Shown: positions 1 to 64,000 of the stretch, piece by piece
Layout of the letters: every line of letters starts with the position of its first letter
Numbering within the stretch: the first letter of the stretch is position 1
DNA from: Bacteroidia bacterium
GTDB taxonomy: Bacteria > Bacteroidota > Bacteroidia > J057
Direction of reading: 5' to 3'
Assembly (NCBI GenBank): GCA_033391075.1
Contig: JAWPMV010000001.1
Coordinates: 2,170,001 to 2,234,000 of the forward strand
DNA length: 64,000 nucleotides
Translations under genes and position numbers: made by a program
The notes under the pieces: model-generated
Databases searched by the model: none
What the model was told of the DNA's origin: nothing
Seen by the model: the letters and a program-made list of their open reading frames with translations, nothing else

Positions 1-1
1 T

Positions 2-637
2 GAAATCACCATTGCAAATTGCCTGATTCGATCAGATATAGCACTACAGTCATTCGACATCAATGGCATCCATGTATCGCAATGTTATTTCCAGGGAGAA
101 GGCATAGATGCTTCTTCCAATAATCCAGGCTTTAACGGAGTTGTTTTTATTAACAACATTGTGGAAGGTAACTTTTTGATTCCTGACAATTCAACGGGAA
201 CCATCAACCACAATTTGTTTCTGGGGGATCGTTTTGAAGTCTTGAGTTTTGCAGGAGAACTTCGATCCAATATCGCTACATCAACCAACACAAGCAATTT
301 TGCAGTTAGCTCCTCCGGCTCGGGTCAAATTTCCCATAACACGGCGGCCAATGGTCAATTCGGGACGATTGATGACAATAACATTTCAGCAGCAAATGTA
401 TTGTTTGTGGGTTTGACCGGAAATAGCCAGGATGGACAGTATCAATTGGCTGCTGGTGCTACGGCAGTATTGGGAAATGCTCATGACGCTACAGATCGAG
501 GACCATTTGGGGGAAATAGAGCTTACAGTTTGTCTGGACTTTCTGACATCCCCAGAATCATTTCGCTTGAAGTACCTCCTACTGGATCAGCTTCAGAAAC
601 CTTTACCATCCGTGTGAAAGCCCGTGCAGGAAATTAA
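2..637 (+). CDS. Beta-helix-like surface or secreted protein, 3' part (5' end outside window)
   Basis: The reading frame is open from the first codon at base 2 to the TAA at 635..637, so the gene begins upstream of the window. The visible 211 residues are rich in Asn, Gly, Ser and Ile, with short alternating strands such as ITIANCLIRSD and FNGVVFINNIVEGNFL. That pattern is typical of right-handed parallel beta-helix proteins of the pectate-lyase type. The last ~40 residues (after GNRAYSLSGLSDIPRI) look like a short closing strand region, not a type IX sorting domain, so the export route is unclear. The next gene starts 9 bases downstream and is a T9SS cargo protein, so the two are probably co-transcribed. 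No catalytic residues can be assigned from this fragment. Confidence 0.75.
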   Translation, partial: EITIANCLIRSDIALQSFDINGIHVSQCYFQGEGIDASSNNPGFNGVVFINNIVEGNFLIPDNSTGTINHNLFLGDRFEVLSFAGELRSNIATSTNTSNFAVSSSGSGQISHNTAANGQFGTIDDNNISAANVLFVGLTGNSQDGQYQLAAGATAVLGNAHDATDRGPFGGNRAYSLSGLSDIPRIISLEVPPTGSASETFTIRVKARAGN

Positions 638-646
638 TCTATAGCC

Positions 647-1678
647 ATGAGAAAAATTAAGATGCTAAAATTTTGCACAGGCTTTGTTCTACTTATTACA
701 ATGCTTCTTTCAGGAAGTAATTGTTTCGGGCAAAACCAGATCACGCGCGCAGAATGGTTTGTGGATCTGGATCCTGGATTTAATATGGCAAATCAGGTCT
801 CAAGCCTTACGCCTGGCCTGGAAGTAGATGTGAATCTAAATCTGGATTTGAGTAATTATACTCCTGGACTTCATACCTTTTATGTTCGGATGTTGGACAA
901 TGCGGGGAGCTGGTCCCATACGCTTTCCCAAAATTTCTATGTATTAAGTAGAGATAGCTCTGAAGATTTGTCTTCCCTTGAATGGTTCTGGGATATCGAT
1001 CCTGGATTCGGGCAGGGAAATCCGGTTCCTAATGTTTCCGGTGATACGCTGGATAGCAGTTGGGCGATAAATTTGGATACACTAGCTCCGGGAATCCATA
1101 ATTTGTATGTGAGGGTTCAGGACGAAGAGGGCCTATGGAGCCAAAGCCTGAATGCGAGTAGTTGTATAATCGCTGAACCAGAAGCCCTGATAGATAGGTT
1201 CACTTATTATTATCAAGATTCTCTGGGGAGTTCAGATACCATCCTGTATAGTCTTATGCAGGCACAGTCTTATGTTGATATCTCTTTTGAGCCGGATACT
1301 TCAAGTTTGATGGGTAACAGGACTTATCAATTGTGCATCAATGCCATACGAACGGATGGCGTGATGAGTTTTGATGCTTGCCAGAGCTTTTCCTGGAGCT
1401 CCTCGGTTGGAATAGACCGGGGAAGTTTGACCTCTCTGGTAAAGCTCTACCCGAATCCTGCTTCCGGATTTATTTCTTTGGAACTACCAGGAAGGAGAAG
1501 CGGGAAGATGAAAGTCAGTTTAATTGATATGCGGGGCAAATACCTGATGGAGAAAGTATTTGATAGAACGGCAAGTCATCTTCAAAGACTCGAACTTCCT
1601 GAATTAGTTCCCGCTGTATATTTTTTAAGTATCGAGATGGGACAGCAAGTCGGGATAAAGAAAATACTTGTAAAGTAG
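647..1678 (+). CDS. Secreted protein with type IX secretion C-terminal sorting domain
   Basis: 343 residues. The N-terminus is a signal peptide (basic MRKIK, hydrophobic FVLLITMLL, then SGSNCFGQ). Two tandem ~75-residue modules follow. They begin AEWFVDLDPGF (about residue 35) and LEWFWDIDPGF (about residue 110), and each closes with a LHTFYVRMLDNAGSWS-type strand. This repeat is common in Bacteroidota surface proteins and its function is not known. A domain at about residues 185-255 is followed by a type A T9SS sorting domain of ~75 residues, with the VKLYPNPASG start and a VYFLSI...GIKKILVK ending. The protein is therefore expected to cross the outer membrane through the Por system and be released or anchored to the surface. 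A strong terminator lies 17 bases after the stop. Confidence 0.85.
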   Translation: MRKIKMLKFCTGFVLLITMLLSGSNCFGQNQITRAEWFVDLDPGFNMANQVSSLTPGLEVDVNLNLDLSNYTPGLHTFYVRMLDNAGSWSHTLSQNFYVLSRDSSEDLSSLEWFWDIDPGFGQGNPVPNVSGDTLDSSWAINLDTLAPGIHNLYVRVQDEEGLWSQSLNASSCIIAEPEALIDRFTYYYQDSLGSSDTILYSLMQAQSYVDISFEPDTSSLMGNRTYQLCINAIRTDGVMSFDACQSFSWSSSVGIDRGSLTSLVKLYPNPASGFISLELPGRRSGKMKVSLIDMRGKYLMEKVFDRTASHLQRLELPELVPAVYFLSIEMGQQVGIKKILVK

Positions 1679-1694
1679 AAGCTTATGCAAAAAG

Positions 1695-1725
1695 AAAGGG
1701 CCAGAAATATTTCTGGCCCTTTTTT
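1695..1725. terminator. Bidirectional intrinsic terminator
   Basis: An 11-bp perfect stem (1698..1708 with 1709..1719, core GGGCCAGAAAT) is flanked by AAA on the left and a run of six T on the right. It sits between the stop of the plus-strand T9SS cargo gene (1678) and the stop of the minus-strand E2 gene (1745). It can therefore end both transcripts. Confidence 0.85.
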
Positions 1726-1744
1726 ATGTTATTCTTATCCATTT

Positions 1745-3043
1745 TTATATCAGGATTCTCACCGGATCTTCCAGCAATTGTCTGAACGTAACCAGGAATT
1801 GAGAACCAACCATTCCGTCAACCACACGGTGATCACAGGAAAGGGTAACTTTCATCATATGAGCAGGAACAATCTCTCCGTCTTTTACAATCGGCTTCTG
1901 GATAATGGCTGAAACGGCCATGATGCAGGAGTTGGGAGGATTGATGATGGCGGTAAATTCTTCTATGCCCATCATGCCCAGATTAGAAATACTGAAGGTA
2001 TTTCCTTCCCAATCAGCTGGCTGAAGTTTACGGTCTCTGGCTTTTTTGGCGAGATCTTTGGCTTCAGCAGATATGCTGGCCAGTCCTTTTTGATCTGCAA
2101 AGCGGATCACAGGTACAATCAGGCCTTCATCAACAGCTACAGCCATTCCTACATGGATATGCTGATTGTAGCGGATGCTATCGCCATTCCAACCTGCATT
2201 TACAGCGGGATGCTGTCTAAGCGCAGTTGCTGCAGCTTTGATCACCAGGTCATTGAAAGATATTTTAACCGGTGCAACTTCATTCAGGGACTTTCTTGCT
2301 GCTACTGCCTTATCCATGTTGATTTCCATGGTAAGGTAGAAGTGAGGTGCAGTAAACTTGCTTTCTCCCAGTCTACGCGCAATGGTTTTACGCATTTGAG
2401 AAAGAGGTTTATCCTCAGAGCTCTCTACACCGCTTACTGCCATAGGTACAAATGTACTGGATCCATTGGCAGATGCTGCGGGAAGTGGAGCTTCCTTATA
2501 GTTCTCAATATCACGTTTGATGATACGACCCCCTTCGCCAGTACCCTGAACTCGTTGTATGTCTATTCCTTTTTCTTTGGCCATAGCTTTGGCCAGAGGT
2601 GAAGCTTTAAGTCTACCATCAGTTGAGGAACTTTCCTCAACTACAGCAGGAGCAGCAGCTATTACAGGGGCGCTAACTTTTACTTCTTTAACAGGCTCTG
2701 GACTTGGAGCGGGAGCCTCAGCCTTTGGTTCCTCTGCGGGAGGAGCGCTTTCTGCGGCAGGAGCAGCATTTTTAGCTTCCTCAATCAGAGCAGCTACATC
2801 TTCTCCTTTTTCTCCAATGATCACCAGTAATTCGCCAACAGGAATCCCCTTTCCTTCTTCAATACCGACATGCAGTACGGTACCATCAAAGAAAGATTCG
2901 ACATCCATGGTCGCCTTATCGGTTTCCACTTCGGCCAGCAGATCACCATTGCCAACCGTATCTCCTACTTTTACATGCCATGCTGCGATAACTCCTTCTG
3001 TCATGGTATCGCTCAAGCGAGGCATTTTGATAACTTCAGCCAT
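1745..3043 (-). CDS. pdhC: Dihydrolipoamide acetyltransferase (E2) of the pyruvate dehydrogenase complex
   Basis: 432 residues. E2 forms the core of the cytoplasmic 2-oxoacid dehydrogenase complex and moves the acetyl group from the lipoyl arm to CoA. Visible parts in order: one lipoyl domain (residues 1-80) with the lipoylated lysine K43 in ETDKATMD; an Ala/Pro/Glu-rich flexible linker (about 90-140); a peripheral E3-binding domain (KASPLAKAMAKEKGIDI through GGRIIKRDI); and a C-terminal CoA-acyltransferase domain with the catalytic HRVVDG motif near residue 405. The opening MPRLSDTMTEG favours pyruvate over 2-oxoglutarate as substrate, though a branched-chain E2 cannot be fully excluded. Only one lipoyl domain is present. 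The E1 and E3 genes are not adjacent, so it appears to be a single-gene unit. Confidence 0.93.
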   Translation of the reverse strand: MAEVIKMPRLSDTMTEGVIAAWHVKVGDTVGNGDLLAEVETDKATMDVESFFDGTVLHVGIEEGKGIPVGELLVIIGEKGEDVAALIEEAKNAAPAAESAPPAEEPKAEAPAPSPEPVKEVKVSAPVIAAAPAVVEESSSTDGRLKASPLAKAMAKEKGIDIQRVQGTGEGGRIIKRDIENYKEAPLPAASANGSSTFVPMAVSGVESSEDKPLSQMRKTIARRLGESKFTAPHFYLTMEINMDKAVAARKSLNEVAPVKISFNDLVIKAAATALRQHPAVNAGWNGDSIRYNQHIHVGMAVAVDEGLIVPVIRFADQKGLASISAEAKDLAKKARDRKLQPADWEGNTFSISNLGMMGIEEFTAIINPPNSCIMAVSAIIQKPIVKDGEIVPAHMMKVTLSCDHRVVDGMVGSQFLVTFRQLLEDPVRILI

Positions 3044-3147
3044 TGAAAATTATTTGCTTAGTTTTTGAGTGGCTAAAATTAGAGATAAGTTTCGAAATGT
3101 AAAACGGCTTTGAAAAAAATCGATCAATATTATAGTAATACCTGCCT

Positions 3148-4632
3148 TTAATTAGAGAATTTGAATCCTAAACGGAATCCTACGTAGTACGGAATCTCAT
3201 TTATCTCTCTTTGTTGCTCTTTATAAACCGGACTTCCCTGAAATTTTATCTGGGGACCGAAGAAAATAGCATGTCTATCTGAAAGATGACGAGAAAAGTT
3301 GAAACCAGCCTGATAGGTCAAATGGAAAGGATGATACTGGATCAATCCGGGTACATCACTAGAGATGGTATTGGAGAATGCGTTCTCTGTTGTTCCTCTT
3401 GAAGCAGTAAAGTCATAGAAGTTTGCACTTTGGGTGATAGACTTTGAATAAGCCCTTGCCGCATAAACCGACGCTCCTCCATAAACTTCTAGCGAAGATC
3501 TACCTCTGTCCAGGATTCGGTAGTTCACTTGTAAGGGAATTCCGAATTGATGGTAGCGGTATTGAGTATTTCTACTTGAAAGGGGCGAATTGAAGCGAGA
3601 AGTTGGCAAAGAACTGCTATTATCAAGAATATTGAGGTTGTAGGTGCCCAGTGAGAAAAGTCCATATTCAACTCCTCCCTGAAGGCTCAATCTTTTATTG
3701 AGTTTCCATTCGGCCAAAATACCGAGACTGATACTTTCTTCAGGAATCACTACTTGTAGATTGCCGGGTGCATTCAATCCTTCATATTGATATCCAGCAG
3801 GCTGATCAGAATTGCTTGGAGCCAGGAAGAGATCTTCATTGGCCAGACTATTTCCAAGATTTAGGTCTCTGTATCCTTTGTGAAAATCGGTATATGCCAA
3901 TAAGGACCACCTTTTGGACTTGGAAGCTCTCTGGCTTTGAAGAGTCATCGGATAGTTGAACGGAGACTTTAAAATCTCTGGTACATCCGCCAAAGGATCC
4001 AGATGGGTGATTTTGAGATCCATGCCGTTGTCTTCCTCAATTTCCTTGTATAAAGAAACTGAAGAAGGCTCCGACAGGCCTTGTGATTCCGGCTGAGCCG
4101 TGTTAGCGTGCTGTGGGACTGTATGTATAAGTTTTTCATTCAAGTCAGCATCGAGGGCCTTAGATCTGAATACAGAAGGCTTCTTAGCGACTGAAGAATA
4201 GGTGGCAGTTGTAGATTTAGGGGGATTTGTTTGTGAAGGATTAGATGGATGACTTGTTGGAGAGGGACGCTTTGTTTCCTGACTTGATTTTGGTTCCGGG
4301 ATAACTATAGTAGAATTTTCCGCTTTTTCAATAGAACTGCTTTCAATAGTTGAATGGGTTTCAACTAAGGGTTTGACAACAGGGGCAGGACTTTCTACCT
4401 GAACCTCCGCCAATTGTTGCTTGGGACTATTTACAGAGCTGTAATTCCAGAAACCCCAAAGCATACCTATGCTACCCAACAATAAAGCAAGGAGCAAGAG
4501 CCAGAACCCTAAGCCTCTTTTATCGTTGCCCGCTACCTGGGCCTCGATATTATTCCAAAGCTCGGGGCTGGGTGGAATAGTTGCCTGCGACAACTTTTCC
4601 CTCAACTTTTTCTCAAATAGTTCAGATGGCAT
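3148..4632 (-). CDS. Anti-sigma-like membrane-anchored protein with C-terminal outer-membrane beta-barrel domain
   Basis: 494 residues from the ATG at 4632 (MPSELFEKKL). This start overlaps the end of the sigma gene by 11 bases, as in translationally coupled pairs; an upstream ATG at 4665 would add 11 residues. The N-terminal ~40 residues contain PSPELWNNIEAQV, usual at the cytoplasmic start of Bacteroidota anti-sigma-like proteins. One membrane segment follows (GFWLLLLALLLGSIGMLWGFW, about 43-63). Then comes a low-complexity Ser/Pro/Thr-rich periplasmic linker (about 70-215), and finally ~250 residues of amphipathic strands (LGILAEWKLNKRLSLQGGVEYGLF and onward, ending YYVGFRLGFKFSN) typical of a porin-like barrel. 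The position directly after an ECF sigma gene argues for a regulatory partner. Family and function are inferred; no exact match is claimed. Confidence 0.7.
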   Translation of the reverse strand: MPSELFEKKLREKLSQATIPPSPELWNNIEAQVAGNDKRGLGFWLLLLALLLGSIGMLWGFWNYSSVNSPKQQLAEVQVESPAPVVKPLVETHSTIESSSIEKAENSTIVIPEPKSSQETKRPSPTSHPSNPSQTNPPKSTTATYSSVAKKPSVFRSKALDADLNEKLIHTVPQHANTAQPESQGLSEPSSVSLYKEIEEDNGMDLKITHLDPLADVPEILKSPFNYPMTLQSQRASKSKRWSLLAYTDFHKGYRDLNLGNSLANEDLFLAPSNSDQPAGYQYEGLNAPGNLQVVIPEESISLGILAEWKLNKRLSLQGGVEYGLFSLGTYNLNILDNSSSLPTSRFNSPLSSRNTQYRYHQFGIPLQVNYRILDRGRSSLEVYGGASVYAARAYSKSITQSANFYDFTASRGTTENAFSNTISSDVPGLIQYHPFHLTYQAGFNFSRHLSDRHAIFFGPQIKFQGSPVYKEQQREINEIPYYVGFRLGFKFSN

Positions 4633-5182
4633 CCTTGTAAATATTTGTTTCCATATAAGCTTCACTGATTCTTTGTTTTAAAAGTGCACGCGCACGGGCA
4701 TATTGCGAACGGGAAGTACTTTCTGATATTTTGAGTTTCTTACCAATCTCCGCATGTGAATAACCTTCTATTGCGTACATATTGAATACCAAACGGTATC
4801 CGCTGGGCAAGGCCTGGATGATCTTAAACAAGAATTCCAATTCCAGCATGTCCAGCGCGTTCTCATTTACCTCCTTGGTCCCTGCTTCTTTTATTTCCAA
4901 CTCCTTATATCGGTGCTTCTCTCTCCTTACATGGTCAATAGCTGTATTGACACAAACCCTGCGAATCCATGCCTCGAGTGAACCTGTTTCCTGATATTTG
5001 TGAAGGTTTTGAAAAATTTTGACAAAGGCATCTTGCAAAATGTCCTCTGCCTCAGCTGTTTTTTGTGCATATCTGTTGCATACAGCCAGCATCCTGGGCG
5101 CATAGTATTCATACAGGGCCTTCTGTGCGGAGGCCTTGCCTGAAATACAATCTTGAATCATCCCAGAATCCGGATGTGGCAT
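4622..5182 (-). CDS. RNA polymerase sigma factor, ECF sigma-70 family
   Basis: 186 residues, usual ECF length. Region 2 runs from about residue 22 to 92 (YYAPRMLAVCNRYAQKTAEAEDILQDAFVKIFQNL, then WIRRVCVNTAIDHVRR), and region 4 from about 120 to 172 with the helix-turn-helix GYSHAEIGKKLKISESTSRSQ. It directs RNA polymerase to a small set of promoters, probably in response to an envelope signal passed by the membrane protein encoded next. Its 3' end overlaps that gene by 11 bases, so the two are one operon. The gene is preceded by a bidirectional terminator at 5247..5278, which makes it the first gene of its transcript. Confidence 0.93.
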   Translation of the reverse strand: MPHPDSGMIQDCISGKASAQKALYEYYAPRMLAVCNRYAQKTAEAEDILQDAFVKIFQNLHKYQETGSLEAWIRRVCVNTAIDHVRREKHRYKELEIKEAGTKEVNENALDMLELEFLFKIIQALPSGYRLVFNMYAIEGYSHAEIGKKLKISESTSRSQYARARALLKQRISEAYMETNIYKDAI

Positions 5183-5246
5183 GAGATATTATTTAACAGC
5201 TAAACGCAGCTTCTTTTTAATTCGCTGCATCAAATTTCCAGAAAAT

Positions 5247-5278
5247 AAAAAAATGCCACCAATAAGGGTGGCATTTTT
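5247..5278. terminator. Bidirectional intrinsic terminator
   Basis: The stem ATGCCACC (5253..5260) pairs with GGTGGCAT (5267..5274) across a 6-base loop. It is flanked by A6 on the left and T5 on the right, so it works in both directions. It lies downstream of the 55-residue minus-strand gene (stop 5338) and upstream of the sigma gene (start 5182), isolating the two. Confidence 0.85.
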
Positions 5279-5337
5279 CTTCAAAAAACCAGAGAAGATT
5301 TATACAAAGCCGTCTGAGCGGCGGATTTCCATCTCTA

Positions 5338-5505
5338 CTAAGGCAGTACAGAAATGCTTTTCTCCATATCAATCGCTACTTCTGTAGTCGCTGTTTTGTC
5401 AAGGTCAGCATTAAGATTTGCAATGGTCAAAACGCCTCCTAAAAGTGCAAGGGCTAATAAGGCCGCTCCTGCTATGTTCTTTATATTTCTATTTCGCTTT
5501 TTCAT
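5338..5505 (-). CDS. Small hydrophobic protein, 55 residues
   Basis: ATG at 5505..5503, stop TAG at 5340..5338. The product starts MKKRNRNIKNIAG, has one hydrophobic stretch (AALLALALLGGVLTIA, about residues 13-29), and ends in a short polar tail (NLNADLDKTATTEVAIDMEK...). It may be a one-pass membrane protein or an exported peptide whose leader is cut after the hydrophobic stretch. It stands alone between two intrinsic terminators (5637..5669 upstream, 5247..5278 downstream), which supports a real single-gene transcript. The opposite-strand frame here shows no family resemblance. I do not recognise the family. Confidence 0.55.
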   Translation of the reverse strand: MKKRNRNIKNIAGAALLALALLGGVLTIANLNADLDKTATTEVAIDMEKSISVLP

Positions 5506-5636
5506 AATGTTTGTTTTGGTTACACTATTAATACGCCTTAAGACCTAAAAAAGTAACTATAAAAGCATCGCCTTTAGCAAGCGTGTTGCCTGAAATGCTA
5601 AACGTGTCTGAAAAAGCTCATGAATTGGAGAAAGGT

Positions 5637-5669
5637 AAAAAAAATGCCCTGAATAAGCATCCAGGGCAT
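5637..5669 (-). terminator. Intrinsic terminator of the DUF3078 gene
   Basis: On the minus strand the stem ATGCCCTG/CAGGGCAT (5662..5669 with 5644..5651, loop of 10) is followed by a run of eight T (5637..5644 read in reverse). It lies 24 bases after the stop of the minus-strand gene ending at 5693. Confidence 0.85.
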
Positions 5670-5692
5670 AAACGTCCATATAAAGAATATGA

Positions 5693-6637
5693 TTATTTCG
5701 AGCTAATGTTGTAGGTCAAGCCTACAACGTAATAGGTTTGTAGAGGACTTTCTCCTCCCAAATCTCTTCCTCCAGCTTCAGCTGCAAGGGCTTCCTGCTT
5801 GTTGCCCCTTAAGCCTAATTCAGCACCTACGCCAAATCCATTGGCTACATTAAATGCTACACTATTGATCCAGGTCCAGTTCGATAGATCTGAAGATTTG
5901 TAGCTTTGGAAGGTAGAAAAGTTGGACTTCCAGTCAACCTTTCCTCCTAATTTGGCAGTGTAATCTGCAACGATCTTTGCTCCCAATGAAGATTGAAAGT
6001 CAAATGCCTGATTAGAGAATACAAAGTTGTAGTTCAAGGGATGAATAACAATGACCAGATTGGACATTGGGGTCCAGGTAGCACCTACACCAAAGTCCAG
6101 GTAACCAGGATTGTTAAAATTACTTACGATAGTAGAACGATACTCACCCAAAGCGGAAGCTGCCAATTTTTCATTGAACTTGTATCCGTACAAAGAACTA
6201 ATGTTGATCGCATCAGAAGTTGACTGAAGCGTATCAGAGTCATTAGGATTGTCTTTGTCATCAACACTCAACCAACCCATATTGATATTGCCAGAATTTC
6301 TCCAGAAAGATTTCTCAGTGAAATAGTTAGCAAATCCATTTAATCCGATTCCGATATTTGTGGAAGTGATATTGGGTTGTGCGCGGGAAAGCCAGTCATT
6401 GAATCCATTGAATCCCAGACCAAATACTCCAAATGCTCCATTTTCCCAACGAGGGAATTTTACAAGTTGAGCTTCAATTCCAGCAATTTCTCCATTAAGG
6501 GCATCAATTTGACCTTGAAGTGTTGCTACCTCTGCCTGCTTTTCAGCTTTTTGAGTATTCAGCTCTTCATCAGTCTGGCCAAAGGCGAAAAGGGTACATG
6601 AAAGGATGATTCCTAAAAGTAAAAGACTTCTTTTCAT
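5693..6637 (-). CDS. DUF3078-family outer-membrane beta-barrel protein
   Basis: 314 residues. A signal peptide (MKRSLLLLGIILSCTLFAFGQ) is followed by a ~40-residue heptad-like segment (about 22-62, ELNTQKAEKQAEVATLQGQI...), likely a periplasmic coiled coil. The remaining ~250 residues alternate polar and aromatic residues in amphipathic strands (NWLSRAQPNITSTNIGIGLNGF, LAASALGEYRSTIVSNF) and end in a strand with a final aromatic region (YYVVGLTYNISSK). This is the pattern of the Bacteroidota DUF3078 family, whose function is not known. The N-terminal coiled coil might touch peptidoglycan, but that is inference. The gene has its own promoter-like box (6665..6672) and terminator, so it is monocistronic. 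Confidence 0.82.
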   Translation of the reverse strand: MKRSLLLLGIILSCTLFAFGQTDEELNTQKAEKQAEVATLQGQIDALNGEIAGIEAQLVKFPRWENGAFGVFGLGFNGFNDWLSRAQPNITSTNIGIGLNGFANYFTEKSFWRNSGNINMGWLSVDDKDNPNDSDTLQSTSDAINISSLYGYKFNEKLAASALGEYRSTIVSNFNNPGYLDFGVGATWTPMSNLVIVIHPLNYNFVFSNQAFDFQSSLGAKIVADYTAKLGGKVDWKSNFSTFQSYKSSDLSNWTWINSVAFNVANGFGVGAELGLRGNKQEALAAEAGGRDLGGESPLQTYYVVGLTYNISSK

Positions 6638-6664
6638 TGTAGTTTAATTAGTTGAAATCGGGCG

Positions 6665-6672
6665 CAAATATA
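6665..6672 (-). promoter_or_regulatory. Bacteroidota-type -7 box upstream of the DUF3078 gene
   Basis: Read on the minus strand the bases are TATATTTG, an exact match to the TAnnTTTG -7 element of Bacteroidota housekeeping promoters. It lies 28 bases before the ATG at 6637. The -33 TTG-type element is not clear (only a T-run about 15 bases further upstream). The rest of the 324-base gap 6638..6961 is AT-rich and should also hold the divergent nuo promoter, but I see no convincing plus-strand -7 box. Confidence 0.5.
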
Positions 6673-6961
6673 TTTCATTGCACGCATAAAAAATCTTTAG
6701 GCTTAAATTTATTCTAGTTTTTTCTGCTTTATCAATTCTGTATTCTCTCTGAAAAGCTCTTTGAGAACAGGAAAAATGACTATTTTTACCTTAGAATTAT
6801 TTCGCATGAATACTTAGCCTGAATATTCGTGTTTTGGACATGGATATCCGTGAAAGGTCACAGCTTTTGTGCGAAAATAGTTTTTTCGAGCTTCTTCAAT
6901 ATTCCAATAACCAAAATATTTAGCCTAATGTTTGGTTTTGGGCTGGTGAAATTAAAAGAAA

Positions 6962-7420
6962 TTGACTGAATTTGCTAAAATACTGCTCTTCCTGATTGCT
7001 GCCTGCATCTTTGTAGGAATAGGCTATATGGCCAATTTCCTTTTGGCTCCCAATAGACCCAATCCAGAGAAAAACAGCAGTTATGAGTGTGGAGAAGAAG
7101 CATTGGATCAGGGGGCAATTCAATTCAATCTCCGCTTTTACATCATTGGACTTATATTCCTCATATTTGAGGTGGAAATCTTATTTCTCTTTCCCTGGGC
7201 GACGGTTTTTGCGGAGAAAGAGTTGATCGAAGCCAATTCTTCCTGGGGCTGGTTTGCTCTGGCGGAGGCCTTGCTATTTGTCGCCGTTCTGGCATTGGGA
7301 TTAGCTTATGTATGGCGAAAAGGAGGATTGGAATGGGTGAAAACGGAGGCTGTGCCTTTGAATAGAGAAATAGGCCTTCCGGAAATTCAGTATGAAAAAG
7401 TAAATCAAAAGTATAGCTGA
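6962..7420 (+). CDS. nuoA: NADH-quinone oxidoreductase subunit A
   Basis: 152 residues. NuoA is a small membrane subunit at the junction of the peripheral and membrane arms of complex I, near the quinone site. Three membrane helices are visible (about 6-28, 60-83 and 96-118). Between the first two is the conserved loop SYECGEEALDQGAIQFNLRF, with the Glu-Cys-Gly signature, followed by LIFEVEILFLFPW. The start is taken as TTG at 6962, because a stop (TAA 6953..6955) lies just upstream and the next ATG (codon 23) would delete most of helix 1. It is the first gene of the nuo operon. Confidence 0.92.
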   Translation: MTEFAKILLFLIAACIFVGIGYMANFLLAPNRPNPEKNSSYECGEEALDQGAIQFNLRFYIIGLIFLIFEVEILFLFPWATVFAEKELIEANSSWGWFALAEALLFVAVLALGLAYVWRKGGLEWVKTEAVPLNREIGLPEIQYEKVNQKYS

Positions 7421-7451
7421 AAAGCTGTATTATTATAATAGAAAAAGAATT

Positions 7452-7613
7452 ATGCCCGGAATTTGGGAAATACTGATCATTGGAATTGTGGTAGCGACCA
7501 TAGTCGTTCCTTATTTCAAGAAAAAGAAAGAAGCCGAACGCATCGCCGAAAACAAAAAGCGTCCCCGCTATAAGGCTCCTGATGCAAGAGAGGTTGATTA
7601 TGAAGAAGAATGA
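7452..7613 (+). CDS. Small single-span membrane protein inside the nuo operon
   Basis: 53 residues from ATG 7452 to TGA 7613. One membrane helix ([19 protein letters not shown], about 4-22) is followed by a lysine-rich stretch (KKKKEAER) and a charged tail ending VDYEEE. It lies 31 bases after nuoA and overlaps the nuoB start by 14 bases, so it is likely translated as part of the operon. By the positive-inside rule the tail should be cytoplasmic, on the side of the peripheral arm. Possible roles are an accessory or assembly factor of complex I; no known family is recognised. Confidence 0.65.
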
Positions 7614-8169
7614 GGCGCAAACATGGGAGGGATATGATCCTGCAGCTGGTAAAAGTGGTCAGGGAAATATCATCATCACCCGGGTAGAGGATTTGCTTAA
7701 TTGGGCAAGGCTTTCTTCTCTCTGGCCTATGGGTTTTGGCCTGGCCTGTTGCGCGATCGAAATGATGGCTAGTAATGCCAGCCACTATGACCTCGACCGA
7801 TTGGGGGTTTTCCCCCGACCTTCTCCCCGCCAATCTGATGTAATGATCGTTGCAGGTACGGTTACTTTTAAAATGGCCGACCGAATCAAGCGCTTATATG
7901 AACAAATGCCTGAACCCCGATATGTGATATCTATGGGTTCCTGTTCAAATTGTGGAGGACCTTATTGGGAGCATGGATACCATGTGGTAAAAGGCGTGGA
8001 TAGAATTATTCCGGTAGATGTGTATGTTCCTGGTTGTCCCCCGAGGCCTGAAGCCCTGATTGGTGGAATCCTTAAATTGCAGGAGAAGATCAGAGGCGAA
8101 AAGTATTTCCAGACAGAAAAACCTCAGGAAATTCCAACGAATATTCATGGAAGTAGCAAAAATAGTTGA
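7600..8169 (+). CDS. nuoB: NADH-quinone oxidoreductase subunit B
   Basis: 189 residues. NuoB carries the terminal iron-sulfur cluster N2, which passes electrons to quinone. The four cluster ligands are visible: the adjacent pair C50-C51 (GLACCAIE), C115 (MGSCSNCGG) and C146 (VPGCPPRP). Also typical are the [16 protein letters not shown] and [11 protein letters not shown] segments. ATG 7600 is preferred over the ATG at 7582 because an AGAGAGG ribosome-binding site lies six bases upstream of it. It overlaps the 53-residue gene before it by 14 bases and nuoC after it by 23 bases. Confidence 0.96.
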
Positions 8170-8632
8170 GCTTTTAGCAGGCAAGTTCCCGACGGCCATT
8201 TTGGAACAAGAACTGGAGGTAAAGCAGCCTTTTTTAGTGCTGGAAGCCAAACAACTACCTGAATTTTGTGAATTCTGCTTGAAAGATGAAAGATTATATT
8301 TTGATTTTCTTCATTGTATCAGTGGGGTAGATTTGGGAGAATCGAGCGGTAAACTAGAGCTCGTATACCATTTGAGCTCTTTGATCCATGAGCATCAAAT
8401 AGTACTAAAAGTTCGCATGGAGCGTGAAAATCCTGCTCCCATTCCTTCTGTTTCTGCTATATGGAGAGCGGCCGATTGGCATGAAAGAGAGGCCTTTGAC
8501 CTGCTGGGTATTCCATTTTCTGATCATCCGGATCTAAGACGAATTTTATTGCCCGATGATTGGGAAGGAAATCCTCTGAGAAAGGATTATGTAGAGGCGG
8601 AAAAGTATAGGGATATTAAAATAAAATATTAA
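8147..8632 (+). CDS. nuoC: NADH-quinone oxidoreductase subunit C (30-kDa subunit)
   Basis: 161 residues from ATG 8147 ([15 protein letters not shown]). An in-frame ATG at 8060 would give a 29-residue basic extension lying wholly inside nuoB, so it is rejected. The signature of the 30-kDa subunit is complete: [31 protein letters not shown] with [11 protein letters not shown] near the C-terminus. NuoC packs on NuoD in the quinone-binding part of the peripheral arm. The N-terminal half ([15 protein letters not shown]) also fits. The gene is separate from nuoD, not fused as in Enterobacteria. A 154-base gap follows before the nuoD ATG, unusual in an otherwise overlapping operon. Confidence 0.95.
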
Positions 8633-8692
8633 TGTTTTCTCGCGTTCTCGTTTTCTTGTTGAGTCTATATAATACCTGGAACAGGGAAACAC

Positions 8693-8738
8693 CAGAACAC
8701 CCAATTCAAACTACAACACTTTAACACTACAACACATT
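8693..8738 (+). repeat. Dispersed intergenic repeat, copy 1 (between nuoC and nuoD)
   Basis: This stretch contains AACTACAACACTTTAACACT followed by ACAACAC. The same motif appears twice more in the window: inverted at 20442..20480 and direct at 20497..20526. Over 27 bases, copy 1 and the 20497 copy differ at four positions. Upstream of the core, copy 1 and the inverted copy also share a CAGAAC-ACCCAA-TCAA segment. The agreement is too long for chance and points to a dispersed, non-coding repeat. Confidence 0.55.
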
Positions 8739-8786
8739 AAAACTCCTCCCACATCCGGCTTAAAGCGGAAGCTCAGCTCCGAAGAG

Positions 8787-9911
8787 ATGCTCATCAACAT
8801 TGGGCCTCAGCATCCCTCAACACATGGGGTTTTGCGTCTGGAGGTGGTGACAGATGGAGAGATAGTGAAAGAAGTGATCCCACATCTGGGCTATCTGCAT
8901 AGATGTTTTGAAAAGCATGCCGAGGCTTTGACCTATCCTCAGATTCTGCCCTACACAGATCGCATGGATTACCTTTCTTCCATGAATAATAATCATGCGC
9001 TGGTAATGGGAGTAGAGCGGATGATGGGAATTGAAAATGAGATCCCTAAAAGAATTGAATACATACGCGTGCTCGTTTGTGAGTTGAATCGCATCGCCTC
9101 TCATATGATTGCACTCGGAACCTATGGACTTGATATCGGAGCATTTACGCCCTTTCTCTGGACCTTTAGAGATCGGGAGCATATCATGAATCTGCTCGAA
9201 TGGGCAAGTGGTTCTCGTATGCTTTACAATTATATCTGGGTAGGAGGCTTATTTTTCGATTTGCCTTTGGGCTTTGAGGAAAGATGTGCCGAATTTGTCC
9301 AGTACTTTCGCCCAAAAATGGATGAGCTCAACCGACTCATTACAGAAAATGAGATTTTCATTCGAAGAACTGCCAATGTGGGCGTATTACCTCTTTCTCT
9401 AGCGGTCAACTATGGCTGTTCTGGTCCTATGTTGAGAGGGTCTGGATTGAAATGGGATTTGAGGAAAGTTGATGCCTATTCCGTATATGGAGAACTTGAC
9501 TTTGAGATTGCTGTAGGGAAAGGAGAAATGGGAAGTCTGGGAGATTGCTGGGATCGTTTTAAAGTCAGGGTGGATGAAGTAGAAGAGTCCCTGAAGATCA
9601 TTTCTCAATGTCTTGAAAAGCTCAAGAAAAAATATGCGCGAAGCCCTGATTTTGATCCCAGAGCTTTCTGTCCTCCCAAAGCCAGACCTAAGGCCCAGGA
9701 ATATTATGTGCGCGCAGAAAACCCTCGTGGAGAATTAGGCTTTTATTTTGTTGCAGACGGGAAAAAAGACATTCCTTACAGATGTAAAGCCCGTACTCCC
9801 AGTTTTTGCAATTTGAGTGTGTTGTCCGAATTGTCAAAAGGAGTGATGATTGCCGACTTGGTTGCGATTATTGGCAGTATTGATATTGTACTTGGTGAGG
9901 TTGATCGTTAA
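8787..9911 (+). CDS. nuoD: NADH-quinone oxidoreductase subunit D (49-kDa subunit)
   Basis: 374 residues. NuoD forms the quinone-binding cavity with NuoB. Diagnostic segments are [18 protein letters not shown] at the start, [30 protein letters not shown], and the C-terminal [15 protein letters not shown]...[20 protein letters not shown]. The ATG used opens almost directly on GPQHP, whereas most NuoD proteins have 10-40 residues before it. The frame is open upstream to 8673 and encodes LSSEE just before the ATG, but offers no ATG, GTG or TTG there. The true start may be a non-standard codon, or the original 5' end was changed by the repeat that lies there. It is the last nuo gene here; nuoE-N do not follow. 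Confidence 0.94.
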
Positions 9912-9938
9912 CTTGGGAAAACTAAATTCTACTACTAC

Positions 9939-10778
9939 ATGCATCCTTTTAATGATAAAGTCGCCGTTGTTACAGGCGCATCCTCCGGAATCGGTAAAGC
10001 ACTGGCTCAGGCATTTGCCAAATACGGTTGCCATGTTGCGATCGCAGACATTCGCCCTCAAGAATTAGAAGAAACACGTGCCAGTCTTGAGCAATATGGA
10101 AAGACTTATAAAGCCTACACCCTCGATGTATCCAATAAAGATGCGATCTATGCTTTTGCGGATCAGGTGGCAGCAGACTTTCCTTCGGTTGATATTGTGA
10201 TCAATAATGCCGGAGTATCACTTACAACTCCTATGGCTCAGGCCAAAATGGAAGATTTTCACTGGTTGATGGATATCAATTTCTGGGGAATGGTATATGG
10301 CTGTCAGGCCTTTCTCCCTCATTTGCTAAAGCAAAAAGAAGCCTGGTTAAGCAATGTATCCAGTATATTCGGAATGATCGGTGTGCCATCTCAAGGGACC
10401 TATTGTGCCAGTAAGTTTGCCATCCGCGGCTATACGGAAAGCCTTCGTCAGGAATTCAAGCGAAGCAAATTGAAAGTATCTGCCATTCATCCTGGAGGAG
10501 TAAAGACCAATATTGTGAGATGGGGAAAAGTGGAATCTTCTTATGCCGATGAAGAGCGACAAAAAAGTATGATAGCCGGTTTTGATAAAGTGGCAAAGAC
10601 CACCCCTGAAAAAGCAGCTGAAATCATCATTAAAGGCATGGCTAAAGGCAAGAAGCGAATTCTGGTTGGAGGGGATGCCTGGTTCCTGGATAAAATGGCG
10701 AGATTATTTCCTCAAGGCTATGATGCCATCGTAGGAAGAGAGTTTCAAAAGGTGGATGACTTTGAGGCGGGAAGCTGA
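9939..10778 (+). CDS. Short-chain dehydrogenase/reductase (SDR)
   Basis: 279 residues, classical SDR length plus a short C-terminal extension. The NAD(P)-binding motif TGASSGIG is at residues 12-19, NNAG at 89-92, and the catalytic set is S141/S142, Y155 and K159 (TYCASK). An Asp-Ile-Arg after beta-strand 2 (IADIRP) suggests NAD preference. The extension (KKRILVGGDAWFLDKMARLFPQGY) resembles lipid- or sterol-acting SDRs that associate with membranes, but the substrate cannot be read from sequence. The gene lies 27 bases after nuoD on the same strand and probably shares its transcript. It converges on the TetR gene. Confidence 0.9.
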   Translation: MHPFNDKVAVVTGASSGIGKALAQAFAKYGCHVAIADIRPQELEETRASLEQYGKTYKAYTLDVSNKDAIYAFADQVAADFPSVDIVINNAGVSLTTPMAQAKMEDFHWLMDINFWGMVYGCQAFLPHLLKQKEAWLSNVSSIFGMIGVPSQGTYCASKFAIRGYTESLRQEFKRSKLKVSAIHPGGVKTNIVRWGKVESSYADEERQKSMIAGFDKVAKTTPEKAAEIIIKGMAKGKKRILVGGDAWFLDKMARLFPQGYDAIVGREFQKVDDFEAGS

Positions 10779-10783
10779 AGATT

Positions 10784-11389
10784 TTAGCTAGGACTACTTC
10801 TGAATTTCCTGAATTCTTCCCTTCCTTTCTGGGTGCAAATGCCTCTCAGATAAGGCCAGATGATGTTAGAGAAAAGGGCTTCATTTCCCTGGGTATAAAA
10901 GGCCTCGTCTTCCAGCATACTTTTTAGTAGAATGGTGATCGTACGAGAGGCGATTTCCGTATCTACATGGGCCACAAATATGCCTTCATTGATGCCTTGA
11001 ACCAACAACTCCTGTGTCCTGTGTTTTCCAAAAGCTTCATCATTGTCCCAAAGCTCTGGAAAGTATTTGGCGATGTCGTTAAAGAAATTTGGATTTACCC
11101 GATTGAAGGCCTCAACGGAACGGCGATAAAATTTGATCAGGGTTTCCGCTATGTTCTGGGCATTTTCTTTCAGGCTATTATATTCCAGCTGAGAGTCGTT
11201 TTTATAGAGGTCAAAACATTCACGTACCAGTCCTGTCTTGTCTCCGAAAATATTGTAGAGGGTTTTGCTCGAAATATTGAGCGTCTGAGTGATCTGGCCA
11301 ACAGTTACACTCCGGATTCCATATTTCAAAAAGAGCTTCAAAGAGCCCCGTATATAAATATTTTTCTTTTCTACGCTTTCCCCAATCAT
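10784..11389 (-). CDS. TetR/AcrR-family transcriptional regulator
   Basis: 201 residues. The N-terminal DNA-binding domain (about 8-55) has the helix-turn-helix VTVGQITQTLNISSKTLYNIFGDKTGL, followed by a helical ligand-binding domain with many aromatic residues. The start overlaps the stop of the thioesterase gene by four bases (ATGA), so the two are co-transcribed with the thioesterase first. TetR proteins usually repress nearby genes until a small hydrophobic ligand binds. The surrounding SDR, acyl-CoA ligase and thioesterase genes suggest an acyl-CoA or fatty-acid ligand. That is inference from context. Confidence 0.88.
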   Translation of the reverse strand: MIGESVEKKNIYIRGSLKLFLKYGIRSVTVGQITQTLNISSKTLYNIFGDKTGLVRECFDLYKNDSQLEYNSLKENAQNIAETLIKFYRRSVEAFNRVNPNFFNDIAKYFPELWDNDEAFGKHRTQELLVQGINEGIFVAHVDTEIASRTITILLKSMLEDEAFYTQGNEALFSNIIWPYLRGICTQKGREEFRKFRSSPS

Positions 11390-11814
11390 TTTTCTGATCT
11401 ATAAACACTAAAAACCGCACGACCCTCAGCAACTAGTTTTTCACCATTCTCCTGCCAGGCTTGCATTTTTACAGAGATAACACGATTCCCATTTTTTACA
11501 AGCTCTCCCGTAACGGTGAGATCTGTAGGGCCAGCTCCTCTTAAATAATCAATCCGTAAATCGATGGTTGAGACTTTCTCTTTAGGTGATTTCAGGGTAC
11601 CCATTGCGACTATTCCGCCAGCAGAATCCATAGCGGTAGCTATCACGCCTCCATGCCATCGTCGGGTTCTCGGATCTCCAATTACTTCTTCCCGAAAAGG
11701 AATCAAGAGTTTTGAAAATCCTTCGCGGTATTCCAATAATTGAAGATTGAGAAATTTATGAAATGGAATTACCTCTTCTGTGATTTGCTTCAGTACGTCG
11801 TCAGAAACTAGCAT
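11386..11814 (-). CDS. PaaI-type hotdog-fold thioesterase
   Basis: 142 residues, the normal length for a single hotdog domain. The family motif is visible: RRWHGGVIATAMDSAGGIVAMG, where the HGG loop and the Asp in AMDSAGG shape the thioester site, then VSTIDLRIDYLRGA and VISVKMQAWQENGEKLVAEGRAVFSVY. Members hydrolyse acyl- or aryl-acyl-CoA thioesters in the cytoplasm. It is the first gene of a two-gene unit with the TetR regulator, with a four-base overlap. The exact acyl chain is not predictable. Confidence 0.88.
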   Translation of the reverse strand: MLVSDDVLKQITEEVIPFHKFLNLQLLEYREGFSKLLIPFREEVIGDPRTRRWHGGVIATAMDSAGGIVAMGTLKSPKEKVSTIDLRIDYLRGAGPTDLTVTGELVKNGNRVISVKMQAWQENGEKLVAEGRAVFSVYRSEK

Positions 11815-11918
11815 GCAGATTCCCTTACTATCAAATTTGAAAATGCAGGATGAAATTCAGTCCAAAGCTATGGAAAATATTTCGATTTCCAAATTTTCCT
11901 TTGGGTGGTAGATATAAA

Positions 11919-11949
11919 AAAAATCCGGGAAGAAGCTTCCCGGATTTTT
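11919..11949 (-). terminator. Intrinsic terminator of the quinone-reductase-like gene
   Basis: A 14-bp stem (11919..11932 with 11936..11949, core ATCCGGGAAG) with a 3-base loop and A/T flanks. On the minus strand it ends in a T-run. It lies 21 bases after the minus-strand stop at 11971. The rest of the gap 11815..11970 shows nothing else clear. Confidence 0.85.
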
Positions 11950-11970
11950 TATCTTTTGAACAATTATGGT

Positions 11971-12984
11971 TTACTCATCGGCAACTTTGAGGACGAGTTT
12001 CCCCATTTTTTTTCCATCAAAAAGTCTCATGAGGGTAGTGGGGAAATTTTCCAATCCTTCTACGATATACTCTTTGTTTTTGAGTTTGCCTTCTGCCATC
12101 CATCCGGCCATTTCTCTAGCTGCTTTTCCGTAATTAGCAACATTGTCAAATACAACGATTCCTTCCATTCGGGCTCTGTTTACCAATAGGGAAAGGTAAT
12201 TACTTGGGCCTTTTACAGGGCTAGTATTGTTGTATTGAGAAATCGCGCCACAAATGACTATGCGGGCTTTCATATTTATGCGGGTCAAAACTGTATCCAG
12301 AATTTCTCCACCTACATTATCAAAATATACATCTACTCCCTGAGGGCAGGTTCTTTTGATAGCAGATCTCAGGTGCTCATCCTGGTTTTTGTAATCAATA
12401 CAATCATCAAAGCCCAATTCTTCTATGACATAGCGGCACTTTTCAGGTCCTCCTGCTATACCAACGGTTCTACAGCCTTTGATTTTGGCAATTTGGCCTA
12501 CGACAGATCCTACCGCTCCTGCAGCACCAGATACGAGAACAGTTTCTCCTTCTTTGGGTTGCCCGGTATCCAGGATACCAAAATAGGCCGTCATTCCTGG
12601 CATCCCCAATACGGATAAATAGGTAGGTAGGGGAGCAAAGCTTGTATCTACTTTTACCAGATCTTTGGCTTTGGCAATATGGTACTCCTGTACCCCTCCG
12701 CCTCCGGTTACATATTGTCCTTTTGCAAAGCCATCGGCTTTGGAGTCTACGACAATTCCGGCAGTACCTGCACGCATGACTTCTCCGATTTGTACCGGAC
12801 GGATGTAGGATTTTCCTTCATTCAACCAACCCCGCATAGCAGGATCCAATGAGATGTAGAGGATTTTAACCAAAACTTCTCCGTCTTCGAGCTCGCGAAG
12901 CGGCTGCTCTTCAAAATTAAAGGTCTTTTCATCGGCAAATCCGATGGGTCTTTGGGCGAGGGTAAAGGCTTTGCTTTTCAGCAT
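11971..12984 (-). CDS. NADP-dependent medium-chain oxidoreductase (CurA/prostaglandin-reductase type)
   Basis: 337 residues, zinc-free medium-chain dehydrogenase/reductase. Visible marks of the leukotriene B4 dehydrogenase/CurA branch are SLDPAMRGWLNE near residue 45, the Rossmann motif SGAAGAVGSVVGQIAK (152-167), FDNVGGEILD and ICGAISQYN. The branch reduces the double bond of alpha,beta-unsaturated ketones or aldehydes with NADPH. There are no zinc-binding cysteine clusters. It is followed by its own terminator and preceded 18 bases upstream by an SDR gene on the same strand, so it is likely the last gene of a transcript from 15510 leftward. A role in handling lipid-derived enones fits the neighbours but is inferred. 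Confidence 0.9.
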   Translation of the reverse strand: MLKSKAFTLAQRPIGFADEKTFNFEEQPLRELEDGEVLVKILYISLDPAMRGWLNEGKSYIRPVQIGEVMRAGTAGIVVDSKADGFAKGQYVTGGGGVQEYHIAKAKDLVKVDTSFAPLPTYLSVLGMPGMTAYFGILDTGQPKEGETVLVSGAAGAVGSVVGQIAKIKGCRTVGIAGGPEKCRYVIEELGFDDCIDYKNQDEHLRSAIKRTCPQGVDVYFDNVGGEILDTVLTRINMKARIVICGAISQYNNTSPVKGPSNYLSLLVNRARMEGIVVFDNVANYGKAAREMAGWMAEGKLKNKEYIVEGLENFPTTLMRLFDGKKMGKLVLKVADE

Positions 12985-13002
12985 GATGTTGCGAATTTAG
13001 AT

Positions 13003-13752
13003 TTATATAGTTAGACCTCCGTCAGCGGTAAAGATGCTTCCGGTTATGAAGGCGCCCGAATCGCTTGCCAGCAAAGTTGCCAGACCTGCAATATCCTTGG
13101 GTTGACCGTCGTATTTGATGGCTTGTTGAGACATGATCATTTTATAGATCTGCTCATTTTCAAGCATAGTTTTACTCAATTTTGTTTTGATGAAACCGGG
13201 GCAAATGGCATTTACCCGTATTCCGTCCGTTCCCCATTCCTGTGCGAATACTTTCGTCAGCATAATCAAAGCCGCTTTAGAAACACTATAAACGCCCAAT
13301 CCCTGACTAGGACTTTGGCCTTCAACACTGGAGATATTTATAATAGAACCTCCTCCGCGAACTTTCATATGGGGATGTACCTGACGGCTGAGTTCGAAGG
13401 GACCTTTGAGGTTGACATCAAAGGTCTTGTCATATTGCCAATCCATGATACTCAGGACAGGTCCAAAGTGTAGACTGGTACCCGCATTGTTTACCAGAAT
13501 ATCTATCCCTCCATATTCTGCTATTACTTCTTCTACAAAGCCCGGGATCTCTTCTACTTTTCCTACATTACAGGCGAGGCCTACCGCTTCCAGTCCTTCT
13601 GATCGAAATCTTGCAGCTACCTCATCAACTGCTTCTTGCTTTCGGCTGCTGATAACAACTTTTGCCCCTGCTTTAGCGAGATCATAGGCGATTGCCTCTC
13701 CGATTCCTTTACTAGCACCGGTTACTATCGCGACTTTTCCTTTAAGGTCCAT
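13003..13752 (-). CDS. Short-chain dehydrogenase/reductase (SDR)
   Basis: 249 residues, a classical SDR. Motifs are TGASKGIG (11-18), NNAG (88-91), active-site S141/S142, Y155 and K159 (VYSVSK), and the closing SGAFITGSIFTADGG typical of the FabG/glucose-1-dehydrogenase-like branch. An Ser-Arg-Lys after beta-2 (ISSRKQ) suggests NADPH preference. It lies between the acyl-CoA ligase and the quinone-reductase-like gene on the same strand, with gaps of 69 and 18 bases. A 3-hydroxyacyl-CoA or 3-oxoacyl substrate would be in keeping with these neighbours, but substrate specificity in SDRs cannot be read from motifs. Confidence 0.9.
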   Translation of the reverse strand: MDLKGKVAIVTGASKGIGEAIAYDLAKAGAKVVISSRKQEAVDEVAARFRSEGLEAVGLACNVGKVEEIPGFVEEVIAEYGGIDILVNNAGTSLHFGPVLSIMDWQYDKTFDVNLKGPFELSRQVHPHMKVRGGGSIINISSVEGQSPSQGLGVYSVSKAALIMLTKVFAQEWGTDGIRVNAICPGFIKTKLSKTMLENEQIYKMIMSQQAIKYDGQPKDIAGLATLLASDSGAFITGSIFTADGGLTI

Positions 13753-13821
13753 GTAATTTCAATTTTGGAGATGAAATTCGAAATAAAGGAAAAGCCCTGC
13801 CTTTTTCATTAAACAGGTATA

Positions 13822-15510
13822 TTATTCCCAGATCACAGGATTCTCCCCTTCATTGTACCACTCTTCCATGCGGACTTTGTATCGGGCATCCATAACATTA
13901 CGCTTGACCTTAAGGGTAGGGGTCATAAGGCCATTTTCAACCGTCCAAAGGTCTGCCGTAATCACCAACTTGTTGATCTTTTCGTAGTCAGCTACCGAAT
14001 CGTTCACTGCTATGAGGGTATCTGTCAAACTTTCTTCTACCTCTGCCTTGTCCATATGTCGAGCACCTTCAGAGAGATTGACAAGGGCGAAAGGCTGGGG
14101 GAGTCCATAGCCAACTACGCAAACCTGTTCGATCAGTGTATTTGAAGCAAACATGCGCTCCATGGGCACAGGAATGACATATTCTGCTTTAGAAGTCTTG
14201 AACATATCTTTTACTCTACCCGTGATTTTTATGTAGCCTTCTGGAGTGATTTCAGCCATATCTCCCGTATGTAGCCATCCATCTTTTATGACAGCAGCAG
14301 TTGCTTCCGGATTTTTGTAGTATCCATCCATCACCCAGTCAGCTTTCATCAAAAGTTCCTGAGTTTCAGGATCAACCTTAAGTTCACAGCCTGGATAAGG
14401 TTTCCCTACAGTTCCTACACGTATGGCTTCTCTGGGATTGATTGTACAGACGGCACTGTTTTCTGTCATGCCATATCCTTCGCTGATTTTGATGCCTACT
14501 TTTTTGAACCATTCTATGGTTGAGGCTGAAATAGGGGCGGCTCCAGAAATCAACCATTCAGCTCTATCCAATCCCAAGCCTTTCTGAATTTTTCTTTTTA
14601 CGAGACCGGAGACGATCGGAATTTTGAGGAGCTTGTCAAGTTTCTCTTGTGGCATTTTATCCAAAATACCCATCTGGAATTTGGTCCAGATTCGGGGAAC
14701 GGCCAGAAAAACCGAAGGTCTTGCATGCTGAAGGTTAGCAGCAAAGGTGTCCAGGGATTCTACAAAATAAATGGTGCCACCCGTAAGGAAGCTGCCATTT
14801 TCCACCAATGCTCTTTCCGCTACATGATTCAAAGGCAGGTAGGAAAAGAAAGTAGGATCTTTGAGTTGATCAAATTTTGTGAGTTCCAGGGTAGGTTTAT
14901 TGCCGGCGCAGTTAGTGTAGTATTTTTGCATGACCCCTTTGGGGGTTCCGGTTGTTCCAGAAGTATATACGATGGTTTCCAGATCGTCCATATTTGGTTT
15001 GTGATCTTCAGCTGCTGGCTCATATTTATCCAAGAGATCTTGCCACTTTTCAAATTTCTCAGCAGTAGAGATGGGGAAGGAAATACATCTGACATTGTCG
15101 GGTACTCCATTGTAAACCGCATGGGTATCATCCAACTTCCCTACAAAGAGAACCCGGGATTCACTATGCTCCAGGAGCTGCCTCAGCTGATCTGCATTCA
15201 GGTTTGGATAAAATGGAACTGAGACATGTCCACTCATTTTGATGGCCAGGTCACAAATGATCCATCTTGCACAGTTTTTAGATACCAGGCCTATTTTGCT
15301 ATGAGGCGGAAGATCCATATCTCTGAGTGCTGCAGCGATACGTCTTGCTTCATTTCCTACCTGGGCCCAGGTGAAATCATGCCATTGGCCATTGAGGGGC
15401 TGACGTAGATAGACGGCGTTGGGCTTGATTTTTTCCCATTTATAGAATAACTCCAGTGAGGTGAGTAGGTCCTCGGAAACGGCCTGGGGATTTGTAGTAG
15501 CCTGATTCAT
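13822..15510 (-). CDS. AMP-binding long-chain acyl-CoA synthetase-like enzyme
   Basis: 562 residues. It activates a carboxylic acid to an acyl-adenylate and then to the CoA thioester. The adenylation P-loop YTSGTTGTPKG is at 182-192, GYGMTENSA in the middle, and the hinge region LHTGDMAEITPEGYIKITGRVKDMFKTSKAEYV near residue 420. The phrase EGYIKITGRVKD is the linker/hinge motif of the family; the segment KTSKAEYVIPVPME suits the bacterial FAA1-like (FadD15) branch. Shorter than the ~590-600 residues of close relatives but with no obvious gap. First gene of a likely transcript with the SDR and oxidoreductase genes downstream. Confidence 0.9.
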   Translation of the reverse strand: MNQATTNPQAVSEDLLTSLELFYKWEKIKPNAVYLRQPLNGQWHDFTWAQVGNEARRIAAALRDMDLPPHSKIGLVSKNCARWIICDLAIKMSGHVSVPFYPNLNADQLRQLLEHSESRVLFVGKLDDTHAVYNGVPDNVRCISFPISTAEKFEKWQDLLDKYEPAAEDHKPNMDDLETIVYTSGTTGTPKGVMQKYYTNCAGNKPTLELTKFDQLKDPTFFSYLPLNHVAERALVENGSFLTGGTIYFVESLDTFAANLQHARPSVFLAVPRIWTKFQMGILDKMPQEKLDKLLKIPIVSGLVKRKIQKGLGLDRAEWLISGAAPISASTIEWFKKVGIKISEGYGMTENSAVCTINPREAIRVGTVGKPYPGCELKVDPETQELLMKADWVMDGYYKNPEATAAVIKDGWLHTGDMAEITPEGYIKITGRVKDMFKTSKAEYVIPVPMERMFASNTLIEQVCVVGYGLPQPFALVNLSEGARHMDKAEVEESLTDTLIAVNDSVADYEKINKLVITADLWTVENGLMTPTLKVKRNVMDARYKVRMEEWYNEGENPVIWE

Positions 15511-15643
15511 AATATTTTAATAGGTCTTTGTTTAATCTGCGCTGAAATTATAGATAATTCTTAAATAAACATATCTATGTGTAACTAATTTCGAGTGAAT
15601 TCGTTTTTTAAAGGGCAGAATAATACATCAGCTTTTGACACGC

Positions 15644-15763
15644 ATGAAGCAGTATTCATTACATATTTGGACATTATTGGCGGAGAACGTCAAGCACTCA
15701 GGCTTTGAAGAACCCGAACCGGAAGATCGAATCCTTCAATCGAACAACCGGATTCTACTCTGA
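15644..15763 (+). CDS. Possible 39-residue peptide or short transcript
   Basis: ATG 15644 to TGA 15761..15763 gives MKQYSLHIWTLLAEN... with an acidic middle (EEPEPED). The stop coincides with the first base of a strong terminator. A TAATTTCG sequence at 15586..15593 is one base off the TAnnTTTG -7 box. The sequence has no recognised family and no clear ribosome-binding site, so the 323-base gap 15511..15833 may hold a small RNA instead. The remaining part of the gap shows nothing else. Confidence 0.22.
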   Translation: MKQYSLHIWTLLAENVKHSGFEEPEPEDRILQSNNRILL

Positions 15764-15794
15764 AAAGCCTTGTCTAAACTGACGGGGCTTTTTT
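15763..15794 (+). terminator. Intrinsic terminator
   Basis: A 12-bp stem (15763..15774 with 15781..15792, two G-T pairs) with a 6-base loop, ending in a run of six T. It lies in the gap before the NfeD-like gene and would end a short plus-strand transcript starting around 15600. Confidence 0.8.
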
Positions 15795-15833
15795 GATTAA
15801 GAAAAGAATCTAAACACCAAATAAACACAACCT

Positions 15834-16094
15834 ATGAATTTGATTAAGTCCCTAATGAAAGGTCTGTTTAACAGGCCTGACGATGAACCTCCTGATGAAA
15901 ATACTTTTAGTAAAAAGTACCTCTCAGTGATCGGAAAGACGGGTAAGACCCTGACAAATTTGGGATTGACCGGACTTGTGGAAATTGATGGAAAGGAGTT
16001 TGAGGCTGAAAGCAAATCCGGATTCCTGAAAAATGACATACCCGTCAGGATTGTAGGTAAACATATGTCATGGTTATTGGTTGAAGCCATATAG
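15834..16094 (+). CDS. NfeD C-terminal-like (OB-fold) small protein
   Basis: 86 residues. The core IGKTGKTLTNLGLTGLVEIDGKEFEAESKSGFLKNDIPVRIV has the pattern of the soluble C-terminal OB-fold of NfeD proteins: G-x-G start, V-x-IDG-xx-EA, and a GFL(K/E)xxxPV(R/K)V strand. Membrane helices and the protease domain of long NfeD forms are absent, so this is a free-standing version. NfeD proteins work with stomatin-like partners in membrane quality control; no such partner is next to it here. The gene is isolated between a terminator upstream and a convergent peroxidase gene. Confidence 0.6.
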   Translation: MNLIKSLMKGLFNRPDDEPPDENTFSKKYLSVIGKTGKTLTNLGLTGLVEIDGKEFEAESKSGFLKNDIPVRIVGKHMSWLLVEAI

Positions 16095-16135
16095 ACCCAG
16101 ACATAAAGACATAAGCCTTTTTATTTAATTATAAG

Positions 16136-16158
16136 TCCGCCAATTCAGCCTTGGCGGG
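16136..16158. terminator. Weak hairpin between convergent genes
   Basis: TCCGCCAA (16136..16143) pairs with TTGGCGGG (16151..16158) across a 7-base loop. The flanks are only moderately T- or A-rich. It lies between the NfeD-like gene (+) and the peroxidase gene (-), where a shared terminator would be expected. Confidence 0.4.
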
Positions 16159-16160
16159 CT

Positions 16161-17189
16161 TTACTTTTTAGGAGGGGCAAACTGAGGGTTTTGTAAAAAG
16201 CTGCTATCAGTCAGGCTGTGCATAAAGGCGAGAAGGTCTGCTTTGTCCTCTTCGCTCATCCTTCTTCTGCGGACAAACATATGTTTATTGGGATGATCTT
16301 CGCCTCCTTTTTCATAAAAGTCTATGACTTCTCTTAAGGTGGCGATGCTTCCATCATGCATATAAGGATAGGTAAGCGCGATGTTTCTCAAAGTTGGGAC
16401 TTTGAATTTTCCCACGTCCTTCTCATCCAGGCTAATGAGTACTCTACCCCGATCTTTATATTCTTTGTACAGACCTACGTTTTCAAAGAGGTAATTGGTG
16501 AGCAAATGTCCGGAATGGCAATTGGCACATCCCCATTTCCCCATAAAGCCTTCAAATCCTCTTTTAGCCGATGTGCTGAGGGCCGTAGGATCTCCTTGCA
16601 GGAAGCGATCATAGGCAGAATTTCCACTAATCAGGCTTCTTTCAAATGCGGCAATGGATCGGGTCAGGCTAAAGAGATCCATCTTTCGTCCATAAGCCTC
16701 CTGAGCCAAAGAATCATAATAGCTATCTCCTGCTAGTCTGGTGATAAGCTCTCGGGCATTGAAGCCCAATTCACTATCCGAACAGATCGGACCAATCATT
16801 TGCATCTCGAGACTCGGGCTGCCTCCTTCTGCAAAGAAATAAGGATGGTATCCAATATTTGCCAGGGTCGGAACATTGCGATTCCCTTTTTTGCCATTGA
16901 TTCCAATACTGATGGGATTGTGATCGCTAAAGGCTGCCGTTTGCAGATGACAACTTGCACAGGAAAGGCTGCTATCCAGGGATAAAGCTGTTTCATAGAA
17001 CAGCCTTCTCCCCAACTCAATGCGTTTTTCCGTCAATTCATTGCCTTCTGGAGAAATGAGCTCCGGAAAGTGGGTTGGCAGATTCAGACTAAAAGGTTCG
17101 GGATTGGCCTGCTGTGATTTTTCAGCAGTACAATTAAAGAGGAGTACTATTGCTCCCATGACAAAACCGAAAGTGAATTTTCGGCGCAT
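16161..17189 (-). CDS. Di-haem cytochrome-c peroxidase family lipoprotein
   Basis: 342 residues. The N-terminus is a lipoprotein signal with lipid-binding C20 (VLLFNC). Two haem c motifs are present, CASCH at 77-81 and CANCH at 221-225, plus the distal Met region TYPYMHDGSIATL near M277. This is the arrangement of bacterial CcpA/MauG-type enzymes, which reduce peroxide in the periplasm with electrons from small c-type cytochromes. Length is normal for the family. MauG-like members can instead oxidise proteins, so peroxidase activity is probable, not certain. The gene is 13 bases from the lepA stop on the same strand and may be read through from lepA. Confidence 0.93.
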   Translation of the reverse strand: MRRKFTFGFVMGAIVLLFNCTAEKSQQANPEPFSLNLPTHFPELISPEGNELTEKRIELGRRLFYETALSLDSSLSCASCHLQTAAFSDHNPISIGINGKKGNRNVPTLANIGYHPYFFAEGGSPSLEMQMIGPICSDSELGFNARELITRLAGDSYYDSLAQEAYGRKMDLFSLTRSIAAFERSLISGNSAYDRFLQGDPTALSTSAKRGFEGFMGKWGCANCHSGHLLTNYLFENVGLYKEYKDRGRVLISLDEKDVGKFKVPTLRNIALTYPYMHDGSIATLREVIDFYEKGGEDHPNKHMFVRRRRMSEEDKADLLAFMHSLTDSSFLQNPQFAPPKK

Positions 17190-17202
17190 ATTTAGGTTTT
17201 GC

Positions 17203-18990
17203 TTAATCCAGTTTCAAGACCGCGTGGAAAGCACTTTGCGGAACTTCAACGGACCCTACCTGACGCATACGTTTTTTACCAGCCTTCTGTTTTTCCAGCA
17301 GTTTACGTTTACGTGAGATATCACCACCATAACACTTGGCCGTTACATCCTTTCTCAAGGCTTTTACGGTCTCTCTGGCAATGATCTTGGCACCGATGGC
17401 TGCCTGAATCGCTACCTCATATTGCTGACGAGGAATAAGCTCCTTGAGCTTGCGGCAAATGGACTTGCCAAATTCAAAGGCTTTATCGCGGTGAATCAAT
17501 GCACTCAAAGCATCAACCTGATCTCCATTAAGCAGTATATCCAGTTTTACCAGTTTGGAGGGCTGGAATCCCATGAGTTCGTAATCAAAGGATGCATATC
17601 CCCGGGATATGGTTTTGAGTTTGTCGAAGAAATCAAAAACAACTTCGCCCAGGGGCAATTCAAATCCAATCTCTACACGGTCGGTAGTCAGATAAACCTG
17701 GTTCACGAATTTTCCTCTCTTTTCTATACAGAGTTCCATGACCTTACCAATGTAATCTGCTTTGGTAATGATCTGGGCTTTGATAAAGGGTTCTTCGAGA
17801 TGTTTGATCCGTGTCAAAGGAGGGAGATCAGAAGGACTATTGATCTCAACTACTGCTTCATCGGTCATCACGGCTTTAAATCCAACGTTTGGAACAGTTG
17901 TAATAACTGTCATATTGAATTCACGCTCCAGTCTTTCCTGAATGATCTCCATATGGAGCATGCCCAGGAATCCCGCACGGAATCCATAGCCCAAAGCGGC
18001 AGAAGTTTCTGGCTGATATATCAAAGAAGCATCATTGAGCTTCAATTTTTCCAAAGAATCCCTCAATTCTTCAAAGTCATCTGTATCGACGGGATAAATC
18101 CCTGCGAATACCATCGGTTTTACTTCCTGAAAACCCTGCACTGCAGATTCAGCAGCATTCTCTTTCAGGGTGATCGTATCACCTACCTTAACCTCCGTCA
18201 GATTTTTGATTCCGGCAACCATATATCCCACACTGCCAGTCTCAATCCGTTTCATCGGACTTTGCTTCAGCTGTAACACCCCGACCTCATCCACTTCATA
18301 TTCTGCCTGGGTAGCCATGAATTGAATCAAATCCTTTTTGGCTATGCTTCCATCAAAAACCCGGAAGTAAACAATAGTACCTCTATAAGGATTGAAGACT
18401 GAGTCAAATACCAGCGCTTTCAAAGGAGCATCCGGATTTCCCTTTGGTGGAGGAATTACGTCCACAATTCGATTCAGGATGTCATCGATCCCGATTCCGT
18501 TTTTTGCACTTGCATGCACAATATCTTCCAAATCACAACCGATCAGGTCAATGATTTCATCACTTACTTCATCTATTCTTGCGCTAGGTAAGTCAATTTT
18601 ATTGAGAACCGGAATGATCTCCAGATCGTGTTCCAGTGCCAAATAAAGATTAGAAATGGTTTGTGCCTCGATTCCCTGAGCTGCATCTACTACCAAAAGG
18701 GCTCCTTCACATGAAGAAATGGCTCGGGAAACCTCATAAGAAAAGTCTACGTGTCCGGGCGTATCAATCAGATTCAGCGTATAGTCTTTGCCTTCTTTCT
18801 TATAATACATCTGAATCGCATGGCTTTTGATGGTAATTCCTTTCTCCCGCTCGAGGTCCATGCTATCCAATACCTGATTCTGCATTTGCCGCTCTGTGAG
18901 GGTTGATGTAGACTCCAACATCCTGTCCGCCAGGGTACTTTTACCGTGGTCGATGTGAGCAATGATGCAGAAATTGCGAATGTGATCCAT
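17203..18990 (-). CDS. lepA: Elongation factor 4 (LepA)
   Basis: 595 residues from ATG 18990 ([19 protein letters not shown]), exactly the usual LepA length. An in-frame ATG at 19140 would add a 50-residue hydrophobic extension not found in the family and is rejected. The GTPase motifs are AHIDHGKST (10-18), DTPGHVDF and NKIDLP. Downstream are the LepA-specific C-terminal features, including [25 protein letters not shown] and [12 protein letters not shown]. LepA back-translocates or remodels stalled ribosomes. It is highly conserved, so this is one of the surest calls here. Confidence 0.98.
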
Positions 18991-19023
18991 ATAGAAAAAT
19001 AAGGGTCGCTGAAAAAATGAATG

Positions 19024-19031
19024 CAAAAATA
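19024..19031 (-). promoter_or_regulatory. Bacteroidota-type -7 box upstream of lepA
   Basis: Read on the minus strand the bases are TATTTTTG, an exact match to TAnnTTTG. It lies 33 bases before the lepA ATG, supporting the start at 18990. The -33 element is not obvious. The divergent esterase gene begins at 19106, so its promoter must lie in the same 115-base gap; TAATTTTC near 19053 is one base off the consensus. Confidence 0.45.
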
Positions 19032-19105
19032 TTAAATATTCTTCAGATACGGGGATAATTTTCAGGATTTTCGTATCATTCTTATTCAATAATCGCACCC
19101 AAATT

Positions 19106-19873
19106 ATGCGCAAATATTTAAGTATTTTCCTCCTCCTCATGTTTAGCGGCCTTTTTTTACAGGCTCAGCTATACGAAGCTTTCAAGGCAGAGTCTTATAA
19201 AGATACCAAAGGAAATGAACTATTGTATCGTTTTATGCAACCTGATGAGCTTGATAAGGGCGAAAAATACCCTTTGATTATTTTTTTACATGGGGCAGGG
19301 GAAAGGGGAGATAATAATCGGGCGCAATTGGTGCATGTGATGAAAAGGTTTGTAAATAGAGATATGCGGGCAAAATATCCAACTTTTATTCTGGCTCCTC
19401 AATGTCCTAAGGATAAAGGCTGGGCAAATCTTGAAAGAGGGAGGAATTTGTCGATGAAAGAAAATCCCACGGATGAAGCTCGTATGGTGATGGAGCTTTT
19501 GGATGAAATGTTGGAGAAATATCCCATCGATCCAGAGCGAGTCTATATTGGGGGGCTTTCTATGGGAGGATTTGGAACCTGGGATTTGCTAGCCCGACAT
19601 CCCGAACGCTTTGCTGCAGCTTTTCCCATTTGTGGTGGTGGAGATGTAAAACAAGCAGACAAATATGTGGACATTCCGATCTGGTGTTTTCATGGGGCTG
19701 ATGATGGAGTAGTTCCTGCCGAACTTTCGCGAAAGATGATACAGGCAATCAGAGAAAAAGGAGGCAATCCCATTTATACAGAATTTGAAGGTAGAGGACA
19801 TGATTCCTGGAACCCCGCTTTTGATCAAAATCCTTTTGTATACGATTGGTTATTCTCCCAAAGAAAAAAGTAG
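19106..19873 (+). CDS. Secreted alpha/beta-hydrolase (esterase/phospholipase-carboxylesterase type)
   Basis: 255 residues with a signal peptide ([21 protein letters not shown]). The fold is alpha/beta-hydrolase: oxyanion segment [12 protein letters not shown] (60-71), nucleophile elbow GGLSMGG with S152, acid D199 or D200 in HGADDGVVP, and H232 in GRGHDSW. This set matches bacterial esterases related to PHB depolymerase and to the C-terminal domain of multi-domain xylan esterases. The [14 protein letters not shown] phrase is common in Bacteroidota prolyl-oligopeptidase-like proteins. It should act in the periplasm or outside; the substrate is unknown. Confidence 0.88.
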
Positions 19874-19972
19874 TTTTCTGTCTATTGATTCCTTGCAGAT
19901 AGTTACGTTTTACTTCCCAGGACATACCAAAGGGAAATAAACAAACAGTATCACCTACAAAATTTATTGGAA

Positions 19973-20422
19973 ATGAAACTCAAAACTATCCTCATCGCTT
20001 CCCTTACTTTTTTACTCACGGCTTTGAGTACTACTTCTCAGGCTCAGCTTAATGATACCTTACTTTATTTCAAAGCCGAACCCAGATTTGAAATGGGAGA
20101 AAATGTGAAACTTCCACAGGCTCAACTAAACCAGGCTTTTATATTCACACCTGCTTCAAAGCGTGTATTTGTCCATATTTCTGCAGCTACAGCAAAGAAA
20201 ATTTCCGTCCCGAAAAAAGTTAGAGTTAGTAGAGGCCCCGTTACCCTGAAAAGAAATGGTGTCTGTTATACTTTCTCTTGTGATAAAAGCAATTGCTCGG
20301 ATTGTAAAATGTATTGGTACGATCGAAATGGGGATGGGAAAGTTCAACCCCGAAGAGAACTCAGATGCTTTTGTGCACCTAAGAAAATGTGTAAAATTCG
20401 TGTAAGACGAAGTAAGTGTTAG
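19973..20422 (+). CDS. Secreted cysteine-rich protein of unknown function
   Basis: 149 residues from ATG 19973; a TTG at 19967 would add two residues. A signal peptide (LKTILIASLTFLLTALSTTSQAQ) leads to a mature basic protein. The C-terminal half has eight cysteines, in the spacings C-x5-C-x5-C-x2-C and, nearer the end, C-x-C-x5-C and a final C. Between the two groups lies DRNGDGKVQPRRE, which looks like an EF-hand or dockerin-type calcium loop although the Glu is one place late. The four plus four arrangement suggests disulfides or a metal site. No family is recognised. It is 99 bases after the esterase gene and may be separate. Confidence 0.7.
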   Translation: MKLKTILIASLTFLLTALSTTSQAQLNDTLLYFKAEPRFEMGENVKLPQAQLNQAFIFTPASKRVFVHISAATAKKISVPKKVRVSRGPVTLKRNGVCYTFSCDKSNCSDCKMYWYDRNGDGKVQPRRELRCFCAPKKMCKIRVRRSKC

Positions 20423-20441
20423 AAGCCAAAAGAGCTTAGCA

Positions 20442-20526
20442 AGTGTTATGGTGTTGTAGTTGAGTTGGGTAGTTCTGATCGATGATCAACCTGGCAAACT
20501 ACAAAACCATAACACTACAACACTTT
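20442..20526. repeat. Dispersed repeat copies 2 and 3, forming a long inverted repeat
   Basis: The arms 20442..20461 and 20497..20516 match at 19 of 20 positions in inverted orientation, with a 35-base loop that contains an inner TGATC/GATCA pairing. The right arm continues into ACAACACTTT (to 20526). The arms are copies of the motif seen at 8693..8738. The element fills the gap between the convergent genes ending at 20422 and 20528 and could form a cruciform or act as a bidirectional terminator, although no long T-run follows. Confidence 0.6.
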
Positions 20527-20527
20527 C

Positions 20528-21451
20528 CTACTCCACAAAAACCTCTCGTTTCAAGCGATTATGCAGGATCTGTGTTAGCTCCATCAGGCCTTCTAATATC
20601 CTCGGGCCGGGGCGGTACAAAATCTCCGGATCAATGACATAAACCTGTTTCAAGGCATCTGCAGGTGTATTATAAAGGGCAGGATACTGAACGAGAAGAT
20701 TTGCATAAAATTGATCATTGGTAGAGGGAATGATGAGAAATTCGGCTTGCTTTTCCAGCGCCTGCATTTCTGTAGGGTGGACGAAAGCAGAATCAATCCC
20801 CGCATAAACATTCTTAGCTCCGGATTTACTCAAAATTTCTCCAAGTATCCCTTTATCGCCAACTATTTCCAAAGGCTGATTACCCACCAACATCATGGTT
20901 CCGTACTGGACCTGATTTTGGGTAGAATCTACAATCCTCGCTTCCAAAGCTGCCAGAGAATCTGCCACAAAATTGGCTCTTTCTTCTGCTCCTGTTATTT
21001 CTCCCAGGTCTTTGATCCGATCATAAATATCTGCCAGACTTCGGTACGATTGTACATAGATTTCCAGGCCTTCTCTCCTTAATAAATCAATCTGCTCTCG
21101 GGTAAAACTTTCATCTGTAGTAAAAACCAAATCCGGTTGGAGGTCCAGTAAAAAATTAACATCTAAAACCGGACTCAGGCTCACCTCATCTATTTCTGAA
21201 ACCCCGTAAGGGTAATTACAGGCTTCGGATCTCCCTACCAATTTGTCTTCAGCTCCAATTGCATAGATCATCTCCGTGATATTGGGCGCCAGAGATACTA
21301 AACGCCGGGCAGGTCTCTTTAGTGTTATTTCGGTTCCCTGATCATCGGTAAACGTTCGACTAATCAAAGGGGCGGATTCTATTGCCTTTCGCCTGCTATC
21401 GCTACAGGATATTAATAGAGTCAGGCCTAAAAAGATATAAATTGGCTTCAT
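20528..21451 (-). CDS. Periplasmic-binding lipoprotein, BtuF/helical-backbone metal-receptor type
   Basis: 307 residues. The lipoprotein signal ends in LLISC, with C16 the lipid site. The fold markers of class III binding proteins are present: RTFTDDQGTEITLKRPARRLVSLAPNITEMIYAIGAEDKLVGRSEACNYP near residues 32-82, DLQPDLVFTT, and the long connecting helix. The SLAPNITE-x-YAIGA-x-D-x-VGR phrase is typical of the BtuF/cobalamin and haem or iron-siderophore group. It would deliver its ligand to an inner-membrane ABC importer, none of which is encoded next to it. Whether the ligand is cobalamin or an iron complex cannot be said. Confidence 0.85.
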   Translation of the reverse strand: MKPIYIFLGLTLLISCSDSRRKAIESAPLISRTFTDDQGTEITLKRPARRLVSLAPNITEMIYAIGAEDKLVGRSEACNYPYGVSEIDEVSLSPVLDVNFLLDLQPDLVFTTDESFTREQIDLLRREGLEIYVQSYRSLADIYDRIKDLGEITGAEERANFVADSLAALEARIVDSTQNQVQYGTMMLVGNQPLEIVGDKGILGEILSKSGAKNVYAGIDSAFVHPTEMQALEKQAEFLIIPSTNDQFYANLLVQYPALYNTPADALKQVYVIDPEILYRPGPRILEGLMELTQILHNRLKREVFVE

Positions 21452-21470
21452 AAATTTCTGCTCATTATGG

Positions 21471-22838
21471 CTAAAAAAGGAGACTAATCACTGTTCCTTT
21501 TCCTTCCCGGGTATTGAGTTGTATCCTTCCTTTATGCATGAGCATAATTTGTTTACAAAGACTGAGCCCAATACCACTCCCATTTTTCTTGGTGCTAAAA
21601 AAAGGAATGAAAATCTTATCTACAATTTCTTCCGGAATTCCATTGCCATTATCTGCTACTTTGATGATGGTTTTTCCATGGGTATTCTTTTCCACGAGGA
21701 TTTTTACTTTGGGCTCTTCAACATCTTTACAGGCTTCAATAGCATTTAGCAATAAATTGATCAGGACCTGCTCGATTAGATAAGCATCTATTTCGACCTT
21801 TAAGTCCGGATTGTCAATTTCCAGTTCAAGGTCCACATTCTTTTTGTCCAGAGAGGGTTGTAAAAGATTGCAAATGTTTTCTAATAAAGGATAGATCGGT
21901 ACAAGCTTGAGGTTAGGCTCACCAATTTTATTGAGTCCCCGATAGGTTTTCGCAAATTTCATCAATCCCTCACTCCGACTTCTGATACTCTCTATGCTCA
22001 ACTTGAGGTCCTCCATCTCTAAAGGATGTTCCTCTGAATCTTCCAGAGCCAGGCGAATTTTTTGTCGTAAGGTTCCAGCCAGCGAGGAAATAGGTGCAAT
22101 TGAGTTCATGATTTCATGGGTCATCACACTGAGTAGCTTTTTCCAGGCTTCGGATTCATTTTGGTTAAGCGGATCATCTATATTCTGAATAACAATCAGT
22201 TTGAAAGCTTCCTCTTTTACTTGGAAATTGCTGCTGGAAATCATGATTTTTATCATGCTCTCTCCATTGTCAATAGAGATGATATTGCCCTGCGAATGAT
22301 TGCCTTTGAAGATTTTTTGATAGAGTTCAGGTTTGCGCTCTGCGATGAATTGAATCCATTTGAGGGAAGGAACATTGAGGGTCTTTTTAAAGGCTTCATT
22401 GATCCAAAGTACATTACCATTTTCCGTATCATAGGCTATTATTCCCGTTTCGATCAATTCCAGGATTTTCTGTAAATAAAGATGTTGAGCTTCTTTTTCG
22501 GCATTTATTTGGAGAAAGGTATCATTAACTTTATTGAAACCTTTGCGGAGTTCTCGTATATCCTGGGCTCCCGATTTTTCATTGAAATAGCGGGAAAAAT
22601 CCCGGTATTTGATTGACTCAAAAAAATCATCCATTTCCCCAAAACGCCTGATTGTAAAGCGGAGAAAATTCTTGGTACTAAAGAAGCAGATACCACTTAG
22701 CGGTACCAGAACCAATAAGGAAATGGAAAGATTGTCCTGGAAATCCAGCCAGCTAATGGCAAAGGCCAGGGCAAGCAGTGATAAGAATAGGATCAATACC
22801 CTTAGCACCAAACTGAGCTTGTATTTTCTATAGGCCAT
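21471..22838 (-). CDS. NtrY-like sensor histidine kinase
   Basis: 455 residues. Two membrane helices at the N-terminus (about 9-28 and 36-53) enclose almost no periplasmic loop, so the signal is probably sensed in or at the membrane. A HAMP-like helical part follows, then a PAS domain (about 115-215, [29 protein letters not shown]), then the phospho-accepting His in [13 protein letters not shown] (about residue 241). The ATPase has the N box [11 protein letters not shown]1 [11 protein letters not shown] box [16 protein letters not shown] and a G2 loop. Its start overlaps the end of the sigma-54 activator gene by 11 bases, so the pair is one two-component operon. Confidence 0.93.
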
Positions 22839-24174
22839 GTTTATTCAATCTGCGGTACAGCGCGGTTCGGGTTATTCCCAATTCTTTGGCGGATTTGGAA
22901 ATATTCCCATTATTCTTTTCGATCACTTTGAGGATCGTATTTCTTTCTACAGCATCCAGATTTAACTCATCACTTTCTGTAGAGGATTTGGGACTTTCTA
23001 TGGGTGAGAAAACCAGATCTGAGTCTGTCAAACTATCGCCTTCAACCATAATGACTGCTCGCTCTAATACATATTGAAGTTCCCGCACATTACCCGGAAA
23101 GTGATATGATTTGAGTTTCTTTATAAAGCTTTCTTCCAGGTTGAGACTCGGTTTAAGGTATTTCTCTGTATAAACTTCGATGAAATGACGAGCAAGTAAG
23201 AGAATGTCTTTCCCCCTTTCTCTGAGGGGAGGGATAAGAATATCTACGGTATTGATTCGATAGTAAAGGTCTTTGCGAAAGTTCTCTTCTCTTGACAGAA
23301 ATTCCATGCCTACATTGGTGGCACAGATCAAGCGGATATCTACGGGGATAGGAGTATTGGAGCCTAAAGGAATGATCTCGCGATTTTGTAGAACTGAAAG
23401 CAATTTGGCTTGTTGTTGTAGACTGATATTCCCAATCTCATCAAGAAAGAGCGTCCCGGAATTTGCTGCTTCAAATCTCCCTTTTCTGTCCTCTCTTGCA
23501 TCGGTAAATGCTCCTTTTTTATGCCCAAATAATTCACTTTCAAATAAGCTGGGCGTTAGAGCGCCCACATCAACTTTTACGAATGGCTGATCTTTGCGCA
23601 AAGAATTCTCATGCAAGGCTCGCGCGATCAGGTCTTTCCCGGTACCATTTTCTCCAAGGATAAGGATGTTGGCATCAGTAGGCGCAATTTTTCTCAGCTT
23701 GAAAAAGACATCCTTCATCAAATCACTTTCCCCCAGCAATTGAACCTGATTTGCCTGTGGTTTCCATTTTTCTTTTTTATCAGATTTCTTTTTGGACAGT
23801 ATCTCCTTGATCGAATCTACCAGCTTTTCATTTTCCCAGGGTTTGACAAAAAAATCAGAAGCTCCTTCTTTCAGGGATTTAATGGCAAGATCCATATCTC
23901 CATAGGCGGTAATAAGAACGACATCCACTTCAGCGTCAATTCCCTTGATTGTATTTAACCAATAGATTCCTTCATTACCCGTATTGATCATCCGGTTGAA
24001 ATTCATATCCAGGATAATCAGGTCAAACTTTTTACTCTTGAGAATGGAGATGAGTTTATTGGGATTTTTTTCTGTAACAACCTCTTTTACCTGGGATTTG
24101 AACAACATGCTCATGGCCGTAAGCACATCTTCATCATCATCAATAACCAATAAGTTGCAGTTCTTTAGTAGCAT
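22828..24174 (-). CDS. Sigma-54-dependent response regulator (NtrC/NtrX type)
   Basis: 448 residues. The receiver domain (about 5-120) has the acidic cluster DDDED and phospho-acceptor D56 (LIILDMNFN). The AAA+ domain has Walker A GENGTGKD (near 175), the sigma-54 contact loop near 220 written GAFTDA instead of GAFTGA, and Walker B GTLFLDEIGN. A Fis-type helix-turn-helix ends the protein ([24 protein letters not shown]). It activates sigma-54 promoters upon phosphorylation by the kinase encoded next. The gene is divergent from the large efflux operon that starts at 24368, the natural target. The GAFTDA form is known in other Bacteroidota regulators, so it need not mean loss of function. Confidence 0.95.
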   Translation of the reverse strand: MLLKNCNLLVIDDDEDVLTAMSMLFKSQVKEVVTEKNPNKLISILKSKKFDLIILDMNFNRMINTGNEGIYWLNTIKGIDAEVDVVLITAYGDMDLAIKSLKEGASDFFVKPWENEKLVDSIKEILSKKKSDKKEKWKPQANQVQLLGESDLMKDVFFKLRKIAPTDANILILGENGTGKDLIARALHENSLRKDQPFVKVDVGALTPSLFESELFGHKKGAFTDAREDRKGRFEAANSGTLFLDEIGNISLQQQAKLLSVLQNREIIPLGSNTPIPVDIRLICATNVGMEFLSREENFRKDLYYRINTVDILIPPLRERGKDILLLARHFIEVYTEKYLKPSLNLEESFIKKLKSYHFPGNVRELQYVLERAVIMVEGDSLTDSDLVFSPIESPKSSTESDELNLDAVERNTILKVIEKNNGNISKSAKELGITRTALYRRLNKHGL

Positions 24175-24222
24175 ATTTTAACTGTGTTGTTAGACCAAAT
24201 TACAATAATCCTGATATTTAGC

Positions 24223-24238
24223 CTGCACTGAAATTGCC
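24223..24238 (+). promoter_or_regulatory. Candidate sigma-54 (-24/-12) promoter of the efflux operon
   Basis: CTGCACTGAAATTGCC fits the TGGCAC-N5-TTGC pattern with exact spacing and a perfect -12 part; the two first bases of the -24 part differ (CT instead of TG, so the core GG is TG). It lies 130 bases before the ATG of the adaptor gene, in the gap 24175..24367 between the sigma-54 activator and the operon. A second -24-like TGGCAC at 24326 lacks a -12 part. Confidence 0.3.
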
Positions 24239-24367
24239 CACATCCGAACAGTAATTGTATCAAAAGCGAACACCTTTGTAAGGTAGCTGAAAATCAAATG
24301 ACTGAAAATCAAATACTTGTACTAATGGCACAGTTGTGAAGGGCTTAAAATGAATAAATAATCCACT

Positions 24368-25618
24368 ATGGACATACCTATTAAAAAGAAAAGATTTACA
24401 GTCGGAAGGATCGCCACCATATTTGGGGGAGTTCTTTTACTGGCTTTTATCATCTATACCTTAAATCTTTCCGGAAATAATTCTCGTCTGAATGTTGATT
24501 CAGAATTCCTCATGATCAGTGATATCACAGAAGGAAGTTTTCAGGAAAAGATAGCCGTAAGCGGAATCGTACTTCCCATTACTACTATCTATCTGGATGC
24601 TCTGGAAGGAGGAAGAGTGGAAGAGTTATTTGTGGAAGACGGCACAATCATGAAAAAGGGAGAACCTATTCTCCGCCTTTCCAATACGGATTTGGAACTT
24701 AGCCTGATCAATCAGGAAACGGCTGTATATAATTTGCTTACCCAAATGCAAATCTCACAGAATGCGGCCCGCCAAAACACCATCAATCGTCTCAATCAAA
24801 TGACGGATGTGGAAAATGCCCTGATTGAGGCTGAGAGAGTTTTCGAACTCAATACCAAATTATTTGAGGAGAAAGCCATCGGAAGCCAGGAGTTTGAAGA
24901 ATCCAGAAATAATTTCAACTACCAGAAGCAGCGAATGGATTTGGCCAGGGAAATCTTGAAAGAAGACTCCATTTCGAGCCGCCAGGAGATCGCTCAGTCT
25001 AAAAACTCTTATGCAAGGACCCAAAGTGCGCTGGCTTTGATGCGGAAGAAGGTAGGAGACCTGGTAGTAAGGGCTCCGGTCGAAGGTCAATTGACCTCTT
25101 TGGATGCCGAAATCGGTCAATCCAAAGTCAAAGGAGAACGTTTGGGACAAATTGATGTCCTGAGCGGATTTAAAGTACGGGTGGATGTAGACGAGCATTA
25201 TATCTCTCGCATCTATGCAGGACAGGAAGGAACCTTCACTTTTAGTGGAAAGGAATATCGACTCATCATCAAAAAAGTCTATACACAGGTTACTAACGGG
25301 CGCTTCCAGGTCGATATGCTTTTCGACAAGGAAGTCCCGGAAGGTATCCGCCGAGGACAATCCCTTCAAATTCGTTTGGCTTTGAGTGCAGAGAAAGAAG
25401 CTGTTTTGCTTCCAAAAGGAGCCTTTTTCCAGAAAACTGGTGGCAACTGGGTCTTCAAATTGACAGAAGATGGAAAGATGGCTTATCGTGCAGATATCCA
25501 ATTGGGGAGCCAGAATACAGAGTTTTTTGAAATTCTTGAAGGTTTGCAGCCGGGAGACAAAGTAATCACTTCCAGCTATGCCAATTATGGAGACAAAGAA
25601 GAACTGGTTCTAAAATAA
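24368..25618 (+). CDS. MacA/HlyD-like periplasmic adaptor of an efflux system
   Basis: 416 residues. An inner-membrane anchor (about 16-36, RIATIFGGVLLLAFIIYTL) leads to a membrane-fusion protein: a biotinyl-lipoyl-like half (SGIVLPITTIYLDALEGGRVEELFVEDGTIMKKGEPILRL), a long helical hairpin (about 110-225), the second lipoyl half (VVRAPVEGQLTSLDAEIGQ), a beta-barrel, and a membrane-proximal end (EGLQPGDKVITSSYANYGDKEEL). Such adaptors bridge an inner-membrane ABC transporter and a TolC channel; both kinds of partner are encoded downstream. It is the first gene of the ~23.8-kb operon. Confidence 0.93.
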   Translation: MDIPIKKKRFTVGRIATIFGGVLLLAFIIYTLNLSGNNSRLNVDSEFLMISDITEGSFQEKIAVSGIVLPITTIYLDALEGGRVEELFVEDGTIMKKGEPILRLSNTDLELSLINQETAVYNLLTQMQISQNAARQNTINRLNQMTDVENALIEAERVFELNTKLFEEKAIGSQEFEESRNNFNYQKQRMDLAREILKEDSISSRQEIAQSKNSYARTQSALALMRKKVGDLVVRAPVEGQLTSLDAEIGQSKVKGERLGQIDVLSGFKVRVDVDEHYISRIYAGQEGTFTFSGKEYRLIIKKVYTQVTNGRFQVDMLFDKEVPEGIRRGQSLQIRLALSAEKEAVLLPKGAFFQKTGGNWVFKLTEDGKMAYRADIQLGSQNTEFFEILEGLQPGDKVITSSYANYGDKEELVLK

Positions 25619-25633
25619 AAAAGATCAATGCAG

Positions 25634-25648
25634 GCGGGAAAGGCCCGC
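25634..25648 (+). other. Small hairpin between adaptor and ATPase genes
   Basis: GCGGG (25634..25638) pairs with CCCGC (25644..25648) across a 5-base loop, in the 66-base gap before the ATPase start. No T-run follows, so it is not a terminator. It might tune mRNA stability between the first two genes; this is a guess. Confidence 0.25.
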
Positions 25649-25684
25649 ACTAGTCTGATAAATCAAAACACTAACACTAAAATC

Positions 25685-26362
25685 ATGATAAAAGTTACCG
25701 ATCTGGAAAAATATTATAAAACGGATGAACTCCAGACGATCGCCCTTAATAAGCTAACCTTTGAAGTTGAAAAAGGAGAATTTGTAGCCGTCATGGGTCC
25801 ATCCGGATGTGGAAAATCTACCCTGCTCAATGTATTGGGTATGCTGGATGATTCTGATGGAGGCAGCTTCATTTTCAATGGAGAAGAAGTGAGCAATTAC
25901 AATGAGCGCAAGAGAGCCTATATCCGAAAACACCACATTGGATTTGTTTTCCAAAGCTTTAACCTCATTGACCAACTTTCTGTCTACGAAAATGTGGAAC
26001 TCCCGCTGATTTACACGGGCGTAAAGAAATCCGAGCGCAAAAAGCGTGTACATGAGTTGCTGGAGAAAATGGAGATCATGCATAGAAGGAAGCACTTTCC
26101 TCAGCAGCTTTCCGGAGGTCAACAACAAAGGGTGGCTGTCGCAAGAGCAGTGATCAATAATCCTAACCTCATTCTGGCGGATGAGCCAACGGGAAACCTG
26201 GATAGTAGCAATGGAAATGAAGTGATGGATTTGCTTACGGATCTGAATCGCCAGGGCGCTACCATTATCATGGTTACCCATAGTGAACATGACGCCAAGT
26301 TCTCTCACCGCATTATCCGTATGCTGGATGGACAAAAGGTAACTGAAAACAGCCTCGTTTAA
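25685..26362 (+). CDS. ABC transporter ATP-binding protein, MacB/LolD type (first of two)
   Basis: 225 residues from ATG 25685 (MIKVTDLEKYYKTDELQTIAL). An ATG at 25628 would add 19 residues and is not typical of the family. Walker A is GPSGCGKST, Q-loop FVFQSFNLI, signature LSGGQQQRVAVARA, Walker [14 protein letters not shown] with intact D-loop, and switch VTHSEHD. All catalytic residues are present. MacB/LolD-type ATPases power transporters that use periplasmic mechanotransmission and work with adaptors and TolC. The permeases encoded downstream lack a fused ATPase domain and must borrow this one or the one at 46012. Confidence 0.95.
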   Translation: MIKVTDLEKYYKTDELQTIALNKLTFEVEKGEFVAVMGPSGCGKSTLLNVLGMLDDSDGGSFIFNGEEVSNYNERKRAYIRKHHIGFVFQSFNLIDQLSVYENVELPLIYTGVKKSERKKRVHELLEKMEIMHRRKHFPQQLSGGQQQRVAVARAVINNPNLILADEPTGNLDSSNGNEVMDLLTDLNRQGATIIMVTHSEHDAKFSHRIIRMLDGQKVTENSLV

Positions 26363-26445
26363 ATCTATTCGAGTCGTCCGCACAAAACACATCCCATTAT
26401 ATCGTTCAACACGCTAGCATTTTCAGGAATGCATACCCTTCCTGT

Positions 26446-26643
26446 TTGCTGCATAAGGCTTTGGTAAGTATGCTATTATTCAGAATAAAATGGTTGGAGA
26501 GCTTTGAGTATGAGTACCTCATCTCAGGCTGGGAGTTAGCATTAGTAGCATCTGCTGCCTTCCTTATTGTCATGCTTGGTTTTCGGTTTCATCCCTTCAA
26601 GGCTTCGCTTTTCAATCCTCTTGAAAGGCTCAAAACAGACTAA
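26446..26643 (+). pseudogene. Remnant of an FtsX-type permease C-terminus
   Basis: The frame encodes 65 residues ending RIKWLESFEYEYLISGW...FRFHPFKASLFNPLERLKTD. It lines up with the last ~55 residues of the intact permease ending at 29022 (NKWLESFEYQLPISIWVF...SNPVDSLKTE), including the KWLESFEY stretch and the final NP-x-x-x-LKT(D/E). Nothing upstream in the gap 26363..26445 restores the rest of a permease. It is best read as a degraded ninth copy, deleted at its 5' side. Translation as a small membrane protein cannot be excluded. Confidence 0.6.
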
Positions 26644-26649
26644 AAGATT

Positions 26650-29022
26650 ATGCTACAGAGTTATTTCAAATTAGCGATCCGAAACCTGATCCAAAACAAG
26701 ACCTATTCTTTGATCAATGTGGTAGGACTATCTATCTCATTAGCGGTCTTTTTTCTCATGTTTCTTTGGGTAAAGGATGAGTATAGCACAGACCAATTCC
26801 ACGAAAAAGGAGATCGTCTCTATCGAGTCAAACGGACCGTTCCTCTGGAAAATAATGTGCTGGATGTTATCAATGGAGTCAGTTTCCCACTCCTAAATGC
26901 AGCTGTTGAAGAATTGCCAGAAGTTGAAGCCTATATAACTCTGGGCCAAAGCTTTGAAGATAATCTTCGCATCGGAGATGAAGATTTTCGTGCTCAGGGT
27001 ACCTTTACCAATGCTGATTTCTTTGAGAGTTTTTCCTATCCCGTCCTTATCGGGGATATCAAACAATTGGATGAAAAAAGAGAATCTATAGCGATTTCGG
27101 AAAATCTGGCTGAACGCATTTTTGGTCAAAAATGGCGGGAGAAAGCTTTAGGAGAGGTGATAAGTATTCTGGATAATGGAGATTTTAGTGTGGAAGCAGT
27201 CTATGCAGATTTCCCTTCCAATTCTTCTCTTCAGAATGATTTTTACTACAGTTTTTTCAATTACCTCGACAAAAATGAGTGGATGGAAGAGTGGGGAAAC
27301 AATGGCATGTTTGGAGCTCTTCGTTTGGTAGAAGGTGCTAATCCAACAAGGGTGGGTGAAAAACTGCAAGCCATCTTTCAAGCCAATATTTCCGGAGATG
27401 AGAAAGAAGGTTGTTTGCTGCAAAAATATGGAGATCACTATCTCTATGGTCAGTTTGATGAAAGGGCTCAGATAAGTGGAGGTAGAATAGAATATGTTCA
27501 AACTTTTTCCCTCGCAGCTTTACTCTTACTCATCATTTCCTCAATCAATTTTGTAAACCTGGCTACCGTAATCGCTACAAAAAGAGCGCGTGAAGTTGGA
27601 GTAAGAAAAGTACTGGGTGCTCATAAGAAAACGCTTGTCGGGCAATTCATGACAGAGGCTGCCATCATAACCTTGATTTCTGTGGTATTAGCCCTGCTGT
27701 TTGCACGTTTACTACTTCCGGAGGTAAATGAGCTTTCTGATAAGCTGCTTAGCATGGATGTACGGCAACCCATATTTGTGATAGGCATCTTGCTGATCTA
27801 TTTCCTGACGACTTTGCTAACGGGAGCCTATCCATCCTTTATCATGTCTTCTTTCCGCCCGATCAATGTGCTCAAATCCAAGAGTAATAGTTCCGGGATA
27901 GGCTCTTCGGTAAGGAAAGGATTGGTAATCATCCAATTTGCTTTATCGCTCATGCTCATCCTTGGAGCAGTCGTGGTACAAAATCAGATTCAATACATCC
28001 ACAGCAAAAACCTGGGAATCAGCAAAGACAACATGATTTCTATTCATCAGGATGAATCTCTGACAAAAAAATATAGCGCTCTCAAACAAAAACTCGAAAA
28101 TTCTATGGGAATTGAAGGAGTGAGTTTGGTGGGACCTTCGCCTTTGAATATAGTTACATCAACCAGCGGCGTATCATGGCCTGGTAAACGGCTGGACCAG
28201 GAACACATCGAATTTAGCATGGTGTGGACCGCCCAGAATTTTCCAGAGGTTTTTGATATCCCCCTGGTCGCGGGAAGCTACTACAGAGAAGGACAAAAAA
28301 TTGATACTACCTACATCGTTCTTAACGAGACAGCTATTTCAATTATGGGTATAGAGGAACCCATAGGAAAAACTATCCAGTGGTGGGGAGCTCCTCGTGA
28401 AATTGCAGGAGTTGTGAAAGATTTTCATAATCGTTCCATGCATGATAAGATTGCTCCTACCGCTTTCTTACTTGAACAAGATGATGCCGGTTGGATGTAT
28501 GTAAAGGCCCATGAAGGAGAAATGCCTATAGCACTTAATAGCGTTCAGGCTGCTTTTAAAGAAATTCTTCCTGATTTGCCCTTGCACTATGACTTTCTTT
28601 TGGACCAATACAAAGAAATGTATGCAGCTGAAATGTTGACAGCCAGGCTCGCCAATTATTTCGCAATCATATCCATTTTTATCTCCTGCCTGGGGCTATT
28701 CGGACTTATAAGTTTCATCGGACAGGAAAGAACCAAGGAAATAAGCATACGAAAAGTACTCGGTGCCAGCGTCGCTTCTATTGTGGCCCTTTTATCCAAA
28801 GACTTTATCAAACTAATCGCGATCGCCATCCTCATCGCCTTTCCTTTAGGATGGATCTTTATGAACAAATGGTTGGAGAGTTTTGAGTACCAACTTCCCA
28901 TTTCTATTTGGGTATTCACTTCTGTGGCAATTGCTGCACTCCTAATCGCCATGCTTACCATCAGTTTTCAAACCTTCAAGGCTGCGCTTTCAAATCCAGT
29001 GGATAGCCTAAAAACGGAATAA
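26650..29022 (+). CDS. FtsX/MacB-type ABC permease, copy 1 of 8
   Basis: 790 residues. Layout shared by all eight copies: a start of the form M-x-x-YFK-x-A-x-RN, a first membrane helix near residues 18-40, a MacB-like periplasmic domain (about 60-270), three helices, a second periplasmic domain (about 430-640), and three closing helices. Each FtsX core carries a cytoplasmic coupling motif: here RAREVGVRKVLGA near 314 and RTKEISIRKVLGA near 694. The duplicated core makes one chain equal to two MacB permease halves. No nucleotide-binding domain is fused. Its closest partner in sequence at the C-terminus is the relic just upstream. Confidence 0.93.
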   Translation: MLQSYFKLAIRNLIQNKTYSLINVVGLSISLAVFFLMFLWVKDEYSTDQFHEKGDRLYRVKRTVPLENNVLDVINGVSFPLLNAAVEELPEVEAYITLGQSFEDNLRIGDEDFRAQGTFTNADFFESFSYPVLIGDIKQLDEKRESIAISENLAERIFGQKWREKALGEVISILDNGDFSVEAVYADFPSNSSLQNDFYYSFFNYLDKNEWMEEWGNNGMFGALRLVEGANPTRVGEKLQAIFQANISGDEKEGCLLQKYGDHYLYGQFDERAQISGGRIEYVQTFSLAALLLLIISSINFVNLATVIATKRAREVGVRKVLGAHKKTLVGQFMTEAAIITLISVVLALLFARLLLPEVNELSDKLLSMDVRQPIFVIGILLIYFLTTLLTGAYPSFIMSSFRPINVLKSKSNSSGIGSSVRKGLVIIQFALSLMLILGAVVVQNQIQYIHSKNLGISKDNMISIHQDESLTKKYSALKQKLENSMGIEGVSLVGPSPLNIVTSTSGVSWPGKRLDQEHIEFSMVWTAQNFPEVFDIPLVAGSYYREGQKIDTTYIVLNETAISIMGIEEPIGKTIQWWGAPREIAGVVKDFHNRSMHDKIAPTAFLLEQDDAGWMYVKAHEGEMPIALNSVQAAFKEILPDLPLHYDFLLDQYKEMYAAEMLTARLANYFAIISIFISCLGLFGLISFIGQERTKEISIRKVLGASVASIVALLSKDFIKLIAIAILIAFPLGWIFMNKWLESFEYQLPISIWVFTSVAIAALLIAMLTISFQTFKAALSNPVDSLKTE

Positions 29023-29026
29023 AATT

Positions 29027-31408
29027 ATGCTACAGAATTATTTCAAAATAGCCTGGAGAAATATTGTCGCGAATAAAGGATTCTCCGCGATAAATGTAGG
29101 AGGTCTTTCAGTGGGAATGGCTGTGACTATCCTCATTGGTCTCTGGATCTTCTCAGAGTTATCTTTTAACAAAAACTTTGAGAACTATGATAGAATTGTT
29201 CAGGTATGGCAGCACAACAACTACAATGGCTTGATCGGTTCCCAGGTGTCTAACCCCGCAGCTATGGGGGAAGCTATTCGCAGTGAATATGGCGATCATT
29301 TCGAACATGTATTGCAGGCCTCGTGGAACAATAATCGTGCTTTGGCATATGGGGACAAACTCTTCTTTGAATCTGGAAATTACTTTGAATCCGGGGTGAC
29401 AGAAATGTTGAGCCTGGATATGGTTTGGGGAGGAAGAAATGGATTGGATGAAGTAAATTCTATCCTGTTATCTGAATCTGTAGCTGAGGTTTTCTTTGGA
29501 GAGGAAAATCCTGTAGGGAAGATTATTCGCCTGGATAATAAAGTCGATCTCTCTGTTGGTGGAGTGTATAAAGACCTGCCAGAGACCTCTACTTTTTATA
29601 CCATGAAATTCATATTGCCATGGAAATTATACTTGAGTCAAAACCCCTGGATTGAGAAAATGGAAAATCCCTGGGGAAGCAATTTTACCCAGACTTTTGC
29701 TCAGTTGACAGAGCAGGCAGATGTAGCATATGTTTCTACTCTTCTCAAGGATATCAAGCTAAATCGTGTTTCAGAAGGAGGAAAGAAATTCAAGCCTGAG
29801 GTATTCTTGCTACCCATGTCCAGATGGCATCTCTATTCCAATTTCGAAAATGGCATAAATACAGGTGGGCGTATCGACAATGTATACCTGTTTGGAATAA
29901 TAGGGATCTTCGTGCTGCTTCTTGCCTGTATCAATTTTATGAATTTGAGTACAGCTCGTTCAGAAAAAAGGGCAAAAGAAGTAGGCATCCGAAAAGCAAT
30001 TGGCTCTTTGAGAATCCAACTGGTGAGTCAGTTTTTTAGTGAGTCTATCCTGATCAGTTTTATCGCTTTTCTTTTCTCCATAATTCTGGTAATCCTCATC
30101 TTGCCCTATTTCAATTTACTGGCAGATTCAAAGATTAGTATCCTCTGGACAAATCCCTACTTTTGGTTATTAGGTATCCTTTTTAGTTTCCTAACAGGTA
30201 TCCTGGCAGGGGTTTATCCTGCACTTTATCTGTCCTCTTTTAATCCGGTTACTGTATTGAAGGGAGCTATCAAAACAGGTAAAACCAGAGCTATACCTCG
30301 CAAAATCCTGGTTGTTTCTCAATTTGCCATTTCCATCACCCTTATTATTGGAACCTTTATCGTCTATCAGCAAATCAAACATGCTCAAAATAGACCGCTA
30401 GGCTACCAAAAAGATGGACTCATAACTGTAGGAACCAATCCTGAAACGCATAAACACCTGGAGGTCATTCGTAACAGCTTGATAAATGCAGGAGCAATTG
30501 TAGAGATGACAGAAGCCCAGAGTCCTATTACTGCTGTTTGGAATACCAATGGAGGCATTGAATGGGAAGGGAAAGACCCTGACTTTGCAGTTGATTTTCC
30601 CAATAATTCGGTGAATTATGAATATGGGAAAACCATTGGATGGAATATCATTGAGGGGAGAGATTTTTCCAGAGACTTTGGGATGGATTCACTTGCATTC
30701 ATCGTGAATAAGTCGGCGGCAGATTTTATGGGAATGGAAGATCCCATAGGCAAACAACTTCGCTGGAATGATAAAGCTTATACGATAATCGGTATGGTTG
30801 AAGATATGCTAATTCAATCTCCGTATAAGCCTGTCAGACCTTCCCTGTTTCATCTTTCTACAGAAGAGGAAAATGTGTTCATCCTCAAATTGCATCCGGA
30901 AAAGAACCCGCTTGAGTCCTTACAAAAAATAGAAAAGGTTTTCCTTTCCCATAATCCGGCTATCCCTTTTGATGCTGAATTTGTAGATGAAGAATTCGCC
31001 AAGAAATTTGGCAATGAAAGAAGAATTGCAAGCCTCGCTGCATTTTTCACTGCCCTTGCCATATTCATTTCCTGCCTGGGTCTCTTTGGATTGGCTTCCT
31101 ATGTCGCGGAGCAAAGAACCAAGGAAATTGGTATTCGAAAAGTTCTGGGAGCTAGTGTCCCTCGTTTGTGGCAACTCTTGTCAAAAGACTTTATTGGACT
31201 TGTGCTGATCGCCTGTTTCATCGCTGTTCCCCTTGCATACTATTTCATGCATGAGTGGCTACATAAGTATGACTACCATACCTCCATTTCCTGGTGGGTA
31301 TTCCTGATTGCCTGTCTCGGCGCCTTAAGTATAACTCTCTTGACTGTGAGTTATCAGGCGATCAAAGCTGCAACGGCTAATCCTATTCAATCCTTGCGAG
31401 CAGAATAG
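29027..31408 (+). CDS. FtsX/MacB-type ABC permease, copy 2 of 8
   Basis: 793 residues, four bases after copy 1, so tightly co-translated. Coupling motifs are RAKEVGIRKAIGS near 316 and RTKEIGIRKVLGA near 697. The first periplasmic domain carries FNKNFENYDRIVQVWQ and NTGGRIDNVYLFGIIG. Copy 7 has matching SYNTSFENYSSIAQLYQ and NTGGAIDLVWLFAWIG, and the KAIGS form of the first motif, so copies 2 and 7 form a subgroup. The C-terminus is PIQSLRAE. What it moves is unknown; for the fold see copy 1. Confidence 0.93.
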   Translation: MLQNYFKIAWRNIVANKGFSAINVGGLSVGMAVTILIGLWIFSELSFNKNFENYDRIVQVWQHNNYNGLIGSQVSNPAAMGEAIRSEYGDHFEHVLQASWNNNRALAYGDKLFFESGNYFESGVTEMLSLDMVWGGRNGLDEVNSILLSESVAEVFFGEENPVGKIIRLDNKVDLSVGGVYKDLPETSTFYTMKFILPWKLYLSQNPWIEKMENPWGSNFTQTFAQLTEQADVAYVSTLLKDIKLNRVSEGGKKFKPEVFLLPMSRWHLYSNFENGINTGGRIDNVYLFGIIGIFVLLLACINFMNLSTARSEKRAKEVGIRKAIGSLRIQLVSQFFSESILISFIAFLFSIILVILILPYFNLLADSKISILWTNPYFWLLGILFSFLTGILAGVYPALYLSSFNPVTVLKGAIKTGKTRAIPRKILVVSQFAISITLIIGTFIVYQQIKHAQNRPLGYQKDGLITVGTNPETHKHLEVIRNSLINAGAIVEMTEAQSPITAVWNTNGGIEWEGKDPDFAVDFPNNSVNYEYGKTIGWNIIEGRDFSRDFGMDSLAFIVNKSAADFMGMEDPIGKQLRWNDKAYTIIGMVEDMLIQSPYKPVRPSLFHLSTEEENVFILKLHPEKNPLESLQKIEKVFLSHNPAIPFDAEFVDEEFAKKFGNERRIASLAAFFTALAIFISCLGLFGLASYVAEQRTKEIGIRKVLGASVPRLWQLLSKDFIGLVLIACFIAVPLAYYFMHEWLHKYDYHTSISWWVFLIACLGALSITLLTVSYQAIKAATANPIQSLRAE

Positions 31409-31459
31409 AAGAAAAGTTCAAAATGACTGATTCAATACTCCTAATTCACAGCTAACGTC

Positions 31460-33877
31460 ATGTTACAAAATTATATCAAAATGGCCTGGAGGAACCTTAT
31501 CAAGAATAAGGGCTATACCTTCATCAATGTATTTGGCCTGACGATAGGTCTTGCAGGCTGTCTATTAATCGGACTCTTTGTACAGGATGAACTATCCTAT
31601 GATAAAAAGCATCCGGATGCTGAGAGAAGTTACCGAGTATATGCTGAGAGAAATGGAGCAGGCGGAGAAGCAAGTTGGGCCGGGACCTCTCCGGCAATTT
31701 CGCCTAGTCTCAAACATGAATTCCCGGAAGTTGAGCAGACGCTGAGAATGTTCAACATAAGATCAAAACAACTATTCAAATACGGAGAGATCAGTGCTTT
31801 GGAAGAAAATGGATTTTTTGCAGAGCCTTCAATCTTTGAAATCTTCCATTTACCTCTACGCTATGGAGATCCCAAAACGGCCCTTGAAGGTACAAATAGC
31901 TTAGTCATCAGCTATCCCTTGGCGCAGAAGTACTTCAGAGATAAAGATCCTGTAGGCGAAACCCTGAGCATAAACGGGAACATCCATAAAGTATCGGCTG
32001 TGCTCGAGCCTCTAGGGGATCATTTTCATCTGGATATAAATTTCCTGAGCTCTTTTGCAGGGATTTTGTCAAGTGTACCTAAGGAAAGAATGGAAAGCTG
32101 GGTGTGGCAGGATTTTTCAAATTATGTGAAGTTATACCCTCAAACAGATATTCCTCAATTTGTTGATAAGCTCGGGACCTATGTAGAGAAACATGCCCAT
32201 CCGGAAACGGAAAAAATGGGATTTACCTATTACCTCAATTTGCAGAAGCTGGAAGACATACATCTGCATTCTTCGAGCTTTAGAAACGATCCTGCCCAAA
32301 AAGGAAATTACCAATATGTACTGGGATTATCTTTGATAGGCTTATTTCTATTATTCATTGCCTGTACAAACTTCATCAACATAAGTACGGCTCAGGCTTT
32401 CCGTCGGTCGCAGGAAGTAGGTGTCAGAAAGGTAATTGGAGCATTGCGAAGCCAATTGGCACTACAGTTTATGGGCGAAGCCATATTCATCGTGGCCATC
32501 TCCATGTTGTTTGCTGCCCAAATCACTCATTTTTTTATTCCTGAGCTCAATGAATTTACCGGTAAAAACCTGAGCTTTGACTGGTACCAAAGTCCCCTGA
32601 TCATGTTGATGATGTTGGGGATAATTCTGGCTACCGGGATTTTTTCAGGAGCCTATCCCGCTTTGATCATCTCAGGCTTTCGTCCAATCGCAGCTTTAAA
32701 AGGGATAAAAATGCTCCCGAGAGGTCGTGTTCAATCTTTGAGAAAGAGCTTGCTGACCTTACAGTATAGCTTGTCCACTTTGCTGATTATAACCACCATT
32801 ATTGTATTCCAGCAATTTGATTTCCTGGGGAAAAAGGATCTGGGTTTCGAGCAGGAACAATTGCTTCATTTTCCTATGAGGGGAAGCATGTTCAATGATT
32901 TTGAAAGCACAAAAGCTGAATTCCTAAGAGTGCCAGGTATAACTTCAGCAAGTAGCTGCTTCGGAATTCCCGGAGATATTGTATCAGGTGATAATATCAG
33001 GATACCCGGTGAGAATCCAAGAAACCTTTCAGCCCGAATATTTTGTGTTGATCATGATTATGTCAAAACCCTGGGCCTGGAAATTCTTGCGGGTAGAGAT
33101 TTTTCCAAAGAGATAAGAACCGATGTTGAAGAAGCATTTCTTATAAATGAGACGGCCATGCTAAACCTGGGATTGGGAAGCAGCCCGGAAGAAGCTATAG
33201 GCAAAGCACTGGAATGGGATAAGTGGAATGAAAGAGGTGAGGTTAAAAAAGGAAGAGTGGTTGGCGTAGTAAAGGACTTTCATTATACAAGTCTTCATGA
33301 GGAAGTTCAAAGTACAGTTTTACATATCTATCCGGGAGCCTATTGGAAAATGGCCCTTCGAATAAATACAGAAGAACTTAGCCAGGTCATAGCCTCTGTT
33401 AAGCAAAGCTGGGACAGTTTTGAGACCGGCTATCCTATAGACTACCAATTCGTTGAGGAAGGATTTGGAGCCATGTACGAACAAGAAAGAAAGCTGAACA
33501 GCCTTCTGTGGATATTTTCAGTATTAGCCATAACTATTTCATGTATCGGTGCCTTTGGACTGGCCAGTTATTCGGCAGAACAAAGACGCAAAGAAATAAG
33601 CATACGCAAAGTGCTGGGAGCTTCAACCAGCAGCATAATAACTCTACTCTCTAAAGATTTTCTCAAGCTCGTGATGATTTCATTGATCATCGCAACTCCA
33701 TTAGCCTGGTATTCCATGATTAGCTGGTTGGAAAGTTTTGCCTATCGCATAGACATCCAGTGGTGGATTTTCTTACTCGCAGGCTTCGCTTCCCTACTGT
33801 TTACTTTAATCACCATTAGCTTTCAAAGCATAAAAGCTGCGAACGCAAAGCCCGTTACAAGTTTAAAAACTGAATAA
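31460..33877 (+). CDS. FtsX/MacB-type ABC permease, copy 3 of 8
   Basis: 805 residues, preceded by a 51-base gap, the widest between the intact permeases. Coupling motifs are RSQEVGVRKVIGA near 317 and RRKEISIRKVLGA near 709. The periplasmic domains are diverged from copies 1 and 2 (DELSYDKKHPDAERSYRVYAERNG at the start). The stretch CFGIPGDIVSGDNIRIPG in the second periplasmic domain has the same place as CFGSPGASDNRWG in copy 8. The C-terminus is PVTSLKTE. It ends 12 bases before copy 4. Confidence 0.93.
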   Translation: MLQNYIKMAWRNLIKNKGYTFINVFGLTIGLAGCLLIGLFVQDELSYDKKHPDAERSYRVYAERNGAGGEASWAGTSPAISPSLKHEFPEVEQTLRMFNIRSKQLFKYGEISALEENGFFAEPSIFEIFHLPLRYGDPKTALEGTNSLVISYPLAQKYFRDKDPVGETLSINGNIHKVSAVLEPLGDHFHLDINFLSSFAGILSSVPKERMESWVWQDFSNYVKLYPQTDIPQFVDKLGTYVEKHAHPETEKMGFTYYLNLQKLEDIHLHSSSFRNDPAQKGNYQYVLGLSLIGLFLLFIACTNFINISTAQAFRRSQEVGVRKVIGALRSQLALQFMGEAIFIVAISMLFAAQITHFFIPELNEFTGKNLSFDWYQSPLIMLMMLGIILATGIFSGAYPALIISGFRPIAALKGIKMLPRGRVQSLRKSLLTLQYSLSTLLIITTIIVFQQFDFLGKKDLGFEQEQLLHFPMRGSMFNDFESTKAEFLRVPGITSASSCFGIPGDIVSGDNIRIPGENPRNLSARIFCVDHDYVKTLGLEILAGRDFSKEIRTDVEEAFLINETAMLNLGLGSSPEEAIGKALEWDKWNERGEVKKGRVVGVVKDFHYTSLHEEVQSTVLHIYPGAYWKMALRINTEELSQVIASVKQSWDSFETGYPIDYQFVEEGFGAMYEQERKLNSLLWIFSVLAITISCIGAFGLASYSAEQRRKEISIRKVLGASTSSIITLLSKDFLKLVMISLIIATPLAWYSMISWLESFAYRIDIQWWIFLLAGFASLLFTLITISFQSIKAANAKPVTSLKTE

Positions 33878-33889
33878 AAGCACATAATC

Positions 33890-36325
33890 ATGTTCCAAAA
33901 CTATATAAAAATCGCCTGGAGAAACCTTAGCAGAAATAAGGGATTTACCTTCATCAATATTCTTGGACTTAGTATAGGAGTTGCTGCTTGTATATTGATT
34001 TCTGTATACATCAACCACGAAAGTACCTATGACAGTCAGGTACCCAATGCATCCAATGTATATCGTCTGACCAATAATTTTTCAATTGATGGTAGGATGG
34101 AGTATGGGATTCACTTCTCAGCCATTATGGCACCCACTCTTGTTGCTGATTTTCCGGAGGTAGAAAATTCCGGTAGACTCATGGACAATGGGCTCTTTTA
34201 TGGAGCCGGGAGCAATGAGATTCAGTTTGGGGATGACCCTATGCAATTTCACGAAGAGGGCTTTTCCTATGCAGATCAGTCTATGGTCGATATCATGGGC
34301 ATTCAGATGATCTATGGAAATGCTGCGACAGCCCTTGCTGAGCCTAAGACGATCGTGATCTCTGAGAAGATGTCGCAGAAATATTTCCAGAATGAAAATC
34401 CTGTAGGGAAGGTAATGTTCCTCAATGGAGATAAAGAGGATCCCTTCACTATATCCGGGGTTATGGAAAATTTTGCCAGTAATTCTCATTTGGACTATGA
34501 ATTCCTCATAACCCTGACTGAGGTAGAGTTTAGTCCAGGGGAACAAACTCGCTGGCTTCAGAGCAATTATTTCACCTATGCGGTTTTAAAAGAGGGCACA
34601 GATCCGGATGAATTCGGAGATAAATTGGCAAGCCATATTATCCTGACCTATTTGAAACCCGCCATGAAAGAAGGAGGCTTTGCGATGTATGAGACGATAG
34701 AAGATAGTTCGGGTATAGCTTTGCAGGCGTTAACGGATATCAATTTGCGTTCGGGCCAGATTTCTTTTGAAGCCAGCTCCAGAAATGACATCAAAATCAT
34801 TTGGATCTTCGGGATTGTAGCCATATTTATTCTGGTTATTGCCAGCATCAATTTCGTCAATCTATCAACTGCAAAATCTATCAATCGCGCCAAGGAAGTA
34901 GGTATGCGGAAAGTGATAGGAGCTGTGCGTGGGCATTTGATTGGTCAATTCCTGATGGAATCGGTAATAATTACTCTCTTCGCCTTCCTGGTCGGAGGCA
35001 TATTATCTGTACTCTTATTGCCCTACTTCCACCAAATGTCAGGCATTGATCTGGTGATCCCCTGGTCAAATCCTCTATTTATTCCCGGCTTACTTGTAGC
35101 GGCAATAGTTATCGGGATAATGGCCGGACTTTATCCTGCCTTTTACCTATCCAAATTTAATCCTGTATCTGTCTTAAAGGGGAGAATGCATGCCAATGCA
35201 AAATCCGGGGGACTCAGGAGCAGTCTGGTTGTGATTCAGTTTGCCATCTCCATCATCCTGATTGTAAGCACTCTGATTGTAAATAAGCAAATGGACTTCA
35301 TCCTCAATTCAAAGATTGGATTTGAGAAAGAACAAGTGATCCAATTGTATGGAACCAATATGCTGGAAGATCAGGTCAGTACCTTCAAAAAGGAATTGGA
35401 AGAAATGCCTGGGGTAAGCAGTGTGAGTGTTAGTGATTACCTGCCCATAGAAGGAACCAAACGAAATGGGAACTCCTTTGTCAATGAAGGAAGAGATAAT
35501 ATCGATCCAACCGTTCCGGGACAAGCCTGGATCATTGATGAAGATTATTTGGGAACCCTGGGAATGACCCTAAAGGAGGGAAGAAATTTTAACAAAGAAA
35601 TGACCACAGATGATGATGCCGTTATCATCAATGAAGAAATGGTAAGCCGTCTTTTCCTGGAAGAACCCATAGGAAAGAAGATTTCTCGCTACGGAAGACT
35701 TTACGAGATCATAGGGGTAGTGGAGGATTTCAATTTCAATACCATGGAAGAAAAAGTACAGCCTTTGTGTTTCTTCCGGGGGATTAGTCCTTCTATTATT
35801 TCGGTGAAAGTACAGGCAGATGAAGTTTCCGGTATCATCGCAAATATGGATGCGAAATGGTCCCGGTTTATGCCCAATCTTTCCTTCCGCTATGAGTTTA
35901 TGGACCAGTCTTTTGCCCAAATGTATGAAGGCGTAGGACAGATTCGATCCATCTTTACCAGTTTTGCTATACTCGCCATTTTCGTAGCCTGTCTGGGCCT
36001 CTTTGCCCTCTCAGCCTATATGGTCGAACAAAGAAATAAGGAGATGAGTATCCGGAAGGTGCTGGGTGCTTCTGTCGAAAATATTTTCCAGCTTCTCACG
36101 AAGAATTTCCTCGCCCTGATCATCATATCCCTCATTCTGGCAATTCCTTTATCCTACTACCTGATGAATGGATGGCTGCAAGATTACGAATATAAGATCG
36201 ATATCAATTGGAGTGTATTTGCGATTGCAGGAGGTATGGCGCTGGCCATCGCTTTGCTCACCGTAAGTTTCCATGCTATAAAATCAGCCCTGGTAAATCC
36301 TATCGAACATTTAAGAGGTGAATAA
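33890..36325 (+). CDS. FtsX/MacB-type ABC permease, copy 4 of 8
   Basis: 811 residues, the longest copy. Coupling motifs are RAKEVGMRKVIGA near 333 and RNKEMSIRKVLGA near 714. The first motif sits ~16 residues later than in other copies because the first periplasmic domain is longer (inserts around FYGAGSNEIQFGDDPMQF and NGDKEDPFTISG). The start codon context, ATGTTCCAAAACTATAT, keeps the family opening. The C-terminus is PIEHLRGE, the least conserved of the eight. Confidence 0.93.
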   Translation: MFQNYIKIAWRNLSRNKGFTFINILGLSIGVAACILISVYINHESTYDSQVPNASNVYRLTNNFSIDGRMEYGIHFSAIMAPTLVADFPEVENSGRLMDNGLFYGAGSNEIQFGDDPMQFHEEGFSYADQSMVDIMGIQMIYGNAATALAEPKTIVISEKMSQKYFQNENPVGKVMFLNGDKEDPFTISGVMENFASNSHLDYEFLITLTEVEFSPGEQTRWLQSNYFTYAVLKEGTDPDEFGDKLASHIILTYLKPAMKEGGFAMYETIEDSSGIALQALTDINLRSGQISFEASSRNDIKIIWIFGIVAIFILVIASINFVNLSTAKSINRAKEVGMRKVIGAVRGHLIGQFLMESVIITLFAFLVGGILSVLLLPYFHQMSGIDLVIPWSNPLFIPGLLVAAIVIGIMAGLYPAFYLSKFNPVSVLKGRMHANAKSGGLRSSLVVIQFAISIILIVSTLIVNKQMDFILNSKIGFEKEQVIQLYGTNMLEDQVSTFKKELEEMPGVSSVSVSDYLPIEGTKRNGNSFVNEGRDNIDPTVPGQAWIIDEDYLGTLGMTLKEGRNFNKEMTTDDDAVIINEEMVSRLFLEEPIGKKISRYGRLYEIIGVVEDFNFNTMEEKVQPLCFFRGISPSIISVKVQADEVSGIIANMDAKWSRFMPNLSFRYEFMDQSFAQMYEGVGQIRSIFTSFAILAIFVACLGLFALSAYMVEQRNKEMSIRKVLGASVENIFQLLTKNFLALIIISLILAIPLSYYLMNGWLQDYEYKIDINWSVFAIAGGMALAIALLTVSFHAIKSALVNPIEHLRGE

Positions 36326-36349
36326 TTGAACTCCCCAAAGCCTGAAATT

Positions 36350-38767
36350 ATGATGTTAAATTATTTCAAATTAGCCTGGAGGAATATTAAATCAGATACC
36401 TTCTTTTCTGGACTTAATATTCTTGGTCTGGGTCTGGGCCTTGCCATTAGCCTATTGATTGTTCAATACCTTCGAGGAGAATGGTACGTAGACAAACATC
36501 ACGAATCCTATGAGGATATCTACAGAGTCAATACAACTTTTGACTTTGGGGAAAGCAAAGACACCTATGCTACAGGTCCAAGTCCTTTAGCTAATAAGCT
36601 TCTGACTGATTATCCGGAAGTAAGTCAGGCCTGTCGCTTATTTCCCCCTCCCGGCATCAATAAATACCTGCTGAAAAAAGGAGAATTAACCTTCTTTGAA
36701 GAAAAAGGGATTTATGCTGATAGCAGTTTTTTCCAAATCTTCAACTATCCCTTTCTTGAGGGAAATCCAACTACTGCCCTTGCTAAACCCAATGACATAG
36801 TTATTTCCAAAGGCCTGGCAGAAAAACTTTTCAGAAAAGAAACTGCTTTAGGCAAAACAGTAGTAATCAATACCACTTTTGGAGATATGAACTGCCTGAT
36901 AAGTGGAGTGATCGATACAAAAAAATATCGCTCGCACATTGATTTCAAACTCTTCATTAACATGGAAAGCGGAGTAATTGGCAATCGATTTGCAAACCTG
37001 GATGAGTGGGCGGGGAACAATATGTATTTCACCTATTTGAAGTTCCTCCCAACTACAGATCCCGCTAACTTTGAAGAGAAATTTCCTGCTCTGGTTGAGG
37101 CAACGGCTGGTGAAAGGTTACGAACACTGGGATTTAGCAAAGCGCACTCTTTGCTGGCACTTAAAGATATCTATTTAAGCTCAGAGGTAAAGGCAAATAT
37201 AGGACCCCGAGGCAATAAAAGCTTCTTCTATATTTTCGCTGCTATTGGCTTTTTTATCCTGCTCATTGCCTGCATCAATTTTATGAATTTGGCTACGGCT
37301 AAAAGCAGTCTTCGTGCAACTGAAGTCGCTGTAAAAAAAGCCATCGGTGCTACCCGACTGGAATTAGCTTTGCAATTTTTTACGGAGACAATTCTTTACG
37401 TTTCTCTCTCTCTGGTAGTGGCTGCACTTTTCATTTATTTCGGGCAAAACTACCTAGCTAGCAATCTGGGAATAGTGTTCTCTTTCGATTCCTGGTTTGA
37501 TGGGCAAATCCTTGGATGGACCTTCCTGATTTTGGCGCTTTGTACCTGTCTTGCAGGCAGCTATCCTGCTTTAATGTTGTCTTCATTTAGTCCTGCCAGC
37601 ATTTTCCATGGAAAACTGGGAAATAATTTTTCAGCGGCTCAGTTAAGACGGGTCCTGGTAGTCGTCCAGTTTGTGATTTCAATTATGCTTATTCAGGGGA
37701 TACTGGTCATAAAACAACAAATGCAGTATATCCAGAATGAAGACCTGGGCTATAGCAAAAGTGAGAAAATTGTATTGCCACTTAGTACGAGTATTGCATC
37801 TCAAAAGGCTTATACATTGAAACAAGAGTTGGAAAAAATTCCGGCTATTGGCGAAGCTGGACTGAGTAGTACACATCCGGGACTCAGAAGCATTGAAGAT
37901 ATGTTGGTCTATGGGGAAGAGAAATCAAGAGAAGAAAATATACACGTAGGCCTTAATTGGGCAGATCGGCATTTTATGTCTACGATGGGATTTGAAATGC
38001 TGAAAGGGAGGAATTTTAGAGAAAAAGATTCTCTCGCTACTATTATCACAGAGGGAGCTTTAGGAGCACTTGGATACAATCTTGAGAATGCCTTGAATAA
38101 AAAGATTCGATGGAATTGGAATGGAACAGAAAATAGCCGAGAGATTGTAGGGATAATTAAAGATTTTCATTCGGAATCATTGAAAAATCCGGTACAGCCT
38201 CAAGTTTTTTTGCCAACAAGTCCAGGTTCTCAGGCATACCTGATTGCAAGTATCAGGACCGAAAATATTCAACAAAGTATCTCTCAGGTTCAGGATGCAT
38301 GGGGATTGGTAAATGAAGCAGATCCCTTTGAATTCTATTTCCTAAATGAGCGAGTTCAACATGCCTATGAATCAGAAGTTCATATGTCATCGCTGATTAC
38401 GGTATTCACTGTTCTTGCGATCTTGATTTCCTGTTTGGGTTTGCTGGGCTTATCGGCCTTTGCAGCAGACAGGAGGAAAAAGGAAATAGGGGTAAGGAAA
38501 GTTTTGGGAGCAAGCGTAGCTTCTATTGTTCAATTGCTTTCCAGAGAATTCCTGGTACTGATCTGTATTGCGGTATGCATCGCTAGCCCGATTGCCTGGT
38601 ATTTCTCTGCTGAATGGCTGGGCACCTTTACCTATAGAATTGAAATGCCCTGGCAGGTATATGTATGGGCAGGCCTTATTGCTCTGTTGATTTGCCTTGC
38701 AACTGTTAGCATCCAATCCATCAGAGCGGCACAAGCCAATCCTGTTCACAGCTTAAAAACTGAATAA
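36350..38767 (+). CDS. FtsX/MacB-type ABC permease, copy 5 of 8
   Basis: 805 residues from ATG 36350 (MMLNYFKLAWRN), which aligns with the M-x-x-YFK start of the other copies. A TTG at 36326 would add eight residues and abut the previous stop, but is less likely. The first coupling motif is altered to RATEVAVKKAIGA near 323 (Gly and Arg of the usual EVGVRK replaced), while the second, RRKEIGVRKVLGA near 709, is normal. The changed first motif may weaken contact with one ATPase protomer. The C-terminus is PVHSLKTE. Confidence 0.93.
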   Translation: MMLNYFKLAWRNIKSDTFFSGLNILGLGLGLAISLLIVQYLRGEWYVDKHHESYEDIYRVNTTFDFGESKDTYATGPSPLANKLLTDYPEVSQACRLFPPPGINKYLLKKGELTFFEEKGIYADSSFFQIFNYPFLEGNPTTALAKPNDIVISKGLAEKLFRKETALGKTVVINTTFGDMNCLISGVIDTKKYRSHIDFKLFINMESGVIGNRFANLDEWAGNNMYFTYLKFLPTTDPANFEEKFPALVEATAGERLRTLGFSKAHSLLALKDIYLSSEVKANIGPRGNKSFFYIFAAIGFFILLIACINFMNLATAKSSLRATEVAVKKAIGATRLELALQFFTETILYVSLSLVVAALFIYFGQNYLASNLGIVFSFDSWFDGQILGWTFLILALCTCLAGSYPALMLSSFSPASIFHGKLGNNFSAAQLRRVLVVVQFVISIMLIQGILVIKQQMQYIQNEDLGYSKSEKIVLPLSTSIASQKAYTLKQELEKIPAIGEAGLSSTHPGLRSIEDMLVYGEEKSREENIHVGLNWADRHFMSTMGFEMLKGRNFREKDSLATIITEGALGALGYNLENALNKKIRWNWNGTENSREIVGIIKDFHSESLKNPVQPQVFLPTSPGSQAYLIASIRTENIQQSISQVQDAWGLVNEADPFEFYFLNERVQHAYESEVHMSSLITVFTVLAILISCLGLLGLSAFAADRRKKEIGVRKVLGASVASIVQLLSREFLVLICIAVCIASPIAWYFSAEWLGTFTYRIEMPWQVYVWAGLIALLICLATVSIQSIRAAQANPVHSLKTE

Positions 38768-38774
38768 GTTAGTC

Positions 38775-41192
38775 ATGATTCAAAATTATTTTAAAATAGC
38801 CTGGAGGAACCTGAATAAAAACAAGAGTTTCACCCTCATCAACTTATTGGGTCTTTCAACCGCTTTTGCGATTACCTTATTGATCATTCAATATGTCAGG
38901 TATGAGCTATCCTACGAAAGTGTGCATGAAAATGCAGATAGAATCGTTCGACTGACCATGGACTATCTTGATGGCGAATCCGTTACGACTCAGGACTGTG
39001 AAACCAATCCTCCGACCGGACCATTGGCTAAAGCGGAGCTTGCACAGGTAGTTGATTATACACGGGCATATCCAATTGGCGAGCCAACGCTGAATGTGAA
39101 AATTGCTGAACAGCAATATGTCCTGGAAAAGGTCTTTGCGGTTGATCCTGCCTTTTTTAGCATGTTTTCCTATCCCTTCATTCATGGATCGGACCATCAG
39201 ATATTTGAACAGGCGGGAGAGGCGGTTATTTCTGAAACTGCTGCCCTGAGATTATTCAACAAAACAGATGTTGTTGGCGAAGTGATAGAGGTGCCCGGAC
39301 ATAAAAAGTTATTCAACATAGTCGGGGTTGCGGAAAATAGTCCATCCAATACGCATCTCAAGTTTGAAATGGTTTTTTCCTATCCAAGTATGCTCACTGA
39401 GCCGGCGATAAATGGAGAAGTGCGAGACAATTGGGATGGGAATAATACATTGACTTATCTCCTGCTGGCATCCAATACCGATTATGAGGATTTTACCAAA
39501 TCATTGGCTGCGCTCAGTGATAAACTGATAGCAGAGAAAAAGCTGCAGAAAGAACGTATCATCGGTCAGAAGATCTCTGATATTCACCTTTATTCTCATA
39601 AGACTTTTGAAACGGAACCTAATGGAGATGCCAATAGCGTTTTCTTTTTACTTGGAGTTGCCTTTCTGGTCATTATCAGTGCTTTTGTAAACTATGTCAA
39701 TCTTGCTACTTCAAAAGCCCTGGATCGCGCAAAAGAAGTAGGGCTTAGGAAGGTGGTAGGAGCCACAAAAGGGCAATTGAAAATTCAGTTTCTAATTGAA
39801 GCTCTGCTCCTCAATCTCTTTGCTGGCCTATTGGCGGTATTCTTTATTTTTCTTTTGTATAAAAAGTTCCTGGAAGTTGCTTCTCTCCCTGAGGATTATG
39901 CCCTCATGAACGATAGCTGGTTCTGGATGTCTTTGGGATCACTGGTTTTATTGAGTGTTTTATTATCAGGTGCCTATCCAGCTTTTGCACTTTCCTCTTT
40001 CCGACCAGCATCCGTTTTGAAAGGAAGTTTTGCTCATTCTTCGCAAGGGGCCTTCCTACGGAAATCACTGGTAGTATTCCAGTTTGCTATTACCGTCATT
40101 TTATTGGTGCAGGCATTTACCGTAAATCAGCAGATGAACTTTATGCGCAACATCGACCTCGGAGTTGACATACAGCAGACCCTGGTCGTACGTGCTCCAG
40201 CTGAAGGGGAATTGCAGAAAAATTATTCCGTTTTCAAAGAGCAATTGCTAAATCGTAGCAAAGTAGATGCAGTTGCCCTTTCAGAAACGGTACCTGGCGA
40301 ACCTACCAGTCAGTTTAGCACTTCAACGGGTATCAACCTGGCCGAAAAGATAGAAGAGCACGATTACAATTTTTATATCAATGCGATAGATGCGGACTAC
40401 ATTCCTTTGATGGGAATGGAAATAGTGGCCGGCCAGAACTTTCGGCCAACTACCCAATCTGATAAATTTGAACTCATCGTTAATGAAGAAGCCATCAGAC
40501 TTTGGGGAATTACAGATGCCAAGGAGGCGATTGGGAAAATAATCAAAATGTATGGTCGGAGATGGACCCTAATAGGAGTTATCAAGGATTATCATCAGGA
40601 AACTGCAAAATCTGCCCAAATTCCAATCATTCACCGATTCAATAACAACAGATTCAATCAATATGCCAGTGTACAGTTTAGCTCGGGAAATCCAAGAGAA
40701 CAAATCGCAGATATAGAAGCGGTCTACAAAGCAAATTTTCCCGGATCACCCTTTACCTATTTCTTTCAGGATGCGAAGTATGAAGAGTTGTATAAAGCAG
40801 ATGATCGATTTCAGAAGGTTTTTGGAGTCTTAACAGCTTTTGCCATCCTGATTGCCTGTATAGGATTGTTTGGACTGGCTTCCTTTACCATAGTAAAAAG
40901 GACCAAAGAAATCGGTATCAGAAAAGTTATAGGCGCAAGCACTTCTAATGTTTTGCTCTTGCTCTCCAAAGACTTTATTAAAACCGTTTTACTCTCAATG
41001 GCTATTGGTATTCCCATTACCTATTTCATCATAAAAAGCTGGTTGGAGAACTTCGCCAATCGCATTGAAATTGATGCCTGGTTGTTCCTCCTGCCTGCCA
41101 TCATGATCCTGGGATTGGTATTCCTTTCTATAAGTGTAAAGACGCTTAAAACAGCTTTGGCTAATCCTGTACTTTCCTTAAGAGATGAATAA
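38775..41192 (+). CDS. FtsX/MacB-type ABC permease, copy 6 of 8
   Basis: 805 residues, seven bases after copy 5. Coupling motifs are RAKEVGLRKVVGA near 318 and RTKEIGIRKVIGA near 709. The first helix is NLLGLSTAFAITLLIIQYV, close to copy 5 (GLGLGLAISLLIVQYL), so copies 5 and 6 appear related. The second periplasmic domain includes VVRAPAEGELQKNYSVFKEQ. The C-terminus is PVLSLRDE. Confidence 0.93.
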   Translation: MIQNYFKIAWRNLNKNKSFTLINLLGLSTAFAITLLIIQYVRYELSYESVHENADRIVRLTMDYLDGESVTTQDCETNPPTGPLAKAELAQVVDYTRAYPIGEPTLNVKIAEQQYVLEKVFAVDPAFFSMFSYPFIHGSDHQIFEQAGEAVISETAALRLFNKTDVVGEVIEVPGHKKLFNIVGVAENSPSNTHLKFEMVFSYPSMLTEPAINGEVRDNWDGNNTLTYLLLASNTDYEDFTKSLAALSDKLIAEKKLQKERIIGQKISDIHLYSHKTFETEPNGDANSVFFLLGVAFLVIISAFVNYVNLATSKALDRAKEVGLRKVVGATKGQLKIQFLIEALLLNLFAGLLAVFFIFLLYKKFLEVASLPEDYALMNDSWFWMSLGSLVLLSVLLSGAYPAFALSSFRPASVLKGSFAHSSQGAFLRKSLVVFQFAITVILLVQAFTVNQQMNFMRNIDLGVDIQQTLVVRAPAEGELQKNYSVFKEQLLNRSKVDAVALSETVPGEPTSQFSTSTGINLAEKIEEHDYNFYINAIDADYIPLMGMEIVAGQNFRPTTQSDKFELIVNEEAIRLWGITDAKEAIGKIIKMYGRRWTLIGVIKDYHQETAKSAQIPIIHRFNNNRFNQYASVQFSSGNPREQIADIEAVYKANFPGSPFTYFFQDAKYEELYKADDRFQKVFGVLTAFAILIACIGLFGLASFTIVKRTKEIGIRKVIGASTSNVLLLLSKDFIKTVLLSMAIGIPITYFIIKSWLENFANRIEIDAWLFLLPAIMILGLVFLSISVKTLKTALANPVLSLRDE

Positions 41193-41203
41193 GTGCTAAT
41201 ATC

Positions 41204-43588
41204 ATGATTAGAAATTATTTCAAAATCGCCTGGAGAAACCTTGTTCGCCACAAGACTTATTCTCTTATCAATATCGGGGGATTATCCCTGGGAATGGCCG
41301 TATTCCTCTTGATCAGTCTGTGGGTGTGGGATGAACTTTCGTACAATACTTCTTTCGAAAATTATTCCTCCATTGCCCAGCTATATCAAAACCGGACCTT
41401 CAATGGAGAAACAGATACTTACCGCATTGTTCCTCAGCCGATCAGCAAAGAGTTATCAGAAAACTATCCTGACTTTGTAGGTGCTGTTCTTGCAGTAGAG
41501 AATGAAAATATCATAGCTCATGGGGATAAGATCATCAAGGGAGATGGAATGTCTGTCGAGTTTGGCTTCCCGGCAATGTTTAGCATGAATTTTTTGAAAG
41601 GTGATCAACAAAGCCTGAGAGAGATAAATTCTGTTTTGCTTTCACAAAGCTTTGCAGAGGCTTTATTTGGAGACATAGAGCCTATGGGTAAACTCCTGAG
41701 AATAGATAATGAAGCAGATTTACTGGTAAGTGGTATCTATGAGGATTTTCCTGCGAATAGTGAATTTGATGATATTTCTTTCCTCAATACCTTTGAGTTT
41801 TACCGGAGTATAGATGCACTTGCAAGGGAAAGTGAGCATAGTTGGGGGAGCAATGATTTTCTCTGTTTTGTTCAAAAAGAGGAGGGAGTTGAATGGGGAG
41901 AAGTACAAGCAAAATTTAAGGGTCTTTTATTTGATAAGGTAGACGAAAGTGAGCATAGCTCTAATCCTGAATTGATCATTCAGCCCATGGAAAACTGGCA
42001 TTTGCATGACAGTTTTAGCAATGGGAAGAATACAGGAGGAGCTATTGATTTGGTATGGTTATTTGCCTGGATTGGCATCATTGTCCTCCTGCTTGCTTCT
42101 ATCAATTTCATGAACCTCAGTACAGCTCGGAGTGAGACAAGGGCAAGAGAAGTTGGAGTCAGAAAGGCGATAGGATCTCTTAAAGCTCAATTGGTTTCTC
42201 AATTCCTGTCGGAGTCCTTTCTGACGGTGGCATTAGCGGCTTGTTTTGCGATGGGGATTGTACTACTTACTTTGCCCTGGTTCAATGATTTGACAGATAA
42301 AAGCCTGTCTATACCATTCGAAAACCCGATATTCTGGAGCCTTAGTCTTAGCTTTATTGTGGCTACCAGTATGCTGGCAGGTCTTTATCCGGCATTCTTC
42401 TTATCAGCCATAAGTCCGGTAAATGCACTCAAAGGAAATTACCGGCCCCGAAAAATCAGTGCCTTGCCCCGAAAAAGTCTGGTCCTCCTACAATTTACAG
42501 CTTCCATCATTTTGAGTATCGGAACCCTGATCGTCTATGATCATATCCAATACATCAAAGATCGACCTATAGGCTATGATTCGGATGGACTTCTGGCCAT
42601 TTATAAAAACACCCCTGATCTGCAGGCACTCGATTATGAAGTCTTGCGAAGCGATTTGATGGATACTGGTGCGGTGGATAATATGGCTGAGTCTTCTAAT
42701 TCGATCACCTCTGGAGGAGCTTTACAATCAGGCTTTAGTTGGGATGGAATGGATGCTGAAACCAATCTCTTGATCAATGTTACCGATATCACCCATGATT
42801 ATGGAGAAACTGTAGGCTTCGATTTTATCGAGGGCCGCAATTTCTCTCGGGAATTTGGCCTGGATCAGGAGGGCGTCATTCTGAATAAAACGGCTGCAGA
42901 TATGATAGGGAAAGATAAATTGTTAGGAGAAATCATACGAAGAGATTATGGAGCTACATTCAAGGTGCTGGGAGTAATTAAAGATATCATCAATGAGTCT
43001 CCCTTTGAAGCTCCTTTGCCCAGTATGTATTTCCTCAATTATGGCAACCGAAATGTGATAAATATTCGAATCAAATCAGAACTTCCGGCTTCACAGGCTC
43101 TGGCAAGTATAGCGGAAGTCATGAAGCAACACAATCCTGCGGCGCCTTTTGATTTCAGATTTGTTGACAAGGATTTTGCCCGGAAGTATGCCTACGAAGA
43201 GATGATTGGTCAATTGGCATTCATTTTTGCCATGCTGGCCATTGTGATATCTGTACTCGGGCTCTTTGGGCTTTCTTCCTTTATGGTCCTACAAAGAAGT
43301 CGGGAGATAGGCATACGCCGAATCCTGGGAGCTTCTGTATTCAACTTGTGGACCCTCTTAACCAAAGATTATTCTCTGCTGGTCTTATTGGCTTTGGCAA
43401 TTGCCAGCCCTTTAGCCTGGCAGATTATGGATGCCTGGATACAGAACTACAATTTCCATCAGGAAATCAGCATCTGGGTATTTGTGATGGCCGGAATTGG
43501 GGCAATCAGTCTTTCGCTCATCACCGTAAGCTATCAATCTATACGGGCGGCCATGCAGAAGCCGGTCAATAACCTGAAAACAGAATAA
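41204..43588 (+). CDS. FtsX/MacB-type ABC permease, copy 7 of 8
   Basis: 794 residues. Coupling motifs are RAREVGVRKAIGS near 312 and RSREIGIRRILGA near 699. It belongs with copy 2 (see there): similar length, same GGLSLGMAVFLLI-like first helix, same WHLHDSFSNGKNTGGAID segment before the first FtsX core. Its first ~40 bases are almost the same as those of copy 8. The C-terminus is PVNNLKTE. Confidence 0.93.
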   Translation: MIRNYFKIAWRNLVRHKTYSLINIGGLSLGMAVFLLISLWVWDELSYNTSFENYSSIAQLYQNRTFNGETDTYRIVPQPISKELSENYPDFVGAVLAVENENIIAHGDKIIKGDGMSVEFGFPAMFSMNFLKGDQQSLREINSVLLSQSFAEALFGDIEPMGKLLRIDNEADLLVSGIYEDFPANSEFDDISFLNTFEFYRSIDALARESEHSWGSNDFLCFVQKEEGVEWGEVQAKFKGLLFDKVDESEHSSNPELIIQPMENWHLHDSFSNGKNTGGAIDLVWLFAWIGIIVLLLASINFMNLSTARSETRAREVGVRKAIGSLKAQLVSQFLSESFLTVALAACFAMGIVLLTLPWFNDLTDKSLSIPFENPIFWSLSLSFIVATSMLAGLYPAFFLSAISPVNALKGNYRPRKISALPRKSLVLLQFTASIILSIGTLIVYDHIQYIKDRPIGYDSDGLLAIYKNTPDLQALDYEVLRSDLMDTGAVDNMAESSNSITSGGALQSGFSWDGMDAETNLLINVTDITHDYGETVGFDFIEGRNFSREFGLDQEGVILNKTAADMIGKDKLLGEIIRRDYGATFKVLGVIKDIINESPFEAPLPSMYFLNYGNRNVINIRIKSELPASQALASIAEVMKQHNPAAPFDFRFVDKDFARKYAYEEMIGQLAFIFAMLAIVISVLGLFGLSSFMVLQRSREIGIRRILGASVFNLWTLLTKDYSLLVLLALAIASPLAWQIMDAWIQNYNFHQEISIWVFVMAGIGAISLSLITVSYQSIRAAMQKPVNNLKTE

Positions 43589-43623
43589 GCCTTTTGATAA
43601 ATCATTGATTTTAAAAATAAATT

Positions 43624-46002
43624 ATGATTCAAAATTATTTCAAAATCGCCTGGAGAAACCTACTCCGTTACAAAGGTCATGCATTTATAAACATTGGAGG
43701 CTTATCCCTGGGATTTGCCTGTAGTATACTGATATATCTTTTTGTTCAGCATAATCTGCAGTACGATAACTTTCACCTCAATTCTGATCGGATATACCGG
43801 GTGGTTACAGAGGAACATAGAGACGATATAGACTTCGAAGCCAGTGTGCCTCCCGGATTTGCCCATGCATTTCGTACGGAGTATGATTATGCCGAAAAGG
43901 TAGCCAAACAGGCCCTTTGGGACAATGAATTGATCAGTTTCTCAGACAAGAAAAAGTTGAAGGAAGATGTGGCCTTCGTAGAAACGGAGTTTTTTGAAAT
44001 TCTCAACTTTCCCCTTACGCATGGAGGAGTTGCGGATCTTTCTGAACCCAACACGGCCGTGATTACGGAAAATATGGCCAAAAAATTCTATGGGGATTAT
44101 GACCCGGTAGGCAAGACCTTTCAACTAGGCGGGAAAACCCTTTTTCTAGTAGTGGGAGTGCTAAAAGATATTCCTAAAACGAGTCTCATAAATACGGAGA
44201 TATTTTTAGCCTATTCCAGCATAAAGGATTACTCCCAATTTCTGGCAAATGAAAACGGTTGGGGAGGAATCAGTTCCAATCTGGAGGTATTTACTTTGCT
44301 TCGCCCCAATCAATCCGTTCCAGCTATCGAAAAGGAGATTCAGAGCTTTGTAAAAAAATACCGACCCCGTTCCAAGAATGTCCACCACTACAAATTGCAG
44401 GCGCTGGCTGATATACACTTTGACCCCCGGTATTCAGGGGGAATCAGTCCCAATATGCTATGGATATTTGGTTTGATCGGATTCTTCCTGCTGCTGATGG
44501 CGAGCATCAACTTCATCAATATCTCTACAGCCCAATCGGTAAACCGCTCCCGTGAAGTAGGAATACGTAAGGTGCTAGGAGGACTTCGGGTCCATTTGTT
44601 CTGGCAGTTTATGATCGAAACCTTCCTGATTTGCATGGCTTCTCTTTTAATCGGGATAAGTCTCAGCGTATTGGCCTTGCCTTATTTCAATGAACTCTTT
44701 GAGCTGGAGTTGAGTATCTCGGCCATTGGGAATCTTCAGTTTTTCGGATTTGCTTTCGCTTTACTAGTAGGAATCTCGCTTTTAGCAGGGACTTACCCCG
44801 GATTTCTCTTGGCTAGAATAGCTCCTGTACTTGCCTTGAAATCCAAATTGAACCCCAAAGATGCCGGTGGATTCAGTACGCGCAAAGTGCTGGTGTCTGT
44901 TCAGTTCATCATTTCGATTATCCTGATCATTGGTACCCTGGTTATCAATAAGCAGATGAAGTATGCCATCAATTCGGATCTGGGTTTCGAAAGAAACGGG
45001 ATCTTACGGGTAGCCTTGCCGGACACAGTGAATGAAATTCGCTTAAAAAGCTTAAAAGATCGCCTGGAAAACTACACCCCAATCGAGCAAGTAAGTGCAT
45101 GTTTTGGCTCTCCGGGAGCTTCAGATAATAGATGGGGAACCAGCCTTGTTTACAATAATAATCCTGAGACCGAGGAATTTCAGATCCAGGTGAAAATCGG
45201 AGATGTGGATTACCTCGATATTTTCGGATTGAAATTGGTGGCGGGAAGAAACTTCTTCACCAGAGACAGTATAGACGAGTTTGTGGTAAACGAAAAACTG
45301 GCAGAGAAACTAGGGCTAAATTCAGTCGAGGAGCTTCTGGGGAAAAGCCTGGAAGTCTCAGGAGGATTTATCAAAGGGAATATTGTAGGGGTTGTCGAGA
45401 ACTTTCATGACCAGGATTTTCATGAAGATATCAGTCCGGTCTTTATCACTTCCAGGCATGATAGCTATTCCGAATTGGCCATTAAAATGAATCTGAAAAA
45501 TACCCAGGCGGCGATCGAACACATTGAGAATGAATGGTCCGAGGCATTCCCAGATCATTTATTCGAATATGAGTTTCTAAGCGAACGGGTAGAAAATCTC
45601 TACGAAAGCGAACAGCAGATTCTTTCCCTAAGTACGGTTTTTTCCAGCCTTGCCATCTTGATTGGATGCCTGGGGATTTATGGCATGATCCTTTTTTATG
45701 TAGGCCAAAGGACCAAAGAAATTGGCATTCGCAAAGTGCTGGGAAGCAGCACCTTCAATATCCTGGTATTGCTGACTGAAGACTTTTTCAAACTGCTTGC
45801 CTGGGCTGCCCTGATTGCCAGCCCCATTGCCTGGTACTTCATGCATCTTTGGCTCCAGAATTACAATTTTCAAACAGATCTTAGCTGGTGGGTCTTTGCC
45901 TTGGCCATCGGCATGATCATGACCATTACGATTCTTACCATTTCTTTCCAGGCAATTAAAGCAGCAAGAGCTAAGCCTGTGCAAAGTTTACGTACCGAAT
46001 AA
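43624..46002 (+). CDS. FtsX/MacB-type ABC permease, copy 8 of 8
   Basis: 792 residues, 35 bases after copy 7 and nine before the second ATPase gene. Coupling motifs are RSREVGIRKVLGG near 309 and RTKEIGIRKVLGS near 696. The first helix is GGLSLGFACSILIYLFVQ. The closing helices contain SSLAILIGCLGIYGMILFYVGQ, where other copies have a CLGLFGL form. The C-terminus is PVQSLRTE. Placement next to the second ATPase hints at pairing with it, but nothing in the sequence proves this. Confidence 0.93.
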   Translation: MIQNYFKIAWRNLLRYKGHAFINIGGLSLGFACSILIYLFVQHNLQYDNFHLNSDRIYRVVTEEHRDDIDFEASVPPGFAHAFRTEYDYAEKVAKQALWDNELISFSDKKKLKEDVAFVETEFFEILNFPLTHGGVADLSEPNTAVITENMAKKFYGDYDPVGKTFQLGGKTLFLVVGVLKDIPKTSLINTEIFLAYSSIKDYSQFLANENGWGGISSNLEVFTLLRPNQSVPAIEKEIQSFVKKYRPRSKNVHHYKLQALADIHFDPRYSGGISPNMLWIFGLIGFFLLLMASINFINISTAQSVNRSREVGIRKVLGGLRVHLFWQFMIETFLICMASLLIGISLSVLALPYFNELFELELSISAIGNLQFFGFAFALLVGISLLAGTYPGFLLARIAPVLALKSKLNPKDAGGFSTRKVLVSVQFIISIILIIGTLVINKQMKYAINSDLGFERNGILRVALPDTVNEIRLKSLKDRLENYTPIEQVSACFGSPGASDNRWGTSLVYNNNPETEEFQIQVKIGDVDYLDIFGLKLVAGRNFFTRDSIDEFVVNEKLAEKLGLNSVEELLGKSLEVSGGFIKGNIVGVVENFHDQDFHEDISPVFITSRHDSYSELAIKMNLKNTQAAIEHIENEWSEAFPDHLFEYEFLSERVENLYESEQQILSLSTVFSSLAILIGCLGIYGMILFYVGQRTKEIGIRKVLGSSTFNILVLLTEDFFKLLAWAALIASPIAWYFMHLWLQNYNFQTDLSWWVFALAIGMIMTITILTISFQAIKAARAKPVQSLRTE

Positions 46003-46011
46003 ACAAACACT

Positions 46012-46680
46012 ATGTTGTTAGAAATAAGAAATGTCTCAAAATGGGTGAAATCAGGAGGAATGCGAACCTTTCTTCTTGAGGACATAAACCTAAATGTAGA
46101 AGAAGGAGAATTTATCTCCATCATGGGACCCTCCGGTTCAGGTAAAACTACCCTCCTGAATGTGATCGGGATGCTGGATGAGTTTGATTATGGAGAGTAT
46201 AGTTTCCTCAATCAACCCGTCCATAAACTGAAATCCAAAGCTCGTGCGAGGCTTTATAAGGAATACATTGGCTTTGTCTTTCAGGCCTATCATTTGATCG
46301 ATGAGTTGACGGTGTATGAAAATATAGAGGCGCCATTATTATATAAGAAATTGAGCTCTTCCGAGCGAAAAGCAAAAGTAGCCGAAACCCTCGATCGATT
46401 CAATATCGTTGCTAAGTCCAAGCTCTTTCCAGAGCAACTTAGTGGAGGCCAACAGCAATTGGTCGGGATCGCTCGTGCCCTCATTTCGTCTCCAAGGCTG
46501 ATTCTTGCAGACGAACCCACCGGTAACCTAAATTCGACTCAGGGAGACGAAATCATGGAACTATTCAAAAAACTCAATGAAGATGGAGTAACCATCATTC
46601 AGGTAACCCATTCTGAGAAGAATGCTGAATATGGCTCCCGAATTGTGAGTCTTTTGGACGGAAAAAACCTTAGCAATTGA
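46012..46680 (+). CDS. ABC transporter ATP-binding protein, MacB/LolD type (second of two)
   Basis: 222 residues. Walker [11 protein letters not shown]-loop FVFQAYHLI, Walker [11 protein letters not shown] and switch VTHSEKN are present. Two positions differ from the first ATPase at 25685: the signature tail reads [14 protein letters not shown] (Leu where Arg is usual) and the D-loop reads NLNS (Asn where Asp is usual). Glu of Walker B and the switch His are intact, so it should bind and probably hydrolyse ATP. It may form a homodimer or an uneven heterodimer with the first ATPase. It lies between permease copy 8 and the TolC gene. Confidence 0.94.
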
Positions 46681-46697
46681 TCTTTCAATAGAAACTT

Positions 46698-48122
46698 ATG
46701 TATAGCAAATTTTTAAGCATACTCGCTATTTGTCTGATTCTTTCGGTGAAAGGATATTCGCAAACGAATACCAGGGAAAGCTATGACCTGACTTCATGTG
46801 TTGCGATAGCTTTAGAGAACAATCTCGATCTGAAAAGATCCGGGATTCAGGCTGAATCAGCAAATCTGGCCTTGCGTCAGTCAAAAAATAACCTCCTGCC
46901 CAATCTCAACGCAAATTACAATTTAGGGATAAACAATGGTAGGAGTATCAACCCTTCAACCAATGACTTTATCAATGAGCGACTCACATTTTCTAATGTC
47001 GGATTGGGAGGAGAAGCAACCCTCTTTAATGCCTTTCGCCTGAAAAACAGCATCAAACAGAACCAGTACAATTTGGGAGCTGCAGAGATGGAAATGGAGG
47101 AGGTTAGGCAAAACCTGATTCTGAATGTGACCTTGAGTTATATCCAAATTCTAACTGCGAGAGATCAATTGAGATTGGCTGAAGCTCGTTTGGAGACTAC
47201 AGCTGGTCAAGTGGACAGATTGCGTGCTAATTTTAAGGAAGGAGAAGGGAATCCTGCTGATTTTACCGATATGCAGGGACAATTTAGCATGGATGAAATG
47301 GCCGTGCTTTCCGCTAAAAATAACCTGAATGAGGCCATACTCAATCTTTTTGTCTCTATGGGAATAGAGGCTTCTCCGGAAGCCGATTTCGCAGATATAA
47401 GCGGAAATTTAGAGGAAGAAAAATATCTCCTGTCTGCCAATGCGGTCTACCAGGATGCCCTGACGAATTTGCCGGCTTTTAAAGCTCGTCAATTGAGAAT
47501 TGAAGAAGCAAATAGTGCCATTAAAGTGGCTCGGGCAGATTTCTTTCCGGAGGTCTCTCTCTTTGGACAAATTGGGAGTAACTTTTCCAGCGTAAGTAGG
47601 GCTTTTTTTGATGCGGGAACAGAGGTAAAAGAAACCGGGGATTTTGTAAATGTAAACAACCAATCGATTCCTGTTTTTACCAATGAGACCAATTTTCGTC
47701 AGGAAAAAATCGCCTACCTCGATCAACTCAATAATAATCGAAACTCAGTTGTGGGAGTCGCGCTAAGTATTCCACTTTTTAATAGATTTCAAGCTAAAAA
47801 CCGCATCTCTCAACGCAAACTGGAATTGAGGCAATCGACCATTGATCTTCAGAATAGTAAGCTGCAGTTTAAGCAAGCAGTTGAGGATGCGCATTTTAAA
47901 ATGGAAAATGCTTTCTCTCGCTATCAAATCCTGAAACGACAATTGGAGGCCTATGAAAGTTCTTTCCGTATCAATGAGATACGTTTTAACAATGGAGTAT
48001 CCAATATCGTCCAGTACCTGACTAGTAAAAATAACCTCGATACTGCCCGTCTGAATCTCTCCAATGCAAAATTTGAATACATACTGCGAGTGAGAATCCT
48101 GGAATACTATCGCGGCCTTTAA
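46698..48122 (+). CDS. TolC-family outer-membrane efflux protein
   Basis: 474 residues with a signal peptide (FLSILAICLILSVKGYSQ). Two repeats of the TolC fold are visible as long heptad helices: the first around LTSCVAIALENNLDLKRSGIQAESANLALRQSKNNLLPNLNANYNLG (about 30-80) and the second around AVYQDALTNLPAFKARQLRIEEANSAIKVARADFFPEVSLFGQIG (about 245-300). It forms a trimeric outer-membrane channel-tunnel. It is the last gene of the run starting at 24368 and supplies the outer part of the tripartite system. No clear terminator was seen before the peptidase gene at 48209. Confidence 0.93.
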   Translation: MYSKFLSILAICLILSVKGYSQTNTRESYDLTSCVAIALENNLDLKRSGIQAESANLALRQSKNNLLPNLNANYNLGINNGRSINPSTNDFINERLTFSNVGLGGEATLFNAFRLKNSIKQNQYNLGAAEMEMEEVRQNLILNVTLSYIQILTARDQLRLAEARLETTAGQVDRLRANFKEGEGNPADFTDMQGQFSMDEMAVLSAKNNLNEAILNLFVSMGIEASPEADFADISGNLEEEKYLLSANAVYQDALTNLPAFKARQLRIEEANSAIKVARADFFPEVSLFGQIGSNFSSVSRAFFDAGTEVKETGDFVNVNNQSIPVFTNETNFRQEKIAYLDQLNNNRNSVVGVALSIPLFNRFQAKNRISQRKLELRQSTIDLQNSKLQFKQAVEDAHFKMENAFSRYQILKRQLEAYESSFRINEIRFNNGVSNIVQYLTSKNNLDTARLNLSNAKFEYILRVRILEYYRGL

Positions 48123-48208
48123 TACCAGATAAACAAAGGAGAATTATCTGCATCTATATATTCTATTTTCTGGAAAAGCAGTAGATTTAAGGTTCATTTA
48201 GGAACTCT

Positions 48209-49549
48209 ATGAAAAAACTACTGCTGATAGCACTATCAATCTCCTTTATTCCGCTTTCTGCCCAAATGCCCAAAATCCTTGACCTCAAGGAAAGGGGAGA
48301 AGTACGCGATGAATGGCTTCAAGGGCGAATAGAAACTGTTTTGCCTGGGATAATGAGAAGGGAAGGCATCGATATGTGGGTGCTGCTTTCGCGTGAATAC
48401 AATGAGGATCCCGTTCTCAAAACCATGCTTCCCTCCAATTGGTTGTCGGCCCGAAGAACAACCATGCTCATCATTTATGACAATGGGGAGAAGCTGGAAA
48501 CTTTGGCTTGTGCACGCTATGATGTGGGCGAGGTCTTCAAAAAAGCCTGGGATAAAGAAAGTCAGCCGGATCAATGGGCCAGACTTAGCGAAATTATCGA
48601 AGAACGTAATCCCAATAAGGTCGCGATCAATAAAAGTGAACACTTTGCTTTAGCAGATGGGATTTCAGCTTTCCACTATGAAAAATTTATGGAAAGTCTC
48701 TCTGAGAAATATAAAAAGCGGGTTGTATCTGGTGAAAAGCTGGCCATAGGTTGGTTAGAAACTCGTTCACACGCAGAAATGATCGTCTATAAGCAAATCG
48801 TGGCTATTGCCCATGAAATTATCGCTGAGGGCTTTTCTGAGCAGGTGATTCAACCAGGCGTTACAACTACCCAGGATGTAGTTTGGTGGTACAGAGATCG
48901 AATCAGATCATTGGGCCTGGTTACCTGGTTTCATCCTTCTGTAGATGTACAAAGAGCTGATCCGGAAAATTTCGATCATTTGCGGACTTTCTCCAGAAGA
49001 CCCGATAAGCAAATCATTCTGCCCGGTGATCTCATCCATGTGGATTTTGGGATTACCTATTTAGGATTAAATACCGATACGCAGCAAAATGCCTATGTGC
49101 TGAAAGCTGGAGAAACCGAAGCTCCTGCTTATTTGGTAAAAGCCCATAAAAAGGCCCTCCGTCTGATGGATATTCTGACCGACAACTTCGATACCGGAAA
49201 AACCGGAAATGAACTTTTGTTAGCATCCAGAAATCAGGCCATTTCGGAAGGAATAAAGCCCAGCATTTATACACATCCAATTGGCTACCATGGTCATGCT
49301 GCCGGGCCCACCATTGGACTTTGGGATCAGCAAGGAGGAGTAGCTTTCAGAGGTGATTATCCTGTATATCCCAATACCTGCTATTCAATCGAGTTGAATG
49401 CTGGAATTTTTCTGGAAGAATGGAAGAAAGAGATTCGTATGATGATGGAAGAAGATGCTTGTTATGATGGCGAATCTGTCGGCTATATCAATGGACGCCA
49501 AACCGAACTTTTCCTCATTCCCCGCCCTCGAAAACATCTGGGCAAGTAA
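48209..49549 (+). CDS. Secreted M24-family metallopeptidase (Xaa-Pro aminopeptidase-like)
   Basis: 446 residues with a signal peptide (MKKLLLIALSISFIPLSAQ). An N-terminal creatinase-like domain (about 30-190) precedes the pita-bread domain. Likely metal ligands are the two Asp in HVDFGITYLGLNTDTQ, the His in HPIGYHGHAAGP, the Glu in SIELNAG and the Glu in MMEEDA; all five are present. The family removes N-terminal residues next to proline, but secreted Bacteroidota members are little studied. It lies 87 bases after the TolC gene and may have its own promoter (TAGATTTA near 48180, one base off the -7 box). Confidence 0.88.
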   Translation: MKKLLLIALSISFIPLSAQMPKILDLKERGEVRDEWLQGRIETVLPGIMRREGIDMWVLLSREYNEDPVLKTMLPSNWLSARRTTMLIIYDNGEKLETLACARYDVGEVFKKAWDKESQPDQWARLSEIIEERNPNKVAINKSEHFALADGISAFHYEKFMESLSEKYKKRVVSGEKLAIGWLETRSHAEMIVYKQIVAIAHEIIAEGFSEQVIQPGVTTTQDVVWWYRDRIRSLGLVTWFHPSVDVQRADPENFDHLRTFSRRPDKQIILPGDLIHVDFGITYLGLNTDTQQNAYVLKAGETEAPAYLVKAHKKALRLMDILTDNFDTGKTGNELLLASRNQAISEGIKPSIYTHPIGYHGHAAGPTIGLWDQQGGVAFRGDYPVYPNTCYSIELNAGIFLEEWKKEIRMMMEEDACYDGESVGYINGRQTELFLIPRPRKHLGK

Positions 49550-49578
49550 GGGGTTGATACAGGAGAAATTAGCTAAAT

Positions 49579-50376
49579 ATGAAACTGGATACCTTTCAAA
49601 AAAACGTCATTGATAAAAGCCAGGAAGAAGCTGTTCTGGTATTGTACTGGGGGACCTGGTGCGGAACCTGCCATGTGGTAAGACAGATGCTGGAAGAGAT
49701 GGAGACCAAAGCGGAGATCGATTGTCAGTATGTGTCTGTAGATGTAGGCCAATCCCCGGAAATCATAGAAAGTACAGGGGTTAATCGAGTGCCTCGCATC
49801 CATTTATACCACAAAGGACAGGTATTGGCAGACTCTGCAGGAACGGGATCTCCTTTTTTCATGAAAAAGTGGCTCAAAGCCCATATACCTGATCCTCGCC
49901 AGGAGGAATTGATGGAAATCCAGAAGGATAAGAGGGATTTTCCCAATGCGGAGAAAGAAGTCGGAATAGAAACTCTCCTGAAGCAGCACCCGGATTTTGA
50001 TGATGCAAAAATTGCCCTTGCCTGGCATCAGGTTTTGTTTCAGCCGGAAAAAAGCCTGGACCTGATCAAGCATGTGGTATTGGGACATAAGCATTGGATA
50101 GAAGCGGATGACATTCGCGCCCTGGCAAAGCTATCGAGTATTTCAGAGGAGGAAGAAGGAGAATTGGAGAAAGAATTGATACAATGCAAAGGTGCCTTAC
50201 AATTGAAACAGCAGGAAGCTGCGGTCAATCATTTGGTAGCTGCTTTTAAGTTGAAGCTTAAACATAGAAATGATTTATTGAGGGAATTGGCAATTGCATT
50301 TATTCATGTTTTTGGCAAGGATCATCCCTGGATCAAAGCGCATGAAAAGCCTTTTTCCATTATGGCGAGGCTGTAA
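49579..50376 (+). CDS. Thioredoxin-domain protein with helical C-terminal extension (CnoX/YbbN-like layout)
   Basis: 265 residues, no signal peptide, so cytoplasmic. The thioredoxin domain (about 1-105) has the redox pair C28 and C31 in WGTWCGTC and the cis-proline P72 (NRVPRIHLY). The rest (about 110-265) is helical and repeat-like, as in CnoX/YbbN co-chaperones, whose TPR part holds unfolded proteins. Unlike the E. coli protein, the full CxxC is kept, so it is probably redox-active. It follows the M24 gene by 29 bases. Confidence 0.82.
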   Translation: MKLDTFQKNVIDKSQEEAVLVLYWGTWCGTCHVVRQMLEEMETKAEIDCQYVSVDVGQSPEIIESTGVNRVPRIHLYHKGQVLADSAGTGSPFFMKKWLKAHIPDPRQEELMEIQKDKRDFPNAEKEVGIETLLKQHPDFDDAKIALAWHQVLFQPEKSLDLIKHVVLGHKHWIEADDIRALAKLSSISEEEEGELEKELIQCKGALQLKQQEAAVNHLVAAFKLKLKHRNDLLRELAIAFIHVFGKDHPWIKAHEKPFSIMARL

Positions 50377-50402
50377 GTTATGAGAAACTGCCGGTCGAGT
50401 TG

Positions 50403-50501
50403 TCATTGCGAGCCTGTAATACAGGCGAAACAATCTCCTTGACTCAAAAAGGCATTAGGATTCAAGAGGATTGCTTTGCTCAAAATTTGAGCTCGCAATG
50501 A
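50403..50501. repeat. REP/MITE-like palindromic element
   Basis: The 99-base stretch starts TCATTGCGAGC and ends GCTCGCAATGA. The two 40-base arms (50403..50442 and 50462..50501) match in inverted orientation at the outer stem, in the AA-CAATC block and the final TTGA. Each arm has its own inner palindrome (CCTGTAATACAGG; CTCAAAATTTGAG). TCATTGCGAG...CAATC elements of this type are scattered in many bacterial genomes as non-autonomous or REP-like repeats. It occupies most of the gap 50377..50594. Confidence 0.8.
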
Positions 50502-50594
50502 GAAGTACTTGTAGATCTAAATACTACTAATCCAAACGCTCAAGTCAAAAAATATATAATCTAAGAGAAACCAAACATTTTAAACTATTACTCT

Positions 50595-52073
50595 ATGAAC
50601 CGTCTATACGCGCTTTTATGTGTGCTATTATTCTCGATCTCAGCCCTGTTCGGACAAGAACGAATGTTGGAGGCCGAATCTACGGTTGTTACCAAGCACA
50701 AAACTGTAATCAAAGGAACAGCAATCAATTACACGGCTACGACAGGTACCCAGCCCGTCTGGAATGATGAAGGAAAAGCTGTGGCTTCTTTGTTCTTTAC
50801 CTATTATACCCGTGATGGTATTTCTGACCGCTCAAAAAGACCCCTCGTAATATCTTTCAATGGAGGACCGGGATCGGCTTCTGTTTGGATGCATATTGCC
50901 TATACAGGGCCTATGATTCTCAAGATTGATGATGAGGGATATCCTGTTCAGCCATATGGGGTAAAGCAAAATCCCCATTCGATTCTGGATGTAGCAGATA
51001 TCGTATATGTCAATCCTGTCAATACCGGTTATTCACGGATTCTGGATAAGGAAACCAAAAAGACGACCTTTTTTGGAGTAAATGCGGATATCAAATATCT
51101 GGCGGATTGGATCAATACCTTTGTTACCAGAAATGAGCGCTGGACTTCTCCCAAGTATTTGATTGGCGAAAGTTATGGTACCACCAGAGTATCAGGTCTG
51201 GCCCTTGAACTTCAAAACAGACAATGGATGTACCTGAATGGAGTTATCCTGGTTTCTCCTACTCGTCTGGGGATCGAAAGAGATGGGCCTGTAATCGCAG
51301 CCAATCGTCTGCCTTATTTTGCAGCTACTGCCTGGTACCACAATATGCTACCAGCTGATTTGCAGTCAAAAGACCTGAATGAAGTGTTGAATGAGGCCGA
51401 AGGCTATGCCATTGACAAGCTCATACCTGCAATAGCAAAAGGAGGTTTTGTAGGAGATGAAGACAGAAACTATGTAGCTAAGCAGTTTGCCCGATACTCA
51501 GGCCTTTCAGAGAAAGTCATTCTCCAACATAATCTGGACGTACCTACCAGCTTTTTCTGGAAAGAACTGCTGAGAGATAAAGGATTTACAGTTGGTCGTC
51601 TGGATTCACGTTATAAAGGCATCGACAGAAAAGGGGCAGGGGACAGGCCGGATTACAATTCTGAGCTGACCAGTTGGTTGCATTCCTTTACCCCAGCTAT
51701 CAACTATTACCTTAGAGAAAAACTCAATTACAAGACCGACATCAAATACAATATGTTCGGACCGGTAAGACCCTGGGACAGAGGCGGGGATCAAACAGGT
51801 GAAAACTTGCGTCAGGCTATGGCTCAGAACCCTTACTTAAAAGTGATGATTCAATCGGGTTATTATGATGGAGCGACTTCTTATTTTGATGCAAAATATA
51901 CCATGTGGCAATTGGACCCAAGTGGCAGGATGAAAGAACGCCTTAGATTTGAGGGATATAGAAGTGGGCATATGATGTATCTGAGAGCAGAGGATTTGGC
52001 TTCTTCTAATGATCACATCCGTGATTTTATTTTGAAGAGCCTACCGGGAGAAGGAGTACCAGCGAAGTACTAA
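50595..52073 (+). CDS. Secreted serine peptidase, family S10 (serine carboxypeptidase-like)
   Basis: 492 residues with a signal peptide (YALLCVLLFSISALFGQ). The S10 markers are FNGGPGSASVWMHIAYTGP, the nucleophile in IGESYGTTR, the late Asp in QSGYYDGATSYF and the His in YRSGHMMY. The oxyanion and substrate-clamping segments are both intact. Members cut single residues from the C-terminus of peptides, often at acidic pH. The mature protein should be periplasmic or exported, and joins the M24 peptidase two genes upstream in processing peptides outside the cytoplasm. A hairpin follows the stop. Confidence 0.93.
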   Translation: MNRLYALLCVLLFSISALFGQERMLEAESTVVTKHKTVIKGTAINYTATTGTQPVWNDEGKAVASLFFTYYTRDGISDRSKRPLVISFNGGPGSASVWMHIAYTGPMILKIDDEGYPVQPYGVKQNPHSILDVADIVYVNPVNTGYSRILDKETKKTTFFGVNADIKYLADWINTFVTRNERWTSPKYLIGESYGTTRVSGLALELQNRQWMYLNGVILVSPTRLGIERDGPVIAANRLPYFAATAWYHNMLPADLQSKDLNEVLNEAEGYAIDKLIPAIAKGGFVGDEDRNYVAKQFARYSGLSEKVILQHNLDVPTSFFWKELLRDKGFTVGRLDSRYKGIDRKGAGDRPDYNSELTSWLHSFTPAINYYLREKLNYKTDIKYNMFGPVRPWDRGGDQTGENLRQAMAQNPYLKVMIQSGYYDGATSYFDAKYTMWQLDPSGRMKERLRFEGYRSGHMMYLRAEDLASSNDHIRDFILKSLPGEGVPAKY

Positions 52074-52097
52074 GTAAAAACAAAATAGAAATGCTAA

Positions 52098-52128
52098 CGG
52101 CATATTTCCCCAGATGGGAGATATGCCG
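52098..52128 (+). terminator. Probable terminator of the S10 peptidase gene
   Basis: CGGCATAT (52098..52105) pairs with ATATGCCG (52121..52128), with an inner CCC/GGG pair, and ATTTCTTTT follows. It lies 25 bases after the stop at 52073. Confidence 0.65.
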
Positions 52129-52179
52129 ATTTCTTTTATCAAAGACTTTGCGCTTTTGGTCAAATCACAAACTCTTATA

Positions 52180-52211
52180 CTTTCCCCACAAAGTTCCAGC
52201 CTTTCCCCACA
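52180..52211 (+). promoter_or_regulatory. Candidate LytTR operator: 11-bp direct repeat with 21-bp period
   Basis: CTTTCCCCACA occurs at 52180..52190 and again, without a mismatch, at 52201..52211. The distance of 21 bases is two helical turns, as known for LytTR-type regulators, which bind two direct repeats on one face of DNA. The site is 58 bases before the start of the operon that encodes a LytS-type kinase and a LytTR regulator. No clear -7 box was found between it and the gene. Confidence 0.55.
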
Positions 52212-52268
52212 TCTAGTTGTTGGAGTGATGCATATCTCATTATTTGAGGAATAATCAATTAAATAACT

Positions 52269-53042
52269 ATGCAACACAAAACTTTAATTTGCTGCCTGTT
52301 AATCATTTTGCCTGGCCTCTTGATAGGACAGGAGCTCAAAGAGATTAAATCAGAATCGGAAATGCTTGCTAATCCTGATAAGTATCCGGTCAGCATTTAC
52401 CTCAAACTAGGCCTTCCTTTTGGAGCTATGGCTTTGAATACAGGAAATTCTAATATTCGTCAACAGCTTGAGGCTGCAGCAATAGAGCTTTCAAGAACTC
52501 GGGCTTATAGCTTGTTTGAAATCGGTTTACGGTATAAGCGCATCTATGTTGATCTGGGGGTAGATATTCCGGTCTATGAGTTGACTTTTTTTGATCGGCC
52601 AGTAAGAAGTTTTACCGTTGATTCCTATCAGACGGCTGGCTGGGGAAATGTGGGCGTATCAATCTTACAAAACAGAAATACTGCACTTTTGCTCAGACTG
52701 GGGATCGGTGAATTTGAAGCTGCTCATGAAATTACTTCATTTGGAAATACAGATCAGCTGGACTTTGATCAATTATTCCCGGATGCATCTTCACCTAAGA
52801 CGACCCTAATATTTAACCGGAACACCTTTATAGATATAGGCCTGGAAATGTGGAGAGGGATAGCGAAAAGCTCCACGAGTTCGGGAGAAACCCTTCGAAT
52901 AGGATACAGACGTGGTCTGAAAGCCAGTAGATGGGAAGCTTCAGGAAGGAGATCTATCAATGCTCCCCTGGATCGAATGGGTGAAATTTATTTTCAATTT
53001 GGGTTTAGTATTGGATACAACTTTCCCCAAAAATATCAATAA
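52269..53042 (+). CDS. Probable outer-membrane beta-barrel protein
   Basis: 257 residues with a signal peptide (TLICCLLIILPGLLIGQ). The mature part is a series of amphipathic strands (YSLFEIGLRYKRIYVDLGVDIPVY, TALLLRLGIGEFEAAH, NTFIDIGLEMWRGIAKSS, GEIYFQFGFSIGYNF), consistent with an 8- to 10-strand barrel. No known family is recognised. It is the first gene of a four-gene operon: the next starts three bases after its stop, and a kinase/regulator pair follows. A sensor or target role in the same signalling unit is possible but not shown. Confidence 0.7.
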   Translation: MQHKTLICCLLIILPGLLIGQELKEIKSESEMLANPDKYPVSIYLKLGLPFGAMALNTGNSNIRQQLEAAAIELSRTRAYSLFEIGLRYKRIYVDLGVDIPVYELTFFDRPVRSFTVDSYQTAGWGNVGVSILQNRNTALLLRLGIGEFEAAHEITSFGNTDQLDFDQLFPDASSPKTTLIFNRNTFIDIGLEMWRGIAKSSTSSGETLRIGYRRGLKASRWEASGRRSINAPLDRMGEIYFQFGFSIGYNFPQKYQ

Positions 53043-53045
53043 GTC

Positions 53046-53498
53046 ATGAAGCGGATTACAGGAATAAATCGGCCCATGCTTTATCGCCTTCTGATAAGTT
53101 TTCTTTCTCTACTTTTGATCGGAGCCCAATCGAATTTAACACAGGAAGCTTATGCTACCTTAAGGATCTACAAAAAAGCCTATACGAGTTCGGGTTTTGG
53201 GATAAAAATCAATGATCAACTGGTGGTCAGAAACCTGAAAAATCGAAGCTGGTTTGAAGTAGAGGTACCCGTAGGAAAATTGGCTATAGAAACTATTTCA
53301 GAAGTTCGTTATCCAACCGTTAAGCGAAAATCATTTTCTTTGGAGGTTGAAGCAGGAAAACTATATTACCTGGAAGCCATCGTCGATTATGAATTTTGGG
53401 TAAGCAGTATGTATTTGGTATTACGAGAGGCAGAGCGTGCAGAAAAAGATATGAAAAGATGCAAGCAAAGAGAATATGAACTCAAAAAAGTGGAATAA
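53046..53498 (+). CDS. Small secreted protein, DUF2846-like
   Basis: 150 residues. The hydrophobic N-terminus (about 10-32, MLYRLLISFLSLLLIGAQS) is a signal peptide or membrane anchor. The core has the pattern ATLRIYKKAYTSSGFGIKINDQLVVRNLKNRSWFEVEVPVGKLAIET, then FSLEVEAGKLYYLEAIVD, as in DUF2846-like proteins: a strand with x-Y-R, an N-D-x-x-V turn, and a G-x-Y-Y-L near the end. The C-terminal tail is charged and helical. Function is unknown. It overlaps the kinase gene by 23 bases. Confidence 0.6.
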   Translation: MKRITGINRPMLYRLLISFLSLLLIGAQSNLTQEAYATLRIYKKAYTSSGFGIKINDQLVVRNLKNRSWFEVEVPVGKLAIETISEVRYPTVKRKSFSLEVEAGKLYYLEAIVDYEFWVSSMYLVLREAERAEKDMKRCKQREYELKKVE

Positions 53499-54513
53499 TT
53501 GGACTCCCTGGCTTTTTGCCACCCTGACGCTTTGTCTGGGTGGCTTTTGGGGATTTCAACTCCATGAAAGCCTTACCCTGCAATATGCAGGTGAGTGGGA
53601 TCAATTAGGGGGATTTGTGCGTTGGCTTTTGGGCTATGTGGTCATCCTGCTGGGATTGATGTTATTGGCTTGGCTAAACTTTAGAGGTCCCTATCAGTGG
53701 TGGGGACTAAACGAAGAAAACAAATGGATCTATCGAAGTTGGGCTTTGCTTTTGTACTTTTTTCTCTACCTCTTTTTGCAGTGGACTACGGGAATGGAAG
53801 TTGATCTGGTAGAGGAAAATCTTTTGGTCGCTTTGTTGGCATTTATATTTGTCATGGGTTTCACCTTTGTCGCAGGTTTGGTAAGAAGTCGAAATCAGCA
53901 GGCGAAACTTTTGCAGGAACAAACAGCCGCGGAATTGCAAGCACTACGTTCTCAACTCAATCCTCATTTCCTCTTCAATGCCTTGAATACCCTATACAGT
54001 CGTGCAGTTCCTCTGGAAGATGAAAGCCTGGCTGAAGGCATTGAGGAACTCTCCGGAATATTACGATTTACCCTACAGCAATCCCAAAAAGATTATGTCA
54101 GTATAGAAGAGGAGCTGACTTTCTTGAAAAGATATATTGGCCTGCAACAAGCTCGCATGGCCAATCCCGAAAACATACATATTGATATTCGATGGGATCA
54201 AAGTGAAGCCCAAATTCCCCCGCTACTCTTGCTTCCATTCGTCGAGAACCTCTTTAAATATGGCATTTCCCCTCAGAGTGAAATACCCGCAAAGCTCAGT
54301 TTATCCATAGAAGAAGGATTTCTGGATTTCTTAAGTCAAAACCCTATTTATCCTGTTCAACAAAGAGGAACAGGTAAGGGCATCGAGCAAGTGAAAAGAC
54401 GTCTTGCCCTACAATATCCCGATCAACACCAACTATCTATCCAACAATCAGACGAGCAATTTGAGCTGCGACTTCAATTAACTTTAGCTCCTAAAGCCGT
54501 CCCTGCCAGCTAA
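53476..54513 (+). CDS. LytS-type sensor histidine kinase
   Basis: 345 residues. Four membrane helices fill the first ~150 residues (WLFATLTLCLGGFWGF, FVRWLLGYVVILLGLMLLAWL, WALLLYFFLYLFLQW, LLVALLAFIFVMGFTFVAGL) with only short loops. The phospho-accepting His is in RSQLNPHFLFNALNTLYS, the mark of the LytS/YehU class, and the N box is PPLLLLPFVENLFKYG. The ATP lid is short and ends GTGKGIEQVKRRLALQYP, in place of the usual DNG. The gene overlaps the one before by 23 bases and is six bases before its LytTR partner. Confidence 0.93.
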   Translation: MNSKKWNNWTPWLFATLTLCLGGFWGFQLHESLTLQYAGEWDQLGGFVRWLLGYVVILLGLMLLAWLNFRGPYQWWGLNEENKWIYRSWALLLYFFLYLFLQWTTGMEVDLVEENLLVALLAFIFVMGFTFVAGLVRSRNQQAKLLQEQTAAELQALRSQLNPHFLFNALNTLYSRAVPLEDESLAEGIEELSGILRFTLQQSQKDYVSIEEELTFLKRYIGLQQARMANPENIHIDIRWDQSEAQIPPLLLLPFVENLFKYGISPQSEIPAKLSLSIEEGFLDFLSQNPIYPVQQRGTGKGIEQVKRRLALQYPDQHQLSIQQSDEQFELRLQLTLAPKAVPAS

Positions 54514-54519
54514 TATACC

Positions 54520-55203
54520 ATGATACTACAAGCTATAGCCATAGACGACGAACCTTCAGCCCTCAAAGTGTTGGAAGCACATGCAGAGAAAATTCCTTTT
54601 CTCAATCTTAAGCAAAGTTTTCTGAATCCAACTGAGGGCCTGGCATATCTCCAAAGTCATAGAGTTGATGTGGTTTTTTTGGACGTACAAATGCCGGATT
54701 TGATGGGAACTGAATTGGCAAAACTTCTTCGGGATATAGATGTGCAGCTCATATTTGTGACTGCTTATGCGGATTATGCGGTTCAGGGATTTCAGTTACG
54801 TGCGCTGGACTATTTACTCAAGCCTGTTTCTTTGCCCCGTTTTCTGGAAGCCTGCAATCGGGCTTTGCAAGGGCAGCAAAAACGTCTGAATCAATCTCCC
54901 AGCCTATTTATCAAAGATGGCTATGATTGGGTGAAGGTTGACCTGGATGCTCTCTTATACATTCGTTCTGATACCAATCTCCTGTTCTTTCATCAAACAG
55001 AGAAAACGGTCAGTACGCGAATGACGATTTCAAAAGCCCTGGATATGCTGCCGAAAGGAGCCTTCGTGAGGGTGCATAAATCCTATATCGTAGCCATTCA
55101 TGCGATTCGGAAAATCGAACGTCATCAATTGACCGTTGGGCAGGATCAAATCCCTTTGGCTAGCAGTTATAAGGAGGAAGTTCAGCGATTGTTGTTGGGA
55201 TAA
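54520..55203 (+). CDS. LytTR-family response regulator
   Basis: 227 residues. The receiver domain (about 3-115) has DDE at 9-11, phospho-acceptor D55 (VVFLDVQMPD), T in FVTAYADYA, and K in LLKPVS. The LytTR DNA-binding domain (about 130-225) has FIKDGYDWVKVDLDALLYIRSDTNLLFF, TISKALDMLP and FVRVHKSYIVAIHAIRKIERHQL. It acts with the kinase encoded just upstream. The perfect 21-bp-period repeat at 52180..52211 is a likely own binding site and would give feedback control of the operon. Confidence 0.95.
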   Translation: MILQAIAIDDEPSALKVLEAHAEKIPFLNLKQSFLNPTEGLAYLQSHRVDVVFLDVQMPDLMGTELAKLLRDIDVQLIFVTAYADYAVQGFQLRALDYLLKPVSLPRFLEACNRALQGQQKRLNQSPSLFIKDGYDWVKVDLDALLYIRSDTNLLFFHQTEKTVSTRMTISKALDMLPKGAFVRVHKSYIVAIHAIRKIERHQLTVGQDQIPLASSYKEEVQRLLLG

Positions 55204-55430
55204 TTGTAACGATATTTACCGTCCAATAGTAAAGAATAGCATCCTTTAAGCCAATCAAATGCCCCGACTCTGGTGGCGATTAATTTATTTTTTCTACAAT
55301 CTTTTTCATAAGAATAGGGGTAATGACCTAAACCTCCGACTGATGATTGTAAGCCTATCCGATAATAGGTATCAAGGGCTAGGAAAATCATTCCACACTC
55401 AAAAAAATCATCTAATCAAAGCAACATCAC

Positions 55431-56204
55431 ATGAACAGGTCATTCTTCAAACAGGCGATATGGGTACTCTTGAGTTTCTCCTTATTCTTAAGTTGTGAGT
55501 CTGAAGTACCGGATGGAATATTTTTCCTGAACACAGAAGCAGTTCCAGGCCTTTCCCCTCTCCACGGGGTGGATAATAAATTCTTCGGATGCGAAAGCCC
55601 ACTTTATCCGGCTGATACCTCTGCCAGGTACTGTGCGATCATGCGAGGGGAAACCTTTCGGCTCTCTGACTCAGCGAAATACTGGCTTCCTCAATATGCT
55701 TTTGACATTGGCAAAGTATTCACCTATATAAATGAAAATGGTGATAAACTTGATCTGAAGTTGACGGATAAGAAACACCTATTGGTTGATAGGGTTATTA
55801 CCAAAAATACAGATCCTTGTGATTCCTTTATGGGCAAATGGATAGGGACTTGTAATGAGGTTGAATTATTCTATGTACTTCTCGAAACTGAGTCTAAGGA
55901 TGTATCGATGTATGTAGAAGTAGGCACCACCCAATTGGGAAATAGCGACACCACCTACGCTCCTATGGGACAAATATGGTTGTCGCCTCTGCATATGGAA
56001 AATCCAATTAGTCAATGGATTTGGCCGGAGGAACTGGACGAAACCAATTTCATTTATCAGCTCTTTACCCTGGACGAGGAGCTTACTTTATTGGGGCAGA
56101 CATTTAATAATGTGCTAAACCGAAATGACTGGTATTATTCCAGGGAAACAGGTCTGGTCGCGTTTCGGGATGAAAATGAAGTCTTTTGGGTGTTACAGGA
56201 GTAA
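55431..56204 (+). CDS. Lipoprotein of unknown function
   Basis: 257 residues. The lipobox is SLFLSC (about C22). The mature protein begins ESEVPDGIFFLNTEAVPG and contains four further cysteines (GCESPLY, RYCAIM, DPCDSF, GTCNEV), which could form two disulfides. The rest reads as beta-rich (WIGTCNEVELFYVLLET, ISQWIWPEELDETNFIYQLF). No known family is recognised. It lies alone between the LytTR gene (227-base gap, in which nothing else is seen) and the ECF sigma gene. A terminator lies 136 bases downstream. Confidence 0.6.
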   Translation: MNRSFFKQAIWVLLSFSLFLSCESEVPDGIFFLNTEAVPGLSPLHGVDNKFFGCESPLYPADTSARYCAIMRGETFRLSDSAKYWLPQYAFDIGKVFTYINENGDKLDLKLTDKKHLLVDRVITKNTDPCDSFMGKWIGTCNEVELFYVLLETESKDVSMYVEVGTTQLGNSDTTYAPMGQIWLSPLHMENPISQWIWPEELDETNFIYQLFTLDEELTLLGQTFNNVLNRNDWYYSRETGLVAFRDENEVFWVLQE

Positions 56205-56339
56205 GCTAACTCTGTATCGCAGGCCAGCTTCAAATGTTCTAATAAATCGAATGATCTAAACATAGAATTAACCGCTTATTGTATTTTCTTATGTATGAAT
56301 AGATTTATTAGTATATATTAAATTTAATATCCGCAAGAT

Positions 56340-56367
56340 TTGAGAAGTTTCGCAACTTCTCAATTTT
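56340..56367 (+). terminator. Intrinsic terminator before the ECF sigma gene
   Basis: TTGAGAAGTT (56340..56349) pairs with AACTTCTCAA (56354..56363) across TCGC, followed by TTTTGCTTTTCT. It would end the lipoprotein transcript. The 250-base gap 56205..56454 also holds a perfect 16-base palindrome (ATATTAAATTTAATAT) at 56315..56330; the rest is AT-rich with no certain promoter. Confidence 0.82.
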
Positions 56368-56454
56368 GCTTTTCTCATTTTCTGCTATGTTTTTTGGACT
56401 GCTACTTAGCATTTAAGGAAACATACATCTGAATATCCCTGGAGTGCAGATTGA

Positions 56455-56985
56455 ATGTACATGTCTGATTTCCCGAAAGAAATATTCTACCAAAACTATG
56501 GACCTCTCTGTAACTATGCAGCAGCTATAGTTAAGGATTCCGCTGTGGCAGAAGATATTGTGCAAAACCTCTTCATCCAGCTATGGCAAAAATCCAGTTT
56601 TCAGAAAGTGAAACAGATAGAAGGTTTTTTATTAAGGGCTACTAAATTCAAGTGCATAGACTATCTGAGAAGCAATCAGAAAACCCGCTTGATTTCTCTG
56701 GAATCATATATGGCCGAAGCTTCTGTTGGACCAAGCCCCTTTGAAATACAAGAAAAAGACATTGAACCCTTGTTCCACTATTTTGCTGCCAAGCTCCCGC
56801 CTAAAACTCAGGAGGTGTTTTTAAAGAGCAGAAACGGAATGAGTTATCGGGAGATTGCTGAAGATCTGGATATTTCGATTAAAACTGTCGAAAATCAAAT
56901 GGGTAGAGCCCTCAAACATATGCGTAGCATGCTAAAGGAACAGAATCTGCTCACTTTGCTTCTATTTCTTCAATCAGTCTTTTAA
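56455..56985 (+). CDS. RNA polymerase ECF sigma factor (FecI-like)
   Basis: 176 residues; the ATG at 56461 (MSDFPKEIFYQNYG) is an equally good start. Region 2 is at about 12-80 (YAAAIVKDSAVAEDIVQNLFIQLWQK, then LLRATKFKCIDYLRSNQKTR), region 4 at about 115-165 with GMSYREIAEDLDISIKTVENQMGRALKHMR. This is the Bacteroidota sigma type that pairs with FecR anti-sigma factors. It is controlled by the FecR gene after it and through that by the STN domain of the receptor at 58063. The gap to the FecR gene is 87 bases. Confidence 0.93.
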   Translation: MYMSDFPKEIFYQNYGPLCNYAAAIVKDSAVAEDIVQNLFIQLWQKSSFQKVKQIEGFLLRATKFKCIDYLRSNQKTRLISLESYMAEASVGPSPFEIQEKDIEPLFHYFAAKLPPKTQEVFLKSRNGMSYREIAEDLDISIKTVENQMGRALKHMRSMLKEQNLLTLLLFLQSVF

Positions 56986-57072
56986 GGGAAGAGTGGGAAA
57001 CTGATTTTTTCTTTGTGAATAGGGGTATTGCTTAGACTTACCGACTTATAAATAGACAGCTTTATTATTTAG

Positions 57073-58023
57073 ATGGAAAACGACATATACGACATACTCC
57101 TCAAGCATTTTAAACAAGAGACAACTGCAGAAGAGGAAAAACAGCTAGATAAATTCCGGCAGGAAAACTCCTTTGAATATGAACAGATGAGAAAGCTCTG
57201 GTTTTCAGATTCTGAAATTAAGTTGTATGATTTTGATACCGATGCAGCATGGGAAAATGTTAAGAAAAAGGCACTATCTCAGCAAGGGAAACGGCAGCTG
57301 TTATTTAGCCGAAAATGGTTTGCCGCTGCTGCAGTAATTCTCTTGTTATTTCTGGGATATTGGGTCCTCAAAGATAGCATTCAGAGCCCTCAATCCAGGA
57401 TGATCAGCCATAAAGCAGAAGAAGGGGAAGGGGTTGATTTAATTGTGTTAGAGGATAGCACTAAAATTTGGTTGAATGAAGGAGCTGTTTTACGTTACCC
57501 TCAAAAATTTAATGAACATGAGCGTAGGATAAGCTTGTCAGGAGAAGCCTTTTTTGAAGTAGAAAAGGACCTTAATCGTCCCTTTATTATACAAACTGCT
57601 CTATCCGAAACTCGGGTATTGGGCACTTCATTTAACATTAAAAGCAGGGATGAATTTTGTCTGGTAAGTGTAACTGAAGGTAGGGTAGAAGTTAGTAATT
57701 CCTCAGATCAGAAAGCGATTCTGATTGCGGGAGAAGTTGCTCGGCTACAAGGAAAAGAACTTGATACTTATGCGAATGCAAATCCTAATTACCTCTCCTG
57801 GAAAACAGGTGTTTTTCATTTTGAGGAAAGCACTTTAAGGCAAATGGTAGAAGATCTTAACAGCTTTTACAGAAATCAAATACTGTGGGAGGGAAGCACA
57901 GAGTATAATTGCAATATCACTGCAGATTTCGAAAATCAAAGCCTTGAAGATATTATAAGCATGATTGAGCTTAGCTGTGAATTAGATATAAAAATGGAAG
58001 ATGGGACTTACCTCATTCCTTAA
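57073..58023 (+). CDS. FecR-family anti-sigma factor
   Basis: 316 residues. The cytoplasmic N-terminus (about 1-75, LLKHFKQETTAEEEKQLDKF) holds the sigma factor. One membrane helix (KWFAAAAVILLLFLGYWVL, about 80-98) leads to the periplasmic FecR domain (about 120-215: VVLEDSTKIWLNEGAVLRYPQKF-like, FEVEKDLNRPFIIQT, VLGTSFNIK, VTEGRVEV). The end is a DUF4974-type domain (FEESTLRQMVEDLNSFY...DIISMIELSCEL). It senses the loaded receptor in the periplasm and frees the sigma factor. Confidence 0.95.
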   Translation: MENDIYDILLKHFKQETTAEEEKQLDKFRQENSFEYEQMRKLWFSDSEIKLYDFDTDAAWENVKKKALSQQGKRQLLFSRKWFAAAAVILLLFLGYWVLKDSIQSPQSRMISHKAEEGEGVDLIVLEDSTKIWLNEGAVLRYPQKFNEHERRISLSGEAFFEVEKDLNRPFIIQTALSETRVLGTSFNIKSRDEFCLVSVTEGRVEVSNSSDQKAILIAGEVARLQGKELDTYANANPNYLSWKTGVFHFEESTLRQMVEDLNSFYRNQILWEGSTEYNCNITADFENQSLEDIISMIELSCELDIKMEDGTYLIP

Positions 58024-58062
58024 TAAATCAATAAAGCCTGAGAATAAAGCTATTGTCCCAAG

Positions 58063-60732
58063 ATGATCAGATCTATTTGTCTAATGCTATTTATAAGTCT
58101 TTCTGCCTATGGTTATTCCCAGGACCGATTGAGTGAGACTCCTATTAGCATTAGTCTGGACAATAAAAGCCTGAAAGAGGTATTTAAGCTCATAGAGAAG
58201 CAGACAGATATTGGATTTGTATACAGTAATAATCCGGAACTAGAAAAGAAAGTTAGTGGAGAATTTCACAATATGAGTCTAGCTTCTTTTCTGGAAAAAT
58301 GTTTTGAAGGGACAGATTTAAGCTTTAAAGAAATTGGGGGAAAGATCACCATATATAGAAAGGGAAGAAGTAGCAGGAATTCCAATTCTTCAGGCAAGAA
58401 GCACAACAATAAATTCACCCTTTCAGGTTATGTTTATGATAAATCTACAGGCGAGGCTCTGATAGGGTGCTCGATCTACGATAAAGAAGGTAAAATTGGG
58501 ACGATTACAAATGAATATGGTTTTTATTCCCTTAGTCTCGCTCAAGGAAGTATTCAACTCGCAGTTTCCTATTTTGGGTATGAACAAACAGAAGTCCCGC
58601 TGACCCTGAATGATGATCAGCAGGTGAATTTTGAGTTGGCCCAGACTGATTTTGACCTGGATGAAATATTAGTTGAAGCTCAGCAAGCTACTTCCAGGCG
58701 TAAAGGAATATCAGCTACTCAACTTAGCCCACAACTTATTGCTCGTTTGCCTTCATTTTTGGGAGAACCCGATTTACAGAAAAATTTACTCACTTTGCCA
58801 GGCGTAAGCTCCATTGCAGCAGGAAGTAGTGGATTCAATGTTCGGGGAGGGCGTGTGGATCAAAATCTGGTCTTGGTAGATGAAGCTCCTTTGTACAACA
58901 GCTCCCATCTTTTGGGCCTACTTTCGGTAGTTGATAATAATGCAGTCAAAGAGGTCAATTTTTTCCGTTCCGGCATTCCTGCCAAATATGGAGGTCGGGT
59001 TTCTTCAATTTTAGATATTCGCCTAAAGGAGGGTAATAGCCGTTCCTTTAATGGCTCCGCATCCATTAATCCATTTTTTGCAAAACTCAACCTGGATATT
59101 CCTCTTGTAGAAGATCGTTTAAATCTGGTTGTTTCTGCCAGACAGTCTTATGCTGCTTTGATCAATCTATTTGTAAGGCAGGAAGAAACGAAGTTGACCC
59201 CAGGATTTAGCGATGGCTCCTTGAAATTAAATTATCGAGTAGGGAAGAAGGATAAATTATTTTTCTCTTTCTATGCGGGCAATGATTTTATTAAGTCCGA
59301 AGAAACTAACAAGCAAGGCAGCAGACCTATCCGAAAAGCTATGTGGGGGAATCTGCTTGCAAACCTCCGATGGAATCATCTATTCTCTAATAAGGTCTTT
59401 GCCAACCTCAGTTTGATCTATAGTGATTTCAATTTCGAGATGAAGGGTATAAATGGGAACTTTTCCAGATCGATCTATCCCGTAATCACCACTGCACAGG
59501 TAAGGGGACAGGAAATAAAATACGACCTTTCCTTTTATCCTCGGGCTTCTTTTTCAGTTTATGCAGGAATAGGAGCCCAAAATAATCTGTATACGCGTTT
59601 ATCAGAAGTGGAAGAAGCAGGATTTATCTCTCCTGAACCCAACGATAATGCCCTGGAATATTATGCGTATGTTGATACAGAGAGCAGACTCGCAAAAGGG
59701 CTAAGTCTGCGCGCCGGTCTCCGTTTTTCAGGCATATGGAACTATGGCCCGAATTTCATCAATCGATATGAAACGGGATTACCGCCCTCTGTCAATACGA
59801 TCATTGGAACTGAGCTCATTGCTGCCGGAAAAACTCTGGCCCACTTTCAAAACCCTGAACCCAGGCTTTCCCTTGGCTATCAATTATCGGAAAACTTCAA
59901 CCTAAGTCTGGCTTATGACTACCTGGTGCAATACAGACATTTGCTCTCAAATACGATAGGAGTTGCGCCTTATGACGTTTGGGTGCCTGCCAGCAATTAT
60001 TTGCCTCCAACTAAAGCACATCAGTATAGCTTGGGTGTTCGTACAAACTGGAAAGGATTCCAGCTTGGGACAGAGATTTACTTCAAGCAAATGAAAAACC
60101 TTCTGGAATTCCGCAGAAATGCCCGCTTGCTTTTTGTAGGTAAAGAGGAGACGGAATTGCTTCCCGCTGAATTAAATGCCTATGGTATGGAGTTGAGTTT
60201 GGAGAAAAAGCAGGGAAACTTTCAGGCTTATGCAAATTATACCTGGTCTCGGTCCTGGGTGCGAACTTTATCAGAATGGGAAAATATCCAGATAAATAAA
60301 GGAAGGCATTATCCTTCAAATTACGATCGCCCTCACAATGCCAGTCTTGTGCTTTCTTATGCTATTAGCTCCAGACTAAGTAGCTCCGCAAACTTCATAT
60401 GGCAATCTGGAAGGCCCCTGACCATTCCGGAAGGACGGATTGGAAGCCTGATTCTTTACGGGGATAGAAATGCAGGGAGATTACCGCCAAACCATCGCCT
60501 GGATGTATCTCTGTCTATTAGCCCTAAACCTCAGGCAAATCAAAAAGTAAAAAGTACTTGGGTAATCTCCGTTTTGAATGTTTATGCCCGTAGAAACATC
60601 CTTACCTATTTCATTGATCAGGAATTGAAGCCAGCTGATCAGATTTCAGAAACCTTTTTCAATTATAAATTGAAACAAATGTCTTTGGTGCCCGGCATCA
60701 TTCCTTCCTTTTCCTACAAACTTCATTTTTAA
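58063..60732 (+). CDS. TonB-dependent outer-membrane receptor with STN signalling domain
   Basis: 889 residues with a signal peptide. In order: an STN domain (about 25-100, ISISLDNKSLKEVFKLIEKQTDIGFVY), which links receptor to FecR; a carboxypeptidase-regulatory-like Ig fold (about 122-195, LSGYVYDKSTGEALIGCSIY); a plug (about 215-330, with GFNVRGGRVDQNLVLVDEAPLYNSSH and SGIPAKYGGRVSSILDIR); and a 22-strand barrel. The plug carries the usual NVRGG and YGGR marks. It takes up a scarce ligand using TonB energy. The substrate is unknown; pairing with a DUF4249 lipoprotein, not SusD, is against a glycan. Confidence 0.95.
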   Translation: MIRSICLMLFISLSAYGYSQDRLSETPISISLDNKSLKEVFKLIEKQTDIGFVYSNNPELEKKVSGEFHNMSLASFLEKCFEGTDLSFKEIGGKITIYRKGRSSRNSNSSGKKHNNKFTLSGYVYDKSTGEALIGCSIYDKEGKIGTITNEYGFYSLSLAQGSIQLAVSYFGYEQTEVPLTLNDDQQVNFELAQTDFDLDEILVEAQQATSRRKGISATQLSPQLIARLPSFLGEPDLQKNLLTLPGVSSIAAGSSGFNVRGGRVDQNLVLVDEAPLYNSSHLLGLLSVVDNNAVKEVNFFRSGIPAKYGGRVSSILDIRLKEGNSRSFNGSASINPFFAKLNLDIPLVEDRLNLVVSARQSYAALINLFVRQEETKLTPGFSDGSLKLNYRVGKKDKLFFSFYAGNDFIKSEETNKQGSRPIRKAMWGNLLANLRWNHLFSNKVFANLSLIYSDFNFEMKGINGNFSRSIYPVITTAQVRGQEIKYDLSFYPRASFSVYAGIGAQNNLYTRLSEVEEAGFISPEPNDNALEYYAYVDTESRLAKGLSLRAGLRFSGIWNYGPNFINRYETGLPPSVNTIIGTELIAAGKTLAHFQNPEPRLSLGYQLSENFNLSLAYDYLVQYRHLLSNTIGVAPYDVWVPASNYLPPTKAHQYSLGVRTNWKGFQLGTEIYFKQMKNLLEFRRNARLLFVGKEETELLPAELNAYGMELSLEKKQGNFQAYANYTWSRSWVRTLSEWENIQINKGRHYPSNYDRPHNASLVLSYAISSRLSSSANFIWQSGRPLTIPEGRIGSLILYGDRNAGRLPPNHRLDVSLSISPKPQANQKVKSTWVISVLNVYARRNILTYFIDQELKPADQISETFFNYKLKQMSLVPGIIPSFSYKLHF

Positions 60733-60755
60733 GTATTTACCCAAGACTTTTATTG

Positions 60756-61592
60756 ATGAATGCATTTATTAAATATTCCTTTTTATTATTCCTCTGCATC
60801 TTACTGTCGGCTTGCATAGAGGAAGTTGATCGAGAATTTGACTTCAAGGAAAAGACCTTCATCATTGGGTATATAGGGACACAGTTGGAGCCTGTGTCGG
60901 TGAAAATTTTGCAATCGGTACCTATAGATTCCGAAGGGGAAGATTATAAACTTGTGCCTTCTGCCGAAGTCTTCGTTTTGGAAGAAGGACCAGATCAGCA
61001 AATAAGCATAGATACACTTGCATATGATCAGGAAAAAGAGGCTTTTCTAGGAATTGATCCTTTTGTTGCCCAGGAAAATCATAGCTATTGGCTGGAAGTT
61101 GATTTAGGGGAAGGGAGGCTGAAAAGTAGCAGCTTACTGAGCCTCGATCCTGAGCCAAGGCTGAAAATAGAAGTGGATTCTGTTGAGTTAGATAACTCCC
61201 TTTACTTAGGACTTAGAATTGCAGATGCGAAGGCCTATAATTATGTGATTGGGATGCATGATAAAGATCAGGGAGTAGATTTTTTTAAAGCCATCAATTT
61301 CGCCGAGTTTCATGATAAAAAGCTCAGAACCAGTGCAGAATTGCTGCTCTATTTCCAAAAAAGGATAGGAGCAAATGAGGGCCTCTACATCTTGCAGTTG
61401 CCGGAAGAAGCATCTGGCTTTTTTCGAGAATGGAACCAATTATACGAAGGTCTTATCACCAATAATTTGTTTACCGTCTTTTTTAGTGTCGCTCCAGAAA
61501 ATCTGAGTTCAGGTTTCCGGGACCCAAACGGAGACATTGCTGAAGATGTCATGGGTATTTTCTTCCCCTGCAATTCATGGAAATTTAATTGA
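60756..61592 (+). CDS. DUF4249-family lipoprotein
   Basis: 278 residues from ATG 60756; a TTG at 60753 precedes it directly. The lipobox is LLSAC (about C20), and the mature start IEEVDREFDFKEKTFIIGYIGTQLEPVSVKI is typical of the family: a vow of short strands with V-x-V and I-x-Q. The family is found next to TonB-dependent receptors, probably as an outer-surface partner of the barrel. The gene is 23 bases after the receptor. It ends with no gap to the convergent GT61 gene (stop codons at 61590..61592 and 61593..61595), leaving no space for a terminator. Confidence 0.85.
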   Translation: MNAFIKYSFLLFLCILLSACIEEVDREFDFKEKTFIIGYIGTQLEPVSVKILQSVPIDSEGEDYKLVPSAEVFVLEEGPDQQISIDTLAYDQEKEAFLGIDPFVAQENHSYWLEVDLGEGRLKSSSLLSLDPEPRLKIEVDSVELDNSLYLGLRIADAKAYNYVIGMHDKDQGVDFFKAINFAEFHDKKLRTSAELLLYFQKRIGANEGLYILQLPEEASGFFREWNQLYEGLITNNLFTVFFSVAPENLSSGFRDPNGDIAEDVMGIFFPCNSWKFN

Positions 61593-62849
61593 TCAAAGAA
61601 TAGCCTTTATCGCTTTTTCCAGCTTATCGGTATCGACCGTGATATCGGCCATATTCATCGCGAGATCAACGCCTTCCTTTGGAGCTTTCCCTTTCCCTAT
61701 AAAATAGGAATAATCGATCTCCATCGTATTACAAAGCGCGTAGAAACAGGCATTGACGTATTGGGGATGGTAAAATTCCAATACCTGAGTTCCCGGCTCG
61801 CAATATACCAGTCCGGATAATCCTGCTCCATGTGGTGTAAGAATCACTTTTGCCTGATTAAAGAGGGCCACTTGCTCCAGATAGCTCATCTTTTCCAGGG
61901 TATATTTCTGGAAGCCATATTTCTCAGCTACTTTGACAATAGCGTCCTCATTGAGCACTTTCCGCGCGGGAGCATTAGCCCGGCTGATATACACTTTCTC
62001 AGAAGTATCAGCAGGAAGTTCAGCTTTCAGGGGAATGAATTTCTCTCGCAAATATTCGCAAATCCATCGGGTCGGATTTCCTACTCCTGCAGGAGTAGAG
62101 GGAACGATCAATTCGTCGGCTTTCAAATGCTGGTAGGTCTGTGTATCGACCAATTTTTCTTCCGGAATCCCCAAAGCTGCCAGGGTATCCTTCATGAAGC
62201 GACTCTTGCTGCTATTGATGATAATCGCGTCTGCATCATCCAAAGACATACCTGCGCGTTCTAATGAGGCCAATTTCGGAAGCAAATCATAGATCCAGTG
62301 ATAAAACTGCTCTCCTTTCATAGTTACCAAAGAGATCGCTCTGCCCTGGATGTGATGAAGATTGGGAAGTTTAAACTGGCTGAATATGCTGTGCTCCCTT
62401 GGATTGGGATTGAATTCATCAGAAATGGGAATGAGCACATGATCATTTTCTGTGATATGAGCTGTAGAGTTTACGTGGCCCATATTGTTGTGCTTTACCC
62501 ATACCCGACCATTTCGCAAAAAAGAAACGCTGGCATCCGGAGAATCCTTGCGGTATTCTTTTTCGATAATCCAGTGAACTTTATCCTCTATGGTTTGTGG
62601 TTTTTTTCGAATCAGGGCTTCTGATTCGGCGACAATCGTATATTCTCCTGCCCCGGGATCTTTCAAGCTATTGGCCCATTCTTCCAGGGTGAAATACAAG
62701 CCTTTGGGAGGCCCCAATTTCTCCGAACTCATGGGCAAAGCCCTCAATGGCAAAAGCATCAGGCTTTTCGATTGCTTCTTGAGCTTGCGAAAAGAGCGTT
62801 GGTAGGGCTTTACATAAGGCCTCAATGCCTCTTTTAATGCTTGTTTCAT
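61593..62849 (-). CDS. Glycosyltransferase, family GT61-like
   Basis: 418 residues, no signal peptide. The GT61 pattern is visible: HWIYDLLPKLASLERAG near residue 190, KVYISRANAPARKVLNED near 285, and QAKVILTPHGAGLSGLVYCEPGTQVLEFY near 335-365. The HGAGL motif is the family mark. Family members transfer xylose, N-acetylglucosamine or similar sugars. In bacteria such genes lie in capsule or exopolysaccharide clusters. It is 16 bases after the sulfotransferase gene on the same strand, so the two are likely co-transcribed. Confidence 0.9.
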   Translation of the reverse strand: MKQALKEALRPYVKPYQRSFRKLKKQSKSLMLLPLRALPMSSEKLGPPKGLYFTLEEWANSLKDPGAGEYTIVAESEALIRKKPQTIEDKVHWIIEKEYRKDSPDASVSFLRNGRVWVKHNNMGHVNSTAHITENDHVLIPISDEFNPNPREHSIFSQFKLPNLHHIQGRAISLVTMKGEQFYHWIYDLLPKLASLERAGMSLDDADAIIINSSKSRFMKDTLAALGIPEEKLVDTQTYQHLKADELIVPSTPAGVGNPTRWICEYLREKFIPLKAELPADTSEKVYISRANAPARKVLNEDAIVKVAEKYGFQKYTLEKMSYLEQVALFNQAKVILTPHGAGLSGLVYCEPGTQVLEFYHPQYVNACFYALCNTMEIDYSYFIGKGKAPKEGVDLAMNMADITVDTDKLEKAIKAIL

Positions 62850-62865
62850 GAGGGCTTCCCGGCCT

Positions 62866-63720
62866 TTAATTTAAATAAGACTCGTATCCGTTGTCGTGGA
62901 GGTATTGAAGTACCTCTTCTGAATTTTCGATGAAACTGTCCAAAGATTTTGGAGTTACCTTGCGTAATTGAGTTTCCGGTACTTCGAAATTGATTCCAAG
63001 GAATCCGGAAAGCTTCTGAAAGGTGTCTGGATGAGATTCTGGCTTGGCCAAATCATCTTCATAGGAAAGCTTGAGGTGTGGAATGTTTTCCAACAAGCGA
63101 GCTTCAACCTGCGCCTGATCTTCCAAAGCATCCATCCACTTTTGCAATTCGGAAATCTCAACGGGCATTTTCTTGCCTTTATTCTTGACCCCTGCTTGCG
63201 CATTGCTATGAAACTGGTTCTTGTAGCGCGCATACAGATTAGACATGCCTTGTCGGAAGATATTATGACGTCTCAGGTATATGATCTTGTAGCCATTATC
63301 GACCAATTTCTCCAGATACTCTTTCTTTTCTTCCTCTGTATCCAGGCCTAAACTCAATCCTAAATGATAGGTAAGGCATTTGAAACCGTAAACGGATTTA
63401 TTGCCCAGGATAGAACGGAAACGGAGGTAAAGAAAGGGAAACATGACCTTTCTGTGATAAATCTCATTATCACAAAAAATATTGCTGTTGGAATTCAGGA
63501 GATTGACCAATAGTGTACTGCCTGATCTTCCGGTTCCAAAGATCACGAATTTGCCTTTCGGCTTACTTCTTTTGCGTAAGGGATATGATAAATAGGTAAA
63601 GAGCTCGAACAGGTACCCAAAGTTCTTGTTCAGGATAGCTGATTGCTTTAAGCGATACTTCAGCTGGTCCAGTACTTGTTCCTGAGGGCTCATACCTGGT
63701 GATCTACTAATTGATGTCAT
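62866..63720 (-). CDS. Sulfotransferase
   Basis: 284 residues. The PAPS 5'-phosphosulfate loop is GTGRSGSTLLVNLL (about 62-75), and the 3'-phosphate part is YLRRHNIFRQGMSNLYARYK (about 152-171). Further C-terminal LKLSYEDDLAKPE and the helical end FLGINFEVP are as in Golgi-type and bacterial carbohydrate sulfotransferases. The enzyme should move sulfate from PAPS to a hydroxyl of a glycan or lipid. Position between two glycosyltransferase genes favours polysaccharide. The start overlaps the previous gene stop by four bases. Confidence 0.92.
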   Translation of the reverse strand: MTSISRSPGMSPQEQVLDQLKYRLKQSAILNKNFGYLFELFTYLSYPLRKRSKPKGKFVIFGTGRSGSTLLVNLLNSNSNIFCDNEIYHRKVMFPFLYLRFRSILGNKSVYGFKCLTYHLGLSLGLDTEEEKKEYLEKLVDNGYKIIYLRRHNIFRQGMSNLYARYKNQFHSNAQAGVKNKGKKMPVEISELQKWMDALEDQAQVEARLLENIPHLKLSYEDDLAKPESHPDTFQKLSGFLGINFEVPETQLRKVTPKSLDSFIENSEEVLQYLHDNGYESYLN

Positions 63721-64000
63721 GAATGTTGCTTCTCTACTACACTGTCAAGTGAAAGTATGTTCTCTTTGATATTTTGTAATTGCGTTTTCCAGGAAAATAG
63801 CTCCGCAGTCAATTTACGGCTATTGTCTCTCAGTTTTTCCCATGTGCTTTGATCTTCCAGAAGCTTCGCAGAATATTCTACAAAGTCCTTCATGCTATGG
63901 GTATGGTATAGGTGCGTGCCATTTTCGACAGGCATTCCTTCTGAGCCAATAGGAGTTGTAACCACAGGAATTCCTCTGAACATAGCGTTCATTACCTTTA
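63717..64000 (-). CDS. Glycosyltransferase, GT4-like, C-terminal part (5' end outside window)
   Basis: The frame is open to the window end, so the gene begins beyond 64000; an internal ATG at 63992 is not the start. The visible 94 residues include KVMNAMFRGIPVVTTPIGSEGMPVENG, the donor-binding end of GT-B enzymes, where E-x7-E-like contacts and TPIG-x-EG hold the nucleotide sugar. The tail has WEKLRDNSRKLTAELFSWKTQLQNI, usual for GT4. Four bases overlap with the sulfotransferase gene. Confidence 0.85.
   Translation of the reverse strand, partial: KVMNAMFRGIPVVTTPIGSEGMPVENGTHLYHTHSMKDFVEYSAKLLEDQSTWEKLRDNSRKLTAELFSWKTQLQNIKENILSLDSVVEKQHS

Follow-up and report, generated by a model that had tools for sequence, protein, structure and literature searches.

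The perfect 11-bp direct repeat that lies upstream of a LytS/LytTR operon in the window (the whole stretch of DNA analysed, 64,000 nucleotides) is probably part of a putative operator of the operon's own LytTR regulator, at which that regulator would most likely act as an activator. The original prediction had put the repeat forward as a candidate for autoregulation, and at the level of sequence this proposal gains support from a period of 21 bp that stands out in a survey of 81 other LytS-LytTR operons and from half-sites with a conserved CACA core. In the mechanism that we propose, the LytS kinase would phosphorylate the LytTR regulator, molecules of the regulator would occupy neighbouring half-sites that face the same side of the helix at a distance of two turns, and the bound phosphorylated regulator would most likely activate the adjoining promoter of its own operon. 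Such activation would place the kinase-regulator pair under positive feedback and would switch on the two proteins that are encoded first.

The operon and its putative promoter

Both copies of the 11-mer (52180-52190 and 52201-52211) read CTTTCCCCACA and lie at a period of 21, the match being exact over 11 bp and the flanking bases differing, which bears out the perfect direct repeat from which the prediction started. The repeat and its surroundings comprise the following features.

52098..52128, + strand: intrinsic terminator of the upstream S10-peptidase gene (50595-52073), with a 13-pair stem, a 5-nt loop and a T-rich tail
52180..52190, + strand: 11-mer copy 1, CTTTCCCCACA; the ortholog keeps 10/11
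52201..52211, + strand: 11-mer copy 2, CTTTCCCCACA; the ortholog keeps only 6/11
52217..52246, + strand: weak candidate Bacteroidota-type promoter, TTG (52217-52219), 19 nt, ATTATTTG (52239-52246); by eye, low confidence
52269..53042, + strand: gene 1, 257-aa protein with a signal-like N-terminus by eye and no Pfam match at E 0.001
53046..53498, + strand: gene 2, 150-aa DUF2846-like protein (E 5.4e-5; 23.6 bits, below the curated cut-off of 34.3); ortholog 45%
53476..54513, + strand: gene 3, LytS-type histidine kinase, 345 aa (His_kinase PF06580, E 1.2e-23); orthologs 75% and 59%
54520..55203, + strand: gene 4, LytTR response regulator, 227 aa, the proposed binder (Response_reg PF00072 and LytTR PF04397)

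The four genes (52269-55203) are separated by a 3-nt gap, a 23-nt overlap and a 6-nt gap, and the Pfam domains PF06580, PF00072 and PF04397 (the LytTR domain of the last gene at E 1.9e-15) agree with the predicted LytS/LytTR operon ending in a LytTR regulator. A predicted structure for the gene 1 protein had a mean pLDDT of 44.8 and was too poor for use. Beyond the operon, at 56455-60732, there is an ECF-type sigma factor gene (Sigma70 regions 2 and 4) followed by genes that by eye resemble the FecR and TonB/SusC types.

With a terminator upstream and the operon start downstream, the promoter is expected in 52129-52268, which is where the repeats lie. The terminator region (52074-52140) has a folding energy of -23.6 kcal/mol (z -5.0), and the sole match in an Rfam scan of 51900-52500, to archaeal RNase P (13.2 bits against a cut-off of 84), was rejected. 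The ATTATTTG of the weak candidate promoter matches the -7 box TAnnTTTG, given as that of flavobacterial sigma-A in the available text of PMC9723704, at only 4/6 positions. Its counterpart in the orthologous promoter consists of TTG, 20 nt and TTCATTTG, and a search with Bacteroidota-type -33/-7 elements for promoter assignment found no fixed distance. Between the end of the focal 11-mer and the first start codon there are 57 nt, and 52 nt separate that codon from the end of the array of half-sites H1-H3 (described below). Since the array thereby lies beside a possible -33 element, activation is the most likely outcome of binding.

We consider it unlikely that the operon's own regulator binds the same site as a repressor or homeostatic brake, with an array that overlaps or abuts the promoter and so blocks the polymerase. 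A promoter overlapping the array could be drawn from TA-NN-CTTT at the first 11-mer (52176-52183), which resembles the -7 box by eye, and none of the downstream promoter candidates scores well. However, the autoregulated LytTR operons described in the accessible part of PMC6193735, whose repeats lie immediately before the -35, are activated. Furthermore, 16 of the 25 exact period-21 repeats of at least 6 nt in the operons surveyed below end 37-66 nt before the start codon (a range set after the data had been viewed), a possible position for an upstream activator. Autoregulation by activation is the reading we prefer.

Period 21 upstream of LytS-LytTR operons

Since the period of 21 had been fixed beforehand by the original prediction, the other operons provide a clean test of it. 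For each distance from 14 to 40 we scored the best 11-column self-match within the 180 nt that precede the operon. The first ATG of the open frame served as the start (set 1 starts were chosen by hand), and some of these regions may be misplaced as a result. For set 1, which comprised 22 further LytS-LytTR operons from this genome, the mean score was 7.64 at 21 and 5.95-6.86 at the other distances (z 5.5). Set 2 added a further operon of this genome to 33 that come from other genera of the family (34 in all) and gave 7.44 at 21 against 6.03-6.68 elsewhere (z 5.8); six of its original 40 regions had been dropped, four without a kinase motif by regular expression and two with an operon start beyond the sequence end. 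The same was seen in set 3, which drew a single operon from each of 25 genomes in other families of the class (two truncated loci out of 27 had been dropped), with 7.56 at 21 and 6.36-7.00 at other distances (z 5.5). The best self-matching distance was thus 21 in all three sets, 81 operons in total, some of which are orthologs of each other and therefore partly non-independent. Random-period permutation reached the observed value in 0 of 200,000 cases, both on the 56 operons of sets 1 and 2 and on the 34 of set 2. Four operons that were scored separately had a mean of 8.25 at 21; three of them (L013, L014 and L015) lie outside the final sets and the fourth (L012, which is L150) is included.

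Counts of identical words gave the same picture. An identical 7-mer pair at period 21 was present in 15 of the 81 operons and in 2 of 124 control regions (Fisher P 2.3e-5), and an identical 6-mer pair in 22 of the 81, compared with a mean of 4.6 at other periods. There were 2.35 4-mer pairs per region at 21 and 0.65 elsewhere (81 operons, z 10.7). When L075, L087 and L091, three loci that are extreme or resemble satellites, were left out, these values were 2.19 and 0.62, with the 7-mer pair in 14 of 78. A clear repeat is seen in about a fifth to a quarter of the 81 operons, and about three quarters are without one.

No signal was found in 42 other upstream regions of this genome (6.45 at 21, z -0.6). 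The 124 controls, which are 127 regions minus three that bear satellites, showed a slight excess, with 0.89 4-mer pairs per region at 21, a mean of 0.65 elsewhere and 0.85 at the next-highest distance (z 1.9). A larger control set of 139 regions was discarded because 7-bp satellites gave it a false series of multiples of 7 and because it included kinase and regulator genes; the satellite filter used on the controls would also drop L075 from the LytTR set. Over-representation of period-21 self-repeats is general among the LytS-LytTR operons of this group, and control promoters show a slight excess as well.

The 7-bp satellites themselves lie upstream of the genes at L087:2589, L089:2596, L091:2606 and L118:1860, for example (GGGTTTA)n at L118. 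Three of them precede the gene that follows the kinase gene, and all mimic a period-21 signal; the period-21 match of L087 may stem from its satellite (10/11 at distance 14).

The repeated words vary by operon, as in AGCTGTGACCA/AGCTGTGATTA, CTTCATTGAGC/TTTCATTGAGC, CTTTGAACGAC/CTGTGAACGAC and CATCACATTTT, which occurs twice. Those enriched at distance 21 include TTGA/TCAA, CACA/TGTG and CGTT/AACG, in a count that takes in the focal promoter and its ortholog, both of which contribute to CACA. Both the variation and the distribution of the period bear on whether an unrelated transcription factor binds the repeat pair, the LytTR neighbour being incidental, which we regard as improbable. Other regulators could bind repeats at a period of 21, and a 5-bp dyad, ACTTT-CCCCAC-AAAGT (52179-52194), overlaps half-site H2; the ortholog keeps only its CTTT/AAAG. 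The period-21 excess, however, follows LytS-LytTR operons far above control promoters, and variation of the sequence from operon to operon would be expected if each regulator reads its own.

Half-sites and the orthologous promoter

Close orthologs of the regulator were found in 2 of 39 other genomes, G004 (88% identical) and G006 (81%), with D9, D10, D55, T81 and K101 invariant among all three proteins; the next matches by E-value were 43-45% identical. A regulator search of wider genome contigs gave five loci, two at 88% and 81%, judged to be the same two relatives, and three more distant ones at 40% or less, and a search of viral contigs gave one match at 31%. All four operon genes are present in G006. 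Among 13 family genomes, only this one and G006 gave a match to gene 1, and in G006 the ortholog (36% identical) is likewise the first gene of the operon. The contig of G004 breaks off 38 nt upstream of the kinase gene; the last part of gene 2 can still be read, gene 1 was not found there, and the promoter lies beyond the contig. G006 therefore provides the one readable orthologous promoter. When this is set beside the window, three half-sites can be drawn at a spacing of 21 bp.

52164..52174, + strand: half-site H1, ATCACAAACTC, 21 bp before H2 and identical to it at 7/11; absent from the original prediction
52185..52195, + strand: half-site H2, CCCACAAAGTT; ortholog ACCACAAAGTT, 10/11
52206..52216, + strand: half-site H3, CCCACATCTAG; ortholog GACACATCTTT, with CACATCT kept

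The half-sites of the G006 promoter are ACCACATAATT, ACCACAAAGTT and GACACATCTTT, and a CACA core is present at period 21 in all six (three in the window and three in G006). Aligned without gaps over the array, the two genomes agree at 10/11 positions of the first 11-mer, 7/10 of the spacer and 6/11 of the second 11-mer, after which TCT is kept. The 53-nt H1-H3 block is identical at 35/53, a value reached by 0 of 2000 Markov versions (maximum 30), and the 52 nt downstream of it match at 24/52. The best period-21 pair in G006 is H1-H2 (9/11, P 7e-5 per position), a pair that matches at 7/11 in the window (P 0.007), and H2-H3 in the half-site frame matches at 6/11 in both genomes (P 0.04 for G006). 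Since the alignment and the half-sites were picked after the data had been seen, all of these P and identity values are descriptive only.

Persistence of the repeat in relatives that keep the operon had been proposed as a check on the original prediction, and in the one readable relative the outcome was divided but leaned in its favour, with the CACA half-sites staying at period 21 while the literal 11-mer pair decays. Since the second copy in the ortholog retains only 6/11 and the CACA core is kept three times at a period of 21, the functional unit is probably something other than the literal 11-mer. Part of the 11-mer also resembles a DnaA box, TTATCCACA, at 7/9 positions.

Three-copy arrays beyond the focal one are a suggestion. 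Strict three-copy matches (at least 5/9 columns) occurred in 8 of the 81 operons at period 21 and in 0-4 at other periods; by this score the focal array has only 4/9 columns and its G006 ortholog 6/9. Triple arrays as a general feature were rejected, since distance 42, at first raised with 73 4-mer pairs, fell to 60 without the satellite-like L087 and L091 and was then not above all of its neighbours.

Used as a motif for finding other targets, as the original prediction proposed, the repeat gave none, as a genome-wide search for the CTTTCCCCACA pair at up to 3 mismatches returned only the site itself from the 9.49-Mb genome (0 matches for the backwards control). A looser half-site pair pattern gave 26 genome matches compared with 11 for the backwards control, and the array's two overlapping pairs were among the best four of the 26, a ranking that is circular since the pattern was derived from the focal array and its ortholog. 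Of the 18 loose-pattern matches that were examined (L155-L172), 15 lie in coding frames and three outside; the last six of the 26 had no locus. An ortholog-derived 22-mer had 13 matches at up to 3 mismatches in 13 family genomes, including the site and its ortholog; the other 11 were set aside as probable chance matches, most of them lying in long stop-to-stop frames.

The conservation of the array also weighs on whether the repeat arose by chance or by neutral local duplication of about 21 bp, which we hold to be very improbable. The repeat is perfect in this genome only, and the degenerate second copy of the ortholog would fit a recent duplication or conversion in the lineage. Set against this are P 0.00015 for period 21 and P 0.0006 for periods 20-23, estimated from 20,000 Markov versions of the intergenic region (195 bp), and a block that lines up in register between the two genomes, H1, which lies outside the 11-mers, included. 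The 64-kb window contains two perfect period-21 repeats of 11 bp or longer, compared with a mean of 0.01 in 200 Markov versions, but since the other one sits in a permease gene, the window-wide count is by itself no proof. It would be most surprising if the period came from phased A-tracts or curved DNA near promoters rather than from a protein site, for although 21 bp is two helical turns and control promoters also show a slight excess at 21, peaks at 10, 11, 31 and 32 bp were looked for in the operon upstream regions and none was found, which argues against curvature, and the enrichment sits in G/C-containing words (190 4-mer pairs at 21, 37-81 at other distances from 14 to 30).

The other perfect 11-bp repeat of the window, GCCCCGAAAAA (42445-42476), lies within the permease reading frame; it was rejected as a further regulatory site and is probably due to chance or coding. 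The segment 38775-48122 holds three MacB/FtsX-like permease genes, an ABC ATPase gene and a TolC-like gene, all named by eye from their translations.

Known LytTR operators and private half-sites

Direct-repeat sites bound by LytTR regulators and LytTR autoregulation are already known, and the focal site would add another case. LytTR domains bind DNA through an unusual beta fold, and the sites of AgrA, VirR, ComE and BtsR are direct-repeat LytTR operators. Published operators carry a pair of repeats, direct or inverse, each 9-11 nt long and 11-13 nt apart, and share no common consensus, according to the available text of PMC4847170, with which the period of 21, and the original premise that LytTR regulators bind direct repeats about two turns apart, are in accord. 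Read as 9-nt half-sites (ACA...), the focal array has 12 nt between them (counted as the literal 11-mer, the gap between copies is 10 nt), and the regulator is encoded in the operon that it would control. In the description available in the same source, YpdB at yhjX of E. coli is a close parallel, with direct repeats at about two turns upstream of the target promoter and a LytS/LytTR-type pair. The focal site, a predicted one, differs in that its half-sites have a CACA core, are perhaps three in number and precede the regulator's own operon in a member of the Bacteroidota.

The nearest survey, as far as the accessible portion of PMC6193735 goes, is of LRS operons and includes two Bacteroides cases. 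The LRS operons HdrRM/BrsRM of Streptococcus mutans are positively autoregulated through repeats just upstream of the -35; LRS repeats are mostly 9 bp with 11-13 bp between them, the spacing being kept and the repeat sequences poorly conserved, and the two LRS-like Bacteroides operons have repeats at period 22 (11 + 11) (all from the same portion of PMC6193735). LRS operons, as described there, pair the regulator with an inhibitory membrane protein and have no kinase, whereas the focal operon encodes a LytS histidine kinase (PF06580) and a receiver-domain regulator and so falls outside the LRS class. By eye, the ortholog H3 in the form ACATCTTTT resembles the SMU_433 sequence ACATCTTAT, and H1 and H2 are without clear resemblance. 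A search of titles and abstract beginnings turned up no paper that surveys the autoregulatory repeats of LytS-LytTR systems in this phylum, its partial coverage making this weak evidence of absence.

The more interesting extension, as yet unproven, concerns the differences between operons. Since the repeat differs from one operon to the next, each regulator may have a private site, and we tentatively suggest a code, perhaps somewhat short of an even chance, in which each regulator would read its own half-site, in two or perhaps three copies at 21 bp, insulating paralogous pairs from each other. This genome has 44 matches to LytS-like kinases and at least 68 to LytTR regulators (73 of 131 candidates scored), the latter possibly including receiver-only matches. 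Among related regulators the words agree in one case and fail to in another. L075 and L105, whose regulators are 53% identical, have half-sites TTTCATTGAGC and TTTCATTGAAA with agreeing words, and a third relative, L106 (46-49%), has TTGATTGAAAA/CTGATTGAGAA. The group of L072, L090, L092 and L093, whose kinases are 61-65% identical, is a counter-example, since L092 alone has a clear repeat (10/11) and the others reach 7-8/11; the first copy of L093 keeps CTTTGAACG, with 19/32 over the pair, and similar words in L072 and L090 would require reading of the other strand.

Since published LytTR sites have no common consensus, regulons are hard to predict. The simple rule of a period-21 self-repeat before the regulator's own operon would supply a candidate site, from sequence alone, for about one in five regulators of the 81 operons and could yield enough regulator/site pairs to test which residues read which bases. 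If the private code is true, comparison of LytTR domains with the repeats of their own operons would give the recognition code directly from sequences. The added value of the present site and its counterparts is a start on the regulator/half-site pairs that could reveal how LytTR domains read DNA.

The clearest sister site in this genome is that of L075, upstream of its operon, where TTCATTGAGC and GAAAGCTT each recur at period 21, so that the repeat covers almost all of the 21-bp unit; a third copy is weaker.
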